Shown: one piece after another, positions 1-64,000 of the stretch
How positions within the stretch are numbered: position 1 is the stretch's first letter
Layout of the letters: each line of letters opens with the position of its first letter
NCBI RefSeq assembly: GCF_014201315.1
Contig: NZ_JACHDY010000001.1
Location: forward strand, 744,001-808,000
Direction of reading: 5' to 3'
From: Edaphobacter lichenicola
Lineage (GTDB): Bacteria; Acidobacteriota; Terriglobia; Terriglobales; Acidobacteriaceae
DNA: 64,000 bases
Position numbers and translations under genes: made by a program
The notes under the pieces: generated by a model
The model's database searches: none
The model's input: the letters and a program-made list of their open reading frames with translations, nothing else
Told to the model about the DNA's origin: nothing

Positions 1-1071
1 CACCAGCGGGCGGAAGGTAGGCTTTCCTCTGATCGCTCCACTCGACTCATCTGGATTGTCCTGGATGAACTCTCTTATCGACAAGTCTACGAACATCCTT
101 ACCAAGGCCTAAAGTTGCCTGCCTTTACGGAACTCGCGAGTACGGCGACAGTTTTCACCCACGTTGTACCTAGCGGTCTGTATACCGAGCAGGTCCTCCC
201 GTCTCTGATGACAGGACGACAATACGATGACGTGCGTACCTCTGTTGCGGGTTGGCCTCTTGAGGTGCATGACCGATCCTCGAGAACCTGGGGGACCCTG
301 GACCCTCACAAGACGATCTTTCAGGATGCGCTCGATGCAGGCTACAGCACGGCGATCGCGGGTTGGTATAACCCGTATTGCCGCATTCTGCCAGAGGTTC
401 TTGACAGCTGCTTCTGGACAAACCATATAGATTTGCCCGGCGCTATGTATCCAGCGCAAAGCATCGGTTGGAACAGTTACCAGCCAATAGTGCGTCATTT
501 TGTAAATCTGGCGAGGATGGCACGTCTACTAGCGCCTCAGGAGGCCACTTCCACCGAGGTTAGCTTCCACCAGCAGGACTACCAGGAGCTTATAGCAGCG
601 GGCGACATACTGCTCAGAGAACCCTCGGCCAACTTCGTTTTGTTGCACATGCCGATCCCGCATCCAGGTGGGATCTACAACCGGCACACCGGTAGCTTTG
701 CGGTATCTCATCCAACTTACATCGACAACCTTGCCCTCTGCGATGTCTACCTGGCGCATGTTCGGCATGAGTTAGAAGAGAACGGAACGTGGAATAATTC
801 CGCTTTGGTGATTATGGGAGATCACTCGTGGCGAGTTCATATGGGCTGGGGGAAGAGCCGGGAATGGACAGAAGAGGAGCGTATTGCTTCGGACAATGTC
901 ACATTTGACGATAGACCTGCCTACATTGTGAAGCTTCCTGGGCAGACAACGCCTGCACACATTGACGAGCCGTTTGAATCGATAAGAACGCGTGAGCTCT
1001 TCGACAAGCTGTTGACGGGGCAGATCGAAACACCGGAGCAGCTAAGCGCGTGGGCGATGCGGAGGCCATAA
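1..1071 (+). CDS. Sulfatase-like / alkaline-phosphatase-superfamily hydrolase (5' end outside window)
   Basis: The reading frame is open from the first base, so the true start lies upstream; 356 codons are visible. The visible N-terminal part reads RLIWIVLDELSY, the metal-binding Asp strand that opens the alkaline-phosphatase/sulfatase fold, followed by VLPSLMTG, the nucleophile region of the phosphoglycerol-transferase/arylsulfatase-type branch, and MGDHSW (D274, H275 of the visible part) as the second metal-site motif. Such proteins cleave or transfer sulfate or phospho-headgroups, usually at the cell envelope. Any N-terminal membrane segments would be outside the window. It converges on the ATP-grasp gene across 77 bases. 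Substrate unknown. Confidence 0.8.
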   Translation, partial: HQRAEGRLSSDRSTRLIWIVLDELSYRQVYEHPYQGLKLPAFTELASTATVFTHVVPSGLYTEQVLPSLMTGRQYDDVRTSVAGWPLEVHDRSSRTWGTLDPHKTIFQDALDAGYSTAIAGWYNPYCRILPEVLDSCFWTNHIDLPGAMYPAQSIGWNSYQPIVRHFVNLARMARLLAPQEATSTEVSFHQQDYQELIAAGDILLREPSANFVLLHMPIPHPGGIYNRHTGSFAVSHPTYIDNLALCDVYLAHVRHELEENGTWNNSALVIMGDHSWRVHMGWGKSREWTEEERIASDNVTFDDRPAYIVKLPGQTTPAHIDEPFESIRTRELFDKLLTGQIETPEQLSAWAMRRP

Positions 1072-1148
1072 TACGGGCTCATCTGGAGTGCGTCCCTTCT
1101 CGAATCTACTTTTTGCGGAGACGTTCCGAGGGGGATTCGCGCTAAGGC

Positions 1149-2360
1149 TTACGCTGTTGGTTTATCTGGAGGGGGCACGACGGCGCAGAAGTCCTCGAGG
1201 AAGCGGTTGGTGTATTGGCCGATGAGATCTTCGATGCGTTCGGCAGAGTCGGCGCGGAGGATGAGACCGGCGTGATGATGACGATTGAGACGGTGAACGA
1301 TCTCGGGCGCATCGTAGCTGCTGGTGTCGGGATGATCCTGCCGCGCGAGGCAGATAACGCTGCCCGCGTATTGGTTGTTTAGATTCGGCAGCGTGTACTC
1401 CATTTTGAGGAGTGTGGCTACTTCTATTCTGGCCCACTCGACCCAGGGATTGATGCCTGAGGCGAACTGGACGACATCGGCAATGTGGGCGCCACCGACG
1501 CGAGCTGCGGTTTCGAGGAAGTAGAAGCTGCCGTCGGCTTGCGATTTGATGAACTCGGTGTGGGTGACGCCGGAGACGAGGCCGAGGGATTCGATCACCT
1601 GTTTATGAATTGTGCTCAGAGCGACGGCGTCGTTCGATTCCCTGTCGATGGCTCGTGTGCTGAAGATGCCTCCCTGATGCATCGTCTGCATGGGCGGCTT
1701 GCCGTACTTGTAAGGTGCGCCGAAGAGTATATTGCCGTTCCAGGTGACGCCTTCCATGTGAAAGATCTCGCCGGGGACGAAGCGCTCAAGGACGTAGTGC
1801 GACTGAAGGTCGGCTAGTTCGTCGAGAACGGGCCATAGGGCGTCTGGGGACTCGATCTTGCGGATGCCGATGGCGGAGGCGTTGGTGCGGGGTTTTAGCA
1901 GCCATGGTCCGGGGACGTTATGGAGGAACGTGCGGAGATCGTCGTGGTTGAAGACTCCGGTGAACTCGGGGACGGGGACTCCTTTTTGTTTGGCGCTTAC
2001 GCGCATGGCGAGCTTGTCGCGGAAGTTTCGGGTGAGTGATTCGCCCATTCCGGAGAGGCGCATATGTTCGCGGAGCAGGGCGGCTACTTCGAGGTCAAAC
2101 TCGTCTAACGCGACGATGCGGTCGATGGGGTTGGTGCGTGCGAGATAGGTGACTGTGTTTAAGACCTGGTCGGGGGTGAGCTTCTCCGGCATGGTGACGA
2201 GTTTGGTGAGGGACGCGCGGGGCCAGTCGGCGTGCTCGAGTTTTTCGACGGTGAGCAGGAGAACGCTGGCGCCGAGACGTGCGGCCTCTTTGAGAAAAGG
2301 CTGGCCTTTTTCGTAGGTGCTGATGCAGAGAATCGTGGGCATTCGTTGCGTCTCAGTCAC
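1149..2360 (-). CDS. ATP-grasp domain protein
   Basis: 403 residues with the ATP-grasp layout: an N-terminal Rossmann-like part (residues 1-110), a central ATP-binding segment with K156 in PWLLKPRTNASAIG and YVLERFVPGE near 189-198, and the metal-binding strand FLETAARVGG (about 281-290). These enzymes join a carboxylate to an amine or thiol with ATP; the acceptor cannot be told from sequence. A GTG start is chosen because AGGGAG lies five bases upstream; an in-frame ATG at 2342 is the alternative. The neighbouring heptose genes suggest a cell-surface or cofactor role, but that is inference. No trailing transporter or peptide gene explains the substrate. Confidence 0.85.
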   Translation of the reverse strand: MTETQRMPTILCISTYEKGQPFLKEAARLGASVLLLTVEKLEHADWPRASLTKLVTMPEKLTPDQVLNTVTYLARTNPIDRIVALDEFDLEVAALLREHMRLSGMGESLTRNFRDKLAMRVSAKQKGVPVPEFTGVFNHDDLRTFLHNVPGPWLLKPRTNASAIGIRKIESPDALWPVLDELADLQSHYVLERFVPGEIFHMEGVTWNGNILFGAPYKYGKPPMQTMHQGGIFSTRAIDRESNDAVALSTIHKQVIESLGLVSGVTHTEFIKSQADGSFYFLETAARVGGAHIADVVQFASGINPWVEWARIEVATLLKMEYTLPNLNNQYAGSVICLARQDHPDTSSYDAPEIVHRLNRHHHAGLILRADSAERIEDLIGQYTNRFLEDFCAVVPPPDKPTA

Positions 2361-2449
2361 ACTGGCTCCCTGTAGTTAAGAACAGATTGGCTACCACTCC
2401 AAGATTTCAGGCTTGGTTAGAGTACACCTGTTTTTGCGAAGGAACAGAA

Positions 2450-3433
2450 CTACGATGACGCGGGCTCCTCGGCGAAGGTTTGTTTTACGCCGTCCTCAAG
2501 CGTGGTGAAGGGCGCGGTGTATCCGGCGGCGCGGAGACCTGAGATGTCGGCCTGGGTGTAGTGCTGGTAGCGGTTCTTCAGGTCACCCGGGAATGGGATG
2601 TATTCGATGTTGCCCTGGCCGTGAACCCGCATGAGCGCCTGGGCGACGGCCTTGAAGGTGCGGGCTTCGCCGGTGCCAGCGTTGACGACGGCGTGGATGG
2701 ACTTTTTGGGACTTTCGGGGAGGAGGCCGGCGAAGAACATGTTGATGCGGGCGAGGTCTTTGACGAAGACGAAGTCGCGGCGCTGTTCGCCGTCGGCGTA
2801 GCCGCCTGAGCCCTCGAACATGCGGATGGCGCCGGTGTCTTTGAGCTGGCGGGTGAAGTGGTGGATGACGCTGGCCATGCGGCCTTTGTGCTGTTCGCGC
2901 GGGCCGTAGACGTTGAAGTAGCGGAGGCCGACGACGGTGCACTTCATATCGTGAAGATGGCGGCGGACGTAGTTGTCGAAGACGAGCTTCGAGTAGCCGT
3001 AGACGTTGAGTGGGCGCTCGTTGGCGGGGAGTTCGGTGAAGTTGGTGCTGGCTCCGTAGACAGCGGCGGTTGAGGCGTAGACCAGGGGAATCCTACGGTC
3101 GAGTACAAAGTGCAACAACTCTTTGGAGTAGGTGAAGTTGTTGTCCATCATGTAGCGGCCGTCGTCTTCAAGGGTGTTCGAACAGGCGCCCTGATGGAGG
3201 ATGGCGCGGATTCTGGTGTTCTCAAAGTCGCCGGCTTTGAGTGCGGCGCGGAACTCGCGCTTGTCCATGTAATCGGCATATTCGGCTCCGGCGAGGTTGA
3301 GGAACTTCGGGCCGGTGAGGTTGGGGGCGGGAGCGAAGTTGTCCACCAGCAGGATGTTGCGTTCGCCTGCGCGGTTGAGCTGGTGGATGAGGTTGCTGCC
3401 GATGAAGCCTGCTCCGCCGGTGACGATGATCAC
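2450..3433 (-). CDS. hldD: ADP-L-glycero-D-manno-heptose 6-epimerase
   Basis: A short-chain dehydrogenase-type NAD(P)-dependent sugar epimerase of 327 residues, the usual HldD/RfaD length. The N-terminus has GGAGFIGSN (nucleotide-binding glycine motif), followed by STAAVYG and the catalytic YGYSK motif. It inverts C6 of ADP-D-glycero-D-manno-heptose to give the precursor for the LPS inner core. Its GTG start overlaps the TGA stop of hldE by four bases (GTGA), so the two are translationally coupled. That partnership is the strongest argument for HldD rather than a generic epimerase. Upstream in the same operon is a GT9 heptosyltransferase-like gene. Confidence 0.93.
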   Translation of the reverse strand: MIIVTGGAGFIGSNLIHQLNRAGERNILLVDNFAPAPNLTGPKFLNLAGAEYADYMDKREFRAALKAGDFENTRIRAILHQGACSNTLEDDGRYMMDNNFTYSKELLHFVLDRRIPLVYASTAAVYGASTNFTELPANERPLNVYGYSKLVFDNYVRRHLHDMKCTVVGLRYFNVYGPREQHKGRMASVIHHFTRQLKDTGAIRMFEGSGGYADGEQRRDFVFVKDLARINMFFAGLLPESPKKSIHAVVNAGTGEARTFKAVAQALMRVHGQGNIEYIPFPGDLKNRYQHYTQADISGLRAAGYTAPFTTLEDGVKQTFAEEPASS

Positions 3434-4938
3434 TTCTTAATCTCCTCGCTCGGGGTTGGATTTGCCGTGAGCTTTTTTACGAGGTTGGTGGTCGAGAAGC
3501 CTTCTACGGTGGGGACGATCTCGACTCGTCCTCCGTAGGCGATCACATCTTCGTGACCGACCACGGTTTCGATGGTGTAGTCGCCGCCTTTGACCAGTAC
3601 GTTGGGCCGCAGTGTGCGGATGAGTTCGAGGGGTGTGTCTTCTTCGAAGAGAACCACGGCGTCTACTGCGGCGAGAGCAGCCATGACGCGGGCGCGTTCT
3701 CGTTCCGAGACGATGGGGCGGGTTGGGCCTTTGAGGCGGCAGACCGAGGCGTCCGCGTTGAGGCCCAGGACGAGCTTGGAACCAAAGCGGCGGCAATCTT
3801 CGAGCAGGGTGATGTGGCCGACGTGGAGGAGGTCGAAGCAGCCGTTGGTGAAGACGATGGTCTCGCCGGAGGAGCGCCACTCGGCTACGCGGAGTTTGAG
3901 GCGGTCGAGGTCGAGGATCTTTTCACCGGCGGTGAGCCCGGAGCTGGGAGTGAGGGCCGCGACGAGCTCGTGCGCTGCGATGGGTACGGTGCCTACCTTA
4001 CTGACTACGATTCCTGCGGCGAGGTTGGCGAGGTCGACTGCGGTTTCGATTTGTAAGCCGCCTGCGACTCCAGCAGCGAGGGTTGCGATGACGGTATCGC
4101 CTGCTCCTGAGACATCGAAGACCTCGCGGGCGCGTGCGGGTGAGTGATAGATGCCTGGGTTGCCTTCTGATGGTGGCCTGAGGACTGTGATTCCCTTCTC
4201 GCTCATGGTGACGGTGAGGAATTTGAAGTCGTGTTCTGTGACCAGGGCCTGGGCTGCGGCGAGGAGTTCGTCGGTGTGGTGAGAGGGGATGCCGGTGGCT
4301 GCGGAGAGTTCGCCTAGATTGGGACAGACGGTGGTCGCGCCAGAGTATTTGCTAAAGTCGGGGGTTTTGGGGTCGGCGAAGACGGGGATGCCTGCGTTGC
4401 GTGCGGCACGGATGACGGACTCGCAAAGAGAACGGGTGAGGGCCCCTTTGGCGTAGTCGGAGAGGATGACGGCGTGGACCTTTGCGACGAGCTCGGTGGC
4501 GCGCTCCTGAAGGCGTTGCGCTTCGATCGCTGGGACCGGGTCTCGGCTCTCGATGTCTAGGCGGAGAAGCTGCTGCATGCGGCCGACGATCCGGGTCTTC
4601 GAGATGGTGGGGAGCGAGCTTGAGACGACTCCGGCGGTGTTGATGCTGGCGCGTTCGAGGATAGCTGCTAGTTCTGCCTGCTCGGAGTCACTGCCCCAGA
4701 GGCCCGCGAGGAAGGTCTGACAGCCGAGGCCGGCGAGGTTCATGGCTACGTTGGCCGCTCCGCCTGCGCGCTCGTAACGCTGGGCGTGGCGGATGACTGG
4801 GACCGGGGCCTCGGGGGAGATGCGCTCGACCTCGCCGTGGATGTAGCGGTCGAGCATGATGTCGCCAATGACGAGCACTTTGAGTTGACTGAAGCCGCCC
4901 TCAAGCAGGTTCAGGATCGAATGAAGTTCGGGCAGCAT
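3430..4938 (-). CDS. hldE: Bifunctional heptose 7-phosphate kinase / heptose 1-phosphate adenylyltransferase
   Basis: 502 residues in two domains. The N-terminal ribokinase-like part (about 1-330) has the early GDIMLDRY motif, GGAANVAMNLAGLG and the DVSGAGDT catalytic loop. The C-terminal nucleotidyltransferase part (about 355-490) has FTNGCFDLLHVGH and the downstream VKGGDY motif. It phosphorylates D-glycero-beta-D-manno-heptose 7-phosphate at C1 and, after dephosphorylation by GmhB (not in the window), adenylylates it. The fused form is typical of proteobacteria and other diderms. The start is ATG. It follows the GT9 gene by 60 bases and overlaps hldD, forming one LPS-core operon. Confidence 0.95.
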   Translation of the reverse strand: MLPELHSILNLLEGGFSQLKVLVIGDIMLDRYIHGEVERISPEAPVPVIRHAQRYERAGGAANVAMNLAGLGCQTFLAGLWGSDSEQAELAAILERASINTAGVVSSSLPTISKTRIVGRMQQLLRLDIESRDPVPAIEAQRLQERATELVAKVHAVILSDYAKGALTRSLCESVIRAARNAGIPVFADPKTPDFSKYSGATTVCPNLGELSAATGIPSHHTDELLAAAQALVTEHDFKFLTVTMSEKGITVLRPPSEGNPGIYHSPARAREVFDVSGAGDTVIATLAAGVAGGLQIETAVDLANLAAGIVVSKVGTVPIAAHELVAALTPSSGLTAGEKILDLDRLKLRVAEWRSSGETIVFTNGCFDLLHVGHITLLEDCRRFGSKLVLGLNADASVCRLKGPTRPIVSERERARVMAALAAVDAVVLFEEDTPLELIRTLRPNVLVKGGDYTIETVVGHEDVIAYGGRVEIVPTVEGFSTTNLVKKLTANPTPSEEIKK

Positions 4939-4998
4939 GAACGAAAAAGATCTCCCGCGAACATCATCGCATCTTTGAGCGAAGGTGAGTGTTCTCGG

Positions 4999-6066
4999 CT
5001 AATCGAGGATGGCGCGAACCTCGGTGATCACCTCGTCGACCGTGATGGAGGTGAGGCACTTCTTTCTTTCGACGATGCAGGTTTCGAGGCCGCAGCCCCA
5101 GCAGTCGGTCTGGTGGTAGACGACGCGATGCTGCTTGCCGTAGGGGAACCAGACGCGAGGCTTGTTGCGGGCGGCAAAGATGGCGACGCACGGGGTTTGA
5201 ACGGCTGCGGCGAGGTGCATGGGGCCGCTGTCGTGACCGATGAACATTTGAGACTGGGCGAAGACGGCGGCGCTCTCGCGCGGAGTAAGGATGCCGCAGA
5301 GATTGATGACGGGTTTCGAGGAGTTTTGCTTCCAGCCGTCGGCTGCGAAGTTACTGGCTTCGGCCTCTTCGAGGGCTCCGCAGAGGGCCAGAGCGTGGTC
5401 GGTGTAGAGGGCAGCAAGGTGTTGCAGGAGTGCACGCCAGTTTTCCCGGCCCCAGTCCTTCGATTGAACTTTGGTTCCTACGCTGACCGCTATGACGGGC
5501 AGGGCTGCGGCAGGGGCGAGAGCTTGTTTGGCGCGGGCGTGCTCGTCGGAGGTGAGGCGGAGGTCCCAGCTTGCGGCGTTGTCGAGTTGAGCGTCTCCCA
5601 ACTCGGCGAGATTGCGGGTGAGGCGCGCTCCCTCTGGTTCGAGAGCCTGGGTGAGTTTCTCCCAGCGGTTCTGCTGCATGTCGTCGGTGAGGGGGACGCC
5701 GATGAGTCGCTTTATTCCGCAGAGACGGAAGAACTTTTCGTCGCGGCGCGCTGACTCTACTCCGCGGGCGGATCCCATATAGACCAAAACTTCCGGGCGC
5801 CAGAGGAGGAGCTGCCACCAGAGAGAGATTAGCTCGCGTGGGCTGCGCATACCGACGACGTAGCGAAAGTAGCCGTGGACGAGGCCGCTGTTTTCTAGGA
5901 TGGCGGCGGCGGGCGGGGCTTTGACATTGACGGGGAAGTTGGTGAGGATGCGGCGTTCGGCCTGCGGGAAGGCGCGGGCTACGAGGTGCAGGGCGGGGAG
6001 TGCGATGAGGGTGTCGCCGAGGCTGCCGAGGCGGTAGATCAGGACCCGTTTTGGGGAGGTTGCCAT
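4999..6066 (-). CDS. Glycosyltransferase family 9 (heptosyltransferase-like)
   Basis: 355 residues with the GT9 signatures: an N-terminal RLGSLGDTLIALPAL motif and the C-terminal donor-binding GHDSGPMHLAAAV segment. GT9 enzymes (WaaC, WaaF, WaaQ) add heptose from ADP-heptose to the LPS inner core on the cytoplasmic face of the inner membrane. Being first in an operon with hldE and hldD supports heptose as donor. A cysteine cluster near the C-terminus (CWGCGLETC), shortly before ERKKC, is notable and recurs in some GT9 proteins; its purpose is not known to me. Which position it glycosylates cannot be decided. Confidence 0.88.
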   Translation of the reverse strand: MATSPKRVLIYRLGSLGDTLIALPALHLVARAFPQAERRILTNFPVNVKAPPAAAILENSGLVHGYFRYVVGMRSPRELISLWWQLLLWRPEVLVYMGSARGVESARRDEKFFRLCGIKRLIGVPLTDDMQQNRWEKLTQALEPEGARLTRNLAELGDAQLDNAASWDLRLTSDEHARAKQALAPAAALPVIAVSVGTKVQSKDWGRENWRALLQHLAALYTDHALALCGALEEAEASNFAADGWKQNSSKPVINLCGILTPRESAAVFAQSQMFIGHDSGPMHLAAAVQTPCVAIFAARNKPRVWFPYGKQHRVVYHQTDCWGCGLETCIVERKKCLTSITVDEVITEVRAILD

Positions 6067-6156
6067 TGTCTCTGTCTAGTCTGCTTGGTTCCGGGAGTTA
6101 CCGCAAATAGGACGAAAGGGGCAGGAGGAGCCTGTTAGCCTGATCGGGCTAGGAAT

Positions 6157-7464
6157 GTGGGGGCGAGGTACGTGGGTTTGAACGAAGCGAATCACTTGAT
6201 TTTTGTCTCGATCGCTACGTATCGCGATCCGCAGCTGGTTCCTACGATGGAAGACTGCATCGCGAAGGCTCGCCAGCCTGAACGGCTGCGCTTTGGGATT
6301 TGTTGGCAACACGATCCCAAAAAAGATACGCTTCCCTTTCGCAATGACGACTGCTTCAGAATACTTGCTGTTGACTGGCGGGAGAGTAAGGGGGCCTGCT
6401 GGGCGCGCTCCGAGGTGATGAAGCTGTGGCGGGGCGAGGACTGGTTTTTGCAGGTGGACTCGCACTGCCGGTTTGCTTGGGATTGGGATGCGAAGCTGCT
6501 CGACGAGATGGGGCAGACAGGGAGCGCTAAGCCGATCTTGAGCACGTATGCCTCGCCGTTTACGCCTGGTGGCGACGAGGTGTTGGTGGATGGGCCGCTG
6601 CAGATGGTCTTTCAGGGATTCACCGAGGATGGTATTCCGCATATGAAGCCTCTAGCGATAGCGGATTGGCAGAACCTGACGAAGCCGCGACGGGCGCGAT
6701 TTCTTTCGGCGGGATTTATGTTTGCGCAGGGCACTTTTGTGGAAGAGATTGGATACGATCCTGAGTTGTATTTTCTGGGGGAGGAGACGGCGATGACGCT
6801 GCGCGCCTTCACCAGCGGATATGACCTGTTTCATCCGCAGGAGACGATCGTCTGGCATGACTACGGCAGGTCGACCGCGCCTAAGCACTGGGGCGATCAC
6901 ACTGAGCATACTGAGGACAAGGCCGGTCTCGTGTGGCATGAACTGGACTTGCGCAGCAAGGAGAAGGTTCTACGGCTGCTTGCGGGACAGCCTGTGGAGA
7001 GCTATGGATTGGGATCGGCGCGGAGCCTTGAGGAGTATGAGGCTTATGCGGGACTTTCGTTCAACCTGCGAAAGGCTCAGGATTACACGGTGCGGGGTGG
7101 GGAGCCACCGAATCCCGAGGCTGCTGCCGACTGGGCCGGACAGATATTTCCGTGGATGGTGCGGATCACGTTTGATCGCGCGGCACTGCCTGCTGCTGCG
7201 CTCGACGATCCCGAGTTCTGGTATGTCGGGGTGAAGGATGAGAGCGGCGCTGAGATCTATCGTCAAGATATTCCGCAGTCACAGCTTGCCAAGCTTCCGA
7301 GCGGCGAATCGAAGATCGTTCTGGTTTGCGAGTTCGAGTCTGGGGCGATTCCGGCGGCTTGGACGGTGTGGCCGGTGAGCCGTTCGCTGGGATGGCTGAA
7401 CAGGATTGAAGGCACCCTGGGCGATGAGGATTATGCGATCGTCCTCGAAGACGACACTGAATAA
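6157..7464 (+). CDS. GlcNAc-transferase-like glycosyltransferase (GT60-type fold)
   Basis: 435 residues. The opening IFVSIATYRDPQL, then ICWQHDP, the block ACWARSEVMKLW and the QVDSHCRF motif match the family named glycosyltransferase (GlcNAc), related to eukaryotic Skp1 and mucin-type GlcNAc transferases. Bacterial members occur in LPS and exopolysaccharide loci. DSH takes the place of the DXD metal/nucleotide motif. After about residue 290 a C-terminal region of unclear function follows. The GTG start is uncertain: a TTG at 6178, nine bases after GAGG, would give a slightly shorter protein. It is divergent from the heptose operon and followed by the DUF4254 gene, so a surface-glycan role is likely. 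Confidence 0.8.
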   Translation: MGARYVGLNEANHLIFVSIATYRDPQLVPTMEDCIAKARQPERLRFGICWQHDPKKDTLPFRNDDCFRILAVDWRESKGACWARSEVMKLWRGEDWFLQVDSHCRFAWDWDAKLLDEMGQTGSAKPILSTYASPFTPGGDEVLVDGPLQMVFQGFTEDGIPHMKPLAIADWQNLTKPRRARFLSAGFMFAQGTFVEEIGYDPELYFLGEETAMTLRAFTSGYDLFHPQETIVWHDYGRSTAPKHWGDHTEHTEDKAGLVWHELDLRSKEKVLRLLAGQPVESYGLGSARSLEEYEAYAGLSFNLRKAQDYTVRGGEPPNPEAAADWAGQIFPWMVRITFDRAALPAAALDDPEFWYVGVKDESGAEIYRQDIPQSQLAKLPSGESKIVLVCEFESGAIPAAWTVWPVSRSLGWLNRIEGTLGDEDYAIVLEDDTE

Positions 7465-7551
7465 ACTTCTGGCTTAAGCTGTTGCAGTGCCTTCGAGTGG
7501 TTACGACCCTGACCGCTACTACTGGTAAAGTCTTTGGTTGGGAGGAGGCCT

Positions 7552-8139
7552 ATGCTCGATGCACTTTTGATAATCCGGATGCAGGACGAGATGACAGCGG
7601 CCCTGCATGAGACTGAGAACGAGGTGGCGTTCGAAACGGGAGCTGATGGCTTGATGGCGCTGGCGATGGCGCAGCACCGGGCTAACTTCGAGCTCTGGCA
7701 TGAGGAGGATAAGGCGCGGGTTCCTGGGGTGCCTGATGCGGAGATCGTGCGGGTGAAGCATGCGATCGATGCGTTAAACCAGCGCCGGAACGATCTGGTA
7801 GAGAAGATGGATCTGTGGCTGATGGAGCGGCTGGAGCAGGATCCGGTGGCTCCCCTGCACTCGGAGACGCCGGGGCTGATGATTGATCGACTCTCCATTC
7901 TGGCGTTGAAGATTTACCACACGCGGGAGGAGGCGCACAGGGGGAGCGCGACCGAGGAGCATCGCTCGCGCAATGTGGGGCGGCTGGCGCTGCTGGTGGA
8001 GCAGCGCGAGGATCTGGCAGGCTGCCTGGATGTGCTGTGGAGCGAGGTGCTGGCGGGCAGGCGACGGTTTAAGCTCTATCGACAGATGAAGATGTATAAC
8101 GACCCTGAGTTGAACCCGGCGGTGTATGGGCGGGGATAA
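7552..8139 (+). CDS. DUF4254 domain protein
   Basis: 195 residues, predicted almost entirely helical, matching DUF4254 by the block PLHSETPGLMIDRLSILALK and the C-terminal RRFKLYRQMKMYNDP. The function is unknown; family members usually sit beside LPS or capsule glycosyltransferases, as here. The ATG at 7552 is chosen because GGAGGAGG lies at 7541-7548 directly upstream; a start at 7534 would put that site inside the gene. It lies 87 bases after the glycosyltransferase in the same direction and may be co-transcribed. Confidence 0.82.
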   Translation: MLDALLIIRMQDEMTAALHETENEVAFETGADGLMALAMAQHRANFELWHEEDKARVPGVPDAEIVRVKHAIDALNQRRNDLVEKMDLWLMERLEQDPVAPLHSETPGLMIDRLSILALKIYHTREEAHRGSATEEHRSRNVGRLALLVEQREDLAGCLDVLWSEVLAGRRRFKLYRQMKMYNDPELNPAVYGRG

Positions 8140-8205
8140 CCGTTGCAGTGTGATCGAGACTCGCACGATAGAGACGGGCTTCAGTTGCACTGCACTGAGG
8201 TGGGG

Positions 8206-8234
8206 TTGACCTTACGGCCAGGTCTGCGTATAAA
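8206..8234 (+). promoter_or_regulatory. Sigma70-type promoter
   Basis: TTGACC at 8206-8211 and TATAAA at 8229-8234 with a 17-base spacer: one mismatch in the -35 and one in the -10 (TATAAT consensus). Transcription would begin near 8241, about 70 bases before the TPR gene. This is the clearest core promoter seen in the window. Confidence 0.65.
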
Positions 8235-8311
8235 ACCGACACGAGAACAAACCAAATGAGCACCCGTTAGAATGGGAGAGCTCAGAAACGCCTTAGGCGA
8301 CAGGAATGACG

Positions 8312-8878
8312 ATGGCTCAGACAAAGACTGCAACTGTACCTACTGCAACAAAGCGTGCTCCACGCACACTCGCTGGAACCATTCCTCAGACAAACGACAA
8401 TGCGCGCGCGCAGTTGGTGGCTCACTATGAAGTTGCGCTGCGGCTGATGCAGGAGGGGAAGTACGACAAGGCGCACGCGGCGTTCGACAAGATGCTGGCC
8501 GCCGGGGCGGGCGAACTGAGCGACCGGGTCCGCATGTACTCGACGGCTTGCGCGCAGCAGATGACCAAGGGAAAGAATGCCTTTTCCAACTGCGAAGAAC
8601 AATATGACTACGCCATCTCTCTGCTGAACGACGGACACTACGAAGATGCGCGGGAGCACTTCCACCTGATCCTGAAGGAGAACGAGAAGGCGGATTATGC
8701 CTTCTACGGTCTGGCGGTGCTGGCGAGCATGACGGGGGACTCGCATCACTGCCTGGAGCATCTGACCGAGGCGATCCGACAGAATCCACGGAACAGAATC
8801 CAGGCGCGGGCAGACTCGGACTTTCAGGATATGGCCGACGATCCGCGCTTTACGGAGCTGCTGTATCCCGAAGCATAA
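8312..8878 (+). CDS. TPR repeat protein
   Basis: 188 residues. After a Thr/Ala/Lys-rich basic leader (about 1-30) come tetratricopeptide-like helices: one repeat around ALRLMQEGKYDKAHAAFDKM, a second around YAISLLNDGHYEDAREHF and a third around ADYAFYGLAVLASMTGD. TPRs are protein-binding scaffolds; no enzyme domain is present. There is no signal peptide, so it is probably cytoplasmic. AGGA at 8302-8305 abuts an upstream ATG at 8306 but is six bases from the ATG at 8312, so the latter is preferred. It is expressed from the promoter at 8206 and precedes yvcK by 59 bases. Confidence 0.8.
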   Translation: MAQTKTATVPTATKRAPRTLAGTIPQTNDNARAQLVAHYEVALRLMQEGKYDKAHAAFDKMLAAGAGELSDRVRMYSTACAQQMTKGKNAFSNCEEQYDYAISLLNDGHYEDAREHFHLILKENEKADYAFYGLAVLASMTGDSHHCLEHLTEAIRQNPRNRIQARADSDFQDMADDPRFTELLYPEA

Positions 8879-8937
8879 CTACGAACTTGCTCCAGGTCTA
8901 CTGCGCTTCGTTTAGGCTGGTGTAGGAGAACCTGCGC

Positions 8938-10044
8938 ATGTCGTTGCGGAAGCTGACCGAATCGAAAGAGAAAGACCTGCGCGTGGTTGCCATTGGCGGC
9001 GGCACGGGGTTGTCGACGCTGCTGCGGGGGCTGAAGCGGTACGTGGTGACTCCGGACCGGAGGAGAGGGATTCGGCTGGGAGAGTCTGCGCGGGTCGAAC
9101 GGGCTCCTACGCCGCCCTGCCCTGAGTCGCACTGCATTATTCGGGAGCTTTCGGCGGTGGTGACGGTGACCGACGATGGCGGCTCGTCGGGGCGTCTGCG
9201 CGAGGACTTCAAGATGCTTCCGCCGGGGGACATCCGGAACTGCATGGTCGCGCTCTCGGAGGATGAGCATCTTCTGTCGCGGCTGTTTCAGTATCGCTTC
9301 GAGCATGGCGAGCTGGAGGGGCATAGCTTCGGCAACCTCTTTGTGGCCGCGCTCTCGCACATCACGGGAGACTTTGCCCAGGCGGTGCAGATGTCCTCGC
9401 AGATTCTGGCCGCGCGGGGGAAGATCTTCCCTGCTACGAATACGAACGTGACCTTGGCGGCGGATATGGACGATGGCTCGCTGGTGCGGGGGGAGACCAA
9501 TATTACGGCCAGTAAGCGCAGCATCGTGGAGCTGCGGCTGGAGCCGGAGACTGCCGATCCTCTGCCGCAGACGCTGGAGGCTATTGCAAATGCTGACCTG
9601 ATCACTCTGGGGCCGGGGTCGCTTTACACTTCGCTGATCACGAACATGCTGGTTCGCGGCATCCCGGAGGCGCTGTCGGCGTCGCGGGCTACCAAGGTGT
9701 TTGTGTGCAATCTGATGACGCAGGCCAACGAGTCGCTGGGGCTGACAGCCTCTCAGCATATCGAGAAGATCATGCAGCATGCGGGTGGGGTCAAGGTTCC
9801 AATCTTCGACTATGCGCTGATCAATACGGGGGATATCTCGGCGGCGCGGCTGGAACAGTATGCGCGTGAGGGGCAACAGCCGATCGTGGCGGACCTGGAG
9901 CGCGTTCGGGCGCTGGGGGTGGAGCCGGTGATGGGCAACTTTGTCCATGAGGGCGATGTGTTGCGGCATGACTATGACCTTTTGGCGGAGCGGCTGCTGG
10001 AGCTGGGGATGGAGCGTCCGGTGGCGGTTTCGGGTGTGGGGTAG
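8938..10044 (+). CDS. yvcK: YvcK family UDP-GlcNAc-binding regulator (CofD-like fold)
   Basis: 368 residues with the YvcK/CofD signature: AIGGGTGLSTLLRGLK, VTVTDDGGSSGRLRED, LPPGDIRNCMVALS and GHSFGNLF. In firmicutes and actinobacteria YvcK (CuvA) binds UDP-GlcNAc and controls carbon flow to peptidoglycan. The usual rapZ and whiA neighbours are missing; a TPR gene precedes it. Compared with the common form there are about 30 extra residues (roughly 38-70, including PPCPESHC) between the first glycine motif and the DDGGSSG motif. The start at ATG is supported by AGGAGA a short distance upstream. Confidence 0.92.
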   Translation: MSLRKLTESKEKDLRVVAIGGGTGLSTLLRGLKRYVVTPDRRRGIRLGESARVERAPTPPCPESHCIIRELSAVVTVTDDGGSSGRLREDFKMLPPGDIRNCMVALSEDEHLLSRLFQYRFEHGELEGHSFGNLFVAALSHITGDFAQAVQMSSQILAARGKIFPATNTNVTLAADMDDGSLVRGETNITASKRSIVELRLEPETADPLPQTLEAIANADLITLGPGSLYTSLITNMLVRGIPEALSASRATKVFVCNLMTQANESLGLTASQHIEKIMQHAGGVKVPIFDYALINTGDISAARLEQYAREGQQPIVADLERVRALGVEPVMGNFVHEGDVLRHDYDLLAERLLELGMERPVAVSGVG

Positions 10045-10325
10045 GTACCCCCTCCCCGTACTTAATGTGTGCAAAGTCTTCGAAGATAATGGTTTAGGTC
10101 TGGACTTCTCCTTGCTTAATGGTTGAAATGAGATGCCCCGGCTTTTGGCCGGGGCATCACTTCCTTCTGTATCCAGTATAGCGAGTGGAGGGAAACTCAT
10201 GCGCCAGGTGTATGTGCTTGGCTGGCAAGGAGTTTGGGCGTTTTGGGGGTTGACAGCTAGATTCAGCGCGGCGTAGCCACTAATTATGTTTGTTGAGCTG
10301 ACACCAATCGGGCTGCAAATCATTT
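10045..10325. other. Intergenic region between yvcK and HNH endonuclease gene
   Basis: 281 bases without a supported gene. It holds the strong hairpin at 10132-10158 and, before it, a stretch with AAGTC and GACTT about 25 bases apart that looks like a fragment of an interspersed element. No tRNA fold was seen. Confidence 0.5.
10132..10158. terminator. GC-rich hairpin, possible terminator between convergent genes
   Basis: GATGCCCCGG pairs perfectly with CCGGGGCATC (10 bp) around a seven-base loop. It lies between the ends of yvcK and the convergent HNH gene, a natural terminator site. There is no clean T run on either strand, so Rho-independent action is uncertain. Confidence 0.45.
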
Positions 10326-11363
10326 CTAGATGAGTGATCCACTGCGTGGCAGGAGCTTGTTGGTTTTGGCGTTGCGACGAGCTGTTGCAGAGTCTCTCAA
10401 GATCATTTTGAGTCGACTATGCTTTGGGTCGTGGAGCTCAAGGCCGGTATGAAAGGAACTGAAGGCACCGTCGGCTAAGCTATCGAAGTCTATCGCCCTC
10501 ACCCTGCGCTTGAGATGCATCATTATCCGTTGGTTCTGGATACGGCCGAGGAGTTTGCAGTAGGTCCGGAACGGGATGTCTCCTCTGCGGGAATTACATG
10601 ATTTGCACGCCAATACAAGATTGAGCGCCCAGTTCGAACCCCCATAATTCGCCGCCAGCAGATGATCTTTGGTCCATTTCACTTCATTGGAAAACTGAAC
10701 ATTGCAATAGATGCAACGATTCCTTTGGAGTGTAAGTATCTGGCGGGTCTCCGCGACAGTATGTTTCCCGCCCGCTAACGAAAGGCTCTTCCTGCGACGT
10801 TGTAATCGCTCGTAAATATACATCCGACCCTCAGCTTGCAAATAGCGTGAGGAGTGCAAAACCCAAACGGGATTGCCGCATTCACAGGCGATGAAATCCT
10901 CTGCATCGGCCCGAGATTTCCTATAGGAATTCACTACAGACAGAGAGCGGAAGCTAAGACTGGTCATTGGGGATGCGCATTTCACGCAAAGCGCTTGCCC
11001 AAACATATGACTCTTGAAGATTGGAGTTAAAAATCTTGGGAAGTCACTGCGTTTCGGCAAGTGAAAGACAAAGCCATAGATCTTGCATTCACGGTCGAAC
11101 TCTGCGCGCCTGAACGAAAGGCCACCGCACTGGCCGTATGCTCCGAGGCCGCCTATGCTCCAGAAGTCGGGATCACGGTCTTCAAGACGGCCAGCTGCCA
11201 ACGCCGCTGTCCTGTGCTTCGAAATTAGTTTTCCGGCTGCGGTCATCGCTAGCCACGCATTCCCGTTCTTCAGCACTATCGCATTGCAGTCATGACGGTA
11301 TTTGCCGGGATTTACCCTATACCATCCTGCCTCTTCCAAATCGTTTCTTTCTCTACCAGCCAT
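10326..11363 (-). CDS. HNH endonuclease, probably acquired
   Basis: 345 residues. The C-terminal half holds a zinc-structured HNH nuclease: RCIYCNVQF (CxxC), TKDHLL (catalytic DH), NLVLACKSCNSRRGD (second CxxC plus Asn). A second Cys pair set, CVKC and CEC about 35 residues apart, could form a zinc ribbon in the middle. The N-terminal 60 residues (WYRVNPGKY..., GNAWLAMTAAG) resemble small phage-type domains. The gene is AT-richer and uses rarer codons than its neighbours, stands alone between two core genes, and has a weak ribosome site, all fitting horizontal transfer. No methylase or recombinase accompanies it. Target and role (homing, defence, orphan) unknown. Confidence 0.78.
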   Translation of the reverse strand: MAGRERNDLEEAGWYRVNPGKYRHDCNAIVLKNGNAWLAMTAAGKLISKHRTAALAAGRLEDRDPDFWSIGGLGAYGQCGGLSFRRAEFDRECKIYGFVFHLPKRSDFPRFLTPIFKSHMFGQALCVKCASPMTSLSFRSLSVVNSYRKSRADAEDFIACECGNPVWVLHSSRYLQAEGRMYIYERLQRRRKSLSLAGGKHTVAETRQILTLQRNRCIYCNVQFSNEVKWTKDHLLAANYGGSNWALNLVLACKSCNSRRGDIPFRTYCKLLGRIQNQRIMMHLKRRVRAIDFDSLADGAFSSFHTGLELHDPKHSRLKMILRDSATARRNAKTNKLLPRSGSLI

Positions 11364-11491
11364 GACGAAGCATTATCTCGCATTTGTGGCACTGCCCCCG
11401 AATCGTTAGCGTACATAAAATTCCGTTTCTTGAAGTTATACCTATAGGCAGGCCGCAGCCAAAAGGCGAAATACGGGGGTCTCTCCACTGC

Positions 11492-11518
11492 GCTGTTCAC
11501 GATGAGACTGTGAACAGC
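11492..11518. repeat. Perfect 9-bp inverted repeat
   Basis: GCTGTTCAC and GTGAACAGC separated by nine bases, in the gap upstream of the HNH gene. It could be an operator or a hairpin. No T run follows on either strand, so a terminator is unlikely. Confidence 0.55.
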
Positions 11519-11586
11519 TTCGGTCGAGATGACGAGTTTTGAGGGTGGGGTGGGAACAATAAAGGCGGAACTGTACGGGCGGATGG

Positions 11587-11623
11587 TCTACATCCCATCT
11601 CAGGTTCTACATCCTATCTTAGG
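11587..11623. repeat. Tandem direct repeat, 18-base unit, period 19
   Basis: Two copies of TCTACATCCYATCTYAGG (11587-11604 and 11606-11623) differing at two positions. They lie 18 bases beyond the rlmN stop, between rlmN and the acquired HNH gene. They may mark an element boundary or a binding site. Confidence 0.6.
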
Positions 11624-11640
11624 CGCAATGTTGGGATCTG

Positions 11641-12831
11641 TTAGAGAGCGATCTCGACGAGGGGCGTGGGAGGCGGGGACTCGAGGGTTCGCTTGAGTTG
11701 GCCGCAGGCGGCGTAGATGTCGCGGCCGCGGGGCTTGCGAATGAAGGCCGGGATGCCGCCGTCGCGGAGGCGCTTTTGGAAGATACCTACGTCCTGCGGG
11801 GTCGGCTCGTGGAAGGGCATGTCGGGGCCTGAGTTCCAGACGATCAGGTTGATCTTTGCCTGAGATTTGGCGCGGAGATTCTTCAAGAGCGCGATGAGCT
11901 CGTCGGCGTGCTGGCGCTGGTCGTTGATGCCTCCGAGGAGGACGTACTCGAAGGTGACGCGCTCACGGGGGCGCAGCGGGACGGCGGAGATGGCTTCGAG
12001 GAGCGCGGCGATGTTCCACTTGCGGGTGATGGGCATGATGGACTCGCGGACGACGTCGTTGGAGGCGTTGAGGCTGACGGCCAGCTTGGGGCGGATGGTC
12101 TCGCTGGCGAACTGCTGAATGCCGGGGAGTATGCCGGAGGTGCTGACGGTCATGCGGGACTCGGGGATGCTCATGGGGCCGGTGAGGAGACGGACGGCGT
12201 CCATGAAGGCGGCGTAGTTCAGGAAGGGTTCGCCCATGCCCATGAAGACCAAATTGATTCTGTCGCGGCCTACTTCGACCTTGTGACGGTTGAGGACGGC
12301 GGCTACCTGGCCGGCTATCTCGCCTGGGGTTAGGTTGCGGCGGATGCCCAGCTTGGCGGTGAGGCAGAACTGGCAGTTGACGGCGCAGCCTACCTGGCTG
12401 GAGATGCAGATGGTGGCGCGCTTGTAGTCGTCGTCATCGTGGGTGGGGTGCTCTTCTTCTTCGGCGGCCTGGGTTCCGTCGCCGCGCTCGCCTCCGTCGC
12501 CTCCGGGCATCCAGACGGTCTCGACGGTCTCGCCGTCGGCCATGCGGACGAGGTAGCGCTCGGTGCCGTCGATGGAGCGGGCGGTCTGGAGGAGTTCTGG
12601 CAGACCTACGGTGTAGCCTGCGGAGCTCAGGGTGGTGCGTAGGGTTGCCGGGAGTGTGGTGATCTGGTCGAGCGAGGGGGTGCGCTGGGCGTAGAGGGCC
12701 TCATAAAGCTGACGTGCCCGGTAGGGGGGCTGACCGAGGTTCTCCATCAGACCGGTCAGCTCCTGGAGGGAGGCGCCGAAGAGAGGTTGTGCCTCAACTA
12801 TCGGATTAGATAAGTTTATTATTTCATTCAT
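11641..12831 (-). CDS. rlmN: 23S rRNA (adenine-2503-C2)-methyltransferase RlmN
   Basis: 396 residues. Radical SAM enzyme that methylates C2 of A2503 in 23S rRNA and A37 of some tRNAs. The [4Fe-4S] motif CAVNCQFC lies in SSQVGCAVNCQFCLTAKLG; FMGMGEP and the C-terminal GRDIYAACGQL, with the mechanistic Cys, are present. Just before the cluster is an acidic insert (EEEEHPTHDDDD and flanks) not usual in the family. The ATG start has no Shine-Dalgarno-like sequence and the first ten residues are AT-rich in coding, so a slightly later start is possible. It is divergent from the M16 peptidase gene. Confidence 0.94.
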   Translation of the reverse strand: MNEIINLSNPIVEAQPLFGASLQELTGLMENLGQPPYRARQLYEALYAQRTPSLDQITTLPATLRTTLSSAGYTVGLPELLQTARSIDGTERYLVRMADGETVETVWMPGGDGGERGDGTQAAEEEEHPTHDDDDYKRATICISSQVGCAVNCQFCLTAKLGIRRNLTPGEIAGQVAAVLNRHKVEVGRDRINLVFMGMGEPFLNYAAFMDAVRLLTGPMSIPESRMTVSTSGILPGIQQFASETIRPKLAVSLNASNDVVRESIMPITRKWNIAALLEAISAVPLRPRERVTFEYVLLGGINDQRQHADELIALLKNLRAKSQAKINLIVWNSGPDMPFHEPTPQDVGIFQKRLRDGGIPAFIRKPRGRDIYAACGQLKRTLESPPPTPLVEIAL

Positions 12832-12968
12832 TTTATTATGCTTATTAGGTATGTTACTTTGAATCGAAGATCGTGATGACGTGCTGGAGCATCTATATAA
12901 GTCTACTCCGATAGGTACAAAAGATGGCGCAGGTGGCGCTGTGAAACAATGGAGTCTGAAGGAGTCTC

Positions 12969-14285
12969 ATGTCTGTAACGCTAGTAGATGATGCCGCAAT
13001 TACGAAGACTGCCACGCGCAACATCAGGAAGACTGTGTTGTCGAATGGCCTGTTGGTGCTGACCGAGAGCATGCCGCACGTGCGGAGCGTCTCGATGGGA
13101 GCCTGGGTGGGCTCTGGTTCGCGGGACGAGACGGCTGGGGTGAACGGGGTCTCGCACTTCGTCGAACATATGGTGTTCAAGGGTACGACCTCGCGGTCGG
13201 CGCAGCAGATTGCCCGGGAGGTGGATACGATCGGGGGCAATCTGGACGCGTTTACGGGGAAGGAGACGGTCTGCTTCAACATCAAGGTGCTGGATGAGAA
13301 TGTGGCGCCGGCGCTGGATGTGCTGTCGGACCTGGTGCTGCACCCGACGTTTGCGCCGGAGGATGTGGAGCGGGAGAAGGGCGTGATTCTGGAAGAGATC
13401 AAGATGGACGAGGATAACCCCGACTATCTGGTGCACGAGGTGTGGACGCAGAACTTCTGGAAGGGCGATGCGCTGGGAAGGCCAATCCTGGGGACGGCGA
13501 AGACGGTTTCGAGCTTCGATCAGCAGACTCTGCTGAACTTTTATGCGGGGCAGTTTACTCCGCGGAATATGGTGTTTTCGGCGGCGGGAAACCTGGAGCA
13601 TGATGCTTTTGTGGGCCAGGTGGAGCGGGAGTTCGGCTCACTGGCGGCCAGCGGGGACAGCGTTCCGGAGAAGGTGGCGGCGCCGAGGGCTACGCCGCAC
13701 ATTACGCTGAAGAGGAAGAAGTCTCTGGAGCAGGTGCAGCTGTGTCTGGGGATGCCGGCGCCTCCGGTGAACGATTCGCGGCGGTATGTGGTGTACCTGA
13801 TGAATACGATGCTGGGCGGCGGGATGAGCTCGCGGCTGTTCCAGACGATTCGCGAGGATCGGGGGCTGGCGTATTCGATCTACTCGGAGATGAACCCGTT
13901 TCGGGATACGGGCTCGCTGTGCGTGTATGCGGGGACCTCGGTGGACAAGACGCAGGAGGTGTTGCAGCTTACCCTGCAGGAGTTGCGGCGTCTGAAGGAA
14001 GAGACGGTCAGCGAGGTGGAGTTGAAGCGGGCCAAGGATCAGCTGAAGAGCAATATGGTGATTGGGCTGGAGAGCTCGGGCAGCAGGATGGCGAATCTGG
14101 CGCGGCAGCAGATGTACTTCGGCAGATTTTCCGGCGTGGATGAGATTATGCACGAGATCGAAGCGGTATCCACGGTCGACGTGCAGGAGCTGGCGCAGGA
14201 GCTGTTCAAGCCGGAGACGATGGCGTTGACGCTGCTGGGAAATCTTGGGACGATGAAGATCGAGCGGGAAGATTTGGCCTGCTAG
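12969..14285 (+). CDS. M16 family zinc metallopeptidase
   Basis: 438 residues. The inverted zinc motif HxxEH is present as H63-F-V-E66-H67, with the downstream acidic ligand expected near EREKGVILEEI. The C-terminal M16 domain carries the RTIREDRGLAYSIYSE-type substrate loop as TIREDRGLAYSIYSE. It is of the single-chain processing-peptidase-like type (PqqL/YmxG group). There is no signal peptide, so it acts in the cytoplasm or after unusual export; its substrate is unknown. AAGGAG six bases before the ATG fixes the start. The pseudopilin and lolA genes follow closely and may share its transcript. Confidence 0.9.
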   Translation: MSVTLVDDAAITKTATRNIRKTVLSNGLLVLTESMPHVRSVSMGAWVGSGSRDETAGVNGVSHFVEHMVFKGTTSRSAQQIAREVDTIGGNLDAFTGKETVCFNIKVLDENVAPALDVLSDLVLHPTFAPEDVEREKGVILEEIKMDEDNPDYLVHEVWTQNFWKGDALGRPILGTAKTVSSFDQQTLLNFYAGQFTPRNMVFSAAGNLEHDAFVGQVEREFGSLAASGDSVPEKVAAPRATPHITLKRKKSLEQVQLCLGMPAPPVNDSRRYVVYLMNTMLGGGMSSRLFQTIREDRGLAYSIYSEMNPFRDTGSLCVYAGTSVDKTQEVLQLTLQELRRLKEETVSEVELKRAKDQLKSNMVIGLESSGSRMANLARQQMYFGRFSGVDEIMHEIEAVSTVDVQELAQELFKPETMALTLLGNLGTMKIEREDLAC

Positions 14286-14349
14286 GTCTCGCTGCTGATA
14301 GATTTGTTCGGTGGTAGAGATACAGAATTGCCGAGGATTGATAAAGACA

Positions 14350-14877
14350 ATGAATGTACGGGACCGATTGCGCGCAGGGCTCGAGGGACGACCGAACGAA
14401 GATGGATTTACGCTGATCGAACTGCTGATTGTGATGTCGGTGATGCTGATCCTGATGACGCTTGCGGTGCCGCAGCTGTTGAAGCTGAGGAAGCAGGCGC
14501 AGGAGACGTCGGCAGTGCAGTCGCTGCGGACGATTGGGCAGGCGGAGCTGCAGTACAACTCGGCTTATCCGGCGAATGGATTTTCGTGCTCTCTGGCTAC
14601 GCTGGGTGGGGATCCGAAGTCGGGCGCGCCTACGTCGCAGTCGGCACAACTGATTACGCCGGATCTGGCGAGCGGGCAGAAGGCCGGGTATACGTTCGCC
14701 ATCACCAATTGCACGAAGGTGACGGTAAACAATCAGGATATGTATACCTCGTTTGAGATTACGGCGGTTCCGAACTCGATTGGAAAGACCGGTGATCGCG
14801 GCTTCTGCACGGATGAGAACAATACGATCCGCTACGACCCGGCGGGTGGAACCAACTGCACACAGCCCATTCAGTAA
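14350..14877 (+). CDS. Type IV pilin-like / type II secretion pseudopilin
   Basis: 175 residues with a class III prepilin signal: a basic leader, then G19|FTLIE with the conserved Glu at +5, followed by a hydrophobic stretch (about 21-42). Prepilin peptidase would cut after G19. The C-terminal domain has four Cys residues spaced to allow two disulfides. It is a fibre or pseudopilus subunit in the periplasm/outer surface. ATG 14350 is preferred; a GTG at 14311 in frame would add 13 residues to the leader. Its TAA overlaps the lolA ATG by one base, an unusual partnership. Confidence 0.85.
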   Translation: MNVRDRLRAGLEGRPNEDGFTLIELLIVMSVMLILMTLAVPQLLKLRKQAQETSAVQSLRTIGQAELQYNSAYPANGFSCSLATLGGDPKSGAPTSQSAQLITPDLASGQKAGYTFAITNCTKVTVNNQDMYTSFEITAVPNSIGKTGDRGFCTDENNTIRYDPAGGTNCTQPIQ

Positions 14878-15512
14878 TGCTGGCTAAGGCTCTGCTGTTC
14901 GCGTCGTTTTGCTGCGCTCCGCTGCTGGTTGCGCAGGAGAACGACGCGTTGGTGCGTAAGGTGGATGATCACTACAACCATCTCAGTTCCCTGCGCGCTC
15001 ATTACACCGAGAGCTACGCGGGGATGGGGATGAACCGCACGGAAGAGGGCACGCTGCTGCTGAAGAAGCCGGGGCGGATGCGGTGGAGTTATGCTGCTCC
15101 GGTGGGCAAGGTGTTTGTGCTGGATGGGAAGTTTGCGTGGTTTTATACGCCGGGCGATGCTCAGGCTACGCGGGTGCCAGCGAAGCAGTTGGATGATCTG
15201 CGGTCGCCGTTGCGATTTCTGCTGGGGCATACGCAGCTGAAGAAGGAGCTGGATAGCCTGGCTGTGGTGGCGGATGGGGCGGGTTTTCGGATCTCGGGTG
15301 TGCCGAAGGGGATGGCGCAGAGGGTAAAGCTGCTGTCTCTTTGGGTGACTGCGGGCGGGGCGATTGAGCGAATGAAGCTGGAAGAGGTGGATGGGGCGGT
15401 CACGGAGTTCGCGTTTACCGGGATGCAGGAGAATGTGCCTGTGAAGGATGCGGACTTTGTTTTTGTTCCACCGGATGGGGTGAGTGTGGTGGAAGGGTTG
15501 CCGCCGATCTAG
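14877..15512 (+). CDS. lolA: Outer-membrane lipoprotein carrier protein LolA family
   Basis: 211 residues. A short signal peptide (about 1-19, ending near VAQ) precedes a LolA-type beta fold recognised by the early KVDDHYNHLSSLRAHYTE, the KKPGRMRWSYAAP strand pair (a LolA hallmark) and the C-terminal DADFVFVPPDGV. LolA ferries lipoproteins through the periplasm from LolCDE to the outer membrane. lolB and lolCDE are not in the window. Start and stop of the pilin overlap as TAATG, so translation is coupled. Confidence 0.85.
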   Translation: MLAKALLFASFCCAPLLVAQENDALVRKVDDHYNHLSSLRAHYTESYAGMGMNRTEEGTLLLKKPGRMRWSYAAPVGKVFVLDGKFAWFYTPGDAQATRVPAKQLDDLRSPLRFLLGHTQLKKELDSLAVVADGAGFRISGVPKGMAQRVKLLSLWVTAGGAIERMKLEEVDGAVTEFAFTGMQENVPVKDADFVFVPPDGVSVVEGLPPI

Positions 15513-15784
15513 TCGAATTTTGGTGCGGATGTCCTGCCGGACGGGCCTCCTGCGCGGAGTGCGGTCACTTCGTGACGGGTATACCCCTTCGGATGGCGCT
15601 CCCGTTGGTCGCGACTTGAGATTCGCGCATCAAAAAAAGCAGATTAAAACCAGATGTAAATCGAGTTAGCGAAGCGGGACAAGACGGGTTTCGCTGAGCA
15701 GACGGTAGTAAAATGATGACAATCTTCAAGTCGAATTTGTCGTTGAACGCGCGCGCGAGATGCGCAGAAAAGTAGAGATAGATT
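15513..15784. other. Intergenic region between lolA and HAD phosphatase gene
   Basis: 272 bases without a supported gene. It contains a small hairpin (GTCAC-TTC-GTGAC at 15564-15576) inside a GC-rich element, then an A-rich tract (15630-15660). It looks like a degenerate interspersed repeat followed by the promoter region of the next gene; no clear -35/-10 pair was found. Confidence 0.4.
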
Positions 15785-16507
15785 GTGAGCCATGTTGTTT
15801 CAGTGAGTCGCCTGAGTACCTCGGAGTTTCATTCGGCTGTTGCTTCGCTCTCTCCCTCGGTTGCAGTCTTTGATTGCGACGGGACGCTGTGGTCGGGGGA
15901 TGCCGGGTCTTCGTTTATGAAGTGGACGATCGAGACGGGGCTGGTCTCGCGTGAGATGACGGACTGGATCGACTCGCGATATAGGGGATACCTGAAGGGC
16001 GAGGTCTCTGAGGTGGCCATCTGCGGGGAGATGGTGCAGATGTACCAGCGCCTGCGCGAGGACGAGATGCGGCGGGCGGCGAAGAACTTCTTTGCCAGCC
16101 AGATTGAGCCGAATATCTTTGCCGAGATGAGGGAGCTGGTGGGGGAACTTCGCGCGAAGGGCGTGGAGATCTGGGCGGTCAGTTCGACCAATAACTGGGT
16201 CATTGAAGAGGGAGTCAAGCGGTTTGGCATTCCGGCGGAACGGGCGCTGGCGGCGCGGGTGCAGGTGAAGGACGGCGTGATGACGGACGTGATTCTGGAT
16301 GTCCCGACGGATGAGGGTAAGGTTGCATCGCTCAAGCGGGCCGGGGTGACGGCACCCGATGCGGTGTTTGGAAACTCGGTCCATGACGCGGCGATGCTGG
16401 CGATTGCGAAGCGGGCGTTTCCGGTGAACCCGAGCGCGGCTTTGGTGGAGCGGAGCGCGCAGGAGGGCTGGCCGGTTTACTATCCGGCGGCGGTGCGTCC
16501 GGCCTAA
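15785..16507 (+). CDS. HAD-superfamily phosphatase (SerB-like, IB family)
   Basis: 240 residues. Motif I is DCDGTLW (D30 nucleophile, D32 acid/base); the helical cap follows (about 40-130); motif II is AVSSTN; motif III/IV is the K and GNSVHDAAML segment, in which the usual GDs-D pattern is GNSVHD. Family IB members hydrolyse phosphoserine or other small phosphomonoesters. Substrate cannot be assigned; no serine-pathway gene is near. The GTG start at 15785 is the first in frame after a stop; no strong ribosome site is seen. It is 52 bases before the Nudix gene. Confidence 0.82.
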   Translation: MSHVVSVSRLSTSEFHSAVASLSPSVAVFDCDGTLWSGDAGSSFMKWTIETGLVSREMTDWIDSRYRGYLKGEVSEVAICGEMVQMYQRLREDEMRRAAKNFFASQIEPNIFAEMRELVGELRAKGVEIWAVSSTNNWVIEEGVKRFGIPAERALAARVQVKDGVMTDVILDVPTDEGKVASLKRAGVTAPDAVFGNSVHDAAMLAIAKRAFPVNPSAALVERSAQEGWPVYYPAAVRPA

Positions 16508-16559
16508 GTAAAGTGAATAGAAGCTTTTGGACTGCGAATATCGTCTAATCTGTAGTCAG

Positions 16560-17033
16560 GTGAGAGAGCCGATTCGCAAACTCGAAGAGCATGCTGAAAC
16601 CGCAGTGCAAAAACCGCTTCGATTGGTGGTGGCGGCGTTGATTTTGCGTGGGGATGCGGGTGAAGGCGGGGGGGGGCTGGAGGTGCTGATCTGCCAGCGA
16701 AAGCCGGACCAGCCGATGAGCCTGAAGTGGGAGTTTCCTGGGGGGAAGATCGAAGCCGGTGAGACGTCGGAGGGTGCTCTGGCTCGCGAGCTGAATGAGG
16801 AGTTGGGGATTACGGCTATTATTGGGCGGCGGGTGGCGCGGGTGAGGCACAAGTACCGCAATGGCGGCGCGATCGATCTTCAGTTCTTCGTGGTGCGGGA
16901 GTTCGATGGTGCGCTGGAGAATCGGATCTTCAACGACATGCGGTGGGCGCCTTTGACAGAGCTGCCGGGATACGATTTTCTGGCTGCTGATCTTGGGTTG
17001 ATTCGGGATCTGTCTGAGGGGAAGTTGTTGTAG
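16560..17033 (+). CDS. Nudix hydrolase (MutT-like)
   Basis: 157 residues with a complete Nudix box GGKIEAGETSEGALARELNEELG (quoted here in two parts: GGKIEAGETSEG and ALARELNEELG). The preceding LKWEFPGG is typical of MutT-type 8-oxo-(d)GTP diphosphatases, which clean the nucleotide pool. A glycine run (GDAGEGGGG) loops out before the first strand. The start is unsure: GTG 16560 is preferred, since TTG 16527 lacks a ribosome site. It is probably co-transcribed with the HAD phosphatase gene. Confidence 0.87.
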   Translation: MREPIRKLEEHAETAVQKPLRLVVAALILRGDAGEGGGGLEVLICQRKPDQPMSLKWEFPGGKIEAGETSEGALARELNEELGITAIIGRRVARVRHKYRNGGAIDLQFFVVREFDGALENRIFNDMRWAPLTELPGYDFLAADLGLIRDLSEGKLL

Positions 17034-17105
17034 CGCTCTGAGCTGTCAGCTTTGAGCGGTGTTTGGGTGAAAAGGTTCGAGCGATAGGGGTGGGTGTAGT
17101 GTTTC

Positions 17106-17228
17106 GGAGATCCTTCACTGCGCTCAGGACGACAGCAAATACAAGAGCAACCGTCCTGCTCAGGATGTGGAATCACAACCACAAAAACGAAAGCAGATTC
17201 CTGGGCTTCGCTCGGAATGACAACAAAA
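17106..17228. repeat. Cluster of diverged palindromic interspersed elements
   Basis: Two similar elements, about 17106-17144 and 17193-17228, share AGATYCCT...CGCTCRG-A-GACA followed by an A-rich tail. Each has an imperfect dyad (TCCT...AGGA, TTCC...GGAA), and a third dyad TCCTGCTCAGGA sits between them at about 17154-17165. They occupy the gap between two convergent genes and resemble small REP-like elements seen in this kind of genome. Confidence 0.55.
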
Positions 17229-17243
17229 AACGCGGGGAGATGC

Positions 17244-18494
17244 CTAGCCGTGGAGGGTGTTCCAGACCAGGATGAGTGAGAGCGAGGTGACGATGATGAC
17301 CGTCGTCCAGGCGATGACGTTGAACCAGCGCTTGTTGGTGTATTTGCCCATGAGGTCGTGCTTGTTGATCAGATTCAGCATGAAGACGAGAACCAGGGGT
17401 AGGAGAACGCCGTTGAGCACCTGCGAGAGGATGCTGAATTTGACAAGTGGAAAGTTCGGGATCAGGACGATGGCAGCGCCGGCAAAGAGCAGCACGCTGT
17501 AGAGCCAGTAGAAGAACTTCGCTTCGCTGAAGCTCTTGTCCAGACCGCTCTCGAAGCCGAGGCCTTCGCAGACGGTGTAGGCGGTCGAGAGGGGCAGGAT
17601 GGAGGCGGCGAAGAGGGACGCGTTGAAGAGGCCGGCCGCGAAGAGAATGAAGGCGTACTGACCGGCCAGGGGCTTCATCGCTCCGGCGGCGTCGGAGGGG
17701 TCGGCGATGTGGCGGATGCCGTGGGTGTAGAGGGTTGCGGCGCAGGCGACGACGATGAACCAGGCGACGATGTCGGTGAAGATGGAGCCGATGATGACAT
17801 CCAGCCTTGAGGCCTTGTACTGGCGAACGCTGACGCCTTTTTCGACGATGGAGGATTGCAGGTAGAACTGCATCCAGGGGGTGATGGTGGTGCCGATGAC
17901 GGCGACGGTGGTGTAGACGTAGTCCTTGTCGGACCAGACGTTGCGTGGGGGCAGCTTGACGGTTTCGACGAGGGCGAGGTGCCAGTCGGGGCCGCTGAGT
18001 ACACCGGTGATGATGTAGGCGATGTAGAAGACGCTGGCGATGAGGAAGATCTTTTCGACGCTCTTGTAGTCACCTTTGACCACTAATATCCAGACGATGA
18101 AGGCGCAGACGGGGACGCTGGCGTATTTGGAGATGTGGAAGAGCTGCATGCTGCCGGCGATGCCGGAGAACTCGGTGACGACGTTGGTGAAGTTCACCAC
18201 GATGAGCAGGATCATGATGAGGAAGGTGATGCGGAGGCCGAACTCTTCGCGGATGAGGTCGCTGAGGCCTTTGCCGGTGACGACGCCCATGCGGGCGCAC
18301 ATCTCCTGCACGACGATGAGGGCGAGGGTGATGGGGAGCATCGTCCAGAGGAGCGTGTAGCCGAACTGCGCGCCGGCTGCGGAGTAGGTGAGGATGCCGC
18401 CGGCGTCGTTGTCCACGTTGGCCGTGATGAAGCCGGGGCCGAGCACGGCGAAGATGAGAATGAGTCGGGTTCTCCAGGTGCGCCAGGGGCTCAT
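17244..18494 (-). CDS. Nramp-family divalent metal transporter with altered metal site
   Basis: 416 residues, about 11 hydrophobic helices. TM1 reads GPGFITANVDNDAGG: Asp28 aligns with Asp of the Nramp DPGN motif, but the rest is NDA. TM6 reads TTITPWMQFYLQSS where Mn/Fe transporters have A-T-I-M-P-H; the metal-binding Met is Thr. Loss of the thioether ligand is known in Nramp-related Mg2+ and Al3+ transporters, so manganese or iron uptake should not be assumed. AAGGA six bases before the ATG fixes the start. It lies 166 bases downstream of the aldo/keto reductase and may be the last gene of that run. Confidence 0.88.
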   Translation of the reverse strand: MSPWRTWRTRLILIFAVLGPGFITANVDNDAGGILTYSAAGAQFGYTLLWTMLPITLALIVVQEMCARMGVVTGKGLSDLIREEFGLRITFLIMILLIVVNFTNVVTEFSGIAGSMQLFHISKYASVPVCAFIVWILVVKGDYKSVEKIFLIASVFYIAYIITGVLSGPDWHLALVETVKLPPRNVWSDKDYVYTTVAVIGTTITPWMQFYLQSSIVEKGVSVRQYKASRLDVIIGSIFTDIVAWFIVVACAATLYTHGIRHIADPSDAAGAMKPLAGQYAFILFAAGLFNASLFAASILPLSTAYTVCEGLGFESGLDKSFSEAKFFYWLYSVLLFAGAAIVLIPNFPLVKFSILSQVLNGVLLPLVLVFMLNLINKHDLMGKYTNKRWFNVIAWTTVIIVTSLSLILVWNTLHG

Positions 18495-18660
18495 TGCTGA
18501 TCCTTGTGTGGACAGGTGTGGGTGGAAGTTTGTGCTGTTTTGAGGAACCTATCGGCTCGCCTTTATCAGGTTAGCTCATCTTGATGTTTGGGCGTTGGGG
18601 TAGGAGGCGGTCCTTTTGGAGCGGTATCCAGCTTGCACCTGCTGGGCATGCCGATGCTGG

Positions 18661-19668
18661 CTACAGCTGGTTACGATCGGTCTGTACGAGGTGGTGGAGC
18701 TGTCTTGCGGGGGCTTCCAGGGCGCGGTCTTCGGCTATCTTCGCGTTGGCTTGAATGTGGATGGGATTTTTTGAGGAGAAGAGGATGACGCTCCTGGGAT
18801 TCATGACTAGCGCGGCTTTTAGCATGAGGTGGGCGAGTTGTTCGGGGTTGCTGAGGTCGATGTTCGTGGATGCGGACCAACGTTGGCATAGCTGTTTGTC
18901 TTCGGATAGGGTGCGATGCAGTGAGCGGAAGTTTTCGGTAAGGGAGCGGTGATGGATGCGGAAGGGCGATGTTGGGGATGCCGCAGCTTCGGAGTCTGCT
19001 TCTGGATTTATTTCAGGGTCTACTTCGGGGTCCAGGACGGACCACTCGTACTGGAGGGTGCGGCAGTAGGCGGGATGCTGGGCGAGGAGGGTGGGGATCT
19101 TGTCGGCGCTGCTGCCTATGCCGAAGGAGCCGACGGTTCCTTGCTGCACCTGCTCTTCGAGAAAGCTTAGGAGGGCTTCGTCGCGCAGGTCGGCGGCTGA
19201 GACTTCGTGGAGCAGCCATAGGTCGATGTGATCGGTGCGAAGGGCGGCGAGGCTGCGTTCGAGGGAGGCTTTGGCTTGCTGCGGGGTGAAGGTGGCCCTC
19301 TCGCTGGTGCGCTTGGCGGCACTGGCGGCTTGCGCGAGACGGTGCTTCGCGCTGGGAACGGCTTTGAGGATGGGTCGGGCTACGCGGCGGGCGAGCGATA
19401 GGAACGGCGATTTTTTTGTTGGGGGGATTCCGTACTTGGTGGTGACGGTGACGTGGTCGCGATGGCGCTGGAGGAACTCGCCGAGACAGCTCTCGGCTTC
19501 GCCGTAGCCGTACATGGGAGCGACGTCGAAGTGGCGGATGCCGGCGTCGTAGGCGGATTCGAGGATGGCGAGGGAGTCGCGGCGGCCCATCGCGCCCATC
19601 AGGCTGGAGCAGCCGAAGCCCAGGGGAGTGGTGGTGCGACCGGTATCTCCGAGTGCAATCTTCTCCAT
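18661..19668 (-). CDS. Aldo/keto reductase
   Basis: 335 residues, NADPH-dependent TIM-barrel reductase. The catalytic tetrad is visible as D48 (HFDVA), Y53 (MYGYGEAE), K78 (VTTKYG) and H154 (LLHEV). About residues 83-125 form a long basic insert after the Lys strand. A negatively charged segment (EVDPEINPEADSEA) lies near 215. It is 27 bases downstream of the GMC oxidoreductase stop in the same direction, so the two are very probably co-transcribed. An oxidase plus ketoreductase next to a glycosyltransferase suggests sugar modification; substrate not known. Confidence 0.87.
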   Translation of the reverse strand: MEKIALGDTGRTTTPLGFGCSSLMGAMGRRDSLAILESAYDAGIRHFDVAPMYGYGEAESCLGEFLQRHRDHVTVTTKYGIPPTKKSPFLSLARRVARPILKAVPSAKHRLAQAASAAKRTSERATFTPQQAKASLERSLAALRTDHIDLWLLHEVSAADLRDEALLSFLEEQVQQGTVGSFGIGSSADKIPTLLAQHPAYCRTLQYEWSVLDPEVDPEINPEADSEAAASPTSPFRIHHRSLTENFRSLHRTLSEDKQLCQRWSASTNIDLSNPEQLAHLMLKAALVMNPRSVILFSSKNPIHIQANAKIAEDRALEAPARQLHHLVQTDRNQL

Positions 19669-19695
19669 TGGCCTCCGTTTTGTTCCCTGAAGAGA

Positions 19696-21234
19696 TTAGC
19701 TGAGATGATCGCTGAGGCGCAGGGCCAGGGCAAGGACGGTGTGGGTGGGGTTGGAGAAGCCGGAGCTGGGGAAGACGGCTGAGCTGCAGATGTAGGTGTT
19801 GGTGAGGCCGTAGAGGCGGAGGTCGGTGTCGACGATGCCGGTGGCGTCGGAGGGGGACATGCGCATGCCGCCCATGTGGTGGTTGCTGTCGTCGCAGCGG
19901 GTGAGGAAGTTTGGGCTGCCGGAGAGGAGGTCTTCGTTGGGGAGGATGCGGGCTACGCCGGCGAGGGCGCGCTGGGCTATGAGGACATACTGCCGGATAG
20001 TCTCCAGTTCCCTTTCGGAGATCTGCCAGTCGAAGCGGATTCGGAGGAGGCCGAGGGGGTCGCGCTGATCGGTGAGGGTGATGCTGCTGCGGGAGGTTGG
20101 CTCCTGCTCGCAGTGGACGCGGAGGAAGATGCGGACCTCGGGTGGGCTGTAGGCGCGGCGTTGAACCTTGTAACGCCAGCCCTGGTGGACGAGCATGGGG
20201 AGATGATTTGCGGTGTGGCGGAGGTTGTCGCGGGTTACCTCGCTGAAGCGTCCGCGCATGAGGTTCCGGATGGTTGATTTCGCCTGGCCGCGAGCTTTGC
20301 CGGTGTCTTCGAAAGACATGGTGGAGCCGATGTTGAGGGTGCTGTGGGCGGCCTGTGCGCGCGGGAGGAGGCGGAGTTTGGGGAGGTATTTGAAGCCGTG
20401 GGCGAAGATGGGATCGAAGGTGTCGTGGAAGCGCTTCGGGTCGAGCGGCTCGATGGCGGCGGCGTTGCAGTCGATGTGATCCTGAAAGTGCTGGCCGAGG
20501 AGGCCGGAGCGGTTCCAGGGTAGACCGCCGGGGCGAGGCTGGAGGAAGAAGCGCGAGCTCTCGATTCCGCCGAGGGCGAAGATGTAGCTGGGCGCACGGA
20601 AGATGGCTTCGATGCCGGTGAGGGTGCTCGCGCGAAGGCCGGTTGCGGCGGTGCCTTCGGTTATCAACTCGACTGCGCTGGCGTGAAGCCAGAGGTGAAT
20701 GTTGGGATGCTCCCTGAGTGTCTTGTGATGGAGGCGGGCGAAGTTTGGTTCGGGACACCAGCGCGAGAGGTAGGCTTCGAGATCTTCGAACTGGGTGAAG
20801 GGCAGGTTGAGATCTTTCCAGACCTCTGCGTCGCTGCGTTCGACTTTGGCTAGCCCCTCGAGGGCGAGAGCGCGCTCGTAGAAGGAGGTCAACGTGGACT
20901 TTGCGAATGGCCAACCGCTTTCGGGGACGCCGGGCCGGGGGGTGAAGTCGAGGGCGTCGAGCTCGAGGATCTGGCCTCCCCAACGGACTGTAGTTCCTCC
21001 TTTTACGCGGATGCGTCCGGTGTGGATGCCACGGTGGGGGAGGCCGGTGATCTCGCTGTGGTAGAGGGCCTGCGAGGAGTCTTCGCGGGTTGCGCCGCCG
21101 CCTTCGAGAAGGAGGACTTTTTTGCCCCTTCGCGCGGACTCTACTGCGAGGGTGATGCCTGCGGCTCCGGCGCCGACGATGCAGAGGTCCGCGGCGAGGA
21201 CGGCAGGCGACTCGTGGAGGAGATCGTGAATCAC
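19696..21234 (-). CDS. GMC-family FAD-dependent oxidoreductase
   Basis: 512 residues. The N-terminal FAD dinucleotide motif is CIVGAGAAGITLA (about 18-30), with the second FAD contact GGTTVRWGG. The C-terminal GMC domain has HHMGGMRMS and NPTHTVLALALRLSDHL, whose Asn/His region contains the catalytic pair. GMC enzymes oxidise alcohols to carbonyls. The GTG at 21234 overlaps the TGA of the glycosyltransferase (GTGA), fixing the start; a longer frame upstream lies within that gene and is spurious. No signal peptide, so it acts in the cytoplasm. Operon partners are the CgeB-like glycosyltransferase and the aldo/keto reductase. Confidence 0.88.
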   Translation of the reverse strand: MIHDLLHESPAVLAADLCIVGAGAAGITLAVESARRGKKVLLLEGGGATREDSSQALYHSEITGLPHRGIHTGRIRVKGGTTVRWGGQILELDALDFTPRPGVPESGWPFAKSTLTSFYERALALEGLAKVERSDAEVWKDLNLPFTQFEDLEAYLSRWCPEPNFARLHHKTLREHPNIHLWLHASAVELITEGTAATGLRASTLTGIEAIFRAPSYIFALGGIESSRFFLQPRPGGLPWNRSGLLGQHFQDHIDCNAAAIEPLDPKRFHDTFDPIFAHGFKYLPKLRLLPRAQAAHSTLNIGSTMSFEDTGKARGQAKSTIRNLMRGRFSEVTRDNLRHTANHLPMLVHQGWRYKVQRRAYSPPEVRIFLRVHCEQEPTSRSSITLTDQRDPLGLLRIRFDWQISERELETIRQYVLIAQRALAGVARILPNEDLLSGSPNFLTRCDDSNHHMGGMRMSPSDATGIVDTDLRLYGLTNTYICSSAVFPSSGFSNPTHTVLALALRLSDHLS

Positions 21235-22307
21235 CGACTGCCTGCGTGCGCTGTTTTGGTAGAGGGCTTCAATTTTTCGATGATTGATTGGGCGCGCTCG
21301 ACGATGAGCTCGACCTGCCGGTCGTTGTAGTAGCCGTCGCGTGCCGCGCGGATGCAGCCAGCTGCTGCGATGCGGTTCCGCGATGCCTCGTCGGGCAGGT
21401 AGCGGCGAATCTTTGCGGCTAGCTCTTCGAATCCGGTGAAGAATACCGCCTCCTCGTCTTCTTTGAAGCGCTGCATGTGGCCGTCGGAGCGCTCGGCGAG
21501 CAGGAAGCCTCCGCAACCGGCGATCTCGAAGCTCTTGTGCACGAACTCGTCGCAGTTGGAGTGGGTGATGAAGCTGAGGTTGATTTTGGATCTCCAGATG
21601 CCTTCGCGGTACTCGTCGCGAAAGAGTTCGCCGCCGTTGAAGAGGGCTTTGTAGGCGCTGGGCTCCATGGCGCGGCCCCACTGGCGGGGGTTGCCGGAGA
21701 TGACGACGGGAAAGCCGCAGTCGCGCCAGAGCCGCGTGAGGGTTTGGGCGCGGTCGTCGTAGGGGGTGCCGATGAAGGAGACCTCGCGGTTTCTGTCGGC
21801 GTCGGACCAGCCCTCCGGCGGCGGGAACTGCAGCGTGGGTTCGTAGGCGGTCTGAATCTTGATGACGTCGCGCGCGCCACGCGATTTGTAGTCGAGGATG
21901 TTCTGGTCGCGCTGGACGACGTGGAGGTCGTAGTGGGGGATGTCCTTCATGTACATGCGCCAGCCTGGATCCTGGCGGGTTCCGAAGGGGTTGTCGATCA
22001 TGTAGCTGACCGTCGCGATGCTCATGACGCGCATTCGGTCCAGCGTTCGAGGCCGTATGTAGAGGAGCTTATCGGTCCAGAGGACGTCTGGTTTTTCTGC
22101 TTCTGCGATTTTGATCAGATCCGTATTGAGCCGTGTTACGGAAGGTCCGATGACGAGGCGCTGGTTTACCTTGCGTAGGACAGGATTTCTGGATTCGTAG
22201 TCGAAGACGTTGAAGGGAATGACCTGGTGTCCGAGGCGCTCCAATGCCCAGAGGCGATAGAGGGAGGTGTCGTTTGGTGAGAGGCCGGTGGCGTACAGGA
22301 TCTTCAT
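21231..22307 (-). CDS. CgeB-like glycosyltransferase (GT-B fold)
   Basis: 358 residues. It starts MKILYATGLSPNDTSLYR and shows the GT-B arrangement: N-terminal acceptor half, then VSFIGTPYDDRAQTL, and a C-terminal donor half with INLSFITHSNCDEFVHKSFEIAGCGGFLLAE, the pattern of the family represented by spore-maturation protein CgeB. The E of FEIAGCGG is the usual nucleotide-sugar contact. Start ATG 22307 is chosen because the longer frame covers the end of the MgtE_N gene. It is 37 bases after that gene and overlaps the GMC oxidoreductase gene by four bases. Sugar and acceptor unknown. Confidence 0.83.
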   Translation of the reverse strand: MKILYATGLSPNDTSLYRLWALERLGHQVIPFNVFDYESRNPVLRKVNQRLVIGPSVTRLNTDLIKIAEAEKPDVLWTDKLLYIRPRTLDRMRVMSIATVSYMIDNPFGTRQDPGWRMYMKDIPHYDLHVVQRDQNILDYKSRGARDVIKIQTAYEPTLQFPPPEGWSDADRNREVSFIGTPYDDRAQTLTRLWRDCGFPVVISGNPRQWGRAMEPSAYKALFNGGELFRDEYREGIWRSKINLSFITHSNCDEFVHKSFEIAGCGGFLLAERSDGHMQRFKEDEEAVFFTGFEELAAKIRRYLPDEASRNRIAAAGCIRAARDGYYNDRQVELIVERAQSIIEKLKPSTKTAHAGSR

Positions 22308-22344
22308 GCGATGCGGCGTTTCCTTTTGTGACACGATGTCTGTT

Positions 22345-23622
22345 CTAGTGGCTCGCCCGCAAAAGGGCAATCACCTGTTCGGCGTGAATGACGCCGGCGA
22401 GATGCTTTTCGTTGTCGATGACCGGCAGGGAGCGCAGGTTGTACTTGTCGAAGAGCTCGGCTACCTTGCGGCCGTTGGCATCCACGTTGCAGGTGACGAG
22501 ATGGCTGTGGGGCAGATCCGCCAGGGGCGTGCCGGGCGCCGCGAGCAGGAGCTGGACCAGCGGAACCAGGGCGATAATCTTCTCCTCTTCGTCGAGCAGG
22601 TAGATGTCGGTGATCATGTCGATATCGCCTTCGAATTCGCGCAATGCGGCGATTGCGTGATCGGCGAGGGCTGACGACGGCAGGGCGAGGTACTCGGTCG
22701 TCATGCGGCCAGCGGCGGAGTTGCCGGCGAACTCGAGCAGGTCTTCGACCTCCTGGCGCTCCTCGGGGTCCATCTCCTCGAGGATGGCTTCGGAGCGCTC
22801 GTCGGTGAGCTCGGAGAGGAGGTCGGCGGCGGCGCCGGGGTCCATCTCTTCGACGATGCCTGCGATCTGCTCGGAGTCGAGCGACTCGATCAGCGACTGC
22901 TGCATCTTCGGCTTGACCTCCTCAAGGGCCTCGGCCGCAACCTCCTCATCGAGCGAGACAAAGAGAGCGTGACGCTCGGCGGGGGCCAGCTCTTCGAGGA
23001 TGTCCGCGATGTCGGAGGGATGCATCTTGGAGAGGCGATCCTGCTCGATCTTGAGGCGGACGCGGCGGGCGGGGTCGCGGTCGATGAGGTCGACGAAGTC
23101 CCATGGGATGACGCTGGCACCGAAGCGGGAGGAGATACGGTCGACCGAGGTGGACGGGAGGCCTTTGAGGAGGCGGCGGACGGCTCCGCGCATGCCGACC
23201 TCTACCTCGGCGATGCGGAGCGAGAGGTCGGGAAGATCGTCCTGGATGTTCTCCCACACCAGATCGACGTCGTTTACGCGGACGACCTTGTGGCCGTGCA
23301 CGTCGATGATCTGCTGATCGAGGAGATCGCGCTCGAGTAGAAGAAACCTCTCATCTTCAGGCAGTGGAGTGGGTTGGGCGGACTCGCGGAGTTGCATGGC
23401 GCCGTCGGGACCGAATTCGAGCTGGGAGATCAGGACCAGGGAGGGCTTGTCGGTGCGCTTGGATGAGGCCAGTTTGAGGACGATGCCGTGGATATGGGCC
23501 GCATCGACCGAAGGCGCTACGGCCAGCTCGCGCACGTGGCCCAAGGTGCCTCCCCGGGCGTCGGCAACGGCCGATCCCATGAGGGCTGAGACGCTGGTCC
23601 TTTGATTGGCATGCCTGGTCAT
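22345..23622 (-). CDS. PRC-barrel / MgtE_N / CBS-pair protein (MgtE sensor without transport domain)
   Basis: 425 residues: a PRC-barrel-like N-terminus (about 10-125, with IDVHGHKVVRVNDVDL), the helical MgtE N-domain (about 190-300; SDIADILEELAP and repeats such as IVEEMDPGAAADLL), then two CBS motifs (about 300-420). In MgtE channels this cytosolic assembly binds Mg2+ and gates the pore. Here there is no membrane domain, so it must act on another protein. The most likely candidate in the window is the Nramp-like transporter at 17244, though three genes separate them. It is the first gene of a minus-strand operon. Confidence 0.86.
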   Translation of the reverse strand: MTRHANQRTSVSALMGSAVADARGGTLGHVRELAVAPSVDAAHIHGIVLKLASSKRTDKPSLVLISQLEFGPDGAMQLRESAQPTPLPEDERFLLLERDLLDQQIIDVHGHKVVRVNDVDLVWENIQDDLPDLSLRIAEVEVGMRGAVRRLLKGLPSTSVDRISSRFGASVIPWDFVDLIDRDPARRVRLKIEQDRLSKMHPSDIADILEELAPAERHALFVSLDEEVAAEALEEVKPKMQQSLIESLDSEQIAGIVEEMDPGAAADLLSELTDERSEAILEEMDPEERQEVEDLLEFAGNSAAGRMTTEYLALPSSALADHAIAALREFEGDIDMITDIYLLDEEEKIIALVPLVQLLLAAPGTPLADLPHSHLVTCNVDANGRKVAELFDKYNLRSLPVIDNEKHLAGVIHAEQVIALLRASH

Positions 23623-23849
23623 AACGGGTTTGCGCTCTCAAACATAACCTGTAATCGCATGTTAGCCCACCTTGAGTGCGATAAGTTGCAGGAAAGAGCC
23701 GGTCTGGTCAACCCCCGGGACAAAAAAAGAGTCTGAAATTACAGAGGAAGATCGGGGTAACCTTGACATTCAAGAGATCCACAAGCAAACTGCCATCATC
23801 GCTGTTGTCTGACGTTGACGACTGGCATACCAGCACTACAAGGACTGCT

Positions 23850-24290
23850 TTGGCCGATTCAACGACTATGCGCGCCAGCTACACATTGGACTCGTCTCTC
23901 GACAGCGTCAATAAGATCGAGCAGATCGGAGAACAATTCGCTACAAAGGCGGGGTTTGAGGAAGACACGGTATCCGGCATTGCCATGGCGGTGCGCGAAG
24001 CCGCTGTGAATGCGGTGCTGCACGGGAACTCGTATGACACCAGCAAGCATGTGGTTGCGTCGTTCGAGACAACCTCTGACTCGCTGATTATCCGAATCTC
24101 GGACCAGGGCCCCGGTCTCGATCCAGACAAGATTCCCGATCCTCTGGCTCCGGAAAATATCCTCCGCGGCTCGGGTCGCGGTATCTTTCTCATCAAGGCT
24201 TTCATGGATGAGGTAAACTTTCGGCAGTTACATCCGGGCACGGAACTGACACTGATCAAGCATCGAACACCCGCGCAGTCGGGGACCTAA
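23850..24290 (+). CDS. RsbW-type anti-sigma-factor serine kinase
   Basis: 146 residues of GHKL ATPase fold: N box AVREAAVNAVLHGN, G1 box DQGPGLD, G2 box GSGRGIFLIKAF. Such kinases bind and sequester a sigma factor and phosphorylate a STAS antagonist; the antagonist is the next gene, 14 bases on. No sigma factor or RsbU/PP2C phosphatase gene is in the window. The start is uncertain: TTG 23850 has AAGGA five bases upstream; ATG 23868 lacks it; a TTG at 23763 would add about 29 unsupported residues. Confidence 0.83.
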   Translation: MADSTTMRASYTLDSSLDSVNKIEQIGEQFATKAGFEEDTVSGIAMAVREAAVNAVLHGNSYDTSKHVVASFETTSDSLIIRISDQGPGLDPDKIPDPLAPENILRGSGRGIFLIKAFMDEVNFRQLHPGTELTLIKHRTPAQSGT

Positions 24291-24304
24291 GGAGAACACT
24301 AGAC

Positions 24305-24652
24305 ATGAGCATGAAAGTAAAAACTCGCCAGGTGGATGGCATCACCATTCTGGATCTCAGCGGACGCATCACCCTTGGCGAAGGCAGTGTGACGATCCGC
24401 GACGCCGTGCGCGATGTTCTGGCGAAGGGTTCCAATAAGATTTTGCTCAACCTCGGCGACATCAGCTACATCGACAGCTCGGGCATCGGCGAGCTGGTTA
24501 GCGCCTTTACCACCGTCAAGAACAGCGGCGGCGAGTTGAAGCTGCTGAACCTGACGAAGAAGGTTCACGACCTGCTGCAGATCACCAAGCTCTACACCGT
24601 CTTCGACGTCAAGGACGATGAGGCGACCGCGATCTCTTCGTTCACCAAGTAA
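24305..24652 (+). CDS. STAS-domain anti-sigma-factor antagonist (RsbV/SpoIIAA type)
   Basis: 115 residues, a complete STAS domain: VDGITILDLSGRI then LGDISYIDSSGIGELV, where Ser58 or Ser59 is the phosphorylation site. Unphosphorylated, it would bind the kinase encoded just upstream and free its sigma factor. AAGGAGA near 24290-24296 serves the ATG at 24305; a second ATG at 24311 is close. The operon ends at the terminator at 24671. Confidence 0.9.
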   Translation: MSMKVKTRQVDGITILDLSGRITLGEGSVTIRDAVRDVLAKGSNKILLNLGDISYIDSSGIGELVSAFTTVKNSGGELKLLNLTKKVHDLLQITKLYTVFDVKDDEATAISSFTK

Positions 24653-24670
24653 ATCAAATTTCACGCAATA

Positions 24671-24702
24671 AAAAAGCCGCCGCTAAATGCGACGGCTTTT
24701 TT
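24671..24702. terminator. Bidirectional Rho-independent terminator
   Basis: AAAAAGCCGCCGC pairs with GCGACGGCTTTTT (one C-A mismatch) around TAAAT, with A and T runs on both sides. It serves the STAS gene on the plus strand and the convergent lemA on the minus strand. Confidence 0.88.
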
Positions 24703-24727
24703 ATTGGGCCAGGTCAGTTCGCTTCGT

Positions 24728-25312
24728 CTACTTTGAGAAGTCGACCTTCGGCGCCACACTGTTCTCCGGGTTGCCCTTGAAGTACTCTTCGCGGTAATGA
24801 AAGCCAGCGATGTTGGCCCAGATGCTTTGAGGAAACTGCCGGACGTAAACATTGTAATCCTCAAGAGTCTTGTTGTACCGCTGACGTTCGACCGCGATAC
24901 GATTTTCTGTTCCGGCGAGCTCGTCGGTAAGACGGGTGAACTGCTCGTTACCTTTCAGGTTGGGATACTGCTCCTGCAGACGGAAGAACGGGCCCAGGGC
25001 CACGTCCAGCTTGGCGTTGGCGTTGATGTTGGCGGCGTGGTCGCTGCCTGCAGCGAGGACACCGGCGCGGGCGTTGGCGATGTTGGTCAAAATTGTTGAT
25101 TCTTCGGCGACATAGCCCTTCACCGATGCGACGAGATTCGGAATAAGGTCAAGGCGGCGCTGCTGTACGACGTTGACCTGTGAGAACGCCTGATTGACAG
25201 CCTCATTCTTCTGTACCAGCGTGTTCTTCGCGCCGATGTAGCTGCCTCCTACAAAGAGCAGAACGACGATGAGAAGAGCTACAACACCAAGCACAACCCA
25301 TAAAGATTTCAT
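24728..25312 (-). CDS. lemA: LemA family membrane protein
   Basis: 194 residues. One N-terminal transmembrane helix (about 4-27) is followed by a long helical domain with the LemA block YNKTLEDYNVYVRQFP near residue 150. LemA proteins are widespread; they are tied to envelope homeostasis, but no biochemical role is firm. The TPM protein encoded upstream is its usual partner in many genomes (lemA-ygcG pair). It shares a bidirectional terminator with the STAS gene. Confidence 0.9.
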   Translation of the reverse strand: MKSLWVVLGVVALLIVVLLFVGGSYIGAKNTLVQKNEAVNQAFSQVNVVQQRRLDLIPNLVASVKGYVAEESTILTNIANARAGVLAAGSDHAANINANAKLDVALGPFFRLQEQYPNLKGNEQFTRLTDELAGTENRIAVERQRYNKTLEDYNVYVRQFPQSIWANIAGFHYREEYFKGNPENSVAPKVDFSK

Positions 25313-25436
25313 GTTTCCTCAATTCCCTTCGTCTGAAGTTTCGATGTTCCCGACAGGTGGTGTCTCCGGCTGTACTTTATCACTGTAACCGGATTTCTTT
25401 GTCTATCTTTGCAGCAACCTGGTGATATTCAAGTCT

Positions 25437-26225
25437 TCAAAAGTCTCCGCTGGCACCGCCGCCTCCTGAACTTCCGCCTCCAAAGCCGCCAAAGCCGCCG
25501 CCTCCGCGGTCGTCATCGCGTCCACGGCCACCGCCAAAACCGCCGCCTCCGCCGCCCATCAGATTTCCCAAGAGGAAGAAGATGAGGCCAGTGTTACCGG
25601 TTTTGACCAGGAAAAAGAGGATCAGCAGGATCACTCCTCCACCGATGACGACCTCTGTGAGGCTCAGTTGAACGGGTTCCTGCTGGCGGTGGTATTGATG
25701 AACCGGCTGGGCGAGGTTCAGAGTGACGCCGGCATCGGTCGCGATGATTCGGGCGATCTGCGTCACCCCGAGCGGGATGGCGGTGTTGTAGTCCCCCTGT
25801 TGGGCCGCAGGAACCATTGAGCGGCCGATGTCGCCTACCTTGGCGTCGTTGAGGATGCCCTCGAGACCATAGCCGACTTCGATGCGGCCGCGTCTCGGGG
25901 TCATGACGAAGATCATCAGAACGCCACGATCGGTTCCCTTCGGGCCAACCTTCCATTTGTCTTCGAGCGCTGTGGCAAACTCTTCGATCGACTGTTCGCC
26001 ATCGAGGGTTTTGACGGTAACGACCGCGATTTGCGCATGGGCCTGACGGTCAACCTGGGTGCAGAGGTTTTCGAGGCCGGATTTGGTGGAAGGAGACAGG
26101 ACGCCGGCAAAGTCGTTGACATAGCCGGTCGGCGCCGGGAGCGTGGCCACCGACTCCGCAGTCACCACGAGCGACGGCGCGAAGATCAAGAGGACGACGG
26201 CCAGCCATCGCGAAAGAAAGTTCAT
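25437..26225 (-). CDS. TPM domain protein (YgcG family)
   Basis: 262 residues: a signal peptide (about 1-22), a TPM domain (about 30-155, with YVNDFAGVLS, QIAVVTVKTLDG and GYGLEGIL), a membrane-spanning helix (about 190-215) and a Gly-rich tail (GGGGGGFGGGRG and similar) ending at the stop. TPM domains associate with membrane protein turnover or LemA. ATG 26225 is used as it opens a clear signal peptide; longer frames upstream have no such feature. The DUF4142 gene upstream ends in its own terminator, so this gene probably has its own promoter. Confidence 0.87.
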   Translation of the reverse strand: MNFLSRWLAVVLLIFAPSLVVTAESVATLPAPTGYVNDFAGVLSPSTKSGLENLCTQVDRQAHAQIAVVTVKTLDGEQSIEEFATALEDKWKVGPKGTDRGVLMIFVMTPRRGRIEVGYGLEGILNDAKVGDIGRSMVPAAQQGDYNTAIPLGVTQIARIIATDAGVTLNLAQPVHQYHRQQEPVQLSLTEVVIGGGVILLILFFLVKTGNTGLIFFLLGNLMGGGGGGFGGGRGRDDDRGGGGFGGFGGGSSGGGGASGDF

Positions 26226-26295
26226 CGATGGCCATTCTACCCCCTGACGGTTTCTGCCGTTGATGGGTGTGGAACAACAATTTGGGTTACTTGCG

Positions 26296-26322
26296 TAAAA
26301 AGAGGGCGCCCATGGCACCCTC
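26296..26322 (-). terminator. Rho-independent terminator of DUF4142 gene
   Basis: GAGGGCGCC and GGCACCCTC pair across a CAT loop with one mismatch; on the minus strand a TTTTT run follows. It lies 26 bases past the DUF4142 stop and separates it from the TPM gene. Confidence 0.8.
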
Positions 26323-26347
26323 GACCACCTGAACCGGAGAACAGACG

Positions 26348-27028
26348 TTACGAGGTCGGGCTAGCTGATTTATTGGGACCGCGTTGGGGCATGGGGACTC
26401 CTTTGTCGCGGGCGAGTTTATCGACCATGACACTGTGCTCATGAATTACTTTCGTCGCGTTGTTGACCGCAGCCTGAAGGGTCGGATCGGTTGTGCTTGC
26501 CGCCTCCTGGCGAAACTCGTGCAGGTCCTTGTGGTGATCCTTCACCATAAAGGACAGGTACTCCATATCGAAGTCGTTGCCGGATAGTCCGTTGAGTTTG
26601 TCGTACTCGGCCTGATCTTCCTTGTTCAGATTTGTTGGCAGCCTCACGCCCATGGAGTCAGCGATCGGGGCCATATTGTTGTTGAGCCTGGTGTGGTCGT
26701 CGACCATCTTCTGGCCAAAGGCTTTGACATCGTCGCTGCTTCCCTTCTGGGCCGCGAGCTGGCCAAGCTTGACCTCGGCCATGCCTCCCTGTGCGGCTTT
26801 GCGGAGGAAGATCTTGTCCTTCATGGTCTGGCCGACGTCTCCGGCGTTTGTGGCGGAGTCCTGCATGGATGTAGCAGAGGCAGGCACTTGCTGCGCTCGG
26901 TTGGGCTGCGTCTGTGAGGCTGGTGGAGCCATGGGGTCAGACTGCGCCAGAACAAATGTGGGAGAGAAGGTTGCTGCACACAGGATCAGGATTCGAGGGA
27001 TTTGGTTGCAAGCTGAATTTAGTTTCAT
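26348..27028 (-). CDS. DUF4142 exported protein
   Basis: 226 residues: a signal peptide (about 1-28, ending VLAQ), a Gln/Ala/Thr-rich linker (30-68), then the DUF4142 four-helix, ferritin-like bundle with FLRKAAQGGMAEVKLGQLA, FGQKMVDDHTRLN and YLSFMVKDHHKDL. Conserved His and Glu residues could bind metal, but function is unknown. Secreted or periplasmic. It diverges from the oligopeptidase gene and has its own terminator. Confidence 0.88.
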   Translation of the reverse strand: MKLNSACNQIPRILILCAATFSPTFVLAQSDPMAPPASQTQPNRAQQVPASATSMQDSATNAGDVGQTMKDKIFLRKAAQGGMAEVKLGQLAAQKGSSDDVKAFGQKMVDDHTRLNNNMAPIADSMGVRLPTNLNKEDQAEYDKLNGLSGNDFDMEYLSFMVKDHHKDLHEFRQEAASTTDPTLQAAVNNATKVIHEHSVMVDKLARDKGVPMPQRGPNKSASPTS

Positions 27029-27162
27029 GATGGTGCTCCAGTGGTGGACGACTGTCTCGGTCGTGCCGCAGATGTCCTGTCGTGTTGGGTGTTTTCGGGC
27101 GGGTTATGGTTGCCTCTCGCAGGGGAATGACGCTGTATCCTGTCAATGGAGCTTTCAAATTA

Positions 27163-29247
27163 ATGACGCAAAGCATCATCCAGCCACCTCAGGCTCGCCA
27201 GGAACCTACGCCCACAACGTTGCATGGACAGACACTCGAAGATAACTATCGCTGGATGAGGGATAAGTCTTCGCCCGAGGTGTTGGCTCATCTTGAAGCG
27301 GAGAACGCTTATACGCTCTCGGTGATGGCGGGGACCGAAGGGCTGCAGAAAAAGCTGTACGACGAGATGCTGTCACACATCAAAGAGACGGATGTGTCGG
27401 CTCCATACCGAAATCGGGGCTGGTTCTACTATGTCCGTACCGTGGAGGGGAAGCAGTACCCGATTCACTGCCGACGATTGGCTTTGGGAGCAGCGTATGA
27501 CGAGTCGCAACCGGAAGAGATTCTGCTGGATGTGAACCAACTCGCAGAGGGCCAGCCGTTTATGGCATTGGGCGCGTTGACGGTAAGTATGGATGATACG
27601 AAGCTTGCCTACTCCACCGATAACACGGGCTTTCGTCAGTACACGCTGCATATTCGCGACCTGAAGACGGGTTTGGACTTACCGGATACCGCAGAACGGG
27701 TGGGATCGATCGCCTGGGCTGCAGACTCGCACACACTCCTCTACACGACTGAGGATGAGATGACGAAGCGGCATGATCGTCTCTTCCGACATCGTCTGGG
27801 CGACTCCTCAGAGAGCGATGTTTTGATTTACGAAGAGAAAGATGAACGCTTCAATCTGGGAGTGGGCAAGACTCGTGATAACGAGTACCTGCTGATGGAG
27901 GCGGGGAGCCATACAACCAGCGAGTGCCGCTTTCTCTCTGCGAAGACGCCTGAAGGCGAATTTCGGATGATTGCGCCACGCGTCGATGAGCAGGAGTACT
28001 CGGTCGATCATCGCAAGGGCTTGTTTTACATTCGAACGAACGATGCGGGCAAAAACTTTCGTGTAGTTACGACCAGAGTGGAGACACCAGAGCGAGATTT
28101 CTGGGAGGAGTTGATTCCGTTAGAAGCAGACGCGCCGCTTGAAGACTTCGATGTCTTCGATTCGTTTTGCGTTTGTTCGCGGCGCAGACTGGGTCTTCCT
28201 ACCCTCACGGTCATCGAATTCGGTATGGCGAAGGGGCTCGGCCGATCGCGAGAGATCGAATTTCCAGAGCCGGTTTATGCTGCCGCGACGAATATGAATC
28301 CAGAGTTTGCAACAGAGAAGCTTCGGTATAGCTATACGTCGCTGGTGTCGCCTGCTTCGGTCTACGAGTATGACGTGCGGCTGGGTACGTCGCAGCTTTT
28401 GAAGCAGCAGGAGGTTCCGGGGGACTTCGATTCTGCTCGCTATGCTTCAGAGCGAGTCTGGGTTGAGGCTTCAGACGGGGTTAAGATTCCGGTATCTGTT
28501 GTCTATCGACGCGACTCGTTTACTCGAAACTCGACTAATCCTGTCTATGTTTATGGGTATGGCTCTTATGGATATCCGCTTCCGATCGGTTTCAGTTCGT
28601 CGCGGTTGTCGCTGCTGGATCGAGGTGTGGTGATCGCGTATGCCCACATTCGTGGTGGTGGCGAGATGGGAGATTCGTGGCACGATGCCGGCAAGATGAT
28701 GGTGAAACGCAACACGTTCAGCGACTTCATCGCGGTGACGGAGCAGTTGATCGCGAAGGGGTACGGGGCCAGGGATCGGGTTGGAATCGAGGGTGGGAGC
28801 GCGGGTGGTTTGTTGATGGGTGCGGTGGTCAATGAGCGGCCAGAGTTGTTTCGGGTAGTTCTGTCACACGTTCCGTTCGTTGACGTGATGAACACGATGC
28901 TCGACGCAAGTTTGCCGCTGACTGTGGCGGAGTATGAGGAGTGGGGGAACCCGAACGAGGCGGAGGCCTTCGAGTATATGCGGTCTTACTCGCCGTATGA
29001 CAACCTCAAGACTGGGGAGTACCCGGCGATGCTGGTGAAGACGAGCCTGAACGACTCCCAGGTGATGTACTGGGAGCCAGCGAAGTATGTGGCTAAACTG
29101 CGCACACTGAAGACGAATACTGCTCCGCTGCTGCTGCACATCAACATGGATGCCGGGCACGGTGGCGCTTCGGGGCGATATGACTATCTGAAAGAGATTG
29201 CGTTCGACTATGCATTCTTGCTAGCCGAACTTGGAGCGGCGGACTAG
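27163..29247 (+). CDS. ptrB: Oligopeptidase B (S9A serine peptidase)
   Basis: 694 residues. The N-terminal seven-bladed propeller (about 70-400) precedes an alpha/beta hydrolase domain with catalytic triad S546 (GGSAGG), D631 (SLNDSQV) and H666 (DAGHGG). YVYGYGSYGYP and RGGGEMG are the hallmarks of oligopeptidase B, which cuts short peptides after Arg or Lys in the cytoplasm. The ATG at 27163 is preferred; upstream in-frame codons lie in the divergent promoter region. Its TAG shares four bases with the TAG of the convergent methyltransferase gene. Confidence 0.92.
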   Translation: MTQSIIQPPQARQEPTPTTLHGQTLEDNYRWMRDKSSPEVLAHLEAENAYTLSVMAGTEGLQKKLYDEMLSHIKETDVSAPYRNRGWFYYVRTVEGKQYPIHCRRLALGAAYDESQPEEILLDVNQLAEGQPFMALGALTVSMDDTKLAYSTDNTGFRQYTLHIRDLKTGLDLPDTAERVGSIAWAADSHTLLYTTEDEMTKRHDRLFRHRLGDSSESDVLIYEEKDERFNLGVGKTRDNEYLLMEAGSHTTSECRFLSAKTPEGEFRMIAPRVDEQEYSVDHRKGLFYIRTNDAGKNFRVVTTRVETPERDFWEELIPLEADAPLEDFDVFDSFCVCSRRRLGLPTLTVIEFGMAKGLGRSREIEFPEPVYAAATNMNPEFATEKLRYSYTSLVSPASVYEYDVRLGTSQLLKQQEVPGDFDSARYASERVWVEASDGVKIPVSVVYRRDSFTRNSTNPVYVYGYGSYGYPLPIGFSSSRLSLLDRGVVIAYAHIRGGGEMGDSWHDAGKMMVKRNTFSDFIAVTEQLIAKGYGARDRVGIEGGSAGGLLMGAVVNERPELFRVVLSHVPFVDVMNTMLDASLPLTVAEYEEWGNPNEAEAFEYMRSYSPYDNLKTGEYPAMLVKTSLNDSQVMYWEPAKYVAKLRTLKTNTAPLLLHINMDAGHGGASGRYDYLKEIAFDYAFLLAELGAAD

Positions 29248-29894
29248 GCTCCGTCTCGTCCGTTATGTCGATTGGAGCGTTTGCGCAGCACCCAGGTTGT
29301 CATGCACCGGTGGTCCTGTACGATTGTTGTTTTTAGAGGGTCCACCAGGACGGCATCCAACTGCTGCGTCAACTGCATCAGCATGAGTTCGTCGACCAGG
29401 AACCAATCCGAGCCGTCGTTGATCCGGTAGATGTGGGGTCGCACCTGCTTGAAGTCCATGCCGATGCGAGAACCCAATCGGCAGAAGAGCATACCTCCTG
29501 GGCGCAGAACTCGCCATAGCTCTTCGAGCATTGCGAGGAAATGAGATTCGTTGTGCGCGAAGTGCAGCACCGAGCTGCAGATCACCACGTCTGCAAAGTT
29601 ATCTGGCAGATTTATTTGTTCGAGTTTTCCCACCTGAAAGTTGCTTGCCGGCAGGGTTGGGGCTAGTTCTGCTGCAAGCGCTCGCACGTGCGCCACTCCC
29701 TCGGCATTTGCGTCTATAGCGAAGATCTCGCAACCCTCTCGTAGAAGGTGCACGAGATTTCTGCCGTAGCCGCAGCCAGCGTCGAGGACGCGCATATCGG
29801 GAGTGATGTTCCCTCGCAGAATCTGGTCGAAGACGTAGATATCAATCTGGCCGAACTGCTCCTGCACGTTCATTGCGACTCTTGCTGCTTCCAC
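29244..29894 (-). CDS. Class I SAM-dependent methyltransferase
   Basis: 216 residues, Rossmann-type methyltransferase. Motif I is VLDAGCGYGRN, motif II has the acidic FAIDANAEG, and DVVICSSVLHF and LRPGGMLFCRLGS follow. The C-terminal part is short, so substrate recognition is limited. GGAGA with about four bases of spacing supports GTG at 29894. Substrate unknown. It overlaps the convergent oligopeptidase gene by four bases at their stop codons. Confidence 0.82.
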   Translation of the reverse strand: MEAARVAMNVQEQFGQIDIYVFDQILRGNITPDMRVLDAGCGYGRNLVHLLREGCEIFAIDANAEGVAHVRALAAELAPTLPASNFQVGKLEQINLPDNFADVVICSSVLHFAHNESHFLAMLEELWRVLRPGGMLFCRLGSRIGMDFKQVRPHIYRINDGSDWFLVDELMLMQLTQQLDAVLVDPLKTTIVQDHRCMTTWVLRKRSNRHNGRDGA

Positions 29895-29965
29895 TTTTTC
29901 TCCGGTCGTCGAGGTCTTGAGTTGTTCGTGTTTGGGAGAGCCAGGCGTCTATTTACGCGATAGCA

Positions 29966-31876
29966 CTAGGACTGCGTCGAAACGGACTCTTCGATCTTGT
30001 CGCCTTCTCCTGGTGCAAGAAAGAGATTTGTTTCGAGGCCGTGCTGGCGAGTGTAGAGGTCGTAGTAGCGGCCTTGCAGTTTGTAGAGCGAATCGTGAGT
30101 TCCGCGTTCGACGATCCTTCCCTGCTCGATGACGAGGATCTGGTCGGCGCGGCGGATGGTGGAGAGGCGGTGCGCGATAACGAAGGTGGTGCGGCCCTGC
30201 ATGAGGAAGTTGAGACCGCTCTGAATGAGCGCTTCAGACTCTGAGTCGAGCGAACTGGTGGCTTCGTCGAGGATGAGGATGCGCGGATCGGCAAGGATGG
30301 CGCGGGCGATGGAGATACGCTGGCGCTGGCCGCCAGAGAGCTTGACGCCGCGTTCGCCGACGATGGTGTCGTACTGCTCGGGAAAGCGCTCGGCGAACTC
30401 GTCGACCCGGGCAATGCGACTGGCTTCCATCAGCTGCTCTTCGGTGGCCAGCGGGCGGCTGAAGAGGATGTTCTCGCGGATGGTGCCGTCGAAGAGGAAG
30501 GTCTCTTGCAGGACGACTCCGAGCTGCTGGCGGTAGCTGCTGAGGCGGATGGTCGCGAGATCGATGCCGTCGATGAGAACCTGGCCGCCGACGGCGTTGT
30601 GGAAGCCGCAGATGAGCGAGATGATGGTGGACTTGCCGGAGCCAGAAGAACCTACGAGTGCGGTGACGGTGCCGGGTTTGGATTCGAAGCTGATGCCGTG
30701 GAGGACTGGCTTGTCGGTCTCGTAGGCGAAGGTTACGTTTTGAAAGGCCACGTCGCCGTGGATGGGATTGATGACGACGCTGCGGCTGGGCTCGCTGTCT
30801 TCTTCGCGTTCGTTCAGGATCTCGGTCGTACGGTCGAGGCCTGCGAGGGCTTCAGTAAGCTGGGTGCCGATGGAGACGAGCTGCACGATGGGCGCCACCA
30901 TGAAGGCGAGCAGCATGGTGTACTCCACGTAACCGCCGACATCGAGGCGGTGGGCTGCGATCTCTTTCGCGCCGAGGTACATGATGAGACCGCCGACGAC
31001 TCCCAGCACCATTGTGGAGGAGAGGGTCATAAGCGATTGCGCTGTGATGGAGCTAATCACATTCTTGAGGAGCCGTTCTACGCCGCGGGCAAAGACACGG
31101 GCTTCACTCTCTTCGGCGTGATAGCCCTTGACGACGCGCACGCCGCCCAGCGATTCGGTGAGACGGCCAGTGACCTCGGCGTTGATTTTGGAGCGCTCGC
31201 GGAAGATGGGGCGAATCGTCTTGAAGGCCTTCTGCAGGATGAGGCCAAAGACTAGCAGGATGCAGACGGTGAGCAGGGTCATGCGTCCGCTGATGCGAAT
31301 CAGGATGCAGAAGGCGATGATTGCGGTGAGAATTCCGCCGACGAACTCGAGCAACCCTGTGCCGACCAGATTGCGGACGCCTTCGACGTCGGTCATGATG
31401 CGGGCGACTAAGGTGCCGGTTCGGTTCTCGTCATAAAAGGCTACAGGCAGGCGGCCGATGTGTTGTTGAACGCGGGTGCGAAGCTCTGAGATGAGCCGTT
31501 GGCCGGCTGTGGAGAGGAGTTGGGTGAGAGTGTAAGAGGTGACTCCCTGGAGGAAGGTGGCTGTGGCAACGGTTCCAATGATCCACGGCAGCAGGTTTAG
31601 CTGATGCTTGTACATCACGTTGTTGATGAGATAGCGCGAGGAGACCGGCAGAGCGAAGCTGCAGAGACGATTGACGATCATCAACAAAAAACTGCCGGCG
31701 AGCAGCCACCGGCGCGGCTTGACCAGCTTCCAAACCTCTGGCATTACCTTGGTGAGTTTGGGCTTGGGACGCGAGGCTGTGAGGTCGGCCGTTGTGGCTC
31801 TGCCGGTGCCGCGGGAGGGACGGTCTACGGCTTTCATACCGCCGCCAAAATTGGATGGGCCGAAGGAGGAGGACAT
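29966..31876 (-). CDS. ABC exporter, permease-ATPase half-transporter (MsbA-like)
   Basis: 636 residues: a basic N-terminus, six transmembrane helices (about 55-340) and an NBD with Walker A GSSGSGKST, Q-loop LQETFLFDG, signature LSGGQRQR, Walker B ILILDEATSSLD and H-switch IAHRLST. All catalytic residues are present, so a homodimer would be active. MsbA-like exporters flip lipid A or lipids, but sequence alone cannot separate this from drug or peptide exporters. It follows the small membrane-protein gene by 30 bases and is probably co-transcribed with it. Confidence 0.88.
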   Translation of the reverse strand: MSSSFGPSNFGGGMKAVDRPSRGTGRATTADLTASRPKPKLTKVMPEVWKLVKPRRWLLAGSFLLMIVNRLCSFALPVSSRYLINNVMYKHQLNLLPWIIGTVATATFLQGVTSYTLTQLLSTAGQRLISELRTRVQQHIGRLPVAFYDENRTGTLVARIMTDVEGVRNLVGTGLLEFVGGILTAIIAFCILIRISGRMTLLTVCILLVFGLILQKAFKTIRPIFRERSKINAEVTGRLTESLGGVRVVKGYHAEESEARVFARGVERLLKNVISSITAQSLMTLSSTMVLGVVGGLIMYLGAKEIAAHRLDVGGYVEYTMLLAFMVAPIVQLVSIGTQLTEALAGLDRTTEILNEREEDSEPSRSVVINPIHGDVAFQNVTFAYETDKPVLHGISFESKPGTVTALVGSSGSGKSTIISLICGFHNAVGGQVLIDGIDLATIRLSSYRQQLGVVLQETFLFDGTIRENILFSRPLATEEQLMEASRIARVDEFAERFPEQYDTIVGERGVKLSGGQRQRISIARAILADPRILILDEATSSLDSESEALIQSGLNFLMQGRTTFVIAHRLSTIRRADQILVIEQGRIVERGTHDSLYKLQGRYYDLYTRQHGLETNLFLAPGEGDKIEESVSTQS

Positions 31877-31906
31877 AGATAAGTTGAGTTTACGCTGGAG
31901 GCGCTG

Positions 31907-32284
31907 TCAGGCGAGGCGAGCGCGACGGGCAGAGAGGAAAGAACGGACACAGAAGAGCACGTAGATCAGGCAGAACAGACAGAGCGCGCCCTTCTCTTCG
32001 ACGGCGATAGGGTGAGGGAATGTGGCGCCGCGAGAGAGTTTGAGCGTGTCGATCGCGGAGGGAATCATTCCTAGAAAGACGAGCAATGCTACCGTGACGG
32101 AGATGTGCATCCAGAGCATGCGCTTTTTGGAGTCGTCCGTATTTGCCATGACGCCAAAGAGGACAAAGAAGATGCCGATGCCGCTCGGGATCAGGGCCGT
32201 TGGGTGAGCGCTGCCCGTGGTGACATATCCGGTGATGCCAAGCAAGATGAGCAGAATGCCAAAGGCGATAGTGAGCTTTGCCAT
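31907..32284 (-). CDS. Small four-helix membrane protein of unknown function
   Basis: 125 residues with four hydrophobic helices: about 4-24, 30-50, 64-84 and 100-118. Short loops contain ANTDDSKKRM and a C-terminal arginine-rich tail. I do not recognise a named family. AAGGAG eight bases upstream fixes the ATG at 32284. It is likely co-transcribed with the ABC exporter downstream. Confidence 0.75.
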   Translation of the reverse strand: MAKLTIAFGILLILLGITGYVTTGSAHPTALIPSGIGIFFVLFGVMANTDDSKKRMLWMHISVTVALLVFLGMIPSAIDTLKLSRGATFPHPIAVEEKGALCLFCLIYVLFCVRSFLSARRARLA

Positions 32285-32371
32285 GAGTGGGACTCCTTGT
32301 AGAACCACTATCAGGATACTTGAATGGCAGGCCTGACCGTCTGGCAGAGGCTCGTAGAAGCGTTTGACAAC

Positions 32372-32403
32372 AAAAATACCCAGCTCGAAAGCCGGGTATT
32401 TTT
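32372..32403 (-). terminator. Rho-independent terminator
   Basis: AAAAATACCCAGC pairs with GCCGGGTATTTTT (one mismatch) around TCGAAA, with A and T runs at the ends. On the minus strand it lies 34 bases beyond the small exported-protein gene. It would work in either direction. Confidence 0.85.
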
Positions 32404-32437
32404 GCGGGCTGTGTATCGTGCGAGGACCAGACTTCGG

Positions 32438-32779
32438 TTATCTCGGACCGTTCATCAGATGCGCGATTGCAGCATCATACCCGCGACGAAAGCCTTCGCG
32501 ATAGTCGCCTCGTGCACTTGCGGGCACATGGGGATGACGGTACTCGTCGCGATTATTTACGCCGGGGCGACGATGATTGTCGACGTCCTTACGCGCTCCC
32601 TCGACGCCGTCATGATACCCCTGGCGCTGAATATCGCGGAACTCCTGCGGTGGGACGTCCCAGCCACCGGGCCCCTGTCCGTACCCCTGAGGTGACGGCG
32701 TGTATGGCTGACCGAACACGAAACCGGGAGCAGTAAGTGCAATAGCAAGTGCTGGGATAGCGAGTCTATTAATCTTCAT
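32438..32779 (-). CDS. Small exported protein with GY-rich repeats
   Basis: 113 residues. A signal peptide (about 1-24, ending FVFGQ) is followed by a Gly/Pro/Tyr segment (YTPSPQGYGQGPGG) and two related units: IQRQGYHDGVEGARKD and GDYREGFRRGYDAAIAH, each with an R-x-GY-D/E-G/A core. I do not recognise a named function. AGGA and GGAGG upstream support ATG 32779. It ends at a terminator, so it is a monocistronic, probably well-expressed gene. Confidence 0.75.
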   Translation of the reverse strand: MKINRLAIPALAIALTAPGFVFGQPYTPSPQGYGQGPGGWDVPPQEFRDIQRQGYHDGVEGARKDVDNHRRPGVNNRDEYRHPHVPASARGDYREGFRRGYDAAIAHLMNGPR

Positions 32780-32869
32780 TTTGATCCTACCTCCGTGCGT
32801 CTTCTGCACAGGTAATCAGATGAGAGGTTTTGATTCCTCGTTGTCTGGAGGCAAGTTGTTGTCTGGAGG

Positions 32870-33760
32870 TTATGCGGCACTCTTTTTGATTGCAGCTAAT
32901 ACATCTTCCGGCTTCCACTCGTTGGTGGGGTACCAGTCGATGATCTTGCCATCTTTGCCGATGAGGACCGTCGATAGAGAGTGGGTAAGAGATTTGCTGT
33001 CGCCGGGGGTGACACCTACGTTGAAAAACTGTGTCATCGCGGACAACTCTTTTTCCGGAGGCGCAGCGAAGTCCCAGTGAAGAAACTTTTCGTTGGTGTA
33101 GTTGCCGGTGTACGCACCGCCGTAGCTGCGAAGAACTTTTGGCGTGTCGTAGGCTGGGTCGAAGCTGACGCTGATGAGATGGGTCTGCTTGTAGAGGGCT
33201 GGGTCGGCGGCAAGCGCTTTGTCGATGTCGGCGAAGTTGTGGCTCATGCGGGGGCAGAAATCTGCGAGCTGGCAGCGGGTATAGATGAAGGTCATCAGCA
33301 CGACCTTGCCCTTGAACTGGTTGAGGTGAATCGTGCGGTCGCTCTGGTTGAGGAGTTTAAAGTCGGGCACGAGATCGCCTGTGGTCGGAACGTGATAGGC
33401 GATGGGAGGCTTGTAGTCGGGGCGGGCCTGGGCGATGACGACGATATCTTCGAGCCGGACATTTGCATAGTTGTCGCCCTGCTTGTCGGCAAGAATCTTG
33501 GCGGTGATGCGGTCGCCGGGGTGGAGCTCGCTGACGACGCTGGGATCGACGAGTTTGTAGTCCATGGTCATCGCCTCCATGAAGCCGGGAACCTGCTCGC
33601 CATCGAGCGTGACGTGTGTGGCATCGATTGAGACGACCTGGCCGCGAATGGTGAAAGTATTTGGGGCAGAAGCTGGCTTGGATGGGGTGGATGATGTGTT
33701 CTGGTGACAGCCAGCGAGAAGAACGAGAAAGGCGAGGAGAAATAAAGGCTTGCGGGGCAC
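32870..33760 (-). CDS. SCO1/SenC-family lipoprotein with N-terminal CusF-like domain
   Basis: 296 residues. A lipobox LLAGC (C18) anchors it to a membrane. Residues 36-70 form a CusF-like copper-binding domain with MEAMTMDY (M61, M64, M66). Residues 115-296 are a SCO1 thioredoxin fold; the copper Cys pair is C163 and C169 in TRCQLADFCP, CX5C rather than CX3C, with distal H260. SCO proteins deliver copper to the CuA site of cytochrome oxidase or act as thiol oxidoreductases. Fusion with a CusF domain suggests copper relay. It diverges from the MFS gene. Confidence 0.87.
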   Translation of the reverse strand: MPRKPLFLLAFLVLLAGCHQNTSSTPSKPASAPNTFTIRGQVVSIDATHVTLDGEQVPGFMEAMTMDYKLVDPSVVSELHPGDRITAKILADKQGDNYANVRLEDIVVIAQARPDYKPPIAYHVPTTGDLVPDFKLLNQSDRTIHLNQFKGKVVLMTFIYTRCQLADFCPRMSHNFADIDKALAADPALYKQTHLISVSFDPAYDTPKVLRSYGGAYTGNYTNEKFLHWDFAAPPEKELSAMTQFFNVGVTPGDSKSLTHSLSTVLIGKDGKIIDWYPTNEWKPEDVLAAIKKSAA

Positions 33761-33819
33761 GGGCAGACTCCTGCGTCAATGATAATGGCTGAACAGTGAG
33801 ATTACGCAGGGGGCGATTG

Positions 33820-34977
33820 ATGGAGCGAAGTAAGAAGGAGGCGCCTTCTCCGGGGCTGATGCACTTTGGACTGATGCTGGCCGGGCTTGGAACGGCATTG
33901 CTGGGGCCGATTCTTCCTTTGCTGGCTAAGCAATGGGAGATGGTGGACTCGCAGAGCGGGCTGATGATGATGGCGAAGTTCTGTGGCGCGTTTCTTGGCG
34001 GAGTGACGGTGTCGCAGAGGCTGAGGTGGAGTCTGCTGGCGGGCCTGGTAGCAGGCACGGTGGGGTTCGGAGGCTTTGCGATGTCTCCGTCGATGGGACT
34101 GGGGTGCATAGGTTTGTTTGTGGGCGGATTTGGGTTGGGGCAGATCATTACTTCGATCAACATTCTGGCTGGCCGCAGGTTCACGGCGCATCGTGGCTCT
34201 GCTCTGTCCCTGTTGAATTTTTCGTTCAGCCTGGGAGCGATGCTGTCTGCGCTACTGGCGGCATGGCTGTTGCCGCACTTTGCTTTGAGGGGAGTGCTTG
34301 AAGGATTCGCTGGACTGTTTGCGATTGGCCTGTTGGCGCTGTGGATACAGACGCGTGGAGAAGTTTCGGGTGCTGAAAGCTTCGACGCTGCACCCTTACA
34401 AACCGGGCCGCAGACGGGATTGAGCGGGCGAGTCTATCTGTACTTCGCTGGATTGCTTGTGCTCTACGGTGGATTGGAGACGTGCTTGAGCGGGTGGCTG
34501 ACGACGTTCGCACTGCGTTATGGGGATAAGACGCTGGCGGTCAGCGAGTATACGACGCTACTGCTTTGGATGGCGCTGACCTTCGGGCGGCTGGGCGCTT
34601 CGGCAGTGATGCTGCACGTGGGAGAGAAGACAGCGCAGCGATGGAGTCTTGCACTGGCGGCCGGATTCACGGCGGCCCTGGCGATGGCGCATTCCGCGGA
34701 GACTATTGCGATCTTTGCTGTGCTTCTCGGGCTCAGTCTTGCGCCATTTTTTCCAGCCACCTTTGCGCTACTGATGGCGGAGCGGCCGACGGCTCGGCAG
34801 GCGGGGATCGTAGTCGCGGTTTCGGGGCTGGGGGCGGCGGCGTTGCCGTGGATGATGGGAGTAATTTCTACGCGGACTGGATCGCTGCAACTGGCGCTTG
34901 CCCTACCCTTTGCGGCCGCTCTGGGACTGCTCGCGATGAGTTTGTTTGCACCTCGGGCGCTGGCGGTCACTGACTGA
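33820..34977 (+). CDS. MFS transporter
   Basis: 385 residues with about 12 hydrophobic helices in two halves joined by a hydrophilic loop near residues 185-205. The family fits sugar or drug facilitators; the LGPILPLLAKQW beginning is like other MFS proteins of the FucP/NarK type, but no specific substrate is deducible. ATG 33820 follows AGGGGG by a suitable distance. It is divergent from the copper lipoprotein. Confidence 0.8.
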   Translation: MERSKKEAPSPGLMHFGLMLAGLGTALLGPILPLLAKQWEMVDSQSGLMMMAKFCGAFLGGVTVSQRLRWSLLAGLVAGTVGFGGFAMSPSMGLGCIGLFVGGFGLGQIITSINILAGRRFTAHRGSALSLLNFSFSLGAMLSALLAAWLLPHFALRGVLEGFAGLFAIGLLALWIQTRGEVSGAESFDAAPLQTGPQTGLSGRVYLYFAGLLVLYGGLETCLSGWLTTFALRYGDKTLAVSEYTTLLLWMALTFGRLGASAVMLHVGEKTAQRWSLALAAGFTAALAMAHSAETIAIFAVLLGLSLAPFFPATFALLMAERPTARQAGIVVAVSGLGAAALPWMMGVISTRTGSLQLALALPFAAALGLLAMSLFAPRALAVTD

Positions 34978-35022
34978 TTTCGGAGTCTGCTTTTCCTGCG
35001 ACGTTGGGCGTATAACCAAAGG

Positions 35023-37761
35023 ATGGATGGTCGTGGGCTGCTGCCGGGTGGGATTGCTGAGGCGTTGGAGCAGGGTTCAGTCGTTGTAACAGGCAACCAG
35101 CGAGCAGCACGGGCGATTCGACGCGGGTGGGATCGGCGCAACCGCGCTTTGGGTCTGGCAAGCTGGTCACCCGCAGCTGTGACGTCATGGGATGCATGGC
35201 TTGCGAACATGTGGCAGCGGTTGTTGGTGGAGGGCCACGTCACCTCGATGATGTTGAATCATTCGCAGGAGCAGGTGGTTTGGCGAACCATTCTCGAGGC
35301 CGACGATGAACTCGCTAGTTTGCGGACTGTGGACACGCTGGCGGCCATGGCGGCGGACGCGTGGCGGCTGGTATGCAGCTACGATGGGCGATTGAACCTG
35401 CAGGCAGCGATCGGCAACTCGGATACACGATCATTTCAACGATGGGCGCGCACCTTTGAACGGCTTTGCGAGGCTGAGGGATTTGTCGCACAGGCCCAAC
35501 TGGAGGACACGCTTCGCGAGGAAGTCGAAAGGGAGGCTGCGAGAAGCGGGTTCTTCGGGGTCATAGCGGACAGGGTCGTGCTGGTGGGATTCGATCAGAT
35601 GACTCCATCACAAAGCCGATTGGTAGAGGCGCTGCATTCGACGGGAATACAAGTGGAGGAGCTACGCCTGAATTTTCCAGCGCAGAGACGGTTCCTGGTG
35701 GAGGCGGCCGATGGTCAGGAGGAGCTGTTTCTCGCGGCGCGCTGGGTGCGGAGATTTCTCGAAGAGAACACGGGGGCAACCATCGCTGTGATCGTGCCAG
35801 CGCTTGAGAAAGAGCGCAGAGAGATTGACCGAGTGTTTCGTGAGGTGCTGGCTCCTGAGCTTGAAGACATCCGCGCGGATGATCACGTCGGACCTTATGA
35901 GTTTTCGCTTGGTTCGACGTTACGGGAGACCCCCCTGGTTGCTGCCGCCTTCGATCTACTGCGATGGTCAAACGAGCCGTTGCCTCTGGAGAGGGTGAGT
36001 GCGTTGCTGCTGTCGCCTTATTTCGCGATGAGCAGTGGAGAGCGGAGCGCACGTGCGGAGTTCGATGCCTTTGAACTGCGTAAGGCGCGGGTGCTGCGGC
36101 CGGAGATCTCGCTGCGTGGACTGGTCGAGATGATGGATGGATCAAAACGGAGGGCGAAGTTTCCGCAAGTGCTCGGTACATTGCGCGCGATGCAGCGGGT
36201 TGCGGGCCGATTGCAGGGGCTCGATGAACGCTCTCATGCAGAGTGGGCGGAGAAGATGCGGGAGTTCCTGATGACGGCGGCGTGGGGCTCAGGGGGCGGG
36301 GACACCAGTGTCGAATTTCAGACGCAGCGGAAGTGGGAGAGCGCTCTGGATGAAGTCGCGACGCTGGACTTCGATGGCGTAGCTGTCGACTATGCACAAG
36401 CATTGGAAGCACTCGAAAGAGTTGCGCGCCTGACTATGTTTGCGCCTGAGTCGCGAGAGGCGCCGGTGCAGGTGATGGGTCCGCTGGAGGCTGCTGGAAG
36501 CACGTTTGATGCGGTGTGGTTCTTGCACGCGGGCGAGCTCGACTGGCCGATGCCAGCTGTTGGCAGTTCCCTGCTGCCCTGGCATCTGCAACGTGAATTG
36601 GAGATGCCGGGAACAGATCCGACGCTCGACAGTGAACGCGCGCAGAGGATCACGGAACGGATTGCGGCAAGTGCGGGCAGCATTGTGTTCAGCTATGCGA
36701 AGGAATCTTCGGAGGGAAACCAGAGGCCTTCGCCGTTGTTGACCGGGATCGGCCTGGAGACGGTTAAGGCTGCGGAGTTTGTGGAGTCTGAATCACAGCG
36801 GACCATTGTCGAGTTGGAAGATATTGCGGATGCTGCTCAAGTTCAGGCGCCACCAGACAGAGTGATTCGCGGTGGCGCAAAAGTTTTGGAGCTGCAGGCG
36901 GCGTGCGGCTTTCGTGCGTTTGCAGAGAAGAGATTGTGGGCGACGGAGCTTGAGTCGATTGAGCCTGGCATGGATGCGCGAGAGAGCGGTACGGCGTTGC
37001 ACAAGGCGCTCGAGATTTTTTGGGACGAGGTGAAGACGCAGGACAATCTACGTTCGATGACCATGGAGGAACGTGATGAGGCACTAATCTGGTGTGTCGC
37101 CAGGGCGTTGAAGAAGACAGCAGAAGCGAGTGCGACCGACTGGGACAAGGCTTATGTCGAGGTGCAGCGCGAGAGGTTGCGCAGACTTCTGTCCGGATGG
37201 CTTGAGCTGGAGCTGGAGCGAAGACTGCCGTTTGAGGTGAAGCTCAGCGAGAAAGAGTTCAAGGATGTCCGCGTTGGCCCGCTGCGTTTGAGTGTGCGCA
37301 TGGACCGGGTCGACGTTGTGGAAGGTGGGGAGGTGCTGATCGACTACAAGACGGGATCGGCTTCGCCGAATGATTGGCTAACGCAGAGGCCCACCGCTCC
37401 TCAGCTTCCGCTGTACGCGATTCTCTCTCAAGCGGACCAGCTGCAGGGTGTCGCCTTTGGTCTCGTCAAGGCTGGTAAAGACCGTGGTCTGCAGGGGTAC
37501 GCTGCGAGTGACGGAGTGCTGCCCAAGCCAACCAGGCTGAAAGAAGCTGCAACACTTGAAGCGCAGGTGGAGCGATGGAGAGAGGTGCTGGTGAGGCTGG
37601 CTGAGGAGTTTTATTCAGGCGATGCGCGCGTGAGTCCAAAGACGTATCCGGGGACCTGCGCTCACTGCGGACAGAGGATCTTTTGCCGGCTTAACGTGTC
37701 GTTGCTTGAGGAGGATGACGAGCAGGAGGACGGCTCTGTGGCGGAGGTGAGCCGTGGCTGA
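35023..37761 (+). CDS. AddB-like subunit: inactive helicase with Fe-S PD-(D/E)XK nuclease
   Basis: 912 residues. The N-terminal part has helicase fold but no proper Walker A (VVVTGNQRAARAI replaces it). The C-terminal nuclease holds GTALHKALEIFWDE, DRVDVVEGGEV and LIDYKTG, the PD-(D/E)XK residues, and four Cys for a 4Fe-4S staple: C628 (ACGFRAF) and C879, C882, C888 (CAHCGQRIFC). It matches the AddB-like 'probable DNA repair protein' family. With the next gene it would resect double-strand breaks. The overlap with the helicase gene is eight bases. Confidence 0.88.
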   Translation: MDGRGLLPGGIAEALEQGSVVVTGNQRAARAIRRGWDRRNRALGLASWSPAAVTSWDAWLANMWQRLLVEGHVTSMMLNHSQEQVVWRTILEADDELASLRTVDTLAAMAADAWRLVCSYDGRLNLQAAIGNSDTRSFQRWARTFERLCEAEGFVAQAQLEDTLREEVEREAARSGFFGVIADRVVLVGFDQMTPSQSRLVEALHSTGIQVEELRLNFPAQRRFLVEAADGQEELFLAARWVRRFLEENTGATIAVIVPALEKERREIDRVFREVLAPELEDIRADDHVGPYEFSLGSTLRETPLVAAAFDLLRWSNEPLPLERVSALLLSPYFAMSSGERSARAEFDAFELRKARVLRPEISLRGLVEMMDGSKRRAKFPQVLGTLRAMQRVAGRLQGLDERSHAEWAEKMREFLMTAAWGSGGGDTSVEFQTQRKWESALDEVATLDFDGVAVDYAQALEALERVARLTMFAPESREAPVQVMGPLEAAGSTFDAVWFLHAGELDWPMPAVGSSLLPWHLQRELEMPGTDPTLDSERAQRITERIAASAGSIVFSYAKESSEGNQRPSPLLTGIGLETVKAAEFVESESQRTIVELEDIADAAQVQAPPDRVIRGGAKVLELQAACGFRAFAEKRLWATELESIEPGMDARESGTALHKALEIFWDEVKTQDNLRSMTMEERDEALIWCVARALKKTAEASATDWDKAYVEVQRERLRRLLSGWLELELERRLPFEVKLSEKEFKDVRVGPLRLSVRMDRVDVVEGGEVLIDYKTGSASPNDWLTQRPTAPQLPLYAILSQADQLQGVAFGLVKAGKDRGLQGYAASDGVLPKPTRLKEAATLEAQVERWREVLVRLAEEFYSGDARVSPKTYPGTCAHCGQRIFCRLNVSLLEEDDEQEDGSVAEVSRG

Positions 37762-40700
37762 TCTTTTTGTTGTGCCAAAGAGTGACGACCTTCCAGATCT
37801 TCCAATGGATACGAGCAGTACAAGGCCACCGGATTGGCAGGAGCGAGAGCGCGCTCTTGACATTCGACGATCGTGGATCGTCGAGGCGCCGGCGGGGTCT
37901 GGCAAGACCGGTCTGCTGATACAACGCTACCTGAAGCTGCTGGCCGATGAGAGTGTCGAAGATCCCAGCCAGGTTCTGGCCATTACGTTCACCGTAAAGG
38001 CGACGGCGGAGATGCGGGAGCGTGTCATTGATCAACTGGAGAGCGCTTCCCGGAGCGAGCCACTGAAGAGCGACTCCGACTTTGATCGTGTGACACGTGT
38101 GTTGGCGGAGATGGTGCTCCGTCGCGACGCTTTATTGGGATGGGAGTTGCTGCAACATCCACGCAGATTGAATATTCGCACGATCGATTCGGTTTGCGGT
38201 GAGGTGGCACGATTGTTGCCGGTTCTCTCAGGCGCTGGCGGTCGACAGACTCCGGTCGAAGATCCGACGTTGATGTATCGCGAAGCGGCACGAGAGACCT
38301 TGATGCAACTCGGCGGAGCCGATGTGGAGCTGGACGCTGCCCTGTGCACCGTGTTGTTGCATCGGGATGGCAGTCTTCGCGACTGTGAGCGTCTGTTGAT
38401 GGAGATGCTGCCGCTGCGTAACCAGTGGGGAGAGCTGGTTCCGCTGGGGACGCAACAGCTGGATGATGTTTTTTTGGATGAAACGGTATTGCCTAAGCTT
38501 GAGCTGGCGCTGGAGCAGGCGGTCTGTGAAGGATTAACGCTATTGTCGCTCAGCGTTCCGGCGGATATTTTGCAGGAACTGACCTCGCTTGCGGGTGAGA
38601 TGGGGCACGCGGGAGGTTATCGAGGAAGTCCTTCTCCGATTGCCACGTGCGCCGGGCTGCACAATATGCCGCAGGAGACCGCTGAAGACCTCGAACATTG
38701 GCGGGGCTTGATTCATCTCCTCACAACACAGGAGTCGAAGTGGAGGGCAAGCGCAGCACGTAGTCATCTAGGTTTCCAAATTGAAAAACATCACGCCGAA
38801 CGGTTGAAGCTTCTAGTGCAGCAGCTGCGGGATCGCGACGATGTGCTGGAGGCAATTAAGAGAGTGAGGAGCCTGCCGCCTGTTCAGTACCCGCAGGAGC
38901 AGTGGGTCGTGGCAAAGGCATTGTTTCGAATTTTGAACAGGGCGCTGGCTGAGCTGCAGCTGGTGTTTGCGCGGCGCGAAGAGTGCGATTTTGCCGAACT
39001 TGGACTGCTGGCACGGGTCGCACTGCAGCGGGAGGGTGCCGTCGCCGATTTGAACAAGGCATTGGGAATGAGTCTTCAGCACCTGCTTGTCGATGAGATG
39101 CAGGACACGTCCACGGGACAATACGAACTGATTCAACTGCTCACACAGAGATGGGACGGACACGGTCAGACGGTATTTCTCGTCGGCGATCCGAAGCAGT
39201 CGATCTACCTGTTCCGGCAGGCGCGAGTGGAGCGGTTTGTGAAGACGATGCAGACGGAGTTTCTTGGGGACCTTCCCGTTGGCAGACTACAGTTGACGGC
39301 AAACTTCCGTTCGCAGAGGACTCTTGTTGAAGCGTTCAACGATGATTTCTCGCTGCTGTTTCCTCGAAAGACGAGTCCCACGAACCCCGAGGATGTGCCG
39401 TATGTCGAGGCACAGGCTGTACGCGGACCTTCGCGAAGTGGCTCGCTGAATCTTGTGTGGCATGCGCGTGTGCTGCCTTCGGAGACTTCGACTGAAGCGA
39501 CGAAGAGAGCGAAGCGGCGGCACGCCAGGTTGGAGGCTGAAAAGGTGCGGGCGGTCGTCGAGCATTGGCGCGAAAGACCGTTGCCTCAGGGGCGGAGCGA
39601 GCCATGGAAGGTGGCTGTGCTGGTGCGAAGCCGCAATCTGCTGGCTGATATCGTTGCGGAGCTGAAGGATGAGTCGAAGGGCGCGATTGCGTTTCGTGCG
39701 GTGGATATAGAGGCACTGGGCGAGAGGCAGGAGGTTCTCGATCTCTTTGCATTGACCAGAGCGCTGATGCACCCGGCTGATCGCGTGGCGTGGCTCGCGG
39801 TACTGCGTGCTCCGTGGTGCGGCCTTGGGCGTGCCGATCTTCATGTGCTGGCGGGTGGGGATGATCCCGACTGGGCAGAGAGATGCATGGGAGATGTGAT
39901 CGCAGAGAGGCTGGACCTGCTGGAGGAAGAGAGTCGCGCAAGGGTGATGCGGGTGTGGCCTGTGTTGCAGGCGGCAGAGGAAAAGCGACCGGGCTTGAGC
40001 GTGGCCCAATGGATAGAGAGGACCTGGCGGTCGTTAGGCGGTGACGCGTATTTGAAGCCGGGAGAGCTGGCCAATGCACGAAGGTATCTGCAGCTTTTAG
40101 ATGAGATGGAAGAGGACACCGGTACGACTGATGTGAGCCTGCTGAAGCGCCGACTCGATAAATTGTTTGCCCAACCGGCGGGTGGAGGTTGGGCGGTCGA
40201 TTTGATGACCATCCATAAGTCGAAGGGTCTGGAATGGGATGTCGTGATAGTACCGGGACTTCAGAAGAAGGATCCTGCGGATCGTGAAAGATTGTTGACG
40301 TGGAGCGAGATCGATTCCGACGATACAGAAGCCGCGCACATCATGCTTGCGCCGATCGCGGGTCGCGGCGAGGGTTCAAGGGCGCTGAATCTCTGGTTGA
40401 GGGGTATTGATAAAACAAAGAAGGCCGCGGAGAGAAAGCGCCTCTTCTATGTTGCGTGCACGAGAGCGCGGGAGGAGCTGCATCTGTTCGCATCGCCCGA
40501 AGCAACGGTGAGGGGAGAAGTCATACGACCGTATGGGAGTCTGCTGGCTACCGCGTGGTCTGCGGCGGGGCGGCACTTTACGAGGGGTGCGCCGGCTTCG
40601 GAGAGGCTCGTTCAGATGCCCATGATGTTTCCTAAGTTCGAAGAAGAAGAGGGCTTCGTCGGCGAGATTGCGGCAGGCGCCGACGAAGCGGCACAACCAG

Positions 40701-41389
40701 CGATGCTTCAGCGACTTCCAATGGAGTTCAGGCCGGAATCACGATTTTCAGCAAGCCGTAAGCTCTCCTACGGTGAGGATGCGATTGCACCAGGACCTGC
40801 ACACTTCGAAAGACCTGAAGGTTCCTTCGAGGCTCGTGCCTTTGGCAACGCCGTCCATGCTTTCTTAGAGATGCTGGCGAAGAAGCTGGCAAATGGTACG
40901 AGGGTCGAGGCCGTGCTGCACGAAGTGGCGGGATGGACGCCCAGAATTGCGTCGGTGCTGCGAAGAGATGGACTACATCCGGTCGTCGTTGAGCGGCTTG
41001 TCCCACGGGTGAAGACTGCGCTCACCAACATGCTGCAGGACGACGAAGGACGATGGGTGCTGAGCCAGCACAAGCAGGCGGCGACCGAACTCTCACTGAG
41101 TGCGTGGAATGATGCGCCGAGCAGCGTGCGATTGGATCGAGTGTTTTATAGCGGAGCACAACCGATGGAGAACGGGGCTGATTATCTTTGGATCATCGAC
41201 TATAAGACGGCAAACCACGGGCGTGAAGGGCTTGCCGAGTTTCTTGCCGACGAGCGAATGAAGTACGCGGAGCAGATGAAAGTGTATGCCCGGATGATGA
41301 GGGGCCGCGTAGCGAATGGAAGACTGCGGGTTGGCTTGTACTATCCGATGTTGCCAAAGCTCGTCTGGTGGGAACCTGAGACAGACTGA
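37754..41389 (+). CDS. AddA/RecB-like UvrD-type helicase-nuclease
   Basis: 1211 residues. Helicase: Walker A APAGSGKTGLLIQR near residue 45, LAITFTVKATAEMRERV, DEMQDTS (motif II), VGDPKQSIYLFRQA, LTANFRSQ, and late VDLMTIHKSKGLEWDVV and LFYVACTRAREELHLF. The C-terminal RecB-type nuclease has GNAVHAFLE, LDRVF, IIDYKTA and YAEQMKVYA with the full catalytic set. With the AddB-like subunit this is a dual-nuclease, RecD-less AddAB-type machine for recombination and foreign-DNA degradation. The GTG at 37754 follows GGAGG by six bases. Confidence 0.9.
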   Translation: MADLFVVPKSDDLPDLPMDTSSTRPPDWQERERALDIRRSWIVEAPAGSGKTGLLIQRYLKLLADESVEDPSQVLAITFTVKATAEMRERVIDQLESASRSEPLKSDSDFDRVTRVLAEMVLRRDALLGWELLQHPRRLNIRTIDSVCGEVARLLPVLSGAGGRQTPVEDPTLMYREAARETLMQLGGADVELDAALCTVLLHRDGSLRDCERLLMEMLPLRNQWGELVPLGTQQLDDVFLDETVLPKLELALEQAVCEGLTLLSLSVPADILQELTSLAGEMGHAGGYRGSPSPIATCAGLHNMPQETAEDLEHWRGLIHLLTTQESKWRASAARSHLGFQIEKHHAERLKLLVQQLRDRDDVLEAIKRVRSLPPVQYPQEQWVVAKALFRILNRALAELQLVFARREECDFAELGLLARVALQREGAVADLNKALGMSLQHLLVDEMQDTSTGQYELIQLLTQRWDGHGQTVFLVGDPKQSIYLFRQARVERFVKTMQTEFLGDLPVGRLQLTANFRSQRTLVEAFNDDFSLLFPRKTSPTNPEDVPYVEAQAVRGPSRSGSLNLVWHARVLPSETSTEATKRAKRRHARLEAEKVRAVVEHWRERPLPQGRSEPWKVAVLVRSRNLLADIVAELKDESKGAIAFRAVDIEALGERQEVLDLFALTRALMHPADRVAWLAVLRAPWCGLGRADLHVLAGGDDPDWAERCMGDVIAERLDLLEEESRARVMRVWPVLQAAEEKRPGLSVAQWIERTWRSLGGDAYLKPGELANARRYLQLLDEMEEDTGTTDVSLLKRRLDKLFAQPAGGGWAVDLMTIHKSKGLEWDVVIVPGLQKKDPADRERLLTWSEIDSDDTEAAHIMLAPIAGRGEGSRALNLWLRGIDKTKKAAERKRLFYVACTRAREELHLFASPEATVRGEVIRPYGSLLATAWSAAGRHFTRGAPASERLVQMPMMFPKFEEEEGFVGEIAAGADEAAQPAMLQRLPMEFRPESRFSASRKLSYGEDAIAPGPAHFERPEGSFEARAFGNAVHAFLEMLAKKLANGTRVEAVLHEVAGWTPRIASVLRRDGLHPVVVERLVPRVKTALTNMLQDDEGRWVLSQHKQAATELSLSAWNDAPSSVRLDRVFYSGAQPMENGADYLWIIDYKTANHGREGLAEFLADERMKYAEQMKVYARMMRGRVANGRLRVGLYYPMLPKLVWWEPETD

Positions 41390-41474
41390 CAGGCCGTTCC
41401 GGGGAGTAGGATGCTGCTCGGAGGCTTAGGTCTCTTTGAGATCAACTGCAGGTGGGGTGTCCTGCCGCCAAAAC

Positions 41475-42137
41475 TTAGAGTACCGAACTGTTGTGACGAA
41501 CATCGGCGCCACGAACCCAGAAGATGACATCTTCCGCGATATTTGTGGCGTGGTCGCCGACGCGTTCCAGGTTGCGGGCGATGATCAGGGCGTTGAGTGA
41601 CTGCGGAGTGAGTTCGGGCTTCTCCTTGATGAGCGAACTGAGTGCGTAAAAGGCTGCATCATTCATCTCGTCGACCTGATCGTCGAGTCGCAGAACAGAT
41701 TCGGCCAGTTCGGCATCGCCTTCAATGAAGGCCTGAAGGGATTTGCGAACCATTGCGGAAGAGAGCGAGGCGAGCTTAGGAATGTCGACGGGGAGATCGA
41801 TGTTGGCGAAGGCTCCCATCTCTCGTACGCGCACGGCGATGTTGACCGCCTGGTCGCCTACGCGTTCGAGATCGGCGTTGATCCTGATCACGGAGAGGAT
41901 GAAGCGAAGGTCGATGGCCATTGGCTGTTCCATAGCCAGCAAGTCTAGCGCCATTTGATCGATCTCGCGTTCGAGGCGGTTGATGGAAGGCTCGGCTCGG
42001 AAGACAAGTTCGCAGATGGAGAGATCGCGCGTGCGATAGGCTTCGATAGAGCGTTGAATGGCCTGCTCCGCCATGCCCGCCATGACGAGCAGCTTTTCTT
42101 TCAAGTCGTCGAGACTTTGATGAAATTTGACGCGCAT
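41475..42137 (-). CDS. phoU: Phosphate-signalling protein PhoU
   Basis: 220 residues made of two PhoU three-helix bundles; RVGDQAVNIA in the first and RVGDHATNIAEDVIF in the second are the E/DxxxD metal-site motifs. PhoU links Pst transport to PhoR, keeping the PHO response off when phosphate is plentiful. Its ATG overlaps the pstB stop by one base (TGATG). It is last in the pst operon. Confidence 0.95.
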   Translation of the reverse strand: MRVKFHQSLDDLKEKLLVMAGMAEQAIQRSIEAYRTRDLSICELVFRAEPSINRLEREIDQMALDLLAMEQPMAIDLRFILSVIRINADLERVGDQAVNIAVRVREMGAFANIDLPVDIPKLASLSSAMVRKSLQAFIEGDAELAESVLRLDDQVDEMNDAAFYALSSLIKEKPELTPQSLNALIIARNLERVGDHATNIAEDVIFWVRGADVRHNSSVL

Positions 42138-42895
42138 CAGCCGAATCTCCCGGTGATGTAGTCTTCCGTTCGCTTGTCCCGTGGATTCGTGAAGATCTTA
42201 TGGGTGGAGTCGAACTCTACCATCTTACCGTTGAGGAAAAAGCCGGTGTTCTCCGCAACGCGGGCGGCTTGCTGCATGTTGTGCGTCACGATGACGATGG
42301 TGTACTGGCTCTTGAGCTGAAAGATGAGATCTTCGATCTTGGAGGTGGAGACGGGGTCCAGCGCGGAGGCGGGCTCGTCCATCAGGAGAACCTCGGGATC
42401 GACTGCGAGCGCGCGGGCGATGCACATGCGTTGTTGCTGACCTCCCGAAAGCGAGGCTCCTGATTTCTTCTTGAGGTCGTCCTTGACCTCTTCCCAGAGC
42501 GCGGCCTGCTTGAGCGAACGCTCGACCGTCTCGTCGAGGATGCGGCGGTTGCGGAAGCCGTTGAGCTTGAGGCCGCTGACGACGTTGTCGTAGATGGACA
42601 TGGTCGGGAAGGGATTGGGGCGCTGGAAGACCATTCCGACACGGCGGCGAATCTCTACCGGCGAGGCATCGCTGTAGATGTCGATGTCCCCCATCTTGAC
42701 GATGCCGGTAGCGCGTGCGATGGGGTTGGTTTCGTGCATGCGGTTGAGGCAGCGGACGAAGGTGGATTTGCCACAGCCTGAAGGACCGATGAGCGCGGTG
42801 GCGTGGTTCGCAGGGATGTGCAGGTTGATGTCCTGCAGGGTGTGGGTTGTTCCATACCACGCGTTCAAATCCTCAACTAAGATGCCGACTCCCAC
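42137..42895 (-). CDS. pstB: Phosphate ABC transporter ATP-binding protein PstB
   Basis: 252 residues with Walker [11 protein letters not shown]-loop [12 protein letters not shown], signature LSGGQQQR, Walker [14 protein letters not shown] and H-loop VTHNMQQA. It powers high-affinity phosphate import with PstC and PstA. GTG 42895 is used because GGGAGG at 42902-42907 lies six bases upstream and the codon overlaps the pstA stop (TAGTG); the longer frame upstream is inside pstA and is spurious. Confidence 0.95.
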
Positions 42896-43806
42896 TAGCT
42901 TCCTCCCTTGAGTACGCCGCGGTTGGCAAAGATGCGGACGAGCGTGACCGAGACCATGATTAAGACGATAAGAACGAGCGAGCCGGCCCACGCCAGACGA
43001 TGCCACTCGTCATACGGCGAGATGGCGTAGACGTAGATCTGCAGCGGCAGGGCGGCGATAGGTTCGCTGAGTTTGAAGCTCCAGAACTGATTTCCGAAGG
43101 CGGTGAAGAGCAGCGGAGCGGTCTCTCCGGCAACGCGGGCAAATGCCAGCATGCAACCGGTGATGATGCCGGGCGAGGCCGTGCGCAGGCTGACCGAGAT
43201 TGCTGTTCTCCATTTGGGGACGCCGAGGCCGAGAGCTGCCTCGCGAATGGCGTGCGGCACCGTGGCCAGCATCTCTTCGGTGGTGCGTGTGATGGTTGGG
43301 ACCATCATGATGGCGAGAGCTACTCCGCCAGCGAGAGCGGAGAAGTGTTTTTGCTGGACGACGATCAGCGAATAGATCGAGATGCCCATGACGATCGATG
43401 GAACGCCATTGAGCACGTCGGCGGTGAAGCGGACTGCGGTGGCGAGGGTCTTGCCGCGCCCAAACTCCGCCAGATAGACGCCTGCCGCGATGCCGATCGG
43501 GATTCCCATCAGGCTCGCGAGGAAGAGGACGATGCCCGAACCAACAATGGAGTTGGCCATACCTCCGCCCTCCTCACCCACAGGGGCAGGAATGTGGGTG
43601 AAGAAGGCAAGGTTCAACGAACTGGCGCCTTTGTAGATCAGGTAAAAGAGGATCGCGATCAGTGGGAGGATCACCAGGACGGTCGCGAGGATGCAAAGAC
43701 CGCTGACGAAGTAGTTCGTGGCGGAGCGCAGTGCTGTATTCCTGCGCATGGACTTGGATTCGAAGTCCATGGGGCGGGGCTGGTTGCTCAAGGGTTGAGT
43801 ACTCAT
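42895..43806 (-). CDS. pstA: Phosphate ABC transporter permease PstA
   Basis: 303 residues, six membrane helices, with the binding-protein-dependent transport motif [19 protein letters not shown] that contacts PstB. An N-terminal cytoplasmic tail of about 30 residues precedes the first helix. It pairs with PstC in the inner membrane. One base separates it from the pstC stop, and it overlaps pstB by one base. Confidence 0.95.
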
Positions 43807-43807
43807 G

Positions 43808-44887
43808 TCAGTTCACCCGCGCCGGTGCGTTGCGTGTGACCGCCCACACCATCAGCCGTGCGATGGCGTTCACAACAATGGTGACCAGGAAGAGCGCGAG
43901 GCCGATCTCGATGAGGGCGCTAAGGTAAAGATCGCCGGTGGCCTCGGAGAACTCGTTCGCGATAACGCTGGCCAGCGTGTAGCCGGGAGCGAAGAGCGAC
44001 TTGCTGATATCGGGATGATTGCCAATGACCATCGTGACAGCCATCGTCTCTCCGAGTGCGCGTCCGAGGCCCAGCATGATCGCTCCGACGATGCCGATGC
44101 GGGAGTTGCGCAGAACGCCGATGCGAATCATCTCCCAGCGCGTGGCTCCCAGGGCAAGTACAGCTTCGCGCTGGCTGTTGGGAACTGCGTTCATGATGTC
44201 GCGGGTCAGCGAAGAGATGATCGGAAGGATCATGATGGCGAGGATCATGCTGGCGGTCAAAAGGCCGACGCCGAAGTTGGTGCCTTCGAAGAATCCTGTC
44301 CAGCCCAGGATCTTGTAGAGGAAGGGGCCGATAAGATCACGCATGAGCGGGACAAGGACGAAGACCGCCCAAAGACCATAGACGACGCTGGGGATGGCTG
44401 CGAGCAGCTCGGTCAGGAAAGAGATCGGGGCACGAAGCACGCGCGGGCACAGTTCCGTAAGGAAGATCGCTACGCCGAGTGCCAGAGGGACTGCCATGCA
44501 CAGAGCGAGAAGTGACGTGGCGAGTGTGCCATAGATGAAGGGCAGTGCACCGAAGTCGCCCGAGACCGGGTCCCACGCCTGACGGGTGAAGAACTTCCAG
44601 CCGAACTGGATGAGGCTCAAGCGGGAGTGAACGACCAGGATGACGAAGATGAAGAGAACAATCGCGAAGATGCTGCAGGCGCATAGAAGCATGACTGTCG
44701 CGAAGCTATTATCAGCAACGGTGCCGCTTCCCCGCTTGCTGAGGAAGTCTCGAATCGGAGACAGGGCTGCACCAACCGGAGCTGGCGTCGCATCGGCAGC
44801 AGATGCCACAGGAAGCTGTGGCAGGGGCGATGGCACAGGCAACGGAGAGCTTGATTCTCTTTCGGGAGTCATACGGGTAGAAGACAC
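43808..44887 (-). CDS. pstC: Phosphate ABC transporter permease PstC
   Basis: 359 residues, six helices after an unusually long cytoplasmic N-terminus (about 55 residues, with Pro/Ala-rich PLPVPSPLPQLP). The EAVLALGATRWEMIRIGVL motif is the coupling helix for PstB. The start is uncertain: GTG 44887 has two AGGA-like sites upstream with poor spacing; ATG 44872 lacks one. A terminator lies between pstS and this gene, so its level should be lower than that of pstS. Confidence 0.93.
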   Translation of the reverse strand: MSSTRMTPERESSSPLPVPSPLPQLPVASAADATPAPVGAALSPIRDFLSKRGSGTVADNSFATVMLLCACSIFAIVLFIFVILVVHSRLSLIQFGWKFFTRQAWDPVSGDFGALPFIYGTLATSLLALCMAVPLALGVAIFLTELCPRVLRAPISFLTELLAAIPSVVYGLWAVFVLVPLMRDLIGPFLYKILGWTGFFEGTNFGVGLLTASMILAIMILPIISSLTRDIMNAVPNSQREAVLALGATRWEMIRIGVLRNSRIGIVGAIMLGLGRALGETMAVTMVIGNHPDISKSLFAPGYTLASVIANEFSEATGDLYLSALIEIGLALFLVTIVVNAIARLMVWAVTRNAPARVN

Positions 44888-44952
44888 AATCCTATTTTTC
44901 CTGACGGTTGACTCTACGGGTCGATTGTATCGAGCTTACTATCCTGAAGCTG

Positions 44953-45000
44953 GGAAGAAAAAAGATGCCGCACGGCCTTCGATGCGAAACCCGTGCGGCA
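44953..45000 (-). terminator. Intra-operon terminator between pstS and pstC
   Basis: On the minus strand TGCCGCACGG pairs perfectly with CCGTGCGGCA (10 bp), the loop having a further TTCG/CGAA stem, and TCTTTTTTCTT follows. It starts seven bases past the pstS stop. It probably lets pstS be made in excess over the membrane genes by partial read-through, or pstC has its own promoter. Confidence 0.88.
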
Positions 45001-45006
45001 GAGTAG

Positions 45007-46014
45007 CTATTTTACGGTCGCGATGCTCTTGCGAACCATATCCTGCACTTGCTTGGGCAGCGGAGCATAGGTCAGCGCAGCGGCTTCGCTTTCGCCATGG
45101 TCCAGCATCCAGCCGAGAAAATCGGCCAGCGCCTTTGCCTTGTTCGGATCGGTGGAGTGAGTTGGGATCAACAGCCAGGTAAAGCTGGAGATCGGGTAGG
45201 CGTCCGCTCCAGGGGCGTTGGTGATGGAGACGCGGTAGTCTGCGGGCATCGTCTTGGCGGCGCCGGCGGCGGCAGCGGTGACTCCGCCGGTGGAGGCCTT
45301 GAGGAACTTGCCCGAGGCATTCCGTACCGCGCCGAAGCTCATCTTGTTCGTCTCGGCGTAGATCAGCTCGACATATCCGAAGGAGAACGGAGACTGACGA
45401 ACCATTCCGGCGACGCCTTCGTTGCCCTTTTGCCCGATTCCAGTAGGCCACTTGATCGAGGCTCCCTTTCCAGGACCGGAGTTCCAGCCAGACGAAACTT
45501 TGGAGAGGTAGTCGGTAAAGATAAAGGTCGTTCCGCTTCCGTCCGAACGGTAAACAGGAAGGATGGCCTTATCCGGCAGGTTGGCGCCAGGGTTGTCTTT
45601 CGCGATGCGGGAATCGTTCCACTTCGTGATCTTGCCGAGATAGATATCGGCAATTACATCACCTGAGAAGTTCAGATCCTTGTTGATGCCTGGAATGTTG
45701 TACACCGGAACAACGGCCCCCAGAACGGTAGGAATGTGCATGACCTTGACCTTGGCCGCGCTAAGCTGATCGTTGGTCATAGGGCTATCGCTGGCGCCGA
45801 AGTCCACTGTACCTTCGGAGACCTGACGGATGCCGCCGCCGGAGCCGATGGACTGGTAGTTGATCTTCACTTCCGGGTGTAGTGCGCTGTATTCGCTGAA
45901 CCATTTGGAGTAGATGGGATAGGGGAAGGTCGCCCCGGCTCCGTTGATGTTCTGTGCGTTGGCTCCGACAGTTACAAGCGCCAATACGGCTGCTGCAATG
46001 ACTTTCAGTTTCAC
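45007..46014 (-). CDS. pstS: Phosphate ABC transporter substrate-binding protein PstS
   Basis: 335 residues. A signal peptide (MKLKVIAAAVLALVTVGANAQ, quoted as MKLKVIAAAVLALV plus TVGANAQ) precedes a periplasmic-binding fold. GAGATFPYPIYSKWF, YQSIGSGGGIRQ, FGASDSPM and VYRSDGSGTTFIFTDYLS are the phosphate-contact loops of PstS. GTG 46014 is preferred because AGGGGG at 46019-46024 lies four bases upstream; ATG 46038 has no ribosome site. Candidate PHO repeats lie 77 bases upstream. Confidence 0.95.
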   Translation of the reverse strand: MKLKVIAAAVLALVTVGANAQNINGAGATFPYPIYSKWFSEYSALHPEVKINYQSIGSGGGIRQVSEGTVDFGASDSPMTNDQLSAAKVKVMHIPTVLGAVVPVYNIPGINKDLNFSGDVIADIYLGKITKWNDSRIAKDNPGANLPDKAILPVYRSDGSGTTFIFTDYLSKVSSGWNSGPGKGASIKWPTGIGQKGNEGVAGMVRQSPFSFGYVELIYAETNKMSFGAVRNASGKFLKASTGGVTAAAAGAAKTMPADYRVSITNAPGADAYPISSFTWLLIPTHSTDPNKAKALADFLGWMLDHGESEAAALTYAPLPKQVQDMVRKSIATVK

Positions 46015-46064
46015 TCGTCCCCCTAGGATTAAATGCATCGATCCAAATCAATCAGTCAATACAT

Positions 46065-46076
46065 CTCAATATTGAG
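46065..46076. promoter_or_regulatory. 12-bp perfect palindrome upstream of pstS
   Basis: CTCAATATTGAG, between the candidate PHO repeats and the pstS start. It overlaps a possible -10 (CAATAT on the minus strand) and could be an operator. Confidence 0.35.
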
Positions 46077-46089
46077 TGTGAGCGGGAAT

Positions 46090-46107
46090 TGTTACGGAGA
46101 GGTTACA
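46090..46107 (-). promoter_or_regulatory. Candidate PHO box upstream of pstS
   Basis: GTTAC at 46091-46095 and again at 46102-46106, eleven bases apart; in the pstS direction GTAAC-N6-GTAAC. PhoB-type regulators bind 11-bp-spaced direct repeats. The bases do not match the E. coli consensus, and the lineage consensus is unknown to me, so this is inferred from spacing and place. Confidence 0.45.
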
Positions 46108-46124
46108 TCGTAGTGAAAACGGCA

Positions 46125-47495
46125 TTATTCCACCAAGTTCTGGGCCTTGGGGAGTGTGAAGATAAAGTTGCTGCCGGCGTTGAGCTCGCTTTCTGCCCGA
46201 ATCGACCCGCCGTGCGTCTGCACCATGTGTCGTGCAATCGCGAGTCCCAGCCCGGTGCCTCCAGACTCTCTGGAACGGGCTTTATCGACCCGGTAGAAGC
46301 GCTCGAAGATGCGGCCGAGATGTTCCGAGGCAATTCCGGGGCCAAAGTCGCGAACACTGAACTCGACGGCCTCAATCGGGTCCGACACATCGCGGGAGGA
46401 GACGATCACCCTGCAGACGGGCGCGTTCCTGGCCTGGCCGTACTTGATGCCATTCTCAATGAGATTGCTGAGCACCTGGAGGATTGCGTCGGTGTCGGCG
46501 AAGACCTCGGCGGTGGAGATTTCACCGATCTCGAGGATCGATTCGGTGTCCTGTACGAGGCCACTCATCGCCTGCACGGCGTCGCGCACCAGAATGTCGG
46601 CTGGGATGGGGGCTGGGTGCAGCTCCTGCTCGGAGGATTCGACCCGCGCCATGACCAGGAGATCTTCGGTCAGGCGGTTCATGCGGGTTGCGTTCTTGAG
46701 GATGATGCTCAGAAACTCTCGCGCCGGTTGACTGAGCGAAGCCTCATGGTCGAGCAGAGTTTCAACATAACCGGTGATCGAGGTCAGCGGAGTACGCAGC
46801 TCGTGCGAGACGTTGGCTACGAAGTCGCGCTGTGTTCGTTCGACTTGTTCGATGCGGGTGATGTCGTGGAGGACGGCTACGGCTCCGCCACCTGGCATCG
46901 GAGAGACGTTGACTTCAAAGATGCGCCCGGGCAGAAGTGAGGTCGAACGGCCATCGCTCACGACTCTCTGCTCGAGTGCGGTCCGAACGCAGTCCAGAAT
47001 CTCCGGATCGCGAATCGTCTGGACCAGCGCGTGGCCGACACGGATCGCGCTACTGAAGGAGGCGCCCGGAATAAGCTTCTGCATCCGCTGATTGGTCCAC
47101 TGAATGCGGCCTGCCGGATCGACGGCGACGACTGCATCCTGCATACTGTCGATCATCGCCTCAAGTTCGTGGCGGCTCTCTGAGGCTTCGTTGAGCGAGC
47201 GGTTTACGTGATCGGAGGCGACCGAAATGGCACGTGCCAGTCCATCGAAGTCGGTGAAGGAGGGATTGATCTCTCCGACCTGGCGCTCAGGAACCGCCGC
47301 GGCCGAGTTCTGCAGAAGTGTGACGTCCTGCCGAACCGAACGCGCCAGAAAGAGCGCGCTGATGCCGGCCCATGCGATGACGAGCAGGCCGGCGATGATC
47401 CATCGGTACGGCAGCGAGGAGAGCCCGACCAGCGCACAGAGTACCAATGCGATCGCGATGCGAAAGAATACTGAAAGAAAGAAGCTGCGCCTCAC
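46125..47495 (-). CDS. phoR: Phosphate sensor histidine kinase PhoR
   Basis: 456 residues: two short N-terminal membrane helices (about 6-28, 32-52), a PAS domain (about 108-215), HisKA with FVANVSHELRTPL (H231), and HATPase with N box NLIENGIKYGQA, DFGPGI and GGTGLGLAIARHM. The near absence of a periplasmic loop is the PhoR layout: it senses Pst/PhoU state. The stop is 110 bases before pstS, and phoB ends 15 bases upstream of its start, so phoB-phoR is one operon that may continue into pst. Confidence 0.92.
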   Translation of the reverse strand: MRRSFFLSVFFRIAIALVLCALVGLSSLPYRWIIAGLLVIAWAGISALFLARSVRQDVTLLQNSAAAVPERQVGEINPSFTDFDGLARAISVASDHVNRSLNEASESRHELEAMIDSMQDAVVAVDPAGRIQWTNQRMQKLIPGASFSSAIRVGHALVQTIRDPEILDCVRTALEQRVVSDGRSTSLLPGRIFEVNVSPMPGGGAVAVLHDITRIEQVERTQRDFVANVSHELRTPLTSITGYVETLLDHEASLSQPAREFLSIILKNATRMNRLTEDLLVMARVESSEQELHPAPIPADILVRDAVQAMSGLVQDTESILEIGEISTAEVFADTDAILQVLSNLIENGIKYGQARNAPVCRVIVSSRDVSDPIEAVEFSVRDFGPGIASEHLGRIFERFYRVDKARSRESGGTGLGLAIARHMVQTHGGSIRAESELNAGSNFIFTLPKAQNLVE

Positions 47496-47510
47496 GAGTC
47501 GCCCCCTCGC

Positions 47511-48215
47511 CTAGGCCTGAGCCGCCTTCGGAATCTCGAATCGATAGCCTGCGCCGCGCATGGTCTTGAGATAGCGCGGCGTCTCGGCATCAGCTTCGAT
47601 CTTTTCGCGAATACGCCGGACATAAACATCGACGGAACGCGGCGTGACAAAGCGGGCATCGCCCCAGACTGCGTCCAGGAGATGATCGCGGCTAAAGACT
47701 CGTCCGGGATGTCGGGCGAGATAGTCCAGAAGCCGGAACTCTGTCGCCGTCGTCGTTACCAGTTCGCCGTTCACACGAAGCTGCATGGCACTGGCGTCAA
47801 TCTCCACGTTCTCGAACTTCAGCACCGAAGGCGAACTTGGCCGCTCGAAGCGCCTTAGAACTGCCTTTACTCTGGCTACGAGCTCGCGGGTGGCGAAGGG
47901 TTTGGTGATGTAGTCATCGGCGCCCATCTCCAGACCGTGGACGCGGTCATTCTCAGCCGCACGTGCGGTCAGGAAGATGATCGGAACCACGCTGAGGGTA
48001 GGGTTCTGACGGAGACGCCGGCACAGGTCGAGGCCGTCGCCACCGGGAACCATGATATCCAGCAGAAAAAGTGCGGGCGGCTGCCGTTCGGCGTCGGCAA
48101 GTATCTGATTGATAGCGAGATATGGGCGAACCGTAAACCCTGCGCTCTCCAGGTGGTACTGCACCAGGCGGGAGATATCCGCATCATCTTCCAAAACAAA
48201 AATCGTCTGACTCAC
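47511..48215 (-). CDS. phoB: Phosphate response regulator PhoB
   Basis: 234 residues: receiver domain (E9, D10, D11, phospho-acceptor D53 in LLDIMVPGG, K near 103 in YITKPF) and an OmpR/PhoB winged helix with TATEFRLLDYLARHPGRVFSRDHLLDAVWG. It activates PHO genes when phosphorylated by PhoR. GTG 48215 has AGGGG eight bases upstream; a TTG at 48233 is less likely. Repeats with 11-base spacing upstream may allow self-regulation. Confidence 0.93.
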   Translation of the reverse strand: MSQTIFVLEDDADISRLVQYHLESAGFTVRPYLAINQILADAERQPPALFLLDIMVPGGDGLDLCRRLRQNPTLSVVPIIFLTARAAENDRVHGLEMGADDYITKPFATRELVARVKAVLRRFERPSSPSVLKFENVEIDASAMQLRVNGELVTTTATEFRLLDYLARHPGRVFSRDHLLDAVWGDARFVTPRSVDVYVRRIREKIEADAETPRYLKTMRGAGYRFEIPKAAQA

Positions 48216-48245
48216 TTCGTAAACCCCTGTCAACTCGCGACTTGA

Positions 48246-48260
48246 TTAACGTCAGGTTAG
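48246..48260 (-). promoter_or_regulatory. Candidate PHO-type repeat upstream of phoB
   Basis: TTAAC and TTAGC start eleven bases apart (48246 and 48257), the same strand and spacing as the pair before pstS. The match is short and the site is only about 31 bases from the phoB start. Confidence 0.25.
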
Positions 48261-48286
48261 CGCACCCCGGACGGGGGATTGCTAAC
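48256..48286. repeat. Extended inverted repeat between phoB and the response regulator gene
   Basis: GTTAGC and GCTAAC flank an inner CCCC-GGAC-GGGG hairpin, giving a nearly symmetrical stem with unpaired bases. It sits in the divergent promoter region upstream of phoB and could be an operator or a cruciform. Confidence 0.45.
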
Positions 48287-48332
48287 GTACGATGAATCGT
48301 CCACAGTAAACCGTATGAAGAGTACGTTCGTA

Positions 48333-48344
48333 TACTCTAGAGTA
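48333..48344. promoter_or_regulatory. 12-bp palindrome with GAGTA/TACTC repeats
   Basis: TACTCTAGAGTA is a perfect palindrome; another GAGTA lies at 48320-48324. TATACT at 48331-48336 could be a -10 that the palindrome overlaps. A candidate operator for the response regulator gene 31 bases on. Confidence 0.4.
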
Positions 48345-48374
48345 ATCCTACGGATTGTAGATGGTCAGAACTCC

Positions 48375-48743
48375 ATGAAACAAAACTCCAATCTCGTCCT
48401 TTGCGTGGATGACGAACGAATCGGGCTCGAGGTTCGGAAGATTCTGCTGGAACGGGCTGGATACCGAGTGCTAACCGCATCGGATGGACCGACCGGGCTC
48501 GCAATCTTCTCCGCCGAGCCGGTGGAGGCAGTTGTGCTGGACTATTCTATGCCCGGCATGCACGGGGGCGAGATCGCCATCCAGATGCGTCAGGTCAAGC
48601 CCCAGGTCCCCATCCTTTTGCTCTCGGCTTATATTGGGCTGGCTCCCGAGGTGACTGCTGTCGTCGATCTGTATATGACCAAGGGGGAGGGCGCGCCGGT
48701 CCTTCTGGAAAAACTAGGCAGCCTTCTGCAACCCGTCAGTTGA
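48375..48743 (+). CDS. Single-domain response regulator
   Basis: 122 residues, a receiver domain only. The acidic pocket is VDDE (D12, D13), the phospho-acceptor D56 in VVLDYSMPG, and K103 in MTKGEG. No output domain is present, so it acts by protein contact or as a phosphate relay. The CHASE3 kinase gene starts 37 bases downstream and is the probable partner. ATG 48375 has no good ribosome site, but longer frames have no receiver homology. Confidence 0.82.
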   Translation: MKQNSNLVLCVDDERIGLEVRKILLERAGYRVLTASDGPTGLAIFSAEPVEAVVLDYSMPGMHGGEIAIQMRQVKPQVPILLLSAYIGLAPEVTAVVDLYMTKGEGAPVLLEKLGSLLQPVS

Positions 48744-48779
48744 CCGACCCCTCAAAGCAAGGTACGAGATGAGAGGACT

Positions 48780-50579
48780 GTGAATCTAAGTCAGTTCAAT
48801 AACATTTTAAGGCAGGTGTTCGTATTGCCTGTGGTGGCGCTGCTGGTGGTCGCTGGCGCGCTCTACGTTCAGATCCGGGGATCGAACGTCACAGTGAATC
48901 TGATTCAGGAGTCTGATGCCAGAATCTCACAGGCGACCCTTCTCTCGAAGTTGATTGTCGACGAGGAGTCGGGTCTGCGCGGATACGAAACCACCGGCGA
49001 CACAAGGTTTTTGCAACCGTTTTACGAGGCTGAGTCCCACCTGCAGACCGAGATTCAAACCCTCGACAACATGGCCGGCGCGGACGCGGACCAGAAGCAT
49101 GACATTGCAGATCTTCGGGATGAACATCAGACGTGGCAGGATGCGTTTGCGCTTCCCGTCATTGCGACCGTTCGCGGAGGGGGACAGACCAACGACGTGG
49201 ATCTGAACCTTCACGGCAAGGTGCTGATGGACAACGTTCGCCACGACCTTACCGACATCATCCAGAAGGCTGAGGCCAGCCGAGCCCGGCGCATCGCACT
49301 CTGGCATCGTCAGGTCCATAGCCTGCTGTTGGTGTTGCTCGCGCTGGCCCTGGGGATGGGGATGTTGATCGGCCTCTTTACGCGAAGCCGTCTGCATGCA
49401 GTCTCCGCAGCCTACCGGGGTTCGCTGGACATTCTTAGTCGCCGCGCCGAAGAACTCTATCAATCCGAGCAGCAACTCCGGACGACTCTGGAATCGATCG
49501 GCGACGGTGTGATCACGTGCGACGCCGAAGGCCGCATCCAGATGATGAATCCCGTGGCCAGGGAGTTGACGGGCTGGAGCCCGACCGAGGCGAATGGACG
49601 ACAACTCGAAGAGATCTTCCGCATCGTCAATGAGACTACGCGTGAACCGGTAGAGACGCCCGTCGCAAAGGTGAGGCGACTGGACAAGATCGTCGGCATG
49701 GCAAACCATCACACGATTCTTCTGCGCAAGGATGGCACCGAACTCGATATCTCCGACAGCGGCGCGCCTATCCGCGATAAAGCCGGCAATACGATCGGCA
49801 TTGTCCTTGTCTTTCGCGACATCACGATGGAACGCAAGACGCAGGAAGCATTGATCGCGAACGAGAAACTAGCGGTTGCGGGTCGTCTCGCAGCAACCAT
49901 CGCGCACGAGATTCACAATCCGCTCGATTCTGTCTCGAATCTGCTTTATCTCATGCGCAACGGGGCGTCCCCGGAGGAGTCCGTCCACTTCATGGATATG
50001 GCTGAGCAGGAGCTGACGCGAGTCACGCAGATCAGCCGCGCCATGCTTGGGCTGTATCGCGAATCGAAGGCTCCTGTGGTCGTCGATCTCCAAGAGATGC
50101 TCGAGGAGATTCTCCTTCTGATGGAGAGACGGCTGAGCGATCTGGGTGTCACGATTACAACCGAGATGCCCGAACCCATCGAAGTCTGTGCCTTTCCCGC
50201 AGAGCTGCGCCAGGTCTTCACGAATCTCATCACCAATGCAGCCGAAGCAGCGGGCGTTGGTGGCAAGGTGAAGATCAGCATCGCGCCACGGAGCGCAAGC
50301 GTCGAAGCAAATGGCCAGAAGCTGCAGGCTGGAGCAACGGTGACGATCGCTGACAATGGCGAAGGCATTCCAGATGATGTACAGCCACATCTGTTCCAGC
50401 CTTTTTTTACGACCAAAGGAGAACATGGCACTGGCCTCGGCCTTTGGGTGAGCCGTGGAATCATCAACAAACACGGGGGGACCATCACCGTCGTCAGTGA
50501 CACGAGCGATGCGTCGCACGGCACCTGGGTGAGCGTCTTCCTTGCGACCAATCCCACCATCAATGCCGGTGGAGACTAA
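48780..50579 (+). CDS. CHASE3-PAS sensor histidine kinase
   Basis: 599 residues: membrane helix (about 14-32), CHASE3 sensory domain (about 38-180; DEESGLRGYETTGD and QPFYEA are characteristic), a second helix (about 180-201), PAS (about 232-350; GDGVITCDAEGRI), HisKA with AATIAHEIHNPL (H376) and HATPase with NLITNAAEAAG, DNGEGIP and GTGLGLWVS. CHASE3 domains sense unknown periplasmic stimuli. GTG at 48780 follows GAGAGGA. Likely co-transcribed with the single-domain receiver. Confidence 0.9.
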   Translation: MNLSQFNNILRQVFVLPVVALLVVAGALYVQIRGSNVTVNLIQESDARISQATLLSKLIVDEESGLRGYETTGDTRFLQPFYEAESHLQTEIQTLDNMAGADADQKHDIADLRDEHQTWQDAFALPVIATVRGGGQTNDVDLNLHGKVLMDNVRHDLTDIIQKAEASRARRIALWHRQVHSLLLVLLALALGMGMLIGLFTRSRLHAVSAAYRGSLDILSRRAEELYQSEQQLRTTLESIGDGVITCDAEGRIQMMNPVARELTGWSPTEANGRQLEEIFRIVNETTREPVETPVAKVRRLDKIVGMANHHTILLRKDGTELDISDSGAPIRDKAGNTIGIVLVFRDITMERKTQEALIANEKLAVAGRLAATIAHEIHNPLDSVSNLLYLMRNGASPEESVHFMDMAEQELTRVTQISRAMLGLYRESKAPVVVDLQEMLEEILLLMERRLSDLGVTITTEMPEPIEVCAFPAELRQVFTNLITNAAEAAGVGGKVKISIAPRSASVEANGQKLQAGATVTIADNGEGIPDDVQPHLFQPFFTTKGEHGTGLGLWVSRGIINKHGGTITVVSDTSDASHGTWVSVFLATNPTINAGGD

Positions 50580-50605
50580 GCTGCGAAGGAAAGCAGGGTT
50601 AGTCA

Positions 50606-51652
50606 CTAGAGCGCCCGCAACTCCTCGGAGACAATCGCAGCGGCCTTGGTGCAGGCAACGCGATCGACATCGTAGTGCGTCACGAATCGCACCGAGTGAG
50701 GACCAATGGCGCTGGCCAACACTCCTTTCTGCTTCAAGGCCGCAACAAAGCCTACAGCATCACCGCCATTTACCTGATCTTTGCCGCGCAGCTTGAAGAT
50801 CACAATGTTGGTCTGCACCGCATCCAGATCGATCTCCGCCTTACCGGGCTCTGCGGCAACCGAGTCCGCCAGGAGGCGAGCATTGTCGTGATCATCCTGC
50901 AGCCGCTTCGGCATCTCATGTAAAGCGATGAGCCCTGCAGCAGCGAGAACTCCCGCCTGTCGCATCCCACCACCTAACGCTTTGCGATAGATTCGCGCTT
51001 CTTCGATCGCTTTCCTGCTGCCGAGCAGCATCGAGCCGACTGGAGCGCCCAACCCCTTCGAAAGACAGAACATGACAGTGTTGAATCCGCTGGTCAACTT
51101 CGCCACACTGACTCCCAGCGCAGTCGCAGCGTTGAACACTCTCGCTCCATCGAGATGCACTGGCAGGCCGACTTCGCGAGCACCTGCCCATACTTCTTCG
51201 AGCACCGAAAACGGCGTCACCGTACCGCCGGCCATGTTGTGGGTGTTCTCCAGAGTGATAAGGCCGGTCTGAGCCCTGTAGTAGATCTTCGCTCCGATCG
51301 CGAGCTTGATGTGGTCCCACGTAAGAATGCCTCGCTCTGCTGCAACCGTCCGCGCCAAGCAGCCGGAGAATGCGGCCATCATCGCCATCTCCCAGTCCAG
51401 TACGTGGGATCGCGCCTCGCAGATGACCTCCTTTCCATGCTGCGTGTGCAGTCGGATCGCAATCTGATTTCCCATCGTCCCCGTCGGTACGAAGATGGCG
51501 GCCTCGCGACCGAAGACCTCTGCGGCCTCCTTCTCCAGGCGGTTGACGGTTGGGTCTTCACTGTAGACATCGTCGCCGACCTCGGCGGAGGCCATTGCCT
51601 CGCGCATGGCTGCAGTGGGGCGGGTCACGGTGTCGCTGCGCAGATCGATCAT
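50606..51652 (-). CDS. ltaE: Low-specificity L-threonine aldolase
   Basis: 348 residues, fold-type I PLP enzyme. The opening [14 protein letters not shown] and [14 protein letters not shown] are signatures of threonine aldolases; the PLP Lys is in [25 protein letters not shown] holds the Asp that contacts the PLP ring. It splits threonine or allo-threonine to glycine and acetaldehyde, and may supply glycine. It lies 33 bases after hemW in the same direction and may be co-transcribed, without obvious functional link. Confidence 0.9.
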
Positions 51653-51685
51653 GGTCTTCGTTCTCTCCTGTGATGGTTGTTTTGT

Positions 51686-52912
51686 TTATGCGGCATTGGG
51701 AATCAACAGCCGGCTGAAGACTTCGTTCGAGACTAATCGCCCCTGCGAGGTCAACCGAATCCTGTCGGAGTGGAGTTCCAGGAGACCTGCATCGCGGACC
51801 TCTACCAACGCAGGCATCGTCTCCTGCAGCAAGCCTTCGCCAAACTTTCTCCGCAACTGGTCGAGATCGACCCCTTCATTCAAACGCAAGCCGAGAAAGA
51901 GTGACTCCTCAAAGGCCTCGCTGCGCCCGACAACATCCACTTCGGCATGCGTCGCGTTTTGTCCGGAGCTAAACATTTGAAACGAACTCGGTTCGGGTGC
52001 TTGTCCAAGATATCGATCAAGATCGCTTGTGTTGGCAAATCTCACCGCCTCTTGACCGGCAACAAGCATCGAGTGAGCATCGAGTCCAAAGCCTATGTAG
52101 GGCTGACGCTGCCAGTACTTCAGATTGTGACGGGAGCGGTGTCCGGGTCGCGCGAAGTTCGAGATCTCATACTGCTGCACGCCCGCCTCGTGCAGCATGT
52201 CGCACGCCTGCTGATACCACTCCGCAGCCTGATCCTCATCAGGTACAGCCGCCGCACTGTAGCGACTTCCCTGCTTCAGCATCTCTCGTCCCAGTCGCGA
52301 GTCCTCATCCACTTCAAGTAGATACACGCTGATATGTGGCGCACCGCTCGCGATCGCCTGTTCCACCGAATACTGCCAACTCTGCGCTGTCTGGTGCGGC
52401 AGACCGGCGATCAGGTCGACGTTGATCTCGCGAATGCCAGCGGCGGTCACCCTCGCAATCTCTGCGTTGCACTGCTGGTGGGTATGTAGCCTCCCCACAG
52501 CTGCCGTCTCCTGGTCAACAAACGACTGAACTCCAAAACTGATCCGGTTCATCCCCTGCCGCAGTAGCTCGTCCAGGGTTTCATCCGCGAACTGACCGGG
52601 AGCGCACTCCAGAGTGATCTCCGTATCGGCGTCAAGGTCGAACTCACCACGCAGATGCTGAAATACTTCTCTACACTGTTGTGCCGAAAGCAGGCTAGGT
52701 GTTCCACCGCCAAAGTAGATCGTGTCCACGGCCCTGGGGAGCGAGGCTTCGATTCTTTCTGCAGCCGCGTGCGCTCCGCGAATCTCTCCACAGAGGCGGT
52801 CCACATAGTGCTGCATCCGCTCTGCGCCGAATACATCCGAAGCAAAGTTGCAGAAGGTGCACTTCGCCTTGCAGAACGGAACCGAGATGTAGATGCCGAC
52901 AGATCCAGTCAT
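51686..52912 (-). CDS. hemW: Radical SAM heme chaperone HemW
   Basis: 408 residues. The radical SAM cluster motif is PFCKAKCTFCNF (CxxxCxxC), with YFGGGTPSLL and the C-terminal HemW domain (FLGLRLNEGVDL). The additional Cys/Phe after the cluster (CNF) is as in HemW, which lacks oxygen-independent coproporphyrinogen oxidase activity and inserts heme. ATG 52912 is preferred; a GTG at 52945 is possible, since a purine-rich run falls between them. Confidence 0.88.
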   Translation of the reverse strand: MTGSVGIYISVPFCKAKCTFCNFASDVFGAERMQHYVDRLCGEIRGAHAAAERIEASLPRAVDTIYFGGGTPSLLSAQQCREVFQHLRGEFDLDADTEITLECAPGQFADETLDELLRQGMNRISFGVQSFVDQETAAVGRLHTHQQCNAEIARVTAAGIREINVDLIAGLPHQTAQSWQYSVEQAIASGAPHISVYLLEVDEDSRLGREMLKQGSRYSAAAVPDEDQAAEWYQQACDMLHEAGVQQYEISNFARPGHRSRHNLKYWQRQPYIGFGLDAHSMLVAGQEAVRFANTSDLDRYLGQAPEPSSFQMFSSGQNATHAEVDVVGRSEAFEESLFLGLRLNEGVDLDQLRRKFGEGLLQETMPALVEVRDAGLLELHSDRIRLTSQGRLVSNEVFSRLLIPNAA

Positions 52913-53014
52913 TCGTCCGAAATACCCCTCCCCCAATTGTTTCACGCCCTGTCGTTTCTCGCGGACGTAACTAAACCAGCGACGGCGACTCTAACATCAC
53001 AGAGGTTCAGCTCT

Positions 53015-53797
53015 ATGCTGCAGATTTGCTCCTTCTCCACTTACTTCCTTTCGATCTTCTTCCTTGCGCTGCCGGTCTCCGCACTCTCGCAATCTGCTTC
53101 GTCGAACCGTACACCGGTGCTGGTGGAACTCTTCACTTCGGAGGGTTGCTCCAGCTGCCCTCCAGCAGATGCCCTCTTGGCCAAGCTTGATCAGGATCAG
53201 CCCATTCAGAACGCGGAGATCATCGTTCTGGGGGAGCATGTCGACTACTGGGATAACCTCGGCTGGCACGACCGTTTCTCCTCGCACCAGTACACTGAGC
53301 GCCAGAGCCAGTACAGTGCCCGCCTCGGCGTTGATGGGGTCTACACTCCGCAGATGATCGTGGACGGAAGCGACCAGTTCGTCGGTAACGACTCCACCCA
53401 CGCGCGCCGGTCGATCACGAGCGCTGCACAGAAGGCCAAGCTGAACCTGTCGCTGTCCCGTCCTGTGGTGGACGCCCGAAAGATTTCAGCCTCCGTCTCG
53501 TTGCCAGCGTATTTGGCGTCTTCGTCGCACGGCGAACTCTATGCTGCTCTGGTCGACCCGACCGACGTCACCGACGTTCGCAAGGGTGAAAATGGCGGCC
53601 GCAGGCTACAACACGTCGGTGTTGTGCGGAACCTGCAACGCATCGGCTCTTTGAAAGACCTAGGCGCCGGCCCACTTAACTTCAGCCTCAACGCTCCCGG
53701 AGATGCGAATCTGGTTAACATACGTGTGGTGGTCTTCGCCCAGGAGAACAACCAGGGCAATGTTCTGGGCGCAGTGGTGACCGACGTAAAACGCTAG
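53015..53797 (+). CDS. DUF1223 thioredoxin-like exported protein
   Basis: 260 residues. A signal peptide (about 1-26, ending ALSQS) is followed by the DUF1223 domain: VLVELFTSEGCSSCPPAD with C45 and C48 in a CxxC and WDNLGWHDRFSS, QYSARLGVDGVYTPQMIVDG. This places it with secreted thioredoxin-fold proteins of unknown role. ATG 53015 begins the signal peptide; longer frames extend into the antisense of hemW. It precedes an ABC exporter gene by 58 bases. Confidence 0.85.
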   Translation: MLQICSFSTYFLSIFFLALPVSALSQSASSNRTPVLVELFTSEGCSSCPPADALLAKLDQDQPIQNAEIIVLGEHVDYWDNLGWHDRFSSHQYTERQSQYSARLGVDGVYTPQMIVDGSDQFVGNDSTHARRSITSAAQKAKLNLSLSRPVVDARKISASVSLPAYLASSSHGELYAALVDPTDVTDVRKGENGGRRLQHVGVVRNLQRIGSLKDLGAGPLNFSLNAPGDANLVNIRVVVFAQENNQGNVLGAVVTDVKR

Positions 53798-53855
53798 TGG
53801 AACTGCACTTCCCGAATCTCCCGTCGCCCTTAAGCATCTAGAATAGAGACTGCAA

Positions 53856-55892
53856 ATGGCCGACGACCGAAAACCGAAGGATCCGAAGGAACAGCCCGCG
53901 AAAAAGCCGTCGCAGGACGATGAGGTCGCGGGCAAAGCCTATGACGCGCGCCTCATGCGTCGCCTTCTGACTTATCTGAAGCCCTACAAGCTACAGACCG
54001 GTCTGTCCGCACTCACCATCTTCTTCAAGGCTTCGACCGACGTCATGGGGCCATATCTGGTCAAGGTCGCGGTCGACACCTATATGACCGACACGCCGCC
54101 GGCAAAGCTCTCCTGGCTTGCGCGTCATCTCAGCTCGCGCCCCATGACCGGCATCACGCAGATCGGTTGTCTTTATCTCGGTGCGCTGCTTCTCACTTAT
54201 GTGCTGGAGTTCGCGCAGACTTACATGATGCAGTGGACTGGCCAGAAGATTATGTTCGACCTTCGCAGCCAGATCTTCCGTCACCTGCAGCGCATGCAGC
54301 CCTCTTTCTTCGATCACAACCCTGTCGGCAAGCTCGTCACCCGTGTGACCTCGGACGTAGATGCGCTCAACGAGATGTTCACCTCCGGGGTGCTTGCCAT
54401 CTTCGAGGATATCTTCGTACTCCTCTTCATCGTTCTGATCATGCTGCGGATGAGCTGGCCTCTGGCTCTTCTGGCGCTCTCGGTCATCCCGGCGATTCTC
54501 TACGTCACCAAAATCTTTCGGCGGCACGTTCGCGACAGCTACCGCCGCCAGCGCGCCGCAACAGCTCGCATCAACTCCTTTACACAGGAGTACGTCTCGG
54601 GCATGTCCATCGTGCAGCTCTTTAACCGCGAGCGCCGGGCCTTCAACGACTACTCCTCCGTCAACGCCGAGAACAAGCAAGCGTGGACCGACGCCATTTT
54701 CGCGTACGCTGTTTACTACCCGGTGGTTGAGTTCCTCAGCTCTACGGCGATCGCGCTGGTGATCTGGCGTGGCGGCATCTCCGCGCTCCACTATCTTCAG
54801 GCGACGCAACTGCACGAACTGCAGCCGCTTCTGCACGCGCTGCCGAAGGCTGGCAGCGTCGTGACCGTTGGCATTCTGATCGCCTTCATCCAGTATGCGC
54901 AGCGCTTCTTCCGACCCATTCAGGATCTCAGCGAAAAGTACAACATCCTGCAAGCGGCCATGGCAGCCAGCGAACGCGTCTTCAACCTGCTGGATACCCA
55001 GCCGACTATCGTCTCGCCAGCCGCCCCGATCGTTGGAGATGACTCTGGCCGCGTCGAGTTCCGTAACGTCTGGTTTACCTATCAAAAACTCGATGAAGCA
55101 CAACACGCACGTATAGCCTCGGCAACCGAAGAAGAACTCAACACCTTCGCAGATATTGAATGGATTCTTCGCGGCGTATGCTTCACCGTCGAACCCGACG
55201 AAACTGCCGCCATCGTCGGCCATACTGGCGCCGGAAAAACCACCATCACTGGGCTAATGATGCGCTTCTATGACATTCAGCGCGGCAGCATCCTGGTCGA
55301 TGGCGTCGACGTCCGCGAGCAGGATCTGAAGAAGCTGCGCCAGCGCTTCGGCGTAGTTCTGCAGGACCCATTCCTTTTTACTGGCACCATCGCCGACAAC
55401 ATTCGCCTCGGCTCTAAATGGATTACCGACGAGCGGCTTGAACTGGCTGCGGACGAGGTCAACGTAGGGGACTTCATCCGTTCGCTCCCACTGCAATTCT
55501 CCGAACCGGTCCGCGAACGCGGCGCCACGCTCTCCACCGGCCAGAAGCAGCTCATCAGCTTCGCTCGTGCGCTCGCCCACGATCCCGGTATTCTCATCCT
55601 CGACGAGGCTACCTCCTCGGTCGACACCGACACCGAGCTTCGCGTCCGCCTTGCACTCTCCCGCATGATCACCGGGCGCACCTCGATCCTCATCGCGCAC
55701 CGTCTCTCGACGATCCAACGCGCCGATACCATCCTGGTCATGCACAAGGGTCAGCTTCGCGAACGCGGTACCCACCAGCAGTTGCTCACCGAACGCGGGC
55801 TTTACTGGAAGCTCTACCAACTCCAGTACCGCGACCAAGAGCTCGGCACGGGCAGCGACTCGATCCCTCTGGAACCACTCAGCGCCGACTAA
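53856..55892 (+). CDS. ABC exporter, permease-ATPase half-transporter
   Basis: 678 residues: a charged N-terminus, six membrane helices (about 45-345) and an NBD with Walker A GHTGAGKTT, Q-loop LQDPFLFTGT, signature LSTGQKQ (Gly to Thr at the third position), Walker B ILILDEATSSVD and H-loop IAHRLST. About 25 charged residues (ARIASATEEELNTF) are inserted early in the NBD between the first strands. Both occur in some multidrug-like subfamilies. Substrate unknown. Its stop overlaps that of the convergent hydrolase gene by four bases. Confidence 0.87.
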   Translation: MADDRKPKDPKEQPAKKPSQDDEVAGKAYDARLMRRLLTYLKPYKLQTGLSALTIFFKASTDVMGPYLVKVAVDTYMTDTPPAKLSWLARHLSSRPMTGITQIGCLYLGALLLTYVLEFAQTYMMQWTGQKIMFDLRSQIFRHLQRMQPSFFDHNPVGKLVTRVTSDVDALNEMFTSGVLAIFEDIFVLLFIVLIMLRMSWPLALLALSVIPAILYVTKIFRRHVRDSYRRQRAATARINSFTQEYVSGMSIVQLFNRERRAFNDYSSVNAENKQAWTDAIFAYAVYYPVVEFLSSTAIALVIWRGGISALHYLQATQLHELQPLLHALPKAGSVVTVGILIAFIQYAQRFFRPIQDLSEKYNILQAAMAASERVFNLLDTQPTIVSPAAPIVGDDSGRVEFRNVWFTYQKLDEAQHARIASATEEELNTFADIEWILRGVCFTVEPDETAAIVGHTGAGKTTITGLMMRFYDIQRGSILVDGVDVREQDLKKLRQRFGVVLQDPFLFTGTIADNIRLGSKWITDERLELAADEVNVGDFIRSLPLQFSEPVRERGATLSTGQKQLISFARALAHDPGILILDEATSSVDTDTELRVRLALSRMITGRTSILIAHRLSTIQRADTILVMHKGQLRERGTHQQLLTERGLYWKLYQLQYRDQELGTGSDSIPLEPLSAD

Positions 55893-56698
55893 TCTCCCGT
55901 CGGCAACTGCACCGCAGCCATCGTGGAAGACGTTCGTGCACTCCACTCAACGACCGGACGCCAGTATGCCTCTGTCGGAAAGTAGACCGGCCCATCGTGT
56001 GCAAATCCGGAGACGATGATCAGCTCTCCTTTCAACCCACAAGCCTCGTGGACTCGCTTCGCCATGTCCACCGGAAACAGTTGATCCCCATCACTGTGTA
56101 CGACTAGAACCGGAGTTGTTATTTCATTCAGCCGACGAAGGTTGTGCCAGACGTCCGGCATAGCATACGTCATCCAACGCCGAAACCCCATCGCGAGCGC
56201 CGCCTCGCGAAGTGTGGAATATCCCTGGCAAAGAATCACACCTTCAACCTCGATCGCCGGTGTGACAGCTAAGACCACCCCACTGCCAAGAGAAAAGCCC
56301 AGCAAGAAAATATATCGGTGCCCACGATCCTTCAACTCCCAATAGGCTGCAATCGCATCTTCTTCGCAATGCGTCACGCTCACTCTTCCGGAACTCGCGC
56401 CATATCCGGAGTAGTTGAACACAAGCGATGAGATGCCCATTGCCTTCAAAAGCTCCTGAACGCCACTCCAGTACTCAACCTGCTCACCAATCCCGTGGCA
56501 GATCAGAAACACCGGTGCGTCATCGCTCGCTCGAACATACACGGCAGACAGTTCCCTGCCACCGCTTCGGATAGTCAGACGCTGCTGGTCGAAAGCGAAC
56601 GCACCGAGCAAACGTTTCATCGAGCCATTCAGGCGGTCTCTTCGAAGAAACACACGGCCGACAATATCGAATGCAAGGGAAAGAATTCGGTCTCTCAT
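55889..56698 (-). CDS. Alpha/beta hydrolase
   Basis: 269 residues with a serine hydrolase core: ICHGIGEQ oxyanion loop, nucleophile S136 in GFSLGSG, acid in VVHSDGDQLFP and His in SGFAHDGPVY. The fold is like the acyl-thioesterase/dienelactone hydrolase group (DUF-type BAAT-like). No signal peptide. The ATG overlaps the YdeI-like stop by four bases (ATGA), so these two are coupled. Confidence 0.84.
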   Translation of the reverse strand: MRDRILSLAFDIVGRVFLRRDRLNGSMKRLLGAFAFDQQRLTIRSGGRELSAVYVRASDDAPVFLICHGIGEQVEYWSGVQELLKAMGISSLVFNYSGYGASSGRVSVTHCEEDAIAAYWELKDRGHRYIFLLGFSLGSGVVLAVTPAIEVEGVILCQGYSTLREAALAMGFRRWMTYAMPDVWHNLRRLNEITTPVLVVHSDGDQLFPVDMAKRVHEACGLKGELIIVSGFAHDGPVYFPTEAYWRPVVEWSARTSSTMAAVQLPTGD

Positions 56699-57363
56699 CT
56701 TTTTGCCGCCTTCAGGCAGTCTTCCACCAACTTCTTCACTCGTCTCTCCCGCGCCTCAGGGCTTTGATAATAAAAGATCGCGAGCAGACCGCTCCTCCTC
56801 TGCGTCTCCGTCAGTAACTCCCACCCTCTGCGCGCTGCCGGCACCCGGTTAAAGGCAACTTCCAACACCGGCGGCAGCACCTTCTCTCCTTCCATGGTCA
56901 GCAACATCCGTTCGGCCATCTGCTCCGCCCGCCTCCTCCGAGCCTCTGGACTCTTCACCGCGCCCAACCACTTGCCCACCTCACGCTGCATCGACTCGCT
57001 CTGCTCTCCGTACCATCTGGCGAGCCTCTTCTCCTGCTTTAGCAGCCTTTCAAACTCGGGCGTCACGACCGCCTCGCGCTCGTCAAGGTCAGGCTCAATC
57101 TGGAGGTCGACCAACGCTCCGACTTTTGCCCCGGCCGCTCTCTGCATCTTCTTGTTCACCAGAACGAAGTGGCCGCCCTGTACAGCATCGCCAAACAGCG
57201 AAGTGCGAAAGACCTCGCCCCCCATTTCAACCTTTACCCGCAGACGAACCATCTTCTTCCAGGTCTTATCAACCTCAAACGGAAGCCGCACGATGATCCA
57301 ACCCAGCCCGTTATTGGCCGGCTCGAGTACTGCGCGAATCTTCTTAGCTGCACTTAAAGCCAT
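56695..57363 (-). CDS. YdeI/OmpD-associated family protein with DUF1905 domain
   Basis: 222 residues. The DUF1905 beta-barrel-like domain (about 15-95) contains FRTSLFGDAVQGGHFVLVNKKMQRAAG (quoted in parts: FRTSLFGDAVQGGHF and VLVNKKMQ). The C-terminal OmdA-type region (about 140-222) has SGLLAIFYYQSPEARERRVKKL. Function unknown; family members are tied to stress. GGAG five bases before ATG 57363 fixes the start, only about 20 bases from the divergent lpxB start. Confidence 0.82.
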   Translation of the reverse strand: MALSAAKKIRAVLEPANNGLGWIIVRLPFEVDKTWKKMVRLRVKVEMGGEVFRTSLFGDAVQGGHFVLVNKKMQRAAGAKVGALVDLQIEPDLDEREAVVTPEFERLLKQEKRLARWYGEQSESMQREVGKWLGAVKSPEARRRRAEQMAERMLLTMEGEKVLPPVLEVAFNRVPAARRGWELLTETQRRSGLLAIFYYQSPEARERRVKKLVEDCLKAAKR

Positions 57364-57381
57364 GCAATCTCCAGGATAAAA

Positions 57382-58665
57382 ATCTACACTGGATCCATTG
57401 CTACGAGTCCCAACCCGCGCATCTTCCTTTCGGCAGGCGAAGCCAGCGGTGACCACTATGGCGCCCAGATCCTGTCCGAACTTCGCAGCCGCCGACCAGG
57501 CCTCACGAGCTTCGGGCTCGGAGGCAAGGAGCTGGAAGAGGCCGGCCTTGAGCGCATCGTCCGCGCCGAGGATGTCGCCCATATGGGCATCACCGAGGTT
57601 ATCCGGCACATTCCTTACATTTATGGGGAGTACCGCCGCCTCGTGGCCGCCATCAAAAAGCGCCGCCCCGACGTCGCCATCCTGATCGACTTTCCCGATG
57701 TCAACCTCCGCCTTGCGCGCGAACTGAAAAAACTGGGTGTCCCGGTTATCTACTTCGTAAGTCCGCAACTCTGGGCCTGGAAGCGCCGCCGCCTCCGTTG
57801 GGTCCAGCAGCGCGTCGATCGCATGATGGTCATCTTTCCGTTTGAAGAGAAGTTCTACCGAGCCCGAGGCGTCGATGCCGTATTTGTCGGTCATCCCCTG
57901 GCTGAGCTTCCCAGGCCGACGGTCTCTCGCGGAGATTACGCCGCAGCCCATGGCCTCGACCCGGCCAGGCAGTGGATCGCACTCTTACCGGGCAGTCGCT
58001 GGAAAGAGATCACCGCCAACTTAGAGGCAATGATCGAGTTGGCTCACCAACTCTCTTCCGGGTTCGAGTTCCTATTGCCCGTAGCTGCCACGATTGATCG
58101 CCAAAAGCTGGAGTCCTATATCGCCGGCCCCGACGAATGGTGGCCCGCGAAGCCTGAGTCCGACCTGAAGCGTCTGCATTTCCATCTCGTGCCGGACGCT
58201 CGCGACGCTCTCCACCACGCCCGCGCCAGCGTCGTCGCCAGCGGCACAGCCACGGTCCAGGCGGCGGTCATTGGAAACCCCTTTGTCGTTGTCTACCGCG
58301 TCTCCCCCGTCACCTTTCGGTTGGCAAAACATCTCGTCCACTACCCTCCCGAGATTTGGCCGCCCGCCCAGACCGATGCCGACGGCAACCTTCCGATCGC
58401 CATGGTCAACCTAATCGCCCGCCGCCGCATCGTGCCGGAGCTGCTGCAGGACCGGTTCACCGCCAAAGACGTGGCGGACGCGCTGGCTCCCCTGCTCGCC
58501 GACACCCCCCAGCGCCAGCAGATGATCGCCGATCTCGCAGAAATCCGCGATATCCTGCGTCCAGACTTGAATTCAGGCTCGATACAGGGGGTTTGCGATG
58601 GGGTCGAAGATCTGCTATCTCGAAGTACTCCCGCAGGTGGCCTAAATGTAACGGCAAGCGTCTAA
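57382..58665 (+). CDS. lpxB: Lipid-A-disaccharide synthase LpxB with no canonical start codon
   Basis: 427 residues if begun at ATC 57382. GEASGD (UDP-binding) starts near residue 19 and IDFPDVN (the catalytic Asp region), FVSPQLWAWK and PLLPGSR-like LLPGSRWKE follow; the C-terminal HPLA and SGTATVQAAV motifs also fit. It joins UDP-diacylglucosamine to lipid X. Between the in-frame stop at 57355 and the ATG at 57583 there is no ATG, GTG or TTG, yet GEASGD lies there. ATC 57382 is five bases after AGGA; ATT 57397 is an alternative. The start is therefore tentative. Confidence 0.85.
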   Translation: MYTGSIATSPNPRIFLSAGEASGDHYGAQILSELRSRRPGLTSFGLGGKELEEAGLERIVRAEDVAHMGITEVIRHIPYIYGEYRRLVAAIKKRRPDVAILIDFPDVNLRLARELKKLGVPVIYFVSPQLWAWKRRRLRWVQQRVDRMMVIFPFEEKFYRARGVDAVFVGHPLAELPRPTVSRGDYAAAHGLDPARQWIALLPGSRWKEITANLEAMIELAHQLSSGFEFLLPVAATIDRQKLESYIAGPDEWWPAKPESDLKRLHFHLVPDARDALHHARASVVASGTATVQAAVIGNPFVVVYRVSPVTFRLAKHLVHYPPEIWPPAQTDADGNLPIAMVNLIARRRIVPELLQDRFTAKDVADALAPLLADTPQRQQMIADLAEIRDILRPDLNSGSIQGVCDGVEDLLSRSTPAGGLNVTASV

Positions 58666-58710
58666 CCAATCGACCGCTGTACCATGATGTTTTGAGGAAT
58701 CTTAGCTCGC

Positions 58711-60693
58711 ATGGCCGCTCTCTTCCGCATCCTTCGAACGACACCCACGAGAGTGCTCTCTCTCTGCCTCCTCACAGCTACAGGCTGGGCCGCGCCCGTC
58801 AAACCCCAGCTGCAGATCACCAGCTACCTCATCAGCGCCGACCTTGACCCCTCCCTCAATCACCTCAGCGCTACCGCCGACGTCACCTTCACCGCTCTTG
58901 AAGATCTCTCCACCCCCACCTTCGAGCTGAACAACGGCCTTCAAATCACCAAGGTCACCGACGCTCAGGGCCATCCTCTCGAATCCGAACGCCTTACCAA
59001 CAACAGTACGGTCCGCTTTACCCTGGCCACGCCTCTACGGAAGGGAACAAGCACCACCTATCACTTCGAGTACTCCGGGACCCTAAAAGGCGCCGAGACC
59101 AGCCCGGTCGAAGGCATCAAGCTCGCCTCCGTCGAAGACCCGATCAGCATCCTCCTCTACGCCGGGCGCTGGTTCCCCATGACCGGCCTCTTCACCAACC
59201 GGTTCACCGCCGAGATGCACATCCGGGTCCCTTCGGACGAGCGCGTCGTAGGCTCAGGCAGTGGAGTCGCCGCAGCAAAGAGCCTCCCTGGCAATCGCAC
59301 GGAGCACACCTTCAAGTGGTCCAAACCCGGCTTCCCCGGCACCATCATCGCAGGTAAGTTTCTTGAGCCGATCACCGCCGGGAACATGCGCGTCTACGTC
59401 ACCGAAAAACACAAAGACCACGCCCACGACTTCGGCAGCCTGGGTGAGCGCGAATATCTCTTCCTGTCCGGCACCTTCGGCCAGCCCGAATCTACCCGCA
59501 TGAACCTGGTCGAGCTGCCTGACGACGCCGTCTCCGCTGCCTGGGCGCCGGAGATCGCCGCTATCGCAGGCAATCGAATTGCAGCGCGCAATGAGCAACG
59601 GCTGCTCTCCAATACCCTCGCCCATCAGTGGTGGGGCAGCCAGGTATCCCCCGCGACGATGAACGATGCCTGGATCACTAATGGCATGTCTCGCTATGCC
59701 GAGCTGATGTATCTGGAAGATTCTTCTGGCAAAAACGCCTTCCAGTCCGCCATCACCGACGTCTCTGCCGGCGCTCTTGCCTACGACACTGAGCCCCTGA
59801 CAACCATCGGCCGCCTCGATCCTTTCTCCCCGCAGTTCCAGTCCATGACCCTCGAAAAAGGCGCTATGGTCTTTCACATGCTTCGCTGGGAGATGGGCGA
59901 CGACGTCTTCACCAAGTTTCTCCGCGCCATTCTTTCGCAGTACACCGACAAGTCCGTCCACACCTCAAACGTCCAGACTTTAGCGGAAAAGGAATCGAAC
60001 CTACAGCTCGAGCCATTCTTTGCCCAGTGGCTCGACGGCACCGGCGCTCCTGCCTTCGCTGACAAGTACTCCGTCTTTCGTCTGGGCGACAATAAGGGCT
60101 TCCGCACCATAGGCGCCATCACTCAGGACCTCGATCTCTTCCGGATGCCGATTGAGCTCCGCATAGAAACCGACGGTAAAACCGAGATTCGTCGCGTCGA
60201 TATCTCCGGCTCCGACTCGCAGTACTCCATTGAAACCTTCGGCCGTCCCCGCCGCATCAGCATCGACCCTGACAACTGGCTGCTGAAGAGTACCCCCGAT
60301 CTTGCTGTCCGCGTCGCCGTCCTCCGTGGTCAGGAGCAGGTGGCTCAGGGGGATCTCACAGCTGCACTTATCGAATATCAAAAGGCTCTCGATGCCAACA
60401 AGAACAGCTCACTCGCTGCCTACCGCATAGGCGAAATCTTCTTCATGCAGCGCAACTACCAGTCCGCCGCCAATAGCTTCCGCGACGCACTCCGTGGCGA
60501 CGGCGATCCCAAGTGGGTTGAGGTCTGGAGTCATATTGAGCTGGGTCGCATCTTTGACGTCACCGGTCAGCGCGACCGCGCCGTCAATGAGTACCGGCTC
60601 GCGGTCCAGACCAATGACAACACCCAGGGTGCCGTCAACGAAGCCCGCGCCTCGATGCAGAAGCCCTATAAACGAGAGCAGACGGAGAACTGA
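58711..60693 (+). CDS. M1-peptidase-like protein lacking zinc-site residues, with C-terminal TPR
   Basis: 660 residues: signal peptide (about 1-27), M1-like beta and catalytic-like domain, and TPR helices (about 560-640, GDLTAALIEYQKALDANKN). At the HExxH site the sequence is N301-T302-L-A-H305, followed by QWWG; the third ligand Glu, 19 residues later, is N324; the Tyr of the YxKG motif is Leu (TLEKGAMV). Thus two zinc ligands, the catalytic Glu and Tyr are lost, yet the gene is intact. It is probably a binding or scaffold protein in the periplasm. It follows lpxB by 45 bases. Confidence 0.83.
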   Translation: MAALFRILRTTPTRVLSLCLLTATGWAAPVKPQLQITSYLISADLDPSLNHLSATADVTFTALEDLSTPTFELNNGLQITKVTDAQGHPLESERLTNNSTVRFTLATPLRKGTSTTYHFEYSGTLKGAETSPVEGIKLASVEDPISILLYAGRWFPMTGLFTNRFTAEMHIRVPSDERVVGSGSGVAAAKSLPGNRTEHTFKWSKPGFPGTIIAGKFLEPITAGNMRVYVTEKHKDHAHDFGSLGEREYLFLSGTFGQPESTRMNLVELPDDAVSAAWAPEIAAIAGNRIAARNEQRLLSNTLAHQWWGSQVSPATMNDAWITNGMSRYAELMYLEDSSGKNAFQSAITDVSAGALAYDTEPLTTIGRLDPFSPQFQSMTLEKGAMVFHMLRWEMGDDVFTKFLRAILSQYTDKSVHTSNVQTLAEKESNLQLEPFFAQWLDGTGAPAFADKYSVFRLGDNKGFRTIGAITQDLDLFRMPIELRIETDGKTEIRRVDISGSDSQYSIETFGRPRRISIDPDNWLLKSTPDLAVRVAVLRGQEQVAQGDLTAALIEYQKALDANKNSSLAAYRIGEIFFMQRNYQSAANSFRDALRGDGDPKWVEVWSHIELGRIFDVTGQRDRAVNEYRLAVQTNDNTQGAVNEARASMQKPYKREQTEN

Positions 60694-60706
60694 TTATCAT
60701 CAGGCG

Positions 60707-61948
60707 CTACTCGTACCGGAGCGCCTCGATGGGATCCAGGCTCGCTGCCTTCATCGCCGGAATCATCCCACTGATCGTTCCTACAATGATGAGAATTACC
60801 GTCGCCACCAGAACTGTGTTCGGCGAAATGACCAGATGAATATCCCCAGCCTCCGCGTTCGAGGCCAGTGCGCTATAGAAAGTAATTCTCCCCACGCCCT
60901 TCGCCACGGCGTACGCCAGGGCAATTCCGCCCACGCCGCCGACTCCCGAGATCACCAGAGCTTCAGCCAGAAACTGCAGCAAAATATGGCGTTTCCTTGC
61001 TCCCAACGCCTTCTCCACACCGATCTCGCGCGTTCTCTGCTGGACACTCACTAGCATAATGTTCATCAGACCGATGCCAGCAATCCCCAAGGTCAGTGCG
61101 CCGATAAACGACAGCAGCACCTGCAGCCCCAGCGAAATAATTCGAAACTGCGTCAATTGCTCCATGATGTTCGCCACGAATACAGCGCGCCGATCGCTCG
61201 GCCTGTAACCATGGGCCACCGCGAGGGTCTTGCGCAGCGCCTCCTCAACCATCTTCGGATCGCCCTTGTAGTCCAGCCAGATGCCATCGAGGTACTTTGT
61301 GTCTTTGATATCGCTCATCGTTGTGAGCGGCACATTCACCTGACGGTTGATGTCGCTGTCATCGCCCTCCTGCATCTTCGGCGTCATCACCCCCACTACT
61401 TCAAAGCTCACTCCGTTCAGCCGAATCTTCTCTCCTATGGGATACAGGCCCGAAAACAGCTTTGTCTTAGCCTCTGATCCGATCACAGTAACGTGCGCTC
61501 TCTGCTGCACATCCGCCTCAGTTATTGGCCGGCCCGCGGCGAGCTCCAGTCTCTGGATTGACTGCAGCTCCGGCGTAATCCCTGTGACATCCCAGCTATA
61601 ACTATGCAGATCGTTCTGTACTGGAACGGTCTTATCCACCGTCGGTGCCACGCGCATCACACCCGGCACCGTCTCCTGAATCCGTTCCACATCGTCCTGC
61701 GTCAGTCGGACCTGCACGCCGGCCTTTGATCCTCCCGCCTGCTCGCTGGTGCGCCCCGGAAAGACGCCGATCATGTTCGTTCCAAACTGCGCGAAGATGT
61801 TCTCGAACGCCCGTCCGAACCCCGCGCCATAGGCCAGCAGCAGCACTACCGTCGCGATGCCCCACGCCATGCCCACGATCGTAATCATCGTCCGACGGCG
61901 GTTATGTTTCATCGCCTCAACAGCCTGCCCCAGGATGTCACTCAGCAT
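60707..61948 (-). CDS. MacB/FtsX-type ABC permease (1)
   Basis: 413 residues: an N-terminal helix (about 20-40), a large periplasmic MacB_PCD domain (40-270) and three C-terminal helices with GLMNIMLVSVQQRTREIGVEKALGA (quoted in parts: GLMNIMLVSVQ and RTREIGVEKALGA), the FtsX coupling motif. MacB-type transporters push substrates by mechanotransmission. The usual ATPase partner is not encoded in the window. It follows permease (2) by four bases. Confidence 0.88.
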   Translation of the reverse strand: MLSDILGQAVEAMKHNRRRTMITIVGMAWGIATVVLLLAYGAGFGRAFENIFAQFGTNMIGVFPGRTSEQAGGSKAGVQVRLTQDDVERIQETVPGVMRVAPTVDKTVPVQNDLHSYSWDVTGITPELQSIQRLELAAGRPITEADVQQRAHVTVIGSEAKTKLFSGLYPIGEKIRLNGVSFEVVGVMTPKMQEGDDSDINRQVNVPLTTMSDIKDTKYLDGIWLDYKGDPKMVEEALRKTLAVAHGYRPSDRRAVFVANIMEQLTQFRIISLGLQVLLSFIGALTLGIAGIGLMNIMLVSVQQRTREIGVEKALGARKRHILLQFLAEALVISGVGGVGGIALAYAVAKGVGRITFYSALASNAEAGDIHLVISPNTVLVATVILIIVGTISGMIPAMKAASLDPIEALRYE

Positions 61949-61952
61949 GGTC

Positions 61953-63209
61953 TTATTCCTTTCGCAGCGCTTCCACAGGAGCGAGCATCGCAGCCTGTCT
62001 CGCCGGATAAAGCCCGGCCACTATTCCGCACAATGTCAGCGTCCCCATCGCCATTGCTGCCGACCATGGCACAAGGCGCGGCGGATCGAATCCCATATCG
62101 TTATTTCCGACTACCGAACCAAGCGCTGCCATCAGAGCCGCAGCGCCGATAATTCCAATGAATCCACTTAATGCCGTCAGCGTCAGGCCCTCAAGAAAGA
62201 ACTGAAAGAGGATGCTTCGATTGGTCGCACCCAGCGCCTTCCGCAGACCAATCTCTTTCGTCCGTTCAGTCACCGTCACCAGCATGATGTTGATGATTCC
62301 CACCGCGCCCAGAGCCAGCGTTACGATTCCGACGCCCCCGAGAAACACGTCCATCGCGGTAAAGATCAACCCTACCATCCGGTTCGACCTGATCGTATCC
62401 CACTCCTCGAACCCCTCTTTCCGAGCTGGATCGAAGCCATGCCGGGTCGCGATGACTTTATGTACTTCAGCCTTCGCGGTCTCGTTCAACTCTTCTGTCC
62501 GCGGCTGGTACTGGATTTGGGAGATCGAATCCTGCGGGATGTTGTCACCCGTCAGAGGAAAGAACTCCTGCATTGTGGTCAACGGAATGTAGATACGCTG
62601 ATTCAGCCCATCACTGTTGCCGCGGCCTACCTTCTTCGCCACCCCTATCACCTGAAACCGGTAGCCGTTCAACGTGATGACGGCACCGAGAGGCGGACGA
62701 CCCGGAAATAAAAGCCCCACCATCCTTTGTCCCAGCACCACCACCTGCCGCCGTTCAGCCAGGTCCTGCTGGTTCAAATAGCGGCCTTGCGCGATTGGAA
62801 GATTCGCAATCTCCGGATAGTTGAGTTCAACTCCCAATACCTGGCCGCCCGCACTCGAAAAATCGCTCACCTGTTTTAGATCACTACGATTGATAATCGA
62901 GGTGACGTTACGAACATCCGGCGCCTGCTCACGAATCGCGGCCGCATCGCTCATGGTCAGCTTGTACGGGCGCATCCCCACATGCTGCTCCGGCAGCACG
63001 GGGATCGTCCCACCCCACATCATGATCTCATCGGTGCCAAGCTCGGCGAGCCCCCTGCGCTGTCCCGAACGAAATCCTTCTCCAAGCCCGATCAACAGCA
63101 AAAGCGAGGCGACACCCCAGGCAATACCGAACATCGTCAGGAACGAACGCAGCTTGTTGGCACCGATCGAGCGGAATACCTGAGCGAAGATATTGATAAG
63201 AGCGCGCAT
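61953..63209 (-). CDS. MacB/FtsX-type ABC permease (2)
   Basis: 418 residues, the same layout as the neighbour (helix, periplasmic domain, three helices; RTKEIGLRKALGAT motif). It is a divergent tandem paralogue, probably from duplication, and the two may form a heterodimer. It is translated first in the pair. The ATPase must be elsewhere. Confidence 0.88.
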   Translation of the reverse strand: MRALINIFAQVFRSIGANKLRSFLTMFGIAWGVASLLLLIGLGEGFRSGQRRGLAELGTDEIMMWGGTIPVLPEQHVGMRPYKLTMSDAAAIREQAPDVRNVTSIINRSDLKQVSDFSSAGGQVLGVELNYPEIANLPIAQGRYLNQQDLAERRQVVVLGQRMVGLLFPGRPPLGAVITLNGYRFQVIGVAKKVGRGNSDGLNQRIYIPLTTMQEFFPLTGDNIPQDSISQIQYQPRTEELNETAKAEVHKVIATRHGFDPARKEGFEEWDTIRSNRMVGLIFTAMDVFLGGVGIVTLALGAVGIINIMLVTVTERTKEIGLRKALGATNRSILFQFFLEGLTLTALSGFIGIIGAAALMAALGSVVGNNDMGFDPPRLVPWSAAMAMGTLTLCGIVAGLYPARQAAMLAPVEALRKE

Positions 63210-63339
63210 AGCTATGGTTGGACGAAAGCTTCCCGAAGTTGTCTACGCAAAGTTGCGCAAACCAGTTCCCTTCCACCAATGAATTAACATCGGCAATCTT
63301 CGCTGACACAGAAAGGGATAAAATGCAACAGGAAAGCAA

Positions 63340-63936
63340 CTACCGCGCCGCCGGGGAGACGTTCTTGATCAGCGCAGGCTCCTCGGGATCCACCTCCGCC
63401 TGTACCGCAAGTCCAAGTTTAGAGAGAAACCGGCTGACTGTCTCGACAATTGACTGCAACGTAGCCGCCGGATACAACACCCGTACCACCGGCGCTACTG
63501 CTGCGTCACCTCGAACAAGATCTCCCCGGACCGCAACGCACCGATCGGGCCGATAGACGCAGGACGCCAGGTCTGTAATGCTCAGCGCGTAACTCGGTGT
63601 ACACAGAATCGTCCTGGGTGGGGCCATCCGGTCGATCATGCTGAAGATTTCAAGCTTCGACTCGAGCTCATCCGGCACAAAGTCAACCGCAATATCAGCC
63701 GTACGAACGGCATCTTCAACGGTTGAAGCCAACTCAAAGCTCCCCGCCGCAACGCGCTTGCTCAGGTCTGAATACTCCGCCTCGGCCCGCCACAGATTGG
63801 CTGGCATTACATCTTCCAGCACAACATCGAAGCCCGCTGCAGCACAAGCTAAAGCGAAGCTGCGGCCAGCCACTCCGGCTCCGATAATCGCAACCCTGCG
63901 AATCTCGCCTGGCAGCTGGCCTGCAACCTCCTGCAT
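63340..63936 (-). CDS. 3-hydroxyacyl-CoA dehydrogenase NAD-binding domain protein
   Basis: 198 residues. The NAD motif is VAIIGAGVAGRSFALACAAAG, followed by LEDVMPANL and the EDAVRTADIAVDFVPDELESK block of 3HCDH_N, with CTPSYALS after it. The C-terminal 3HCDH domain is missing, so it is a free-standing domain of uncertain activity. The ATG at 63936 overlaps the stop of an upstream gene (TGATG) at the window edge. Confidence 0.8.
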   Translation of the reverse strand: MQEVAGQLPGEIRRVAIIGAGVAGRSFALACAAAGFDVVLEDVMPANLWRAEAEYSDLSKRVAAGSFELASTVEDAVRTADIAVDFVPDELESKLEIFSMIDRMAPPRTILCTPSYALSITDLASCVYRPDRCVAVRGDLVRGDAAVAPVVRVLYPAATLQSIVETVSRFLSKLGLAVQAEVDPEEPALIKNVSPAAR

Positions 63937-64000
63937 CACTTTTTGCTCGCGACAGCTGTGATCACAGACTCGTAGCTCGGCTCCGCGCCCTTGATATGCT
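63936..64000 (-). CDS. C-terminal end of an upstream gene cut by the window
   Basis: In the frame ending at TGA 63936-63938 the visible codons read HIKGAEPSYESVITAVASKK. The overlap with the next ATG makes this the real upstream gene of the pair. Too short to name. Confidence 0.5.
   Translation of the reverse strand, partial: HIKGAEPSYESVITAVASKK

Follow-up and report, generated by a model that had tools for sequence, protein, structure and literature searches.

DprE1, of VAO-type fold, and DprE2, an SDR, form a two-enzyme sugar epimerase that is a tuberculosis drug target. In this system DprE1 oxidises a C-2 hydroxyl to a keto intermediate, which is reduced by DprE2 with NADH or NADPH (PMC9993113). 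A secondary alcohol of the mycotoxin deoxynivalenol is inverted through a 3-keto intermediate by DepA, a PQQ-dependent alcohol dehydrogenase, and DepB, an aldo-keto reductase (PMC9427786). In butirosin biosynthesis C-3'' is reported, in the title of a paper, to be epimerised by BtrE/BtrF, where the dehydrogenase and the NADPH-dependent reductase are separate enzymes. PsG3Ox, a glycoside 3-oxidase, sits in a C-glycoside cleavage cluster, and words starting with 'reductase' or 'epimer' are absent from its paper. No epimerase composed of GMC and AKR or of GMC and SDR enzymes was described in literature titles among the matches listed, and in PMC12234687 the two places seen with the terms GMC, aldo-keto reductase and epimerization are both in the reference list.

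The locus described here lies in the window, by which is meant the whole 64,000-nucleotide stretch of Edaphobacter lichenicola DNA that was analysed, and combines a GMC-family oxidase with an aldo/keto reductase (AKR). The scheme proposed for it shares its logic with DprE1/DprE2, which serves an envelope glycan, whereas the enzyme families differ, a VAO-type oxidase and an SDR being used there and a GMC oxidase and an AKR here. The oxidising partner, a GMC flavoenzyme, also differs from DepA with its PQQ cofactor and mycotoxin substrate and from the NAD-dependent oxidising enzyme of BtrE/BtrF. It resembles the pyranose oxidases and glycoside 3-oxidases, which are sugar-oxidising enzymes of GMC fold, with a structural identity to them of only 14-18%.

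Gene arrangement and enzyme families

Three genes follow one another on the minus strand, encoding a CgeB-like glycosyltransferase of GT-B fold (21231..22307, 358 aa; PF13524, E 3.8e-22, 79.2 bits against a cut-off of 25), a GMC-family FAD oxidoreductase (19696..21234, 512 aa; PF05199, E 1.4e-24) and the AKR (18661..19668, 335 aa; PF00248, E 1.4e-27, 97 bits against a cut-off of 24). The GMC gene starts with the GTG at 21234, which runs into the CgeB stop (GTGA), and a gap of 27 bases separates GMC from AKR; the tight packing of these three genes, as given in a preliminary description of the locus, was thus confirmed by coordinates and domain matches. Because a gene for an MgtE_N-CBS protein, the usual upstream neighbour of CgeB (22345..23622, minus strand; PF03448 and PF00571), is located 37 bases upstream of CgeB on the common strand, the transcript may exceed three genes. 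The Nramp-type metal transporter that marks the site downstream (17244..18494, minus strand; PF01566) probably does not belong to the module. Scans for promoters (0 promoter-like sites against 1.3 expected) and terminators (5 terminator-like sites against 5.2 expected) were uninformative, and no sugar nucleotide gene adjoining the window copy was found among the neighbours scanned for domains. The whole genome contains 3 GMC_oxred_C and 13 AKR matches. Since two of the three GMC genes each abut an AKR gene, an arrangement expected by chance at about 3e-6 (simple arithmetic for random placement within 200 bases), the adjacency was taken to be more than fortuitous. A second, diverged GMC-AKR pair of the same genome is situated inside a polysaccharide cluster.

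GMC_oxred_C was matched well above its curated cut-off (87.7 bits against 24.6); GMC_oxred_N was not reported for the window protein at E<=0.001 and does match a relative (L176). His452 and Asn495, near the C terminus, which we take to be the catalytic residues of the GMC family, are intact in all 36 aligned rows. The predicted model (mean pLDDT 84.3) matched fructose, glucose and pyranose oxidoreductases with Z-scores of 28-33 and fitted fructose dehydrogenase best (Z 33.1, rmsd 4.2, 431 aligned), placing the protein in the GMC fold. As choline oxidase was also matched, with a Z-score of 29.2 (fructose dehydrogenase 33.1), the structural match is not specific. Glucose, fructose and cellobiose dehydrogenases came out on top in a profile search of solved structures. 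Labelling the protein as a pyranose oxidase (TIGR02462; 23.5 bits, curated cut-off 544.9) or as the mycofactocin dehydrogenase MftG (TIGR03970; 43.4 bits, curated cut-off 387.45) was rejected.

In the AKR, Asp48, Tyr53, Lys78 and His154, presumably the catalytic tetrad of aldo/keto reductases, are present in 36 of 36 aligned rows. Its distant solved relatives in the profile search include L-galactose dehydrogenase, IolS and DepB, the similarity to DepB being a distant profile similarity only (E 3.3e-16). Neither the GMC nor the AKR protein matched a VAO-type or SDR family model of Pfam or NCBIfam at E<=0.001, and on this basis homology to DprE1/DprE2 was rejected. Carriage of the AKR by phages was not supported, as none of the 7 matching phage records covers over 80% of the protein (best 5 of 7: at most 66% coverage and at most 31% identity).

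Conservation of the pair and the place of CgeB

The oxidase and reductase genes are adjacent on the same strand in all 23 genomes of the genus whose GMC is 54% identical or more (within 350 bases in 20 of them and across a 1.7 kb gap in 3) and in 13 of 13 phylum matches at E<=1e-160, so that the linked unit of oxidase and ketoreductase put forward in the preliminary description held up as a conserved, co-inherited pair. An AKR gene without this GMC beside it was found in 2 of 25 genomes (G004 and G034, the latter with a run of N at the spot). The pair is accessory, being carried by 23 of 62 genus genomes, and it is kept together at other, relocated sites within the genus. It is also carried by Cupriavidus metallidurans CH34 (GMC 52%, AKR 51%), whose copy groups with relocated acidobacterial copies in both the GMC and the AKR tree (SH-aLRT 98 and 99), and the GMC and AKR distances correlate with r 0.90, a value reached in 0 of 2000 permutations. 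Judged from these sequence comparisons, the GMC-AKR pair is the unit that matters, co-inherited and transferred jointly between bacteria.

Over residues 1-346 the AlphaFold model of CgeB (mean pLDDT 75.5) resembles GT4-type enzymes (Z 21.0, rmsd 5.0, 319 aligned), and the gene is present in 57 of 62 genus genomes. Conservation of the three-gene order was borne out in other genomes, CgeB lying beside the pair in 15 of the 23 pair-bearing genomes of the genus and also at L167-L169, which come from two other genera of the same family; the order was seen down to a GMC identity of about 44% (L061). A fixed trio was rejected, as CgeB occurs without the pair and the pair away from CgeB. At three loci lacking this pair (L132-L134) the Nramp-type gene directly follows CgeB, and MgtE_N-CBS adjoins CgeB at these loci as it does where the pair is present. 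The suggestion that CgeB is the fixed sugar-presenting partner found no support in these observations, nor in the Cupriavidus pair, which has no CgeB. By its distribution, CgeB is apparently an independently conserved glycosyltransferase, often placed in the gene row of the pair and dispensable to the module.

Genomic context and related GMC genes

At 5 of 7 relocated loci (a raw count for these loci alone) genes for lipid A, LPS or glycosyltransferases lie in the neighbourhood of the pair. Genes for lpxA, Gfo/Idh and LpxI-like proteins were found near it by family scan at L051 and partly by eye at L052, GT2 genes at L080 and L082 (the latter also with kdsB and glmS) and a GT4 gene at L055; WecA-like and asparagine synthase-GT genes are near the pair at L170. 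No recognised glycosyltransferase or LPS gene is beside the pair at L079, where only an acyltransferase-3 gene was seen, at L081 (by eye) or at the Cupriavidus site. The surface-sugar epimerisation operon of the preliminary description was therefore retained in part: linkage of both redox genes and their presence at several separate sites among envelope-glycan genes stood, and CgeB as a fixed component did not.

Genes of the same GMC family are also combined with another nicotinamide-type reductase, the partner being an SDR (PF01370) there and an AKR here. Tandem or fused GMC-SDR genes, with a GMC of about 30% identity, were found on plasmids of rhizobia, Paracoccus and Paraburkholderia. Some rhizobial GMC relatives are followed by the SDR gene, the two overlapping in Rhizobium polysaccharide loci, and in both Paracoccus and Paraburkholderia the two are joined in one reading frame. 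The annotated GMC-SDR loci are polysaccharide or glycosyltransferase loci. For many of the distant GMC relatives no reductase gene was found: an SDR is present at 5 of 18 plasmid GMC loci, Cupriavidus metallidurans apart, and an AKR is near 6 of 19 loci of distant acidobacterial GMC relatives, 3 of these 6 AKR genes lying on the other strand. GMC genes with neither an AKR nor an SDR neighbour found, yet within polysaccharide or glycosyltransferase loci, are represented by L166, L179 and L182.

Proposed mechanism and alternatives

The evidence supports GMC and AKR as an oxidation-reduction module, for which the simplest reading is a split epimerase like DprE1/DprE2 built from other families. 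By analogy with that system, we infer at about even chances that the two enzymes form one two-step module inverting a single stereocentre of an envelope-glycan sugar. The FAD-dependent GMC enzyme would abstract hydride at one of the sugar's secondary hydroxyls, giving a keto sugar, the electrons presumably passing to an electron acceptor, and the AKR, with NAD(P)H as hydride donor, would then reduce that same carbon from the opposite face. One stereocentre would thereby be inverted, as is done by DprE1 (FAD) and DprE2 (NADH or NADPH) on decaprenylphosphoryl ribose. The sugar would most likely come from an envelope polysaccharide, LPS or a precursor, and CgeB may use the epimerised product.

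The same gene linkage and glycan contexts also fit a sequential modification without inversion of a single centre, in which the sugar would leave GMC as a ketone, an aldehyde or an acid and a different carbonyl would be reduced by AKR, for example in deoxy or branched sugar synthesis. The GMC genes of L166, L179 and L182, in glycan loci without a found reductase neighbour, favour this course and indicate that the keto sugar may therefore itself be an end product; the use of two unrelated reductase families and the two fusions are better matched by direct hand-over, and we regard sequential modification as rather unlikely. A role in catabolism or detoxification, with the pair acting on a free sugar, a glycoside or an environmental alcohol beside incidental glycan genes, was given slightly less weight still and is considered unlikely. 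Its models would be DepA/DepB, with their epimerisation of deoxynivalenol, and the glycoside 3-oxidases, which start C-glycoside breakdown, and it draws on the Cupriavidus, L079 and L081 copies without a recognised glycosyltransferase or LPS gene alongside, on the accessory and mobile nature of the pair and on the distant solved relatives of the AKR; however, at the sites read no transporter, hydrolase or regulator belongs to the conserved unit, and glycan genes recur at several sites. That GMC and AKR are unrelated neighbours linked merely through slow rearrangement is very improbable: the surrounding genes for CgeB, MgtE_N-CBS and NRAMP are indeed conserved too, without an evident functional link, but the relocated copies and the copy in another phylum contradict this explanation, and the diverged second pair of this genome, the SDR equivalents and the fusions also speak against it.

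Extending the split epimerase to the GMC-SDR genes, we tentatively propose, with less confidence than for the window pair, a broad class of split redox epimerases for bacterial envelope-glycan sugars. Such enzymes would combine a GMC oxidase with an NAD(P)H reductase of exchangeable type, which is an AKR in Acidobacteria and Cupriavidus, an SDR in rhizobia and a fused SDR in Paracoccus and Paraburkholderia. They would have reached the DprE1/DprE2 solution independently and would move across phyla as a two-gene cassette. If true, such an alternative to DprE1/DprE2, built from different enzyme families, would help to explain sugar stereoisomers of bacterial polysaccharides without a known epimerase and would offer a testable role for those GMC, AKR and SDR genes in polysaccharide loci whose function is unknown. 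Sugar centres could also be inverted with it as a tool of two enzymes or of a single protein, and the fused GMC-SDR forms make the idea directly testable.

Loci used for the trees

Trees were calculated from 36 loci having both genes. Near copies or cut loci (L042, L059, L060, L062 and L078), short loci from the same genomes and every locus without an AKR were left out. L065 and L170 were included, with long branches and unsure placement. A single in-frame TGA interrupts the GMC gene at L052 (genome G051) and was read as X for the tree.

Gene order and inheritance of the oxidoreductase pair

In the 4.88 Mb window genome (window: contig C1, 744001-808000), four minus-strand genes follow one another in transcription order: an MgtE_N-CBS gene (22345..23622), a CgeB-like glycosyltransferase gene (21231..22307), a GMC oxidoreductase gene (GMC, 19696..21234) and an aldo/keto reductase gene (AKR, 18661..19668), with a Nramp-type transporter gene (17244..18494) downstream of the AKR. 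The GTGA overlap of CgeB and GMC and the 27-base spacing between GMC and AKR were both found, confirming the three-gene row of the preliminary description. Close relatives of the locus are named Edaphobacter lichenicola, Granulicella and other Acidobacteriaceae. An Nramp transporter also occurs near a GMC gene in Skermanella mucosa (L177, 10827-12233), perhaps by chance.

GMC was present at an identity of at least 54% in 23 of 62 same-genus genomes (own included), in all of which an AKR lay downstream on the same strand, at a distance of at most 350 bases in 20 and after a 1.7 kb gap in three (G002, G041, G061). Two further genomes (G004, G034) carried an AKR of at least 54% identity with no adjoining GMC, and in G034 a run of N occupies the spot where it would adjoin. 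A search of 396 genomes of the phylum gave a GMC match at E<=1e-40 in 25, and at E<=1e-160 the AKR adjoined the GMC in 13/13. At two loci (L043, 9620-11194; L048, 9619-11178) a protein of ~520 residues, which by eye may be secreted and in its L043 copy was without a Pfam match, sits between GMC and AKR. A single in-frame TGA inside the GMC of L052 (~9213, genome G051) may mark a pseudogene or a sequencing error.

CgeB, the model of which has a GT-B fold resembling GT4 enzymes (Z 21; mean pLDDT 75.5), was found in 57/62 same-genus genomes and adjoined the pair in 15 of the 23 bearing it. CgeB loci were fetched from four genomes lacking this pair: in three (L132-L134) MgtE_N-CBS and NRAMP are the immediate neighbours of CgeB on either side, and the stretch fetched for the fourth (L140, G059) contained neither flanking gene. 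At L047 MgtE_N-CBS and NRAMP flank the pair and CgeB is absent from the site; in the matched genome (G052) it is on a separate contig. At L051, L052, L055 and L079-L082 the pair occupies other sites and the matched genomes retain CgeB at a separate place; in four such genomes (L135-L138) this CgeB adjoins MgtE_N-CBS. Thus, of the split-epimerase operon originally proposed, the core stands in the form of a co-inherited oxidase/reductase pair, and the unit is this pair and not the trio, CgeB being separable. CgeB matches in G007, G036, G039, G043, G051 and G057 contain one internal stop each, possibly reflecting an early gene end or decay.

Apparent horizontal transfer and genomic context

An adjacent GMC (52%) and AKR (51%) were found on a megaplasmid of the betaproteobacterium Cupriavidus metallidurans CH34 (L163, 13971-16608). 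The 29.5 kb read there gave no match to CgeB, and no glycan gene was recognised at the site (five neighbours scanned, others by eye). The Cupriavidus copy grouped with L051, L052 and L079-L082 in the GMC tree (SH-aLRT 98) and with L051, L052 and L079 in the AKR tree (SH-aLRT 99); judged from these sequences, the pair appears to be common to Cupriavidus and Acidobacteria by horizontal transfer. Pairwise GMC and AKR distances across 30 loci correlated with r = 0.90, a value reached by 0/2000 permutations but due in part to shared descent, so that the common odd placement in the two trees weighs more.

Envelope-glycan genes lay within a few kb of the pair at five of the seven relocated loci read, representing fewer than five independent events because L051/L052 and L080/L082 are near kin, each seemingly at the same site. 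These were lpxA, Gfo/Idh and LpxI genes at L051 (family scan), a Gfo/Idh gene (scanned) with lpxA-like and lpxI-like genes (by eye) at L052, GT4 and acyltransferase genes at L055, GT2 at L080, and GT2, kdsB and glmS at L082. L079 has an acyltransferase-3 gene alone beside the pair and no envelope-glycan gene, and none was seen by eye near the pair at L081. At L170, a locus from a different family within the phylum, a WecA-like transferase gene and an asparagine synthase frame ending in a GT1 domain were present.

Reductase partners of related GMC proteins

Plasmid-borne GMC relatives (~30% identity) overlap an SDR gene in Rhizobium binae, R. etli and, in one case, R. tumorigenes, at loci that contain glycosyltransferases and acyltransferases and, in R. 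binae and R. etli, polysaccharide export genes. GMC and SDR form a single 890-residue protein in Paracoccus liaowanqingii, and in Paraburkholderia phymatum a 924-codon open frame spans both. Both fused SDR parts contain a YxxxK motif (by script and by eye, respectively), presumably with its usual role in SDR enzymes. With the Paracoccus fusion as query, 14 plasmid records were matched at a single place covering at least 80% of the protein. Among 18 plasmid loci from the window-GMC search, scored for a partner with Cupriavidus metallidurans kept apart, this SDR was present at five and neither reductase at 13, and no locus had an AKR at 40 bits. An AKR lay within ~1.3 kb at 6/19 distant acidobacterial GMC loci, on the opposite strand in three of the six. 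These two sets of counts indicate that a reductase partner is a trait of some GMC branches and not of the whole family.

Enzyme residues and predicted reaction

GMC His452 and Asn495 and AKR Asp48, Tyr53, Lys78 and His154, presumably catalytic as in their families, were kept in 36/36 rows, diverged pairs included, and by sequence both enzymes look active. The GMC model (mean pLDDT 84.3) aligned with fructose dehydrogenase over 431 residues (Z 33.1, rmsd 4.2) and also matched glucose dehydrogenase at Z 30 and, at Z 28-29, C-glycoside and pyranose oxidases; choline oxidase matched as well (Z 29), and the fold alone is therefore no proof of a sugar substrate. The top profile matches were glucose, fructose and cellobiose dehydrogenases, and these sugar-active relatives together with the glycan contexts make a sugar the likely substrate.

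The GMC would oxidise a secondary alcohol to a ketone with FAD, and the AKR would reduce the ketone with NAD(P)H to the opposite stereoisomer; the FAD may be reoxidised by oxygen or by a respiratory acceptor. Stereo-inversion is the simplest reading of two opposite redox directions combined with joint inheritance, movement and even fusion, and we consider the chances that the pair is a split epimerase to be evenly balanced. DprE1/DprE2 perform such an oxidation/reduction inversion on decaprenylphosphoryl ribose (PMC9993113), and DepA/DepB a two-step inversion of this kind on deoxynivalenol (PMC9427786); BtrE/BtrF reportedly carry out another two-enzyme epimerisation in butirosin synthesis. The GMC-AKR pair would work like DprE1/DprE2 although it lies outside the DprE family and, if a split epimerase, would represent a known two-enzyme logic in a new form.

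Second and distant pairs

The window genome has three GMC_oxred_C and 13 AKR matches, and two of the three GMC genes abut an AKR. The second, overlapping pair (GMC2-AKR2; L065, 14686..17231) is too diverged for a recent copy, GMC2 being 29% identical to the window GMC and the AKR2 branch very long, and neighbours MBOAT, acyltransferase-3, glycosyltransferase-1 and WecG/TagA genes. Two Pect-lyase_RHGA_epim domain proteins are encoded in the same polysaccharide cluster (L066, 2162-4138; L065, 12296-14608). The two trees arrange the distant pairs differently: L121 and L122 join L065 by GMC but L067, L071 and L171 by AKR. The discordance hints that pairing arose more than once, uncertainly given the long branches. 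At L067, L121, L122 and L171 a gene resembling the CTP synthase gene pyrG was seen by eye near the pair.
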